This document shows, in pieces, positions 1 through 32,127 of a stretch of DNA of 32,127 bases. Source of the stretch: a bacterium (GTDB lineage: Bacteria > Patescibacteriota > Minisyncoccia > Phycocordibacterales > Phycocordibacteraceae); NCBI GenBank assembly GCA_021784875.1, contig JAJYHF010000032.1, positions 1 to 32,127 on the forward strand. Reading direction: 5' to 3'. The position numbers and the translations under genes were made by a program. Under the pieces are notes generated by a model, which ran no database searches, was not told the origin of the DNA, and worked only from the letters and a program-made list of their open reading frames with translations. The first letter of the stretch is position 1. Every line of letters begins with the position of its first letter.

Positions 1-2
1 TG

Positions 3-137
3 CCGGCCGCTCCGCAGAGCGTTCACGCCGAACAGGCCCGCCTCGACGAGGCGCAGCCCGATGACCTGAGTGATCCGAGTGACCAGACGAGCTCCCGCCC
101 GTCGACTGATGATGCCATCTTCCTATTTGCATGTTGA
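3..137 (+). CDS. C-terminal fragment of a protein entering from the left edge (…DEAQPDDLSDPSDQTSSRPSTDDAIFLFAC*)
   Basis: Open frame from the window edge to TGA at 135-137; low-complexity acidic/Ser-rich tail; no family recognised. Confidence 0.3.
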   Translation, partial: PAAPQSVHAEQARLDEAQPDDLSDPSDQTSSRPSTDDAIFLFAC

Positions 138-202
138 ATATGTAAGACAAGTAAAAAACAAACCTATGCAGGCCTGCTCTCGCTTCGTATTGAGAGAAAA
201 GC

Positions 203-520
203 TTAAGAGATTGAGTCGATCTTCACCTTGAGAACTGGCTGGCGGTGGCCGTTGCGCTTGTAGTAGCGGCTCTTCGGCTTGTACTTCACCACCTCGACTT
301 TCTTCGCCTTCCCGGCGAGAACAACGGTGCCCTTGACCTCCGCGCCTTTGATAGTCGGCGCGCCGATGGTCGTGTCCGAGCCGTTGTCGACGAGGAGCAC
401 CTCGCCGAAGACAACCGTGTCACCTTTTTTCAAATCCCCCGGGAGCTTCTCAATAGCGATCGTGTCGCCCTTTTGGACGACATACTGCTTCCCGCCGGTC
501 TTGATCACGGCCACTTCCAT
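203..520 (-). CDS. rplU: 50S ribosomal protein L21
   Basis: MEVAVIKTGGKQYVVQKGDTIAIEKL...KSRYYKRNGHRQPVLKVKIDSI is a classic L21 sequence; start trimmed to the internal ATG at 518-520. Confidence 0.95.
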   Translation of the reverse strand: MEVAVIKTGGKQYVVQKGDTIAIEKLPGDLKKGDTVVFGEVLLVDNGSDTTIGAPTIKGAEVKGTVVLAGKAKKVEVVKYKPKSRYYKRNGHRQPVLKVKIDSIS

Positions 521-586
521 AGTCCCTATAAGGTAGCATTCCTGGCCAAAAAAGGCAATATACGAAAGGTGGACTGAATACAACCC

Positions 587-1633
587 TTATTCTTCTACTG
601 TAGGCTTCTCGAGTAGCTCAGGCTCAAGCCCGATCTTCTCGCCCGCGATGCGGTAGACGTCCTTGTCTATCTTGCCCAATTCCTTATAGCCACTGTTGTA
701 GTGCGAGACGGTCGTGCCCAAGGAGACGCCGAGCTTCTTATAGAAGGCTTCGTAGGCGCCCAAGTGCTTCCCGAGCTCGCCCACGCGCTTCTGGATATCT
801 TCGGCGCGCTTTTCGATCTCGAGCGCCTTCAATCCCTGCATGACCGTCTGGAGATAGGCCAGGAAAGAGGTCGGCGAGACGATGATGACCTTATACTTCC
901 CCGCCGCGCGCTGGATCAGGTTCTCGTCTTCTCCGCCGCCCACTTGGTTCGTGAGGAGGTCGTAATAGATGCCCTCGCTCGGGATGAACATGAAGGCGAA
1001 GTCCATCGTCCCTTCCTCAGGACGGATGTACTTGGCCGTTTCCTGGATGCGGAGCTTGAGGTCGTTGACGAACGCCTTCTCCAGAGCCGGCTTCTCCTCC
1101 GGCGCGGCCGAGACGAGGCGGTTATAGTTCTCAAGGGAAAATTTGGAGTCGACCGGGACGACCTTGTCATTCACGAAGACGGCTGCGTCGACGATCTCGC
1201 CGTTCTTGAAGGGATACTGGACCTGATACATTCCCGGCGGAAGGACGTTCTTCAGCACCGTCTCGAGATAATATTCGCCGAGGACGCCGCGCTGCTTCGG
1301 GTTCTTCAAGATATCCTGGAGGCTCTTCAGTTGTTCGGCGTAGCCCTGGGTCTGACGGCCGATCTCCTTCACCGAGGTAAGCTCCTCAGTGATCTCCTTC
1401 ACGAGCCGGTTCGACTCGGCAAATTGGCGATGGGCACTCTCCTGCATCGCTTTCGACGATTCAGCAACGCGCGCGTCGAGCGTCTTCGAGAGTTCCTGGA
1501 GCTGCTGCTGCAGGAGAAGGAGGCTACCGGAATCTTCCGGCTTTTCAGCCTTCTGGACCTTCTTGAGCAGGTTCCAAAGGAGCGCGAAACCGACGATGAT
1601 TATTATGAGTATGAAGAAGGCGAAGACATCCAT
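587..1633 (-). CDS. rmuC: RmuC family DNA recombination protein
   Basis: N-terminal TM, coiled coil, then VLKNVLPPGMYQVQYPFKNGEIVDAAVFVNDKVVPVDSKFSLENY...FMFIPSEGIYYDL typical of RmuC; start at ATG (1631-1633). Confidence 0.9.
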   Translation of the reverse strand: MDVFAFFILIIIIVGFALLWNLLKKVQKAEKPEDSGSLLLLQQQLQELSKTLDARVAESSKAMQESAHRQFAESNRLVKEITEELTSVKEIGRQTQGYAEQLKSLQDILKNPKQRGVLGEYYLETVLKNVLPPGMYQVQYPFKNGEIVDAAVFVNDKVVPVDSKFSLENYNRLVSAAPEEKPALEKAFVNDLKLRIQETAKYIRPEEGTMDFAFMFIPSEGIYYDLLTNQVGGGEDENLIQRAAGKYKVIIVSPTSFLAYLQTVMQGLKALEIEKRAEDIQKRVGELGKHLGAYEAFYKKLGVSLGTTVSHYNSGYKELGKIDKDVYRIAGEKIGLEPELLEKPTVEE

Positions 1634-1639
1634 GCCTGT

Positions 1640-1647
1640 AGTATACT
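1640..1647. promoter_or_regulatory. Palindromic -10 element AGTATACT (TATACT on both strands) between divergent rmuC and yqeY
   Basis: Only 22 bp separate the two start codons (1633 and 1656). TATACT lies 8 nt from the + ATG and 6 nt from the - ATG. Confidence 0.6.
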
Positions 1648-1655
1648 CTACCCAT

Positions 1656-2111
1656 ATGGCTATCCACGAAAACCTGAAGAAAGCGATCCCCGACGCGATG
1701 CGGGCTAAAGACGAAGTGAAGCTCCGGACGCTCCGCTCCCTCGTCACTGCGATGACGAACGAGGTCGTCGCCAAGAAGCGCAAGCCCGACGAGTTCCTGG
1801 AGGATGACGAGGCGCTCGCGGTCTTGAAGCGTGCGGCGAGCCAGCGCAGGGACTCGATCGAACAGTTCGAGAAGGCTGGCCGGCAGGAGCTCGCCGAGCC
1901 CGAGAAGGCCGAGTTCGCCCTTATCGAGTCCTACCTCCCTGCCATGATGCCGCGCGAAGAGATCGAAGCGATCGCGAAGGCCAAGATGGCCGAGCTGGGG
2001 ATATCGGACAAGGCCGAGGCGGGTAAATTTACCGGCCTCCTTATGAAGGAATTGAAAGGCCAAGCCGACGGCGCGGACGTCAAAGCCGTTGTGGATACCT
2101 TGCTTGCCTAA
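1656..2111 (+). CDS. yqeY: GatB/YqeY domain-containing protein
   Basis: MAIHENLKKAIPDAMRAKDEVKLRTLRSLVTAMTNEVVAKKRK...QRRDSIEQFEKAGRQELAEPEKAEFALIESYLPAMM matches the YqeY family. Confidence 0.9.
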   Translation: MAIHENLKKAIPDAMRAKDEVKLRTLRSLVTAMTNEVVAKKRKPDEFLEDDEALAVLKRAASQRRDSIEQFEKAGRQELAEPEKAEFALIESYLPAMMPREEIEAIAKAKMAELGISDKAEAGKFTGLLMKELKGQADGADVKAVVDTLLA

Positions 2112-2164
2112 TGGAGAAGGTGTCTAATATAGGAAGATAGACCTTTCATTATAGGAGGAAAATC

Positions 2165-2401
2165 ATGCGAGAAGGAATTCCACAAAACGTGCGCCAGGCG
2201 TGGGCAATCGGAGATGAAGAAGCGCTTCACAACATCAGCAGCGCCGGCGGGAAAGCCGCCGCGCAAAAACGCGCCGCGCAAAAGAAAACTGAGGCAGAAA
2301 GAATCAAACGGCTAACGGACGAAGCCACCAGACAAAACGCTATGCTCTATTCCGAGCACGACGGCGACGTCCTCCCTCCTCCTGAAATCATCGAAGACTA
2401 G
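2165..2401 (+). CDS. small basic hypothetical protein (78 aa; contains SSAGGKAAAQKRAAQKK)
   Basis: ORF with strong Shine-Dalgarno AGGAGG 6 nt upstream of ATG, followed by an intrinsic terminator. Confidence 0.6.
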   Translation: MREGIPQNVRQAWAIGDEEALHNISSAGGKAAAQKRAAQKKTEAERIKRLTDEATRQNAMLYSEHDGDVLPPPEIIED

Positions 2402-2440
2402 CGCGGGCCTCTCCAAGAAGGCTCCGCGCCTTCTTTTTCT
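2401..2440 (+). terminator. Rho-independent terminator
   Basis: GCGCGG-GCCT-ctccaaga-AGGC-t-CCGCGC stem followed by cTTCTTTTTCTTTC. Confidence 0.75.
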
Positions 2441-2484
2441 TTCTTTCCTTTTCTTTTTCTGATATAAAGGCATTGTGCGGATGA

Positions 2485-2557
2485 GGCCTTATCGTCTAGG
2501 GGTCTAGGACACATCCCTCTCACGGATGGAACCCGGGTTCGAATCCCGGTAAGGTCA
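2485..2557 (+). tRNA. tRNA-Glu (anticodon CTC)
   Basis: Acceptor GGCCTTA/TAAGGTC; anticodon arm CATCC-CTCTCAC-GGATG (CTC); T arm CCGGG-TTCGAAT-CCCGG; discriminator A; CCA not encoded. Confidence 0.95.
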
Positions 2558-2603
2558 CAATCAGCACGGAGGGACACACGGCGATTCTTTCCTTGCGTTT
2601 TAG

Positions 2604-5600
2604 TTAAAGCATTCCTTTCACCAATCTTCGTGTCATCGGCCCGAAGTATCCGGTCGCCGGGAGGCCATGAGCGGCCTGGAAGCGCACGAGAGCGCGATAG
2701 GTGGCGGGGCCGAAGTAGTCGGTTTCGTTTCCGAGAGAACCGGGGCCGGTTCGGGAGACGGTGAAGCCGTGCGTGTTAAGGAACTGCTGAAGCTCCTTAA
2801 CCTCCGGGAGGTTAGCATGGAAGGCGAGGTTAGCCGTAAAGATCGGAACGGAAGCCGTCGAAGGAGCGGTTTGGGTGGAAGAAGGTCGATCTAGAAGGGC
2901 GGCGTGAACACTGTTGATGGTATTCTGATCAGCGCCAAAAGAGGTGAGAAGGAAGAGAATGGCGTTGATCTGGTTGCTAGTGAGGCTGGAGGAAGTGCCG
3001 GTCGGCACGACGGCAGCGGTCACCGTGTCGGTTGTGGTAGCGACGCTGTTGCTGCTTGCGGGAACGGCCGAAGCTGTGGGCACCGAGACGGCACCGCCCC
3101 CTCCCCCGCCGCCGCTCGAAACGATTATCGAACCACCTCCCCCACCGCCTCCTCCGGATGAGGCAGACGCTATCGAGAAACTTATTGCATAGTCCGTTGT
3201 GTTGGCATTGCCTGAGGAATCTTGACAACGGACGTAATAGGTATATGAATTTCCATCTGAAAGTCCAATTATTGTGGTGGAGTGCGATGTTGTCCCCGTA
3301 GTTGTAAAAGTATCGGTCATTGAGGAATAGCTGGTATTCGCCGTTGTAGAATATCTGCAGGTAGCGTTTTCATTGGTAGTTACCGAAAGAGTGGTTTGGG
3401 TGGTGCCAGATGAGAGAGAGCTTGATGGGGAGCCGCCAGAGAGAACTGGGGGGATGGTGTCTACCGTAGCGGAAGAAGCGGAAAATTGAGAAAATGTTTG
3501 GGTAGTAAATTGGCAGACTCCGCTAGCAACAGTGCACGTGGTTCCGGTATTGGTCCAAGAAGAACTGCCTGGTTCTTCACGAAGAATGGTGAGGGTCTGG
3601 CCGTTATAAGAAGAACTTATTGGGATTTGGATAGTAACGAGGTTATTAGAAGCTAAAGAGTGGGTCGGGTCACCGAACGACACTGCGCCCAAGGAGACAT
3701 AGCCGGATGGAATGTTTGATGTGGACACGGTTGAAGTAGCATCCATCTGGCTGAAGTCGATGGTCGCGGTGGCGGACATGGTCGTATTGGAAGGAACAGT
3801 AACTACTGCTCCGCTTCCAAGTGTTATTTGGACCTTGTTATTGAATGTGATTTGCTCAGTCGAAGTGGCGGTTCCGGTAGTCGCATAAACCACGTCGGGA
3901 GAAAGAATCGCCTTGCTCAGGTTTTTCCAGGGCGTCGAAGCACTGTAGCCTGAATTTAAATCGCTCCCCGATGACGACAAATAATACGAATGCGTATATT
4001 TATATGCCCCCATATCCCAAAAATTTTGCGGACGATAGAGGCCGTTGATGTCGGTTGTGATTAGAGAGCTCACTGTGGAGGTTCCTGAATTGACGGCAGG
4101 ACTGGTCGATTGGAGGGTAAAATTATTTGCGCTTGGATTGGAAAAAAGCGGATCGGAGTTAACCGGACTTGATTCCCAAGCCGGTGGAGTCCCGGCGTTA
4201 TACCATAAGTCGTTCGCAGCCGTACCAGGATTATAGCTTCCCCCAAAATAAGGAAAGTCAGTGGGGTTTTGAGTCGCGTATATGATGTTATTTCTGAAAT
4301 CTATCGAACCACTCCCGGCACCTCCCCCGCTAAATAGATCTCCGGTTGTTGTAGTTCCGTTGCCGGTCCAAAAACCGTAAGTGATCGCGCATTGTCCAGC
4401 GTCATAAGCGGTCTGATCCCCCCAGCCATAAACCGTATTGTTATAAAATTGTATCTGAGCATAATTATTAACGCCATGAAAAGCCGCGAACGAACACCAA
4501 ACGGTGCCGTCCACCATGGCCGGCCCCTGCCCCACGTTTACGAATAAATTATTATAAATCTTGACGGGCATCGAATAGCAAACGCTCGAGGTGGTCCCCC
4601 CGCTGCCCACATCAACAGCCGTGCCGCGTTGATTTACGACGACATTGTCATGCATCAGTATTGGGCTGCTGTAGTCGCCACATACTCCTTCATCATACAA
4701 ATGGAGCGCATGCTCCGCTTTGTTGTTGGCTAGATAATTCCAACCCAACTCATAGCCTCCTCTTATGCTCCCGCCTCGATTACTCAAATAAAAGTCATGC
4801 TCCAATTTCGAGGTGGAATCACAACCCCAATCATGTATGTAATTTCCCAAAGCTTTTATATTGCTTATGACGTCAACTGAAGAATTATAATTATCACTTC
4901 CGGCTATTGCGCCGCTTTCTCCGGTTGCGCAAGTCTGGTCGGTTATCTCATTACCGACATAACGCGCCGCTTGAAATGAATTGAAGCCGGTCTGATCGGC
5001 AATGGCAGTTATTTTGGAAAAATTCCAGAAATTAGAAGCACTATTATAATTCGCTACCGCCGCCTGACCGTTCGACAGTCCATAAAAAGTGACTCTGGAA
5101 TCCGGGTACGCGACCGCCGATATATTATCACCGCTCGAACCGCTGCAATGATAAATGGAAAAATTAGTAGCCGTCACGCCATTCTCTAGATAAACGATGT
5201 CGCCGGGAGAAACGAGGCAGCTCCTGGTCCCGTCCATATGGGACACCGTAGCCCACGGCGCAGACCAAGAGCCATCACCCGTCGTGTCGCTTCCGGAAGA
5301 AGCTATGAAATAGATTGAACCGGATTTTATAGTAAAAGGCAGGACATTCGAATTGACGCCGTTCACCGCCACATAAATCTTCGCCGCTCCATCGGCAGCC
5401 TGCGCTGGAATGGAAAAAGCGATCTCCTGCATCTTTTGATAATTATTATAAAGAACGGCCGGACCCCCTGGTAATTGCCCGTCAGCATTTTTCCAATAAT
5501 AAATGTAGGTCGCGGGATATGTATTCCCGGCCGAGTCTTTTATATAAACATCTGATGTTCCTTGTGACGCTCCGAGGTTGTCTCCCCAAATTGTAACAAT

Positions 5601-7238
5601 TGCTCCGCTCCCCTTTCCGTCGCCCAATCCGGTTTTGGGACCGGACGTGATGTCGGAGAAATTAAGAATCGGAGAATTATGCGTAGTTACCGGAACTGTC
5701 CCGTTTGAAGAAACGGACGCGGCCGAATTTCCGGCTATGTTAGTGGCAACAACAGAAAAAGTATAACTTGTACCACTAGCCAGACCGCCGACAGTGATGT
5801 TATTCCCCGTGCTAGTAGCTGTTATATTGTCAGGACTAGAGGTGACTGTATATTTAGTGATTGCCGAACCATTTGATGAAGGAATGGAAAAAGAAATAAC
5901 AGCCGAATCATAACCGGAAGCCATAGCAGCAACGTTTGTCGGGGCACCAGGAACGGCACAAGGAGTGGTGGAAACGACATTAGAAGAAAGCGAATCCCCA
6001 TTGGCATTTCGAGCAACGACTTCAAAATCATAGCCTTGACCGTTTGTAAGGCTGGTTATTATTGCATTTGTTTGCGTGGGACTTATTGTGGTAGCCAAAG
6101 AAAATGTTTGGGATCCCGTTTGGCGATCGTAAATAAGATAATTGGTAATTGCCGAACCGTTATCCGTGGTTGGAGCGATCCAAGAGAGCGAAACTTGCGT
6201 GTTGCCGAAAGCCGCCGCAAGTGATTGCGGTGCTGTAGGAGCGCCAACACTGACTGTTGTTGAAGCGGTAGTTGTTCCATATGAATTAGCCACTGAAAGC
6301 GTGTAGGTTGTTGTGACTGCCGGACCAATTACGACAGAACTCGATGTAGCGGTAGATTGGCTGCCTATACCGTTATCGACACTTACCGAAGTCGGCGTCC
6401 CGATTATATTCCAGGCCAAAGTTGAAGTAGCACCAGGCTGTATCGAACTCGGAGTGGCAGAAAAAGAAGAGATGATGGGAAGAGAGGCGTCTTTAAATGC
6501 AATGGCTGCTAACGCCGCCTTACTGCTCGCCGTTGACCAGACTGGGGCGGTTCCGTCATATGTATTGAGGCTGCCGCCTACGCACAATTGACTCGTAATA
6601 CCTATATCGGAAAAAATACAATTAAAAGGGTCAGAATAGGCACCGCTAATAGCGGTAGTTGTAGCATTAGAAACATCCATCAGCTGCAAGATCAGATCAT
6701 TCGTGCCATTCAGAGACAGCCCGACTCCGTTATGATTTACGCTGAATGAATTATCCCCTCGTTCGCCGGCGGTATCAAACGTAATGGGTCCGTTTGTACT
6801 CGCGTACTCCAAGACATTGGCTGCCACGTGCCACTGCGCCGAAGCAAAAGTCCAACTGATCGTTGTAGTCGTACTGGCGCTGCTCAACGTGTAAGCGCAT
6901 TGCGTTGAATAACCGCTGCTCGATCCATACCACCCAAAACATCCAGAAGTGGCCGGCAAAACCCAATTACTACCCCCGGTTACGCTGGAAATGACCGACG
7001 ACGAGACACTCTCTCCCGAAACCGCCAGCACCAGGAGATCCCCGTCTCCCGGTGCCGGCACGGTTACGGAGCAATGCGTGGAATCAGCGCATGTTGGAGT
7101 AGAGGTGGAATTCTGTATCAAAGTCCACCCTGATGACGCGTTGGCGATATGTGCGAAGGCGAATATACTTCCCACAAAGATAAGCAGCGCAAGGGAAAAC
7201 CTGGTATAAAATGCTTTTTGCGACACATGAGGACGCAT
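2604..7238 (-). CDS. giant secreted cell-surface protein: signal peptide, FN3/Ig-like repeats, right-handed beta-helix region, poly-Gly linkers, C-terminal peptidoglycan-binding domain
   Basis: MRPHVSQKAFYTRFSLALLIFVGSIFAFAHIANA signal; FN3 motifs (APQSLAAAFGNTQVSLSWIAPTTDNGSAITNYLIYDRQ); parallel beta-helix starts YFIASSGSDTTGDGSWSAPWATV and YYLSSSGSDLNSGYSASTPWKNLSKAI; C-term LPEVKELQQFLNTHGFTV...DYFGPATYRALVRFQAAHGLPATGYFGPMTRRLV (PG_binding_1). Confidence 0.85.
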   Translation of the reverse strand: MRPHVSQKAFYTRFSLALLIFVGSIFAFAHIANASSGWTLIQNSTSTPTCADSTHCSVTVPAPGDGDLLVLAVSGESVSSSVISSVTGGSNWVLPATSGCFGWYGSSSGYSTQCAYTLSSASTTTTISWTFASAQWHVAANVLEYASTNGPITFDTAGERGDNSFSVNHNGVGLSLNGTNDLILQLMDVSNATTTAISGAYSDPFNCIFSDIGITSQLCVGGSLNTYDGTAPVWSTASSKAALAAIAFKDASLPIISSFSATPSSIQPGATSTLAWNIIGTPTSVSVDNGIGSQSTATSSSVVIGPAVTTTYTLSVANSYGTTTASTTVSVGAPTAPQSLAAAFGNTQVSLSWIAPTTDNGSAITNYLIYDRQTGSQTFSLATTISPTQTNAIITSLTNGQGYDFEVVARNANGDSLSSNVVSTTPCAVPGAPTNVAAMASGYDSAVISFSIPSSNGSAITKYTVTSSPDNITATSTGNNITVGGLASGTSYTFSVVATNIAGNSAASVSSNGTVPVTTHNSPILNFSDITSGPKTGLGDGKGSGAIVTIWGDNLGASQGTSDVYIKDSAGNTYPATYIYYWKNADGQLPGGPAVLYNNYQKMQEIAFSIPAQAADGAAKIYVAVNGVNSNVLPFTIKSGSIYFIASSGSDTTGDGSWSAPWATVSHMDGTRSCLVSPGDIVYLENGVTATNFSIYHCSGSSGDNISAVAYPDSRVTFYGLSNGQAAVANYNSASNFWNFSKITAIADQTGFNSFQAARYVGNEITDQTCATGESGAIAGSDNYNSSVDVISNIKALGNYIHDWGCDSTSKLEHDFYLSNRGGSIRGGYELGWNYLANNKAEHALHLYDEGVCGDYSSPILMHDNVVVNQRGTAVDVGSGGTTSSVCYSMPVKIYNNLFVNVGQGPAMVDGTVWCSFAAFHGVNNYAQIQFYNNTVYGWGDQTAYDAGQCAITYGFWTGNGTTTTGDLFSGGGAGSGSIDFRNNIIYATQNPTDFPYFGGSYNPGTAANDLWYNAGTPPAWESSPVNSDPLFSNPSANNFTLQSTSPAVNSGTSTVSSLITTDINGLYRPQNFWDMGAYKYTHSYYLSSSGSDLNSGYSASTPWKNLSKAILSPDVVYATTGTATSTEQITFNNKVQITLGSGAVVTVPSNTTMSATATIDFSQMDATSTVSTSNIPSGYVSLGAVSFGDPTHSLASNNLVTIQIPISSSYNGQTLTILREEPGSSSWTNTGTTCTVASGVCQFTTQTFSQFSASSATVDTIPPVLSGGSPSSSLSSGTTQTTLSVTTNENATCRYSTTANTSYSSMTDTFTTTGTTSHSTTIIGLSDGNSYTYYVRCQDSSGNANTTDYAISFSIASASSGGGGGGGGSIIVSSGGGGGGGAVSVPTASAVPASSNSVATTTDTVTAAVVPTGTSSSLTSNQINAILFLLTSFGADQNTINSVHAALLDRPSSTQTAPSTASVPIFTANLAFHANLPEVKELQQFLNTHGFTVSRTGPGSLGNETDYFGPATYRALVRFQAAHGLPATGYFGPMTRRLVKGML

Positions 7239-7390
7239 GCTTATAAGGATACCTGATTCTTCTATCCGCAACCACTCATGTCCACAACGCATAACATGAC
7301 TCAGCAATCGGCTCGATCTCGAAGAGCTTTGAATCTGATATCGTTGCGGTAACGATGTTTTCATTCAAACGCACTCATGATACCGGGTAT

Positions 7391-7855
7391 ATGAAAGAAA
7401 AAGATATCCGCCTCGTGTTCGACATAAGCCTCATCTTGAAAGGCGTGGATGCGCTCGTGGAGGTGGCCGGGGGGCTGCTCGCTTTTTTCGTATCCAAGCA
7501 GTTCCTCGTCACGCTCGCGACCCTCGTCACGCGCGGCGAGCTCGCCGAGGATCCGCACGACGTCATCGCCCATTACCTTCTCCAGGCGGCGCAGAACTTC
7601 TCGATCGGCGAACAGCATTTTGCCGCTTTCTACCTGATCGGCCACGGTGCCGTGAAGCTCTGGCTCGTCATCGGTCTCCTGCGCGGCAAGCTCTGGTACT
7701 ATCCGGTCGCTCTCGTCGTCTTCACGCTCTTTATCCTCTATCAGGCGTACCTCTTCGTCTTTAACGCCTCGATCTGGCTCGTCGCGATCACCATAGTCGA
7801 TATGGTCGTCGTTGCCCTCACCTGGCACGAATGGCGCTACCGTCGGCGGATGTAG
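7391..7855 (+). CDS. DUF2127-like integral membrane protein
   Basis: MKEKDIRLVFDISLILKGVDALVEVAGGLLAFF...IGHGAVKLWLVIGLLRGKLWYYP; four predicted TM segments. Confidence 0.75.
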   Translation: MKEKDIRLVFDISLILKGVDALVEVAGGLLAFFVSKQFLVTLATLVTRGELAEDPHDVIAHYLLQAAQNFSIGEQHFAAFYLIGHGAVKLWLVIGLLRGKLWYYPVALVVFTLFILYQAYLFVFNASIWLVAITIVDMVVVALTWHEWRYRRRM

Positions 7856-8286
7856 AATTTCTTTTGGGCGTGATTCTCAAGCACTTCGCGGGTCGGGAAA
7901 TAGAGCGGGGTCGGAAGATTATGTAAATCGAACCATCGCCATTCGACGATCTCGTCCGGCTCCCGAACGCTCGCTTCGCCCTCCCACGCATGTGCGATAA
8001 GCCCGACGGTCACGAAATGTGCGTGAGCGTTCTTGCAGTTGTGCACCGAGATGACCTCGGGATCCTTGATGCGGATGCCGGTCTCTTCCTCAACTTCGCG
8101 CAAAGCGCCTTCTTCGAACTCTTCTCCCCAGTCGAGCTTCCCGCCCGGGAGCGTCCATTCCCCCGCGCTCCGAAACGACGAATCGGCCTTGTCTGGGTCG
8201 GGATGCCGTAAGCCGAGCAACACTTTTCCATCCTTCTCCAAGATGACGCCGAATCCTCCGCGAACGTATTTCTTTTCGTCTGCCAT
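7837..8286 (-). CDS. NUDIX hydrolase (MutT-like)
   Basis: Complete NUDIX box GGKLDWGEEFEEGALREVEEETGIRI; converges with and overlaps the 3' end of the DUF2127 ORF. Confidence 0.93.
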   Translation of the reverse strand: MADEKKYVRGGFGVILEKDGKVLLGLRHPDPDKADSSFRSAGEWTLPGGKLDWGEEFEEGALREVEEETGIRIKDPEVISVHNCKNAHAHFVTVGLIAHAWEGEASVREPDEIVEWRWFDLHNLPTPLYFPTREVLENHAQKKFYIRRR

Positions 8287-8309
8287 GCGGCGAGTATATC
8301 ACCCGGCCG

Positions 8310-9596
8310 TCATGCCTTCCGCTTCCATCTCTTCTCCTGGCGGACGAGACGAGAGGCGTCATCAAGGTCGGCGAGGAGAGCCCGGACGATGCGTTCGGTA
8401 CGGATCGACTGGGAGCCTTTCACCAAGATGACGTCGCCCGCGCGGACAAGCGCGGGGAGCGCTGCCGCGGCAGCGAACGAGTCGTCGAAATGCATGGTCT
8501 CGACCTCGCCCGCGGCCAAGACGAAAGCCTTCGCGCGGATGCCAACCGCGACGACGAGATTGGCCGCCTCGCCCGCGAGCGCGCCGATGCGTTCATGCTC
8601 CGCCACCGAATAGCGCCCGAGCTCGAGCATGTCGCCGAGAACGGCGATACGCCTCCCGGCGCGCGGGAAGGCCGCGAGCGTCGCGAGCGCTTCCTCGACG
8701 GCGGCGGGCGACGAATTATAGGAATCGTCGATGATGACTGAACCGTTTCTGCCGGAGAAGAGGCGGCTCCGGCCGGGCGGCGGCTCGTAGGCCGCGAGCG
8801 CGGCGAGTGCCTCGCCGGTCGGGATGCTGAAGGCAGCCGCAAGGGCGAGAGCAGCCGCGGCCGGCAGGATTTGCGTCTTCCCAAGCGAACCTCTTACGAC
8901 CAACTCCTCCTGCGCGCCACCCTCCGAGACGATCGCGTGCATCCCCGCAACCTTCTCCTCTTCCTCATAGAAATCGATCGCGCTGACCCGTATATTCGCG
9001 TCCTTACTCACGCCGTAGGTCATGACTCGCGCCGACGTGCCACGCGCCGCTTCGAGTGCATAAAGGTCGTCGGCGCAGACGATGAGCGGCGCTCCGGCAG
9101 GGAGCGCGTACGCTGGCGAGAACTCCTCTTCGCGCACCGCCTCAGGCGAGGCGTAGGCCTCGACGTGTACCGGTATCTCCGGCAGGCGGGTGATCACGAC
9201 CGCGTCGGGCGTCACGATGCGCAGGATGCGCGCGAGGTCGCCCGGCTCCTCCGCTCCCACCTCGAGCACGAGCAGGTTCGGGAAATGATTCGGCAACAAG
9301 AGGAGCGCGAGCACGCTTTTAGCGATGCCAGTCCAGGCAAATAGGTTACGTCCCGGATCCTTCTTCACGCCAAAAATCGCGTAAGGGACGCCGAATTCGG
9401 TGTTGAAATTCTTCTCGCTCTTGCGCACGAAGAAGCGCGGCGCAAGCGCGGCGGCGGCAGCGTCCTTGGTCGACGTCTTCCCTACCGATCCGCTCACCAT
9501 CACGACCTTCGGACGGTAGCGGCGGATGATCGCATAGGCGAAGAAGCCGAGAAACGCGGCGGCGAATGATTTGACGATACGCTTGAGCATAGCCAT
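8310..9596 (-). CDS. murF: Mur ligase, UDP-N-acetylmuramoyl-tripeptide--D-Ala-D-Ala ligase (MurF-like)
   Basis: VVMVSGSVGKTSTKDAAAAAL P-loop, FNTEFGVPYA, DDSYNSSPAAVEEALATLA, GRRIAVLGDMLELG; downstream of the PBP in the dcw order. Confidence 0.88.
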   Translation of the reverse strand: MAMLKRIVKSFAAAFLGFFAYAIIRRYRPKVVMVSGSVGKTSTKDAAAAALAPRFFVRKSEKNFNTEFGVPYAIFGVKKDPGRNLFAWTGIAKSVLALLLLPNHFPNLLVLEVGAEEPGDLARILRIVTPDAVVITRLPEIPVHVEAYASPEAVREEEFSPAYALPAGAPLIVCADDLYALEAARGTSARVMTYGVSKDANIRVSAIDFYEEEEKVAGMHAIVSEGGAQEELVVRGSLGKTQILPAAAALALAAAFSIPTGEALAALAAYEPPPGRSRLFSGRNGSVIIDDSYNSSPAAVEEALATLAAFPRAGRRIAVLGDMLELGRYSVAEHERIGALAGEAANLVVAVGIRAKAFVLAAGEVETMHFDDSFAAAAALPALVRAGDVILVKGSQSIRTERIVRALLADLDDASRLVRQEKRWKRKA

Positions 9597-9628
9597 AGGA
9601 AGATGTTACCGCGCACCGGCGCGAAGCG

Positions 9629-11398
9629 CTATTCCGGCACGCGCGCCGGCAGCGGGAGCACGTCTGCAGGGTCGGGCGGAATATTGTAGTAATCAATGAG
9701 GAAGTTCGTAAGATCCATGAACGTGGGAGTCAACGTCTCCGACGCGTAGGTGACTCCCTGCGGCCGATTCGTGAAGAGGAGTATCACGAAGCGTGGCGCA
9801 TATGCCGGGAAGAACCCGAAGAACGAATGGAAATAGACGTCCGAGTAGTAGCCGCCGCCGGGCCTCTCGACCTGCGCGGTTCCGGTCTTCGCCGCGACCG
9901 GGACATCCGCGTATTGGGCCGACGGATCAGAGTCGATGACGAGCTTCGCATCGTTCGGGTAGACCGTAACGAGCATTTTCGTCACCTCACGGGCGGTATC
10001 CGCTGAGAATACCTGCCCGGCATTCGGCCAATCGAGCGTGCGCGTCACGCCGGAATCGAGCTTAATACCCGATACGAGATGCGGCGTCTCCATGATGCCG
10101 CCATTAGCGACTGCCGCCAGGGCGCGCAGCATCGCGACCGGCGTGACCGCGATACCTTGCCCGAACGACATGTTGTCGAAATTCACCTGCTGCGTGGTGT
10201 CGAGATTGCTGATGAGTCCCCGCTGCTCGTCCGGAAGGTCGATGCCGGTCAGGTTGCCGAAGTAGCTTTCGAAATACTTACGGAAAAGCGGCTGGCCGAG
10301 CTTCGTCGCGACCCAGGACGCGCCGACGTTGAGCGAATGCTCGATGACTTGTGTCATGTCGGTCGTACCGCGCGGCTTGAAATCGTAGTTGCAGATCCGC
10401 GCGGTATTGACCGTGATGCAGCCGGTATCATCGTATGTGGAATCTGGTGTGACGGCGTCTGCGTCGAGGCCGGCCGCCATGGTGAGCGGCTTCATGATGC
10501 TGCCGAACTCGTACACGTTCTCGACGAGCGGGTTGCGCAAGAGCGACGGGTCGATCGAGGCGAGGTCATTCGGATCGAATGACGGATAACTCCCGAGCGC
10601 GATGATCGCGCCCGTTTTCGGGTCCATGATGATACCTCCGGTCTCCTGGCTCGAATATCGCTTCGCAGCCCGCTCAAGGTCGTCCATAAGCCGCGTCTCA
10701 ACCTCTGGCTCGATCGTGGTCACGACATCGCCTTCGTGCGCGTCCTGCGGCGAGACGAGAAGATTCCCGACATTGGAAAAGATTTCCGCGAAGAAATTCT
10801 TATACAGGCCGTCGCCTGAACGCGAGAGCGTGTTGTCATAGCTGGCTTCGAGACCGGTCTGGCCGGTAAGCGTGTCGCCGGACCCATAGGAAACGATACC
10901 GATCGACTGGGCAGCGAGATCGCCGCCTGGGTACAATCGCCAACGCTCGCGCAAGACCTGCACGCCCGGGACTGCAAGTGCGGCGAGCGCCTGTCCGTCG
11001 ACGTCATCGAGATGATGCGCGACCTCGACATACACCAGGCTCTTCTTGGCAGCCGCCGCGAGGAACGCGTCATGCGAGATCAAGTCCGTCGAGGAAGCGA
11101 CGCGCGCGATCGCGGCATACGCCGCCTCAGGGTCCTTGAGCGTCTGCGGGTTGATCGCGACGAGGAATCCGGTCGCGAGCGTTGCCGCGCTGATGAGCGT
11201 CCCATCCTTCTGCGTGAAGTAGATCGAGCCACGGTCGAAAAGACCGCTCCCGCTCGAGGCGAACTGCTTGTCAGCCTTCAACGCATAATCCTGGCCGTGT
11301 ACGACCTCGACGAAATAGAGGCGGGCGACGATGAGGAACGTGATAAGGGCGATGGCCCCGAGTACAAGACGGATACGACCTCGGAACTGTGCGCGCAT
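9629..11398 (-). CDS. ftsI: Penicillin-binding protein, class B transpeptidase (FtsI/PBP2-like)
   Basis: Single N-terminal TM; SxxK in EFGSIMKPLT, SxN in EHSLNVGA, KTG in AAKTGTAQVE. Confidence 0.92.
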   Translation of the reverse strand: MRAQFRGRIRLVLGAIALITFLIVARLYFVEVVHGQDYALKADKQFASSGSGLFDRGSIYFTQKDGTLISAATLATGFLVAINPQTLKDPEAAYAAIARVASSTDLISHDAFLAAAAKKSLVYVEVAHHLDDVDGQALAALAVPGVQVLRERWRLYPGGDLAAQSIGIVSYGSGDTLTGQTGLEASYDNTLSRSGDGLYKNFFAEIFSNVGNLLVSPQDAHEGDVVTTIEPEVETRLMDDLERAAKRYSSQETGGIIMDPKTGAIIALGSYPSFDPNDLASIDPSLLRNPLVENVYEFGSIMKPLTMAAGLDADAVTPDSTYDDTGCITVNTARICNYDFKPRGTTDMTQVIEHSLNVGASWVATKLGQPLFRKYFESYFGNLTGIDLPDEQRGLISNLDTTQQVNFDNMSFGQGIAVTPVAMLRALAAVANGGIMETPHLVSGIKLDSGVTRTLDWPNAGQVFSADTAREVTKMLVTVYPNDAKLVIDSDPSAQYADVPVAAKTGTAQVERPGGGYYSDVYFHSFFGFFPAYAPRFVILLFTNRPQGVTYASETLTPTFMDLTNFLIDYYNIPPDPADVLPLPARVPE

Positions 11399-11406
11399 AC
11401 GGTTCG

Positions 11407-11700
11407 CTAACGCAGGGCGGTCGCGCTCGTCGACGGTACGTAGACCGTCGCGACAGGAGCGGCGTAGCCCTCTACGGAATAATCAGTCGCCGTGATGCGC
11501 GCGACGGCAGCGAGGTACTGTCCTTCGAGCGTAGCTACCGCCGAATCGTCGTCCCGGACCGACTGCGAGAAGCTGATCGTAAGCGCGGCATAGCTCATGA
11601 CGACGGCGATAAGCGCGATATAGACGACCGCGAGGATGCCGACCGTGCCAGAAAGGACCGCGACAGGAGACCAAGGGAGATGGAAGCGGTTGTTACGCAT
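11407..11700 (-). CDS. small bitopic membrane protein in the FtsL position
   Basis: MRNNRFHLPWSPVAVLSGTVGILAVVYIALIAVVMSYAALTISF...; overlaps the rsmH stop by 8 bp; lies between rsmH and the class B PBP as ftsL does. Confidence 0.6.
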   Translation of the reverse strand: MRNNRFHLPWSPVAVLSGTVGILAVVYIALIAVVMSYAALTISFSQSVRDDDSAVATLEGQYLAAVARITATDYSVEGYAAPVATVYVPSTSATALR

Positions 11701-12577
11701 AAGAAAAGATGCGGAGTTTCGCACTCCGGGCACGGCGGTTCGCGAGCACCTCGACGCGAGAAGGCATGATCGGCTTCTGCAGCCGACCGCCAGGAGCCGC
11801 ATCGCGCAGGATATGCTTCACGATGCGGTCCTCGGCGCTATGGAACGAGATGACTGCCAGACGGCCGTCTTCGGCAAGCGCCGCAAGCGCAGCCGCGAGC
11901 CCTTCGCGCAAGGCGCCGAACTCGTCATTAGTCGCGATACGGAGCGCTTGGAAGGTCTTGGTCGCCGGATGGGTCTTGCGTCGGTGATACCACGCGGGCG
12001 TACCTGCGAGCACCGCAGCGACCAAGGCGCCGGTCGTGAGGATGCGCTCCTTCGCGCGCACCTCGACGATCGCCCGCGCTATACCGCGCGCGAACCGTTC
12101 TTCGCCGTAAGCGTAGAGGATATCGGCGAGCGCCTCTTCGGGATAGCTGTTGACGATGTCAGCCGCCGTCTCCCCTCCCTCGCCATAGGTCATGAGGAGC
12201 GGCTCGTCCTTCTGGAAGGAGAAGCCGCGCGGTGCCGCCACCTGGTAGCCGCTCCAACCGAGGTCGAAGAGGATCTTGTCGATATGCCCGATACCGAGAC
12301 GCGCGAGAATGCGGGTAAGGTTGCGGAAGTTGTCGTTGACGATATGCGCGACCGGCCGCTCGGGTCGGCGATCCTGCGCATACGCTTCACGACCGCGTTC
12401 GACCGCCGCCGGATCGGCGTCGATGCCGATGATGACCCCGCCCTCGCCGAGACGCGCGAGGAGCGCGTTGAAGTGCCCCGCCCCGCCGATCGTCGCGTCG
12501 ACGACCGTATCGCTCGACTGCACGTCGAGCGCTTCAAGCACTTCGCTCATAAGCACACTGTCGTGGCGAGCCTCCAT
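11693..12577 (-). CDS. rsmH: 16S rRNA (cytosine(1402)-N(4))-methyltransferase RsmH
   Basis: HDSVLMSEVLEAL...VVDATIGGAGHFNALLARLGEGGVIIGIDADP...ILFDLGWSGYQV...GRLAVISFHSAEDRIVKH. Confidence 0.95.
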   Translation of the reverse strand: MEARHDSVLMSEVLEALDVQSSDTVVDATIGGAGHFNALLARLGEGGVIIGIDADPAAVERGREAYAQDRRPERPVAHIVNDNFRNLTRILARLGIGHIDKILFDLGWSGYQVAAPRGFSFQKDEPLLMTYGEGGETAADIVNSYPEEALADILYAYGEERFARGIARAIVEVRAKERILTTGALVAAVLAGTPAWYHRRKTHPATKTFQALRIATNDEFGALREGLAAALAALAEDGRLAVISFHSAEDRIVKHILRDAAPGGRLQKPIMPSRVEVLANRRARSAKLRIFSYA

Positions 12578-12578
12578 A

Positions 12579-13001
12579 TCAATGGTCGACCTTCTCGGCG
12601 AAAGAATCCGCATCGCGTTCGATGTCGGCCGTGTACCGCTTCCAGGCACCTTCTTCCCAGATCTCGACCCGGTCGGCAACACCGGCGACGACAGCCTTAT
12701 CCTTGATCGAGGCAAACGACTTCAGAGAATCGGGGATGAGCACGCGACCCGCCTTGTCGACCTCGGCTTCGGCAGACCCGGCGAGAAAAAGCCTCGCGAG
12801 ACCGCGCCGCGCCGCGCCGCCGTTCACGTCGGCAGCATAGGCGCGCGCCTCCTCCTCCCACGCCTTACGCGAGTAGACGTTCAGACAATGATCGAGGCCG
12901 CGCGTCACGACGACGACGCGACCGAGCTCCTTCCGGAACTTCGCCGGAATCGAGATTCGATTCTTCGTGTCGAGGGTGTGCAGGTATTCTCCGAGGAACA
13001 T
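12579..13001 (-). CDS. mraZ: Transcriptional regulator/cell division protein MraZ
   Basis: MFLGEYLHTLDTKNRISIPAKFRKELG...DKAGRVLIPDSLKSFASIKDKAVVAGVADRVEIWEEGAW. Confidence 0.95.
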   Translation of the reverse strand: MFLGEYLHTLDTKNRISIPAKFRKELGRVVVVTRGLDHCLNVYSRKAWEEEARAYAADVNGGAARRGLARLFLAGSAEAEVDKAGRVLIPDSLKSFASIKDKAVVAGVADRVEIWEEGAWKRYTADIERDADSFAEKVDH

Positions 13002-13063
13002 GGCAGGAGGCTTGCGAGCGGAGAGGATTATCCCTTCTCCCCACTTCACTAACCATGTTTGGC

Positions 13064-13085
13064 ATTATATCCCACTCTGCCCCAC
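13064..13085 (-). promoter_or_regulatory. mraZ promoter -10 (TATAAT) with upstream MraZ-box direct repeats GTGGG-N5-GTGGG
   Basis: Minus strand reads GTGGGgcagaGTGGGataTAATGCC: two GTGGG repeats with 10-bp periodicity (CCCAC at 13071-13075 and 13081-13085), immediately upstream of TATAAT (ATTATA at 13064-13069). Confidence 0.7.
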
Positions 13086-13098
13086 CGCTTGGGACCGG

Positions 13099-13107
13099 TT
13101 ATCCACA
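13099..13107 (+). promoter_or_regulatory. Consensus DnaA box TTATCCACA
   Basis: Exact 9-mer in the divergent intergenic region upstream of mraZ. Confidence 0.5.
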
Positions 13108-13242
13108 CGTCCGATGATTAAGCGAAATTTAACGGCAAAAGTCCATACTTTGTTCCTAGATGAACAACCCGCCAGGCCTATTAAGTAAGTGCCACACCCT
13201 TTTATCAGCCATCACTCGCCTCTTATGATTATGATCACTTCT

Positions 13243-13899
13243 ATGACCAAACGCGAAGGCGTCTTTATCGGAGCCTTGCTCGCCATCGCGATAATCGGTG
13301 CGTTCCATGCTCCGGCGCATGCGCAGGTCAGCAACCGCACGCCGATCGGCAGCCAGCTCTCCCTCGGCTCGACCGGCGCGAATGTGACGCGATTGCAGCA
13401 GTTCCTCGCGACCAACCCGCTCATCTATCCGCAAGGCATCGTGAGCGGCTATTACGGCCCGCTCACGCGGACGGCCGTCGACCAGTTCCAGATCGGCTAC
13501 GGCCTGCCGCCGGTCGGACAGGTCGGTCCCTTGACGCTCGCGAAGATAAACGCCCTTATCGCTGCAGGGGACATACCGGACGTCTCTGCGCCGTCTGAAA
13601 GCAATGTCACCGCGACACCGGCATCGACCAGCGCGACCATAGCCTGGATGACGAACGAGCTCGCGATCGGGAAGGTGCACTACGCCACTACCCCGATCTC
13701 CATGTTTGAGACGAGCGCCGCGAAGACCGAACCGGTCATAAGCGGGTCAGTACTCACGGAATCAGCTCCGACAATAAGCCATTCGGTCACCCTCTCCAAC
13801 CTCATGCCGAACACGCTCTATTATTATGTCGTCGAATCAATCGATCCGCCGGGCAACGTATCAGTGACGCTCCCCGCCACCTTCACGACGATGCCCTGA
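13243..13899 (+). CDS. secreted peptidoglycan-binding-domain protein with C-terminal FN3/Ig-like domain
   Basis: MTKREGVFIGALLAIAIIGAFHAPAHAQ signal; LGSTGANVTRLQQFLATNPLIYPQGIVSGYYGPLTRTAVDQFQIGYGLPPVGQVGPLTLAKIN; then SNVTATPASTSATIAWMTNELAIGKVHYATT. Confidence 0.85.
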   Translation: MTKREGVFIGALLAIAIIGAFHAPAHAQVSNRTPIGSQLSLGSTGANVTRLQQFLATNPLIYPQGIVSGYYGPLTRTAVDQFQIGYGLPPVGQVGPLTLAKINALIAAGDIPDVSAPSESNVTATPASTSATIAWMTNELAIGKVHYATTPISMFETSAAKTEPVISGSVLTESAPTISHSVTLSNLMPNTLYYYVVESIDPPGNVSVTLPATFTTMP

Positions 13900-13906
13900 T
13901 AGTCTT

Positions 13907-15481
13907 TTAGAGCTGCTGTGCGGCTTCAGAGAGGCGCGTGATAACGAAATCGTGTGGAAGGCCGGCGAGGAACCAACCCGCTTTGGGACCGGAGTCGCGG
14001 CCGAGGAAGATGCGGTAAATCGCCTGGAAGAGCTCTTTCGGCGCTATGGGCGTTTCTTCTTTCAGCTCGTGCAAACGGGCGTGAATGTCTTCGCCTGAGC
14101 GTTTGTCGCCTTGTATGAAATCCGCGAGCGCTCCGAGCGCTTTCTTCTGAGCGCCTGTGAGGTCTGCTTTCGGTAGTGTCATCTGTACCTTGTACAGGAA
14201 TTCTTCCGGCGCATACGTATCCAGCCAATGGCGCGCATAATGCGCGCGCCCGTTTACTGCCAACACTTCTTCCTGGGTTATCGTGGATCCTTTGGCTCGT
14301 TCCGCTTCATTTTCCAAAGAGAGATGCGGCATCTGCACGATGAACGCGACCTCGCGAAATCGCATCTGCCATGGCAGAGGCAGCGTCGCCTGATCCTCGG
14401 GCAGCTGGCAGAAAGTATAGAGGCGAGAATGGTCGTCGACGGCGCCTGAGCGCACCGCTTCAGCGAGCTCATCGTACCAATCGTAGAGGCGCGGCACCGA
14501 ATCGCCGGAGGGGTCGACGTCTATCTGCTGATTGATCTCCCTTCCGATGAGCGCAAGACGGAAGACCTGGGGCGGGAAGAGGTCGCTCATATCCTTAGCA
14601 GAACTGCCCTGCCCCTTCGAGGAGGACATCTTCTTCCCGCCGACGAGGAAGAATTCGTAGGGAATGTCGAAAGGCGGTTCATAGTCGAAGACCTCGCGTG
14701 CGATGTGATTCGCCACGTCGCGCGAACCGCCTTTGGTCGAATGGTCCTTGCCACCTCCCTCGATGTCGACACCGTTCACTACCCATTTCGCCGCCCACTC
14801 AGCCTTCCAGAAAAGCTTCCCTGTCCCTTTCCAGGGTGCGACACGACCGGAATGTCCGCAAGGAACGGAACCGTCGGGAGACCGGTCGCAGGTGTAACCG
14901 ACCATCTCGCCGTCGAAGTCGTAGGAGCGCGTCGTCATTATCTTTCCGCACTGTTCGCAGATGGCCGAGAACGGGAGCCACGACTCGTCCTTCTCGCTTC
15001 CGGAAACTTCCTTGAGGATGCGGCGAATGTCGCCTGATCGCTCGAGCGCAGTCCTGATAAGCGGATCCATCTTCCCTGAGCGATAGAGCTCAGTGAGCCG
15101 GTAATAAGCGGGAGTGAAGCCGGCTTTCTTATGCACGGCGATGAACTCATCGCCATAGTATTCGGCGAAGTTAGCATACCCAGGCTCCGGGCTCGGGACG
15201 GCATAAAGCGGCTTCCCGAGATGCTCTTTGAACTTTTCCGCGTCGAGATAACCCGGAATCGAATCGAAAGGATCGAAATCGTTTATCTCGAAACGATACG
15301 CGTTCGCGATGCCCTGCTCCGAGAGTGCTTCGCCGACGAGCCCGTGAATGGCGACACCGCGCATGCTTCCGACATGCACCCGACCCGAGATCGTCTTCTC
15401 GTCACGGATGAGGAACGTCTTGCCGTCGCGCGGCTTGCGCGTCTTCACTATCTCACCCGCTATCCGATCGGCCCACAGCAT
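13907..15481 (-). CDS. lysS: Lysyl-tRNA synthetase, class I
   Basis: HIGH-like GRVHVGSMRG and KKMSSSKGQGSSAKD signatures; class I LysRS features IEGGGKDHSTKGGSRDVANHIAREVFDYEPPFDIPYEFFLV. Confidence 0.92.
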   Translation of the reverse strand: MLWADRIAGEIVKTRKPRDGKTFLIRDEKTISGRVHVGSMRGVAIHGLVGEALSEQGIANAYRFEINDFDPFDSIPGYLDAEKFKEHLGKPLYAVPSPEPGYANFAEYYGDEFIAVHKKAGFTPAYYRLTELYRSGKMDPLIRTALERSGDIRRILKEVSGSEKDESWLPFSAICEQCGKIMTTRSYDFDGEMVGYTCDRSPDGSVPCGHSGRVAPWKGTGKLFWKAEWAAKWVVNGVDIEGGGKDHSTKGGSRDVANHIAREVFDYEPPFDIPYEFFLVGGKKMSSSKGQGSSAKDMSDLFPPQVFRLALIGREINQQIDVDPSGDSVPRLYDWYDELAEAVRSGAVDDHSRLYTFCQLPEDQATLPLPWQMRFREVAFIVQMPHLSLENEAERAKGSTITQEEVLAVNGRAHYARHWLDTYAPEEFLYKVQMTLPKADLTGAQKKALGALADFIQGDKRSGEDIHARLHELKEETPIAPKELFQAIYRIFLGRDSGPKAGWFLAGLPHDFVITRLSEAAQQL

Positions 15482-15502
15482 GTGGCGTATCGTAGCACAA
15501 AC

Positions 15503-15979
15503 CTACGCCACCTTCTCGATCGTGTAGGTCTGGCGGCCGGCGGGGGTATCGAAGGTGAAGGTGTCGCCCTTCTTCTTGCCCATGAGTGCTGCGCCGAGCG
15601 GAGAGACGTGCGAGAGCTTCTTCACGCGCATGTCGGCCTCCTCGCTGCCGACGATGGTGTACTCGTGCACCTCCGCGCTCCCCTCCTTCTTGATCGAGAC
15701 CTTGGAGCCGAAGCTGACCTCGTCCTTCTTCTTGTTGTCGGTGAGGATCTTCGTATTCTTCACGAGGTCCTCGAGCTTCTTGATACGCTCCTCGGTCGCG
15801 GCCTGCAGGTCGCGCGCCTCCTGGTATTCGGCATTCTCCGAGAGGTCACCGAGCGCACGGGCGTATTCGAGGTTCTTGGCGATCTCGGTGCGACGGACCG
15901 TCTTCAGATATTCGAGCTCTTTGATCATCTCATCGAACTTCTCCTTCGAGACGACGTCATGGTTGGTGGTGTCATTCAT
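15503..15979 (-). CDS. greA: Transcription elongation factor GreA
   Basis: VSKEKFDEMIKELEYLKTVRRTEIAKNLEYARALGDLSENAEYQEARDLQA...VSPLGAALMGKKKGDTFTFDTPAGRQTYTIEKV. Confidence 0.96.
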   Translation of the reverse strand: MNDTTNHDVVSKEKFDEMIKELEYLKTVRRTEIAKNLEYARALGDLSENAEYQEARDLQAATEERIKKLEDLVKNTKILTDNKKKDEVSFGSKVSIKKEGSAEVHEYTIVGSEEADMRVKKLSHVSPLGAALMGKKKGDTFTFDTPAGRQTYTIEKVA

Positions 15980-16023
15980 AGTGCGCGTTATTGTACGCGA
16001 CCCCCACGCAGGCGCAAGGGCGG

Positions 16024-16032
16024 TGTGGATAA
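16024..16032 (-). promoter_or_regulatory. Consensus DnaA box (TGTGGATAA on +, TTATCCACA on -)
   Basis: Exact 9-mer in the divergent greA/trxB intergenic region. Confidence 0.4.
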
Positions 16033-16095
16033 ATCGCCTATCCTGCGACACGAGCGGTGGCAGGAGCGAGGCGGGTGCGATACACTGGTATACAT

Positions 16096-17043
16096 ATGCA
16101 AACGGACTATGAAGCGATCATTATCGGCGGCGGCCCGGCAGGCGTCGCGGCAGGGATCTATGCGGCGCGCAAGCGCTTGAAGACGCTCCTCGTCGCTGAA
16201 GAGATCGGCGGTCAATCGACCGTCTCCTCGCGCATCGAGAACTGGGTCGGCACGCCCGTGATCAGTGGCGCCGACCTCGGGAAGGCTATGCGCTCGCATC
16301 TCGATTCGGTCGCCGACACCGGCGGGAAGGATTCGACCCTCACGCTCGCGCTCGGCGAGCGCGCCGTCTCGCTCGCGAAGAGCGGCGACGGATTCATCGC
16401 GACCACCACGTCGGGCAAGGCGCTCACCGCCAAGGCCGTACTCATCGCCACCGGCGCCGCACACCGCAAGCTCGATATCCCCGGCGCGGACCGCTTCGAG
16501 CACAAGGGCGTCACCTACTGCGCCTCCTGCGACGGGCCGGTCTTCTCAGGCCAGGACGTCGCGGTCGTGGGCGGCGGCAACGCCGGCTTCGATGCGGCCT
16601 CCCAGCTCCTCGCTTACGCGAAGTCCGTCACCCTCCTCCACCGCCGGAGCGAATTCAAGGCCGACCCGGAGACCGTCGAGAAGGTTCTCGCACATCCGAA
16701 CATGCGCACCATCATGCCCGTCGAACCGGTCGCTGTGGAGGGCGGCCAGTTCGTCACCGGCCTCGTCTATAAGGACATCAACACCGGCGAGACCCATGAA
16801 CTCCCTGTCGCGGGCGTCTTCGTCGAGATCGGCGTCGTCCCGAGCACTGATCTCGTGAAAGGGCTCCTCGAGCTCGACCAGACCGGGCACATCCCCGTCG
16901 ACGCGCGCACGCAGCGCACCGCGGTCGCGGGCGTCTGGGCGGCGGGCGACTGCACCGACGAGCTCTACCATCAGAACAACATCGCCGCCGGCGACGGCGC
17001 CAAGGCGATGGAGGATCTCTACCTCTGGTTTAAGAAGCAGTAA
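16096..17043 (+). CDS. trxB: Thioredoxin reductase-like FAD/NAD(P) oxidoreductase
   Basis: GGGPAGVAAGIYAARKRLKTLLV, redox motif YCASCDGPVF, GGGNAGFDAA, HRRSEFKAD, AAGDCTDE. Confidence 0.92.
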   Translation: MQTDYEAIIIGGGPAGVAAGIYAARKRLKTLLVAEEIGGQSTVSSRIENWVGTPVISGADLGKAMRSHLDSVADTGGKDSTLTLALGERAVSLAKSGDGFIATTTSGKALTAKAVLIATGAAHRKLDIPGADRFEHKGVTYCASCDGPVFSGQDVAVVGGGNAGFDAASQLLAYAKSVTLLHRRSEFKADPETVEKVLAHPNMRTIMPVEPVAVEGGQFVTGLVYKDINTGETHELPVAGVFVEIGVVPSTDLVKGLLELDQTGHIPVDARTQRTAVAGVWAAGDCTDELYHQNNIAAGDGAKAMEDLYLWFKKQ

Positions 17044-17051
17044 AAGTCCAT

Positions 17052-17099
17052 ATGTAAAAAGAAACGCGCTCGCGAGAGGACAAGCCTCAAGCGAGCGCG
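17052..17099 (-). terminator. Rho-independent terminator of the 17110-17427 gene
   Basis: CGCGCTCGC (17065-17073) pairs with GCGAGCGCG (17091-17099); on the minus strand it is followed by TTTCTTTTTAC. Confidence 0.75.
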
Positions 17100-17109
17100 G
17101 ATCCCGATA

Positions 17110-17427
17110 CTACCGGGAGATAAGGAGGTTGATGGCTCCGTCTCCGTCTTCCAGACGGACGACCTGCACCGTTTCTTTTTCGCTCGCAGCGAAGAGGACT
17201 GCCGACATACCAGGACGCTCTAAGAGCTGGACAATTCCATCGACCATTATTTTCTGTTGGAACACAGGGTAACTTATCAATCGATTGCAAAGATTTTTCG
17301 CGGTAATCGTCAATCGGACTACCTTTCCCTTTCCTCCAGCACCCCAAAGCCCATACTCGAGATAACTACAGCTTTCAGATCTTTCTGCTCCACCCGGTAC
17401 TAAAGACATGATATCTACTCTCTTCAT
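17110..17427 (-). CDS. hypothetical protein (105 aa)
   Basis: MKRVDIMSLVPGGAERSESCSYLEYGLWGAGGKGKVVRLTITAKNLCNRL...; SD AGGAGG upstream, own promoter and terminator. Confidence 0.65.
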   Translation of the reverse strand: MKRVDIMSLVPGGAERSESCSYLEYGLWGAGGKGKVVRLTITAKNLCNRLISYPVFQQKIMVDGIVQLLERPGMSAVLFAASEKETVQVVRLEDGDGAINLLISR

Positions 17428-17511
17428 CTGCTGCCTCCTTTTTTGCCCGAGATTCGCGGAGATGTGCCGATCTCCTCTCGCGGCATTTGAATGTTCGTGG
17501 CACCCGGACTT

Positions 17512-17540
17512 AAGATAGCACAAACGTTACAACCAGTCAA
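17512..17540 (-). promoter_or_regulatory. sigma70-type promoter TTGACT-N17-TATCTT
   Basis: -35 TTGACT (AGTCAA 17535-17540, inside the 3' end of ung), exactly 17-nt spacer, -10 TATCTT (AAGATA 17512-17517). Confidence 0.6.
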
Positions 17541-18195
17541 TGGGCGCTTCGCCGTGGGCGGCGAGGTAAGCGTTCGCCTGGCTGAAATGCTTGCTGCCGA
17601 AGAAGCCGGACGCGGCCGAGAAGGGCGAGGGGTGCGCCGCCTCGAGGACGAGGTGCTTGGTGCGGTCGATGTGCGCGCCTTTCTGCTTCGCATAATTGCC
17701 CCAGAGCATGAAGACGAGATGCTCACGCTCCCGCGAGAGTGCGGCTATGGCCGCGTCGGTGAAGCGCTCCCAGCCCTGGCCTTGGTGCGAGCCGGCGGAG
17801 CGCGCGCGGACGGTCAGCGTCGCATTGAGGAGCAGGACACCTTGCTTCGCCCAGCGGGTGAGGTCGCCCGAGCGATGCGCGAGCGGTACCCCTAGATCAC
17901 TTTCGATCTCTTTGAAGATGTTCTGGAGCGAAGGCGGCACCGAGACGCCGTCCTCGACGGCGAAGGCGAGGCCGTTCGCCTGCCGCGCGCCGTGGTAAGG
18001 GTCTTGGCCGAGGATGACCACCTTAACCTTGCCGAACGGGCAGAGGTCGAAGGCCCGGAAGATCTCCTTAGGCGGCGGATAGACCGCACCCTTCTTGTAT
18101 TCTTCCTTCACGAACGAGACGAGCTCGGCGAAGTAGGGTTGCTCGAACTCGCTCGCGAGGTGCTCCTTCCAGGACGGGTCGATCTTCACTTCCAT
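17527..18195 (-). CDS. ung: Uracil-DNA glycosylase (family 1)
   Basis: VKVVILGQDPYHGARQANGLAFAV, GVLLLNATLTV, HPSPFSAASGFFGSKHFSQAN. Confidence 0.96.
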   Translation of the reverse strand: MEVKIDPSWKEHLASEFEQPYFAELVSFVKEEYKKGAVYPPPKEIFRAFDLCPFGKVKVVILGQDPYHGARQANGLAFAVEDGVSVPPSLQNIFKEIESDLGVPLAHRSGDLTRWAKQGVLLLNATLTVRARSAGSHQGQGWERFTDAAIAALSREREHLVFMLWGNYAKQKGAHIDRTKHLVLEAAHPSPFSAASGFFGSKHFSQANAYLAAHGEAPIDWL

Positions 18196-18207
18196 GCCGC
18201 GAGCATA

Positions 18208-18813
18208 TCACGTCACGAGCGGGACGAAGATATAGCCCTCGTGGCAGGTCAGTGAGAAGACATCGCCCGCGCGGGAGACGACACAGATGGCGGAGCCGAC
18301 GGGAATCACCATGCGGCCACCGTCTTTGAGCTGCCGCTTGAGCACTTCGGGAATCTCGCGAGCTGCTGCTGATACGAGAATACGGTCGAAGACTTCCCCC
18401 GGCATACCAAGTTCCTCCCCTGCCCGCTCGATGCGCGCGTTTCTTGGCGCGAGCTTCGCGAGGTTCTCTTGGCCGAAGGCGACGAGCTCGGGAACGATTT
18501 CGATGCCGATGATGCTTCCTTCCTCGCCAACCAGCCGAGCGAGAAGCGCGGTCGTATAGCCCGAACCACTGCCGATATCGAGCACGCGGTCGCCCTCTCG
18601 TACCTCGAGCCATTCCAGGCACCGCGCCACGACGGTCGGCTGCGAGATCGTCTGCCCCGCCCTCGTAGGGAGCGCCGTGTCCTCATAGGCGAGCTCGCGC
18701 TCTTCTTCCGGCACGAAGAGCGCCCGGTCGACCGCGCGGAACGCTTCTTCCACCTCCTTCGTCCGTATCGCGCCGACCCCCTTCAAATACTCAACGAGCG
18801 CATCATTGCTCAT
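18208..18813 (-). CDS. pcm: Protein-L-isoaspartate O-methyltransferase
   Basis: VDRALFVPEEERELAYEDTALPTRAGQTISQPTVVARCLEWLEVREGDRVLDIGSGSGYTTALLARLV. Confidence 0.93.
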   Translation of the reverse strand: MSNDALVEYLKGVGAIRTKEVEEAFRAVDRALFVPEEERELAYEDTALPTRAGQTISQPTVVARCLEWLEVREGDRVLDIGSGSGYTTALLARLVGEEGSIIGIEIVPELVAFGQENLAKLAPRNARIERAGEELGMPGEVFDRILVSAAAREIPEVLKRQLKDGGRMVIPVGSAICVVSRAGDVFSLTCHEGYIFVPLVT

Positions 18814-18858
18814 GCCCGCAGTAAACAGCGCAGGCTTGATTACTTCGATGAAGCCCAG

Positions 18859-19644
18859 TCATTTCTTGTGCGCATGATGGATGGCCTGGAGCGCTTTGCC
18901 GGCCGCTTCGCGATAGGTACAGAAGTCGCAGGGTCCGCCGCCGAAGGCGGTCCCGATCGCCGGGATCTCGTCGCTCACGAGCATCGCCTTCAAGTCGTAG
19001 AGTGCCGGTTCGACCCAAGCATCGGAACCTGCGTACGGGATCAGCTTCACGTCGAACTCGAGCTTCGCGTCGAAAGCCTCCGCATCCGAGTCGCCGTTCA
19101 CGTAGACGAAGTAGCCCGTCGGCGAGACGGCGAAGCCATTCCGGCGGAAGAGCCATTGGTAGATCTCCATCTGGCGCTTGTAGGCATCGTAGAGGTCATC
19201 CTCGGTCGAGGGGCCGACCTTCTTGCTCGTCGCCTTGTAGTCGACGATGATGAGCTCGCCTGCGGACGTCACCCAGGCATCATCGATACCGCCGCGCAGG
19301 ATGAGGTTCGTCGGCTCGTGAAGATAGGCGATGCCGCGCCGCAACGCATCGCGCCACTCGTCCATCCGCTCGTCAGCGAACGGTACGGCGTCGATGCCAT
19401 AGTGTGCCATGAACGGATGCGCCGTCCCCGCAGCACGGTGCGCGTCGAACTCGCGCTTCAGGAGCTCGTCGACCGCGTTGTTAAGGGTAAAGGAGGGGCC
19501 AGAGGGACGCTTCACGCCGAGCCGAAGATCGAGATACGCGCAACGCGGGCACTCGACGAAGAGGTCGAGCTTCGATCGGCTCAGCTTGAAAGGCTCCGGT
19601 GAGGCAGGATCGAACGTCCTGGAACGATGACTGGGCGCCGCCAT
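18859..19644 (-). CDS. PD-(D/E)XK nuclease, RecB/Cas4-like with CxxC...CxxC (putative Fe-S)
   Basis: LSRSKLDLFVECPRCAYLDLRLGVKRP; GGIDDAWVTSAGELIIVDYKATSKK (D...D-x-K core); C-terminal GGPCDFCTYREAAGKAL. Confidence 0.85.
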   Translation of the reverse strand: MAAPSHRSRTFDPASPEPFKLSRSKLDLFVECPRCAYLDLRLGVKRPSGPSFTLNNAVDELLKREFDAHRAAGTAHPFMAHYGIDAVPFADERMDEWRDALRRGIAYLHEPTNLILRGGIDDAWVTSAGELIIVDYKATSKKVGPSTEDDLYDAYKRQMEIYQWLFRRNGFAVSPTGYFVYVNGDSDAEAFDAKLEFDVKLIPYAGSDAWVEPALYDLKAMLVSDEIPAIGTAFGGGPCDFCTYREAAGKALQAIHHAHKK

Positions 19645-19646
19645 GG

Positions 19647-20144
19647 TCAATCCGTCGTTACGAAGCGTGCGATGACGGGTTCGCCGGTCGTGAAGTCGAT
19701 ATAGACGCTGTTCTTGGTCGGATCGAAACCGCCGTCACCGTTGTCATCGCGGTAGAGCTCTATCGCATAAGCGCGACCAGGTTCGGTCCCGCGCAGGAGC
19801 GGAATGGTAACCTGGCTCCGGGGCCCGCCGACACGCAGCGCGCCGAGGACGTTCCCGAGAGCGGTCCCGTCCGTCTCGCGCACGGCGACCCAGACGCCCG
19901 GCGGCGGCACCGTCACCGACTCGACGACGACCGAATCGCCGGAGGGCTGGTCGGCGACCGAGACCGCACCACTCTCCGACTCAGAGGGCGGCGTGCTCGA
20001 AGCGTCGCTCGATGACGGAACAGCAGAAAAGACCGGCGATAGCGCGATGCGGGACACGCCGGAACCGGAAAACCACGCGGCCGCGAGCAGAGCGCCGAGT
20101 ATGACGCCGATGATGAAAGAACTCATTGAGAAGCGCTCGGTCAT
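19647..20144 (-). CDS. membrane-anchored extracytoplasmic protein, DUF7282-like, with Ca-loop-like DDNGDGGFD
   Basis: N-terminal TM FIIGVILGALLAAAWFSG, Ser-rich linker, C-terminal beta domain AYAIELYRDDNGDGGFDPTKNSVYIDF. Confidence 0.65.
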   Translation of the reverse strand: MTERFSMSSFIIGVILGALLAAAWFSGSGVSRIALSPVFSAVPSSSDASSTPPSESESGAVSVADQPSGDSVVVESVTVPPPGVWVAVRETDGTALGNVLGALRVGGPRSQVTIPLLRGTEPGRAYAIELYRDDNGDGGFDPTKNSVYIDFTTGEPVIARFVTTD

Positions 20145-21040
20145 ACCGGTTCAGGGAGCGCGAGTAGGCCTTCTGCCTCGGCGAAGATCTCTCCCACCCG
20201 CTCGGGCGAGAGGTGGAGCGGTTCGAGCACGCGACGATCCTGGACGACCTCATCTACGGTGACGACGCCCGCATCGATAGAGAGACGCTTCTCGGCACGC
20301 GAAAGACCGGTGAGCGCGGTAATCGGGTACACCTTCGCGCGCGCCATGCGCATGAAGAGACTGTTATCCGCCGGATAGCTCCACCCCAGGAGCTCGACGC
20401 CCGCGCAGGAGGCGTAGGCGATCGCTTCGGACGTGAATTTGGTGTTTGTCACGAGAATGCCGCGATCGATCGGGCACGAACTCTTCGAAGGATTGCAGGA
20501 GAAGATATCGTCAAAACGGCTCTTGACGTACAGCGCGACTTTCAGGTCGGTCTTGTAGCCGGGGTCGTTGTGGTATTTCAGCTCGGCAGCGAGATAAGCG
20601 TTCTGCCCTGGGTGCGACGCATAAAAATCGACCTCATGCACAACGCACTTCCCCTGCATCAGCTTGCGCGTCTCGACCTGCCACCCTTCCTTCCGGTAAA
20701 GGCGCGAGACGAAATCCTCGAAGGGGTGCCCGGAAGGGCCGAGCTCGAGAAGCGCGCGGCGGAGCGCATAGCGCGCAGCGACCGGCCGACCCTCATGCTG
20801 GCGCAGGAGCGTGAAGGCACGGCGATAGATCTCTTTCGAGAGCGCGCCGTGCGTGATCGTGCGGGTGACAGCATCCGCGATGTGCGCCGCCGTGTGCTCT
20901 CCTGCTCCCGCCCGTCGCAACGACGTGACGAGGCGTGCAGAATCGAAGGCTTCGCGGGAACCATCCGCCTTAATGATGATTGGCGGCGCTGTGGTGGCCA
21001 GCCCGTCTGTTCCGCCTACGATAGGAGAGAACGTCGTCAT
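20141..21040 (-). CDS. ATP-cone domain fused to an Mrr-like restriction endonuclease domain plus C-terminal helix-hairpin-helix-like region
   Basis: IIIKADGSREAFDSARLVTSLRRAGAGEHTAAHIADAVTRTI (ATP-cone); VHEVDFYASHPGQNAYLAAELKYHN (D...ExK); ITALTGLSRAEKRLSIDAGVVTVDEVV. Confidence 0.8.
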   Translation of the reverse strand: MTTFSPIVGGTDGLATTAPPIIIKADGSREAFDSARLVTSLRRAGAGEHTAAHIADAVTRTITHGALSKEIYRRAFTLLRQHEGRPVAARYALRRALLELGPSGHPFEDFVSRLYRKEGWQVETRKLMQGKCVVHEVDFYASHPGQNAYLAAELKYHNDPGYKTDLKVALYVKSRFDDIFSCNPSKSSCPIDRGILVTNTKFTSEAIAYASCAGVELLGWSYPADNSLFMRMARAKVYPITALTGLSRAEKRLSIDAGVVTVDEVVQDRRVLEPLHLSPERVGEIFAEAEGLLALPEPV

Positions 21041-21480
21041 GGCGTTATCGTCTGCGCCGAGCTCGTCGAGGTGGTTGCCGCGACGCCGTTTACCGTCACC
21101 TCGATTGGCACGTCTGCTGGCGCAGCGAGCGCCGCCGAGAAGGTCACGGGCGTCGGCTCCTGCAGACAGATGCCGGAATCCGGAGGCATATCGATCGCCA
21201 CGGCGATGACGGGCGAGCTCGACGCACCGGTAAGGCTCGCTTCGGCGGTCGCGCTCATGCAAGCGTCCGGAGCCTCGAGCGAGCCACTGATCGTGTGCGT
21301 CCCTTTCTTAAAAGAATCCCGCAGAGTGACGACGGGCGTGCTCGTCGCGACAGGAGGAGACGACGACGGAGGAAGCACGCCATCACGCGCACTGGGCGCT
21401 GAAAGGATGAAGCCGATGACGAGGAAAAAGATGATAATCGCGGCGGCAGTCCAGAGACGCATGGTGCGCGTGGGATTCAT
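21037..21480 (-). CDS. membrane-anchored extracytoplasmic hypothetical protein
   Basis: N-terminal TM WTAAAIIIFFLVIGFIL, then beta-rich Ig-like region with two Cys; ATGA overlap with both neighbours. Confidence 0.65.
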   Translation of the reverse strand: MNPTRTMRLWTAAAIIIFFLVIGFILSAPSARDGVLPPSSSPPVATSTPVVTLRDSFKKGTHTISGSLEAPDACMSATAEASLTGASSSPVIAVAIDMPPDSGICLQEPTPVTFSAALAAPADVPIEVTVNGVAATTSTSSAQTITP

Positions 21481-22487
21481 GCGGTTATGATACCACCCCC
21501 CTGCAATCCGCCGCCATCATCATAGAAGACGAGCGACTGACCGGGCGCAGGCATCTCAGGAAGCGTAGCGTCGCTCACGAACCGGGCGCCGTCGACGCGC
21601 CCCCGCACGCGCGCGCCTCGATAACGGTACTGCGCCTCGACCGCACGTGTAGGATCGCCGAGCCAGTTCGCGCTCGCGAAGGCGATTTCCGGGCGTGCGC
21701 GTGCGGGGGCGCGAGCCCGCTCCTTCCCCACTGTGAGCGTGTTCGCCTTGAGATCCTTGGCGAGGACATACCATGGCCCTGGGGTCGCACCGGCGAGCGC
21801 GACGCGCTCGCCGATCGTGTGGAGAAGCACGCCATCGTGCACCCCCACCTCGCGACCCTCTTCGTCGAGCGCCCGCCCCGGTGCCTCGCCGAACTCGCTC
21901 TTCAAGAACTCTTCGACCGAGACGTCGCCGAGGAAGCAGATCCCCTGACTGTCGTGCTTCTCCGCGACCGGCAGCTTGAACCGCTTCGCGAGCTTACGCA
22001 CTTTCTCCTTCTCCATTCCTCCTACCGGGAAGATTGTCGCATCGAGCGCCTCCTTCGGCACCGCCCAGAGGAAATAGCTCTGGTCCTTCGCTCCGCTGCG
22101 GTAGTGTCCGGTCGCGAGCGCATCCGCACCCTGCTCCATCGCATAACGGTAGAACGCGCCGAACTTCACCTCTCGGTTGCACATCACGTCAGGGTTCGGC
22201 GTCCGCCCAGCGGCGTATTCGGCGAGAAGATAATCGATGACGCCCTTCTTGTATTCAACGCTCGCGTCGAAGGTGCGGAACGGAATCTTGAGTCGCGCCG
22301 CAACCCGCATCGCATCGCGTCGATCCGCCGCCCAGGTGCAGGGCATCCCGGGCGGGTACCAGCCCTTGATGAATACGCCCGTCACTCGCGCCCCTGCCCG
22401 CTTAAGGAGTGCGGCCGACACGGCGGAATCCACCCCGCCTGAGAGCCCGACGAAGATGTTTTTCCCTTTTGCGTCCTTAACTTCCAT
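21477..22487 (-). CDS. mnmA: tRNA-specific 2-thiouridylase MnmA
   Basis: NIFVGLSGGVDSAVSAALLKRAGARVTGVFIKGWYPP, NPDVMCNREVKFGAF, ATGHYR, KHDSQGICFLGDV. Confidence 0.95.
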   Translation of the reverse strand: MEVKDAKGKNIFVGLSGGVDSAVSAALLKRAGARVTGVFIKGWYPPGMPCTWAADRRDAMRVAARLKIPFRTFDASVEYKKGVIDYLLAEYAAGRTPNPDVMCNREVKFGAFYRYAMEQGADALATGHYRSGAKDQSYFLWAVPKEALDATIFPVGGMEKEKVRKLAKRFKLPVAEKHDSQGICFLGDVSVEEFLKSEFGEAPGRALDEEGREVGVHDGVLLHTIGERVALAGATPGPWYVLAKDLKANTLTVGKERARAPARARPEIAFASANWLGDPTRAVEAQYRYRGARVRGRVDGARFVSDATLPEMPAPGQSLVFYDDGGGLQGGGIITA

Positions 22488-22547
22488 GCTTTTAGGATAT
22501 CAAAATACCGAGCATCACGCCGTACATGCCCGGCTTGCGTGGATCCC

Positions 22548-23450
22548 TCACTTGCTCGTCGCCAGCCCGTACCGCCTTATGTTGGCTTGGTGGCTAGCAA
22601 AAGTGGTCGCGTAGTGCATAAGGCCGTCGCGGCCGGTGAGATAATAAAGATAATTACTTGAGGTTGGATGGATAGCCGCTTCAAGCGCGTCGAGACCAGG
22701 GTTCGCGATGGGAGCGGGCGGGAGGCCCGTGTGCTGATACGTGTCAGGTGCGGCATCGACCTGGAGCGGCATGCCGAGCGCGAGGCGATGCCAGAGGATA
22801 CCGGAGATGAGGCGGCGGTCGGCGGGAGTCTTCGCCTCTTTCTCGATGATTGACGCCATCGTGACGATATCGGAGAGCGAGTGTCCCGATGCGTCGATGC
22901 CGTCCGAGAGCGACGCAGTCTTATCGTCGAAATTCTCCCGCATCGCCTCGACGATCGAGGCAGCGGTCGCGGAAGGCGGAAAGAAGTAGGTATCCGGGAA
23001 GAGGTACCCTTGGTACGGCTCTGCGGCGGCGACAAAGTCGCTCTCTGTGACGCTCGGGAATGCTGCGGCGACCTGTCCGGCCATCGCCCGCACGGTCGCC
23101 CCCTCGATGAAGGTGACGCGCGTAAGCGGCAGACCGTACGCGCCGGTCGTTATCCGATACGCGACCGCGAAGAGGTTCTCCGGCGCGTCGAAGCGATAGA
23201 CACCAGCCCGAATCCAGCCGCTCGCGCCCGCAAGGCGCAAGAGAAAGCGAAGGAGCGCGGGATGCGCTATGACCCGCTCCTCACCGAGCTGCTCTGCGAC
23301 TGCGGGCGCGGAAGCGCCTTGCGCGATGGCGACGATGCTCTCGCCGGCCGGGAAATCGCGCGGCGGCGCGACGAGCGAGTAACCGCCGATGAGCACGGCC
23401 GCCACCAGGCACGCGGCGATCCAAGGAAAAAGCTCTTTCAGGCGCAGCAT
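22548..23450 (-). CDS. mltG: Endolytic murein transglycosylase MltG (YceG-like)
   Basis: FIEGATVRAMAGQVA, GYLFPDTYFFPPSATA, MASIIEKEAKTPADRRLISGILWHRLALGMPLQVDAAPDTYQHTGLPPAPIANPGLDALEAAIHPTSSNYLYYL. Confidence 0.95.
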   Translation of the reverse strand: MLRLKELFPWIAACLVAAVLIGGYSLVAPPRDFPAGESIVAIAQGASAPAVAEQLGEERVIAHPALLRFLLRLAGASGWIRAGVYRFDAPENLFAVAYRITTGAYGLPLTRVTFIEGATVRAMAGQVAAAFPSVTESDFVAAAEPYQGYLFPDTYFFPPSATAASIVEAMRENFDDKTASLSDGIDASGHSLSDIVTMASIIEKEAKTPADRRLISGILWHRLALGMPLQVDAAPDTYQHTGLPPAPIANPGLDALEAAIHPTSSNYLYYLTGRDGLMHYATTFASHQANIRRYGLATSK

Positions 23451-23454
23451 GCGA

Positions 23455-24798
23455 CTAGACGGGCAGGTTGCTCGGCGCCTCAGCGGTGGCAGAGCCGATG
23501 CGGCTGAGACTCGGCGTCTCGATCGCCATCGACGGGACATGGAAGATCGTCGCGAGCTCCTCAGTGCTCATCACCATCGCGTCCTTCGCCTGATCGACCG
23601 GCTCATGGAAGAACTGGCGGCGACGGAAGGCCTCGACGAGGTCGTTGCGCACGATGTTCTTGCGCTTGTCGACGCCGGTCTCCCAAGGGTAATCGTCGAA
23701 CTGCGTCATTCCGCCCGTCGGCCCGATCCCGTTCCATCCTTCGGCGGAGAAGTGGCGGAAGATGCCGGTCAGGGCGGTAATCACGCTCGCGTTGAAAGAA
23801 CCGGGCCGTGCGAGATAGATGCCGCGTGCGCCGACGTCGAACGCCTGTTTCGAGACATTGCGTTCGATGGCGGCAATCTTCTCCATCTGACCCTTGGTCG
23901 GGTTCGGGAAGCCGGGCACCTCCTTACCCGTCGCGGGATCCTTGTATGGTTCGCGTGTCTGCTCACGAATCTTCTTAATCAGCTCATCGGCCTTGTCTTT
24001 CCAGGTATAAGCCTTCCCTTTTTCATTCTTCTTAGCGTATTTCTCGCCTTTATGCGTACGGATGATGAACTGGAGCCAGAGGTACTCACCCTTCCCGAGG
24101 GAACCCATCGTCTCGACGAGGTTCGCGAGCGGGTCGACCTGCTCGTACTCCTTCTGCACCTTGTCGAGGCCGTACTCGACGTAGGTCTTGATCGGTACCG
24201 GATCGTCCTCAGCGTGTTTGAAATCGCAGCCCCAAATGACGAAGTCCTCCGGCTTCGCACTGATCAGGCGCGTATAGTCCGGTGCCTCGACAACCTGCAC
24301 GCCCGGATACTGCGCATAGAGCTGCGCCTCGACAAGGCGACGAAATCCTTCTCGCGTCCAGATGAAGAAATGAACCTGCCCTTCCAAGGAAGCGATCTCC
24401 AAGGACCACCAAGGGCGTACCTTGCCTTGGACAAATTTCGCGTACCAGGTGCCCTCGCCCGGACCGTGATGGATGCCCGAGAAGAAAGCCTCCATCGCGA
24501 GCGGCGTCTTGGCGAGGCTGCGCGGCGGCCTGATCTCAAGAAGAACGTATTTCTGTTTCGCGATGAATTCAGAGCGCTTCAGGATAACCCAGAGCTCCCA
24601 GGCGCCACCGATAAGGAGAAACGGCAGCCAGACAGGTGCGAGAAAGAGCGCAAGATCGGTCGCCGAGGAGACGCCGCGCGGCATGAAGAGGAACGCGACC
24701 GCGAGCGCCGCGAGACCGAGGATGAGGAGCGGCCACGGATCGATACGGACACCGAAGTTTCCCTTCAGCTTCTTCGTGATATCCCCCGGAAAGGCCAT
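23455..24798 (-). CDS. membrane protein resembling the N-terminal (non-ATPase) part of CPR type IV secretion/conjugative ATPases (DUF8128-like)
   Basis: Two N-terminal TM segments; VLLEIRPPRSLAKTPLAMEAFFSGIHHGPGEGTWYAKFVQGKVRPWWSLEIASLEGQVHFFIWTREGFRRLVEAQLYAQYPGVQV; C-terminal VMSTEELATIFHVPS...PSNLPV. Confidence 0.6.
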   Translation of the reverse strand: MAFPGDITKKLKGNFGVRIDPWPLLILGLAALAVAFLFMPRGVSSATDLALFLAPVWLPFLLIGGAWELWVILKRSEFIAKQKYVLLEIRPPRSLAKTPLAMEAFFSGIHHGPGEGTWYAKFVQGKVRPWWSLEIASLEGQVHFFIWTREGFRRLVEAQLYAQYPGVQVVEAPDYTRLISAKPEDFVIWGCDFKHAEDDPVPIKTYVEYGLDKVQKEYEQVDPLANLVETMGSLGKGEYLWLQFIIRTHKGEKYAKKNEKGKAYTWKDKADELIKKIREQTREPYKDPATGKEVPGFPNPTKGQMEKIAAIERNVSKQAFDVGARGIYLARPGSFNASVITALTGIFRHFSAEGWNGIGPTGGMTQFDDYPWETGVDKRKNIVRNDLVEAFRRRQFFHEPVDQAKDAMVMSTEELATIFHVPSMAIETPSLSRIGSATAEAPSNLPV

Positions 24799-24835
24799 GC
24801 GACCAAGTATAGCAGGTCAGCGAGGGCGAAAGCGT

Positions 24836-26089
24836 TTATTTCTTCAGACTTCTAGAACGTGCTTTCCGATGCTGCGACAAAGAGAACCGGTGCGACTCGC
24901 TGTTCGCGAGGACGATGTCGGCCTCGGAAGCACGAGCGGCACGCGCGCCGGTAATCTCGCGCGGGCGGTGTCGTTCATCCTTCACCACCGCCACGACCGG
25001 GATCGCGAGACTCGCCTCGGCGAGCACCGCCTCGGTCGCCTTCTTCTGCGCCTTTCCGCCGTCGACGACGATAACGTTCGGCAACGGCCACTCGGGATGA
25101 CCGAGCCGGCGCACGAGCACCTCGCGCAGCGAGGCGATGTCGTCATTCTTCTGAACCCCTTTGATGCGGAAGGTGCGGTACGCCTTCTTCTCCGGGACGC
25201 CATCGACGACAGCGACCATCACGCCGATCGCGTCTCTCCCTGCGAGGTGAGCAGTGTCGTAAGCTTCGATCCGCGCGCCGGCGAAGCCGGCGCGTTCCTC
25301 CTCGCGTTCCTTCTTAATAAGCGAGACGTCCTGGACATGGTCGAGCGCGAAAAGCTCGCGTCGTAGCTCTGCGGCTTCCTCGAACCGCTCCTCCGCTGCC
25401 GCCTGCTTCATGTCGCGTTCGAGCGCCTTTCGCAGTTCCGTGACACGCCCGCTGAGAAGGAGCGCGACCCGCCGGATGGTCTGCCGATATGCTTTCTGAT
25501 CGAGCGCCCCCTTCTTCGCCAAGGCTTCGAAGGGCAGGTGCGGATACTGTCCGATCTGGCGGTTGAACTCGATTCTCGCGTGCAGGTGTCCACTCTTCGT
25601 TGTGACGGGCTTCGGCGTGTCGTAGAACGGGAAGATCTTCCGGATGAGCCGCAAGGCCTCCTTCAGCTGCGTGCCGTTCGGGAACGGGCCGAACGTGTGC
25701 GAGAGGGGCACGTCCGACTTTCCTAGATCTTTTCCGCGCACTATGAGCACGCGCGGCCACTCCTCTCTCGTGATGACGACGTAGAGGAATGTCTTGTCGT
25801 CCTTCCCTTCCACATTCGCCTTCGGCTGATACTTCTTGATGAGTGCCGCCTCCCGTACGAGCGCCTCTAGGACCGTCGACGCGGTCTCGTGGCTCACGCG
25901 ATCCGCGCGCGTCACCATGTCCACGATGCGCGGCCCTCTGGTCGCTATGAGATCATCATCAAAATAGCTTCGCACCCTGTCGCGCAAGCTCGTCGCCTTC
26001 CCGACGTAGAGCACCTGTCTCCCCTTCTTAAACAGATACACCCCTGGCAGATCCGGCAGGTCGAACTTATTTAGATCGCTTCTTTGCAT
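24836..26089 (-). CDS. uvrC: Excinuclease ABC subunit C, short form
   Basis: GIY-YIG region DLPGVYLFKKGRQVLYVGKATSLRDRVRSYF; UVR-like segment; RNase H-like nuclease EAYDTAHLAG / NDDIASLREVLVRRL / IVVDGGKAQ / ESHRFSLSQHR. Confidence 0.93.
   Translation of the reverse strand: MQRSDLNKFDLPDLPGVYLFKKGRQVLYVGKATSLRDRVRSYFDDDLIATRGPRIVDMVTRADRVSHETASTVLEALVREAALIKKYQPKANVEGKDDKTFLYVVITREEWPRVLIVRGKDLGKSDVPLSHTFGPFPNGTQLKEALRLIRKIFPFYDTPKPVTTKSGHLHARIEFNRQIGQYPHLPFEALAKKGALDQKAYRQTIRRVALLLSGRVTELRKALERDMKQAAAEERFEEAAELRRELFALDHVQDVSLIKKEREEERAGFAGARIEAYDTAHLAGRDAIGVMVAVVDGVPEKKAYRTFRIKGVQKNDDIASLREVLVRRLGHPEWPLPNVIVVDGGKAQKKATEAVLAEASLAIPVVAVVKDERHRPREITGARAARASEADIVLANSESHRFSLSQHRKARSRSLKK
24844..24857. 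repeat. 14-nt partial copy of the GTCNGAC palindromic element at the 3' end of uvrC
   Basis: TCAGACTTCTAGAA is identical to 31104-31117 in the tgt element. Confidence 0.4.
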
Positions 26090-28772
26090 GGCGTTTCAGC
26101 ACGCGGGCGAGATAGTCGCCAGTGTAGGTGCCGGAGGCGGTGACCTCTTCGGGCGTGCCCTTCGCGACGACTTTGCCGCCGCCGGCGCCGCCCTCAGGAC
26201 CGAAGTCGATGATATAGTCGGCCGATTTGATGACGTCGAGGTTGTGCTCGATCACGACGACCGTGTTGCCGCGCGCGACGAGCTCCTGAAGGATCTCGAT
26301 GAGCTTCTTCACGTCGTCGTAGTGGAGGCCGACGGTGGGCTCGTCGAGGAGGTAGATGGTCTTCATCGTCGTCGGGCGATAGAGCTCGGCCGCGATCTTG
26401 ACCCGCTGCGCTTCCCCGCCCGAGAGGGTCGTCGCGCTCTGGCCGAGGGTGAGGTACTCGAGCCCGGTCGCGTTCAATTGTGCGAGGCGTTCTTGGATCG
26501 CCGGGATGTCGGCGAAGAACTGCTCCGCCTCCTCGACCGTCATCTGCAGGACCTCGTAGATATTCTTGCCGCGGTAAGTGACTTCCAAAGTTTCTTTCAT
26601 GAATCGTTTCCCTTCGCAGACATCGCAGGTGACGTAGACCGTCGGAAGGAAGTGCATCTCGACGGCGACGACGCCGTTCCCCTGACAAGCCTCGCAGCGC
26701 CCGCCGGGGACGTTGAAGGAGAAGCGACCCGGCTTCCAGCCTCGGGCGCGAGCCTCGCTCGTCGCGGCGAAGAGGTCGCGGATGTGGGTCATCGCGCCGG
26801 TGTAGGTGGCCGGGTTGCTGCGCGGCGTGCGGCCGATCGGCGACTGATCGATGAGGACGACGCGGCCGGCATATTCGCTGCCGGTGAGCGACGCGACATG
26901 CTCGAGTTGAGCGTCTTTCTTCCGCCACGACTTTAGCCGGTCGTTGGTCCGTTTGACGAGATTCCGGTGCAGGATGTCGTAAAGGAAGGTCGACTTCCCC
27001 GAGCCGGAGACGCCGGTGATGGCGACGAGCTTCCCGAGCGGGATGTCGATATTCTGGTTCACGAGATTGTGTAGCGTCGCACCGCGCACCTTGAGCCACC
27101 CGCGTTCGGCGGTACGACGCGTTTCCGGAACGGAAATCTCCTTCTCCTGTCGAAGGTAGCTGAGTGTCGAAGAACCGCTCTCGTTCTTCTTCGCGGTAAG
27201 GAGGTCGCCAAGCCAGCCCGAGACGACGACATGACCGCCGTGCACGCCCGCGCCAGGCCCCACGTCGACGATGTAGTCGGCAGAGTAGATGGTGTCCTCG
27301 TCATGCTCGACGACGATGATGGTGTTGCCGAGTTCCTTCAGGGTGAGGAGCGTCTTAATGAGGCGGTCGTTGTCGCGCTGATGAAGGCCGATGGTCGGCT
27401 CGTCGAGGACATACAAGGCGCCCGTGAGCCCGCTCCCGAGCTGCGAGGCGAGGCGGATGCGCTGCGCTTCCCCGCCCGAGAGCGTAGCGGCCGAACGATC
27501 GAGCGTGAGGTAGTCGAGGCCGACATCGAGCATGAACGAGAGCCGGCTCCCGATCTCTTTCAGGATCGGTGCGGCGACTTCGCGTTTCATCTCGGAGAGC
27601 TCGAGCGAGTCGACGAAGTCCTTCGCCTCGCGGATGGACATGCTGGTGAAGTCGACGATGTTCTTGCCGAGCGGTGATTCGGAGAAGTCAGACTTCTTTG
27701 AATTCTTGAAGTCCGACTTCTCCGAATCGCCTTTCAAGTACACCCGCAGCGCCTCCGGCCGCAGGCGTTTCCCTTCGCAGACCGGGCAGGGCTCCTCTGA
27801 GAAGAGCGACTTGGTCCCGAGCCCGTTACAGGCCGGGCAGGCGCCATAGGGCGAATTGAAGGAGAAGAGCCGCGGCTCCACCTCGGGGAATGACGATCCG
27901 TCATCCGGACAGATGAATTTCGACGAGAGTGTCTCGAGCGTGCCATCCGCATGCTTTATCTTCACTAATCCGTCGGCCTCCTTGAGCGCGAGCTCGAGCG
28001 CCTCGGAGAGCCGCTCGCGCGCGTTCTGGGTCGAGCGCGCGAACTCGCTCACATAAATCGAGTCGACGACCGCGTCGATGTCGTGCCGCTTGTTGCGGTC
28101 GAGGATCACCTTCTCGCGCAAGGACTGTTGCTTGCCGTCGATGACGACCTTCTCGAAGCCTTTGCCGAGGAGGTCATAGAGGAGCTGGTAATACTCCCCC
28201 TTCCTGCCGACAACGACCGGCGCATAGACAGTCACCGCGCTCTTGTCGACCGCAACGCCCATCACCTGCGTTCCCGATTCTTTCCGTTTCGCCTCGACGC
28301 GGGCGAACACCATCTTGATCATCTCCTCCTTCGAGAGACGCGTGATGGGGACGTCGTGATTGACGCAATAAGGCTGACCGACGCGCGCATAGAGCACACG
28401 CAAATAGTCGTAGATCTCGGTCACCGTCGCGACGGTCGAGCGCGGATTGTTCGAGCGGCTCTTCTGGTCGATAGAGATGGCGGGCGAGAGGCCGGTGATC
28501 TCGTCGACGTCCGGCTTCGGCATCTGATTGAGGAACTGCCGCGCATAGGCCGAGAGCGACTCGACGTAGCGCCGCTGCCCTTCGGCGAAGATGGTGTCGA
28601 ACGCGAGCGAGGACTTCCCGCTCCCCGAGAGGCCGGTGATCACCGTCATGGCCCCGCGCGGCATCTCGACGTCGATATTCTTCAAATTATGCGTGCGCGC
28701 ACCTCTCACTGAGAGCCAATCGCTCCCGTGATGGTGCCCGTGTTCCTCTTTTTTGCTCGGTTTCTTTTGCAT
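26067..28772 (-). CDS. uvrA: Excinuclease ABC subunit A
   Basis: GLSGSGKSSLAFDTIFAEGQRRYVESLSAYARQFL, two LSGGEAQR(I/V) signatures, CEACQGNGVV...CDVCEGKRF zinc module. Confidence 0.97.
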   Translation of the reverse strand: MQKKPSKKEEHGHHHGSDWLSVRGARTHNLKNIDVEMPRGAMTVITGLSGSGKSSLAFDTIFAEGQRRYVESLSAYARQFLNQMPKPDVDEITGLSPAISIDQKSRSNNPRSTVATVTEIYDYLRVLYARVGQPYCVNHDVPITRLSKEEMIKMVFARVEAKRKESGTQVMGVAVDKSAVTVYAPVVVGRKGEYYQLLYDLLGKGFEKVVIDGKQQSLREKVILDRNKRHDIDAVVDSIYVSEFARSTQNARERLSEALELALKEADGLVKIKHADGTLETLSSKFICPDDGSSFPEVEPRLFSFNSPYGACPACNGLGTKSLFSEEPCPVCEGKRLRPEALRVYLKGDSEKSDFKNSKKSDFSESPLGKNIVDFTSMSIREAKDFVDSLELSEMKREVAAPILKEIGSRLSFMLDVGLDYLTLDRSAATLSGGEAQRIRLASQLGSGLTGALYVLDEPTIGLHQRDNDRLIKTLLTLKELGNTIIVVEHDEDTIYSADYIVDVGPGAGVHGGHVVVSGWLGDLLTAKKNESGSSTLSYLRQEKEISVPETRRTAERGWLKVRGATLHNLVNQNIDIPLGKLVAITGVSGSGKSTFLYDILHRNLVKRTNDRLKSWRKKDAQLEHVASLTGSEYAGRVVLIDQSPIGRTPRSNPATYTGAMTHIRDLFAATSEARARGWKPGRFSFNVPGGRCEACQGNGVVAVEMHFLPTVYVTCDVCEGKRFMKETLEVTYRGKNIYEVLQMTVEEAEQFFADIPAIQERLAQLNATGLEYLTLGQSATTLSGGEAQRVKIAAELYRPTTMKTIYLLDEPTVGLHYDDVKKLIEILQELVARGNTVVVIEHNLDVIKSADYIIDFGPEGGAGGGKVVAKGTPEEVTASGTYTGDYLARVLKRHAKKRSK
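27676..27728. repeat. 53-bp in-frame palindromic element within uvrA
   Basis: GATTCGGAGAAGTC-A-GACTTC [tttgaattctt] GAAGTC-C-GACTTCTCCGAATC: 20 of 21 arm positions pair. Translates as DSEKSDFKNSKKSDFSES. Confidence 0.85.
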
Positions 28773-28780
28773 GCTTAAAT

Positions 28781-28815
28781 CCTGCCCGTGGCGGGGCAGG
28801 TACGAAGTGATTATA
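28781..28815 (-). promoter_or_regulatory. uvrA promoter (extended -10 TGGTATAAT) with 5'-proximal leader hairpin CCTGCCC-cgccac-GGGCAGG
   Basis: TATAAT at 28815-28810 (minus) preceded by TGG; inverted repeat 28781-28787/28794-28800 would start within a few nt of the predicted TSS. Confidence 0.6.
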
Positions 28816-28823
28816 CCATATCC

Positions 28824-30923
28824 CTATTTCCCTGACAGCGGCTTACGGGTGCGGGGTTTCTTTTTCGGACCGGCTCCTTCGAGCTTATAGATCTCGTCGC
28901 GGATGAGAGCGGCGGTCTCGAAGTCGAGCCGCTCGACCGCTTCGGCCATCTCTTCCCTCTTCTGCTCGATAAGCGCCTTCGGGTCTTTCTTATAGGAAAG
29001 CTCGTCGAGCGCGAGAAGCTCTTCCACCGTCTTCTGATGCTCGCTCCGCATCGTTTCGGCGATGTCCTTGATCTCTTTTTGAATGGTCTTCGGCGTGATG
29101 CCGTGCTTCGTGTTGTAGGCGAGCTGGAGCTCGCGGCGGCGGTTCGTTTCTGAAATAGCTTTTTCGAGCGATCCGGTCATGACGTCGGCATACAGGATGA
29201 CGCGGCCTTGGACGTTCCTCGCCGCGCGGCCGATCGTCTGGATGAGCGAGGTCTCGGAGCGGAGGAACCCTTCCTTATCCGCGTCGAGGATGCCGACGAG
29301 CTCGACCTCCGGCAGGTCGAGCCCCTCGCGCAGGAGGTTGACGCCGACGAGGATATCGAACTCCCCTTTGCGAAACTTGGTGAGGATCTCGATACGGTCG
29401 ATCGTCTTCACGTCGGAGTGGAGATACTCGGCTTTGATGCCCTTCTCGCGCAAGAACGCGGAGAGGTCTTCGGCCATCTGCTTGGTGAGCGTGGTCGCGA
29501 GCGCGCGTCCGCCGCCTCTGATGACCTTCTCCGCTTCCTCGATGAAATCCGCGACCTGACCGGGATACGCCACAGGTTTGAGTAAGGTCAGACCTTCCTC
29601 AGCTGCTGAGTAAGGTCTGACCTTACTCATTCCTTCAGAAACGGGACGAATGATGAGCTCCGGGTCGAGGAGACCGGTCGGGCGAATGATCTGTTCGACG
29701 ACTTGATCGGAATGCCCCCGCTCGTAGGGGCCGGGCGTCGCACTGGTATAAATGGTCTGTCCCGTCCTTTCAGTGAACTCTTCGAAGGTGAGCGGTCGAT
29801 TGTCGCGCGCCGAGGGGAGGCGGAAGCCGTATTCGACAAGATTATCCTTACGGGAACGGTCTCCCGCGTACATGCCGCCGAGCTGCGGGACGGTGACGTG
29901 CGACTCGTCTATGACGGTGAGGAAGTCGGGGTCGCATCGCTTGAAATAGTCGAGGAGCGTGTAGGGCGGCTCGCCCGGCGCGCGGCCGTCGAAATGGCGC
30001 GAATAGTTCTCGATGCCGTTGACGTAACCCACCGCACGGATCATCGCGATGTCGTTCAACGTCCGCCGCTTCAAGCGTTCGGCCTCAAGGGGTTTCTCCT
30101 CCCGCTTGAATCTTGCCAGCTGCTCGTCGAGCTCTGCTTTGATGTCGGCCAACGCGCGTTCGCGCTCCTCCTCGCTCGTGACGAAGTGCTTGGCCGGAAA
30201 GATGAAGACATTCTCCGGTTCCCCAAGCTTCGCGCGCGAGATCGGGTCGAGCTTCTCGACGTGTGCGACCTTACTTTCATCAAAAATGACACGGTAGATA
30301 ACCCGTTCGTTCACGGGCATAAGCTCGAGCGCGTTGCCGACCGCCCGGAGCTGCCCTGGCTCAAGGTCGGCGGTCGTCCGCTCGAAGTAGATGCCGACGA
30401 GCGTGCGGATGAGGCTCGCGCGATCGCCTTCAGAGCCCTTCTGTATCTTCACATTCACCTTCTCGTATTCTTCCGGCGAGCCGAGACCATAGATCGCGGA
30501 AACGGACGCGACGATGATGACATCCCTTCGCGTGAGCAGGGCTTGCGTTGCCGCGTGGCGGAGACGGTCGATCTCAGCATTGATCATCGCCTCCTTCTCG
30601 ATGTAGGTGTCGGAGTGCGCGATGTAAGCTTCCGGCTGGTAGTAATCGTAGTAAGAAACAAAATAGTGCACCGCGTTCTTGGGGAAGAATTCGCGATACT
30701 CCTGCGCGAGCTGGGCGGCGAGCGTCTTGTTGTGCGCGAGGACGAGCGTCGGCTTGTCGGCCTTCGCGATCACGTTCGCCATCGTGAAGGTCTTACCCGT
30801 CCCCGTCGCGCCGAAGAGCGTCTGGCGGCGCACGCCCTGCCCCAACCCTTCTTCAAGGGCCTTGATCGCCTGCGGCTGATCGCCGGCGGGCTGGTATGGG
30901 AGATGGAGCTTGAAGTCAGCCAT
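28824..30923 (-). CDS. uvrB: Excinuclease ABC subunit B
   Basis: PAGDQPQAIKALEEG, TLFGATGTGKTFTMANVI, YYDYYQPEAYIAHSDTYIEKE, DQVVEQIIRPTGLLDPE, TTLTKQMAEDLSAFL, C-terminal UVR motif. Confidence 0.97.
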   Translation of the reverse strand: MADFKLHLPYQPAGDQPQAIKALEEGLGQGVRRQTLFGATGTGKTFTMANVIAKADKPTLVLAHNKTLAAQLAQEYREFFPKNAVHYFVSYYDYYQPEAYIAHSDTYIEKEAMINAEIDRLRHAATQALLTRRDVIIVASVSAIYGLGSPEEYEKVNVKIQKGSEGDRASLIRTLVGIYFERTTADLEPGQLRAVGNALELMPVNERVIYRVIFDESKVAHVEKLDPISRAKLGEPENVFIFPAKHFVTSEEERERALADIKAELDEQLARFKREEKPLEAERLKRRTLNDIAMIRAVGYVNGIENYSRHFDGRAPGEPPYTLLDYFKRCDPDFLTVIDESHVTVPQLGGMYAGDRSRKDNLVEYGFRLPSARDNRPLTFEEFTERTGQTIYTSATPGPYERGHSDQVVEQIIRPTGLLDPELIIRPVSEGMSKVRPYSAAEEGLTLLKPVAYPGQVADFIEEAEKVIRGGGRALATTLTKQMAEDLSAFLREKGIKAEYLHSDVKTIDRIEILTKFRKGEFDILVGVNLLREGLDLPEVELVGILDADKEGFLRSETSLIQTIGRAARNVQGRVILYADVMTGSLEKAISETNRRRELQLAYNTKHGITPKTIQKEIKDIAETMRSEHQKTVEELLALDELSYKKDPKALIEQKREEMAEAVERLDFETAALIRDEIYKLEGAGPKKKPRTRKPLSGK
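29579..29629. repeat. 51-bp in-frame, nearly perfect palindromic element within uvrB
   Basis: TGAGTAAGGTCAGACCTTcCTCAGC-T-GCTGAGtAAGGTCTGACCTTACTCA: 24 of 25 pairs complementary around 29604. Translates within SKVRPYSAAEEGLTLL. Confidence 0.88.
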
Positions 30924-32127
30924 AGTAATTTCTTATAAAATCCGCGCGGTAGGCGTCGAAACGGTTGCCGAGGATGGACTGGCGCGCGCCGGCGACCAGG
31001 TCGAGGATGAAGCCGAGGTTATGCATCGAGGCGATGATTGGGCCGAGCATCTCGCCCGAGCGCAGGAGGTGCGAGACATATGCCAATGAGAACTCGGCAG
31101 AAGTCAGACTTCTAGAATCCGTATTGAAGTCTGACTTCAAGCCGAGTTCGGAGAGTACGGTGAAGTCGTTGCGATATTTTTCGTTCGTGAGATGGACGAT
31201 GCCGCGCTTCGTATAGATAGAGCCGTGGCGGCCGAGGCGCGTCGGCGCGACGCAGTCGAAGAGGTCCATCCCGTTCGCGATGCCTTCGAGAAGGTCGCCC
31301 GGTTCGCCGATGCCGAGGAAGTGCCGCGGCAGCTCATCGGGCAACTCCCCCACCGCCGCCTGGAGCGCACCGCGCATGTCCTCCTTCGAGAAGGAACCGC
31401 CGATGCCGATGCCATCGAACCCCATCTCAGCGATCGCACGCGCCGATTCGCGCCGCAGATCCTCATGCCGACCGCCCTGCACGATACCGAAGATCGCCTG
31501 CTTGTCGCGCGCGTCGAGATTCTGCCGATGCGCCTTCAAGCTGCGCTCGGCCCAGCGGTGCGTGCGCTCCATCGCCTCGCGCTGATACTCATAGGGCTCG
31601 GTCGGCGCAGTGCATTCGTCGAAGGCGAAGAAGATGTCCGCGCCGAGCGCATGCTGGATCTCGACCGATCGCTCGGGCGTGAAGCGGTGAAGCGAGCCGT
31701 CGAGATGCGACGTGAAGGTGACGCCTTCATCATCGATCACCGCGAGCTGGCCGTGCTGGCTCGCGACGCTCTCGTCGTAGACGGCGACTTGGTCCTGTTT
31801 TTCCGTCACTTCTCCTTTGGTGAATTTCGAAATAGTCTTGCCGAACGCCGCACCAAGCGAGAACACCTGGAACCCACCCGAATCGGTGATGGTCGGTCCC
31901 TCCCAGCCCATGAACGGCGCGAGGCCGCCCGCCTGCTTCACGGTTTGCTCGCCGGGTTGGAGGTAGAGATGGTAGGTGTTCGCGAGGACGACCTCAACAC
32001 CGAGGCTCTTCAGGTCGCGCGGCAGGACGCCCTTCACGCCGGCTTTGGTACCGACCGGGGAGAACGCGGGCGTGCGGATGGCGCCGTGCGGCGTCTCGAT
32101 GACGCCGGCGCGCGCTCGGCCTTTGGC
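30916..32127 (-). CDS. tgt: Queuine/preQ1 tRNA-guanine transglycosylase, 5' end beyond the window
   Basis: Frame continues upstream of the listed ORF to the window edge (AKGRARAGVIETPHGAIRTPAFSPVGTKAGVKGVLPRDL); VVLANTYHLYLQPGEQTVKQAGGLAPFMGWEGPTITDSGGFQVFSL; GGRHEDLRRESA. Overlaps the uvrB start by 8 bp. Confidence 0.95.
   Translation of the reverse strand, partial: AKGRARAGVIETPHGAIRTPAFSPVGTKAGVKGVLPRDLKSLGVEVVLANTYHLYLQPGEQTVKQAGGLAPFMGWEGPTITDSGGFQVFSLGAAFGKTISKFTKGEVTEKQDQVAVYDESVASQHGQLAVIDDEGVTFTSHLDGSLHRFTPERSVEIQHALGADIFFAFDECTAPTEPYEYQREAMERTHRWAERSLKAHRQNLDARDKQAIFGIVQGGRHEDLRRESARAIAEMGFDGIGIGGSFSKEDMRGALQAAVGELPDELPRHFLGIGEPGDLLEGIANGMDLFDCVAPTRLGRHGSIYTKRGIVHLTNEKYRNDFTVLSELGLKSDFNTDSRSLTSAEFSLAYVSHLLRSGEMLGPIIASMHNLGFILDLVAGARQSILGNRFDAYRADFIRNYYG
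31091..31148. repeat. 58-bp in-frame palindromic element within tgt
   Basis: AACTCGGC-a-GAAGTCAGACTTC [tagaatccgtatt] GAAGTCTGACTTC-aa-GCCGAGTT: 13-bp perfect inner arms plus 8-bp outer arms. Shares the 15-mer AGAAGTCAGACTTCT with the uvrA element (27683-27697). Confidence 0.85.

Follow-up and report, generated by a model that had tools for sequence, protein, structure and literature searches.

Palindromic elements found in frame within three consecutive genes, tgt, uvrB and uvrA, of a patescibacterial contig belong to a genome-wide family that is best explained (probability about 0.8) as REPIN-like doublets spread by RAYTs and surviving in frame in tolerant protein loops. The window, i.e. 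the whole stretch of DNA analyzed, comprises 32,127 nucleotides from a 517-kb genome (G000; assembly 90% complete). In the proposed mechanism, the unit would consist of two inverted copies of a palindrome of ~23-25 bp around a short spacer, and such units would be spread through single-stranded DNA by Y1/HUH transposases of the RAYT type, each encoded by a gene with that palindrome on both sides. Most targets in a gene-dense genome would be coding, and copies that are stop-free, in frame and located where a surface loop or linker tolerates them would survive and then be inherited, with the inserts translated as about 15-18 extra residues. We infer that the RAYT mobilizes the elements, that the doublet is the unit moved and that the inserts have a near-neutral effect on the proteins carrying them.

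Doublets in the tgt-uvrB-uvrA-uvrC region

The four genes lie on the minus strand in the order tgt (30916..32037; PF01702, with a reading frame that runs on to the window edge), uvrB (28824..30923; profile match and alignment to solved UvrBs), uvrA (26067..28772; profile match) and uvrC (24836..26089; PF08459 and UVR motif). The full elements that the sequence-only reading had described in the first three are present, all on the minus strand, and each is a long palindrome built from two arms that are themselves palindromic, as that reading had also stated. The uvrB doublet (29574..29634, core 29579-29629) encodes MSKVRPYSAAEEGLTLLK, and its arms are identical to a palindrome that brackets a RAYT gene on another contig of the same genome. 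The uvrA doublet (27673..27731, core 27676-27728) is of the AAGTCNGACTT type with a GAATTC spacer and encodes DSEKSDFKNSKKSDFSES; no RAYT with a matching palindrome was found in this assembly. The tgt doublet (31091..31148), also of the AAGTCNGACTT type, encodes ELGLKSDFNTDSRSLTSAE, and the same element occupies the same tgt site in a relative, G005. The expectation that the core would be free of stops in most frames was not borne out, with only one of six frames open in uvrB, three in uvrA and two in tgt.

The fragment noted earlier in uvrC (25712..25723, minus strand) stands only in part. It matches the left half of the unit GGAAAGTCNGAC present at the same site in the relative G025, and palindromic units occur at this site in four relatives, but there is no full insertion, since UvrC is no longer than that of relatives in the orthologue alignment. 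The piece thus appears to be at best a remnant, a decayed half-unit that is not an insertion now. The remainder of the window lacks further elements, as had been noted; the family nevertheless extends through the genome, to dnaE, tsaD, mutY, miaA and an ATPase gene. Elsewhere in the window, positions 2604-7364 hold a 1586-aa ORF without any NCBIfam match.

Genome-wide distribution and clustering

Single GTCNGAC motifs occurred at chance level (9 found versus 11.8 expected), which by itself would suit an origin of the palindromes by chance or from low-complexity coding sequence. In contrast, a genome-wide scan for paired GTCNGAC motifs, of the kind that the sequence-only reading had suggested, yielded eight pairs spaced 8-30 nt apart in 517 kb versus none with a reversed-pattern control. 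Together with exact repeats of 23-26 nt across contigs and insertions relative to orthologues, this result contradicts a chance origin, which we consider vanishingly improbable. All eight doublets were intragenic and in frame, in dnaE, tsaD, mutY, miaA, tgt, uvrB, uvrA and a conjugation-type ATPase gene (gene names outside the window were assigned by inspecting translations), and six single units were intergenic, four of them surrounding the RAYT. Among the top 28 inverted repeats of the genome, eight (nine when the RAYT-side pair is counted as two) were members of this family, and most others resembled GC-rich terminators. Separately, a group II intron reverse transcriptase gene (L051:8104-9378) was closely followed by a 54-nt inverted repeat (9458-9511).

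The proposed concentration in tgt-uvrB-uvrA-uvrC was upheld as a cluster, but not as one specific to repair genes. Three of the eight doublets fell within 7 kb (post hoc Poisson P about 3e-4), and in the relative G013, which played no part in forming the clustering idea, the tgt-uvrB-uvrA-uvrC cluster (L301:5568-13127) contained seven palindromic insertions of several families (P about 2e-5). The G013 genome (L285-L304) carries at least five unrelated palindrome families at about 70 places in 395 kb.

Insertion into orthologues and the reading frame

Alignments of orthologues showed the elements to be clean in-frame insertions; in UvrB, UvrA, Tgt and TsaD, the stretch was absent in most of the 30 species aligned. 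Solved UvrB structures pass straight from the residue matching 429 to the one matching 455, and the loop position was taken from this alignment because the AlphaFold model of UvrB was poor (pLDDT 51). A near-identical KSDFKNSKKSDF element was found in mutY and uvrA of G000, uvrA of G081 and tsaD of G005; the uvrA element lies at the same site in G000 and G081, and the tsaD and dnaE elements share their sites with G013. The earlier suggestion that these elements are a spreading family of coding-tolerant palindromes is well supported: copies occur across the genome, relatives have empty sites, different genes hold near-identical copies, and the same palindrome brackets a transposase gene.

Two subfamilies were distinguished, one with TGAGTAAGGTCNGACCTTACTCA arms in uvrB, dnaE and tsaD, and the other with AAGTCNGACTT arms, in many cases around a GAATTC-like spacer, in uvrA, tgt, mutY and others. 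None of the six frames of a perfectly symmetric TGAGTAAGGTCNGACCTTACTCA-type doublet would be free of stops; a T>G substitution that turns TAA into GAA in one arm creates its sole open frame, and the uvrB, dnaE and tsaD copies are all read in that frame. Doublets located at the corresponding dnaE and tsaD positions in G013 have this TAA to GAA change with a different core, such that the pattern is based on three genes in G000 and two sites that G013 shares with it. The change may already have been present in the mobile unit or may have been selected after insertion.

A RAYT-like transposase bracketed by the uvrB-type palindrome

A 237-codon ORF on contig C24 (G000:C24 364-1077; L046) lies between copies of the uvrB-type palindrome, four in all (L046:145-342 and 1073-1099), for which the longest exact matches were 26 nt in dnaE, 23 nt in uvrB and 23 nt in tsaD. 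The ORF matched PF01797 (Y1_Tnp) above the cut-off (E 3e-7), and it matched NF047646 (REP_Tyr_transpos) weakly, at 24 bits, below the equivalog cut-off of 80. The HxH (HUH) motif and a tyrosine (Y144) were invariant in 18 relatives. Searching the PDB by sequence with this protein or its profile gave no match, and only a fold search succeeded: the confident structural model (pLDDT 92) matched best 4ER8, TnpA-REP bound to a REP hairpin, with moderate similarity (TM about 0.4-0.5). This weak sequence and moderate fold similarity suggests that the ORF probably encodes a RAYT, i.e. a TnpA-REP-type Y1/HUH transposase. A 70% identical RAYT in another genome has kept TGAGTAAGGTCNGACCTTACTCA beside it, and homologous RAYTs sit on contigs labelled Paceibacterota and Nomurabacteria, which points to a CPR genome here, probably of the Paceibacteria.

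The association extended to relatives. Matching palindromes stood on both sides of 41 of 61 RAYT-like loci (genus and order) compared to 7 of 330 control genes (mostly RAYT-type brackets themselves), and the bracketing palindromes differed by lineage. The GTCNGAC doublet pattern was present in 34 of 148 relatives; PF01797 genes occurred in 33 of these 34 genomes versus 63 of the 114 without elements (p=1e-6, with ancestry and completeness not controlled), and element counts are not independent because relatives share ancestry. Some RAYT ORFs carry two further internal copies of their own palindrome; in those at L139, L158, L163, L261, L273, L278 and L280, the flanking palindrome recurs within the coding sequence. 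A second Y1 subgroup (L119-L127; 225-232 aa, PF01797 E about 1e-15) lacks bracketing palindromes.

In-gene elements and own-genome RAYTs matched more closely than under label permutation (0 of 2000 permutations as good). The strong form of this relationship, a matching own-genome RAYT for every in-gene element, was rejected, as it holds for only about a quarter (about 10 of 40 sampled elements matched a sampled own-genome RAYT by at least 15 nt). The uvrA, tgt, mutY and miaA elements of G000 showed only a 7-nt match to sampled RAYTs, and the source RAYT of the uvrA/tgt subfamily is absent or unassembled here. These data bear on the idea that the elements are dead, formerly mobile sequences now subject only to vertical descent and decay. 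The sites shared with G005 (tgt), G081 (uvrA) and G013 (tsaD and dnaE), the uvrC remnant and the subfamily lacking a matching RAYT would fit such a history, whereas the exact matches of the uvrB, dnaE and tsaD elements to the palindromes of an intact resident RAYT, and the nearly identical elements in mutY of G000 and tsaD of G005, argue against it, and we regard it as possible but unlikely.

Reuse of insertion sites and bias among gene classes

Palindromes occurred at the same site in uvrB in 7 of 30 species, in tgt in nine, in tsaD in nine, in uvrA in three and in uvrC in four, compared to 6% of random windows in the same loci, which themselves include some elements and terminators. The palindromes at one shared site were mostly unrelated in sequence between species. 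Loop tolerance, target choice or in-place replacement could each have produced the shared sites. We tentatively suggest that RAYT-borne REPINs may have moved into a coding niche in this CPR lineage. The mobile doublet itself would then carry a stop-free frame (the TAA to GAA change), and docking loops in uvrB, tgt, tsaD, uvrA and uvrC would be occupied anew, time after time, by the elements of unrelated RAYT lineages, either because these prefer such targets or because one element replaces another in place.

The sequence-only reading had also raised the possibility of shared RNA or DNA signals, namely attenuators or RNase sites co-regulating the excision-repair transcripts, or hairpins sensed by UvrABC. 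The elements are strong palindromes in both DNA and RNA and three lie in adjacent genes; nevertheless, the same elements are spread in coding frame over unrelated genes (tsaD, miaA, rnr, secF and others) and are missing from most relatives, and sequences at one site are unrelated between species, all of which speaks against co-regulation and damage sensing alike. A signalling role of either kind is very improbable.

The bias toward repair genes proved real and also broader, covering replication/repair and tRNA modification. Replication/repair genes accounted for 28 of 78 in-gene events compared to 4 of 50 background genes (a length-weighted sample, the four including SMC; p=3e-4), and tRNA-modification genes for 20 of 78 compared to 1 of 50 (p=2e-4), where event classes were assigned partly by inspection and events share ancestry. 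Without the genome of the window, the values were p=8e-4 (repair) and 5e-4 (tRNA modification); counted by distinct gene family, they weakened to p=0.02 and 0.08, respectively (combined 9e-4). Such a bias would be explained if the elements were kept as useful, for example by altering repair or tRNA-modification enzymes with mutator or regulatory effects, and the authors who described the same bias in tagged REPs proposed mutator effects (PMC3733652). However, most orthologues lack an element, a single site can hold unrelated palindromes and peptides, the bias weakens by gene family, and it can reflect which conserved enzymes have tolerant loops. Retention for usefulness seems improbable.

Comparison with known mobile palindromes

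In-frame palindromes within genes are already known elsewhere; earlier examples in repair genes came from Rickettsia and a few REP-rich bacteria, and a literature search of incomplete coverage returned no report of such elements in CPR/Patescibacteria. Here, a likely source enzyme, shared insertion sites and a stop-removing variant are visible. With a reduced CPR genome in which the likely enzyme, the donor palindrome, empty sites and reused loops can be considered side by side, it becomes possible to test how coding palindromes originate and why repair and tRNA-modification genes are favoured, a bias so far unexplained. As a caution, some residues of CPR proteins, UvrB and Tgt among them, may be encoded by transposons.

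REPINs were defined by Bertels and Rainey in 2011 (PMC3116915). The elements described here resemble them as inverted doublets of a short palindrome, with a spacer and the capacity to form a long hairpin, that also flanks a Y1 transposase gene; a RAYT flanked by the same palindrome was found for uvrB, dnaE and tsaD, but not for uvrA, tgt, mutY or miaA in this 90% complete assembly. In contrast to the REPIN family of that study, nearly all of which lies outside genes (of the 1,067 most abundant 16-mers, 14 overlap a gene), full doublets here are mostly intragenic and low in copy number, and the extragenic preference of REPs and REPINs was not seen in G000, where 8/8 doublets lie in genes and single units are intergenic. 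Rickettsia palindromic elements, likened here by description, are in-frame palindromes in conserved genes, including uvrB and dnaE of R. conorii (PMC3733652, which links some Rickettsia elements to REPs); unlike these, our elements have a bracketed transposase as a likely mobilizer. The IS200/IS605 TnpA proteins (ISDra2, IS608) share the HUH-Tyr fold and subterminal hairpins, whereas the protein here is longer (about 220-260 aa) and a short palindrome lies at both ends of its gene.

A further parallel is with the GTAG/CGTC REPs, for which in-frame copies inside genes are reported from several bacteria; uvrABC, dnaE, ligase and tRNA pseudouridine synthase genes hold many of these (PMC3733652). 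Like the present elements, these are in-frame dimers in uvrA, uvrB, uvrC, dnaE, ligase and tRNA-modification genes; they encode 20-30 residues, and their intragenic copies are biased to repair genes. Our elements differ in their CPR hosts, in the stop-removing variant, in the use of the same gene sites across species by several unrelated families and in having no tag enrichment, with GTAG, GGAG and CGTC occurring about as often as chance predicts in the 10 nt around 99 RAYT-bracketing palindromes. The RAYT-linked, REPIN-like coding-frame inserts are an untagged, gene-dwelling variant of known REP-type elements.
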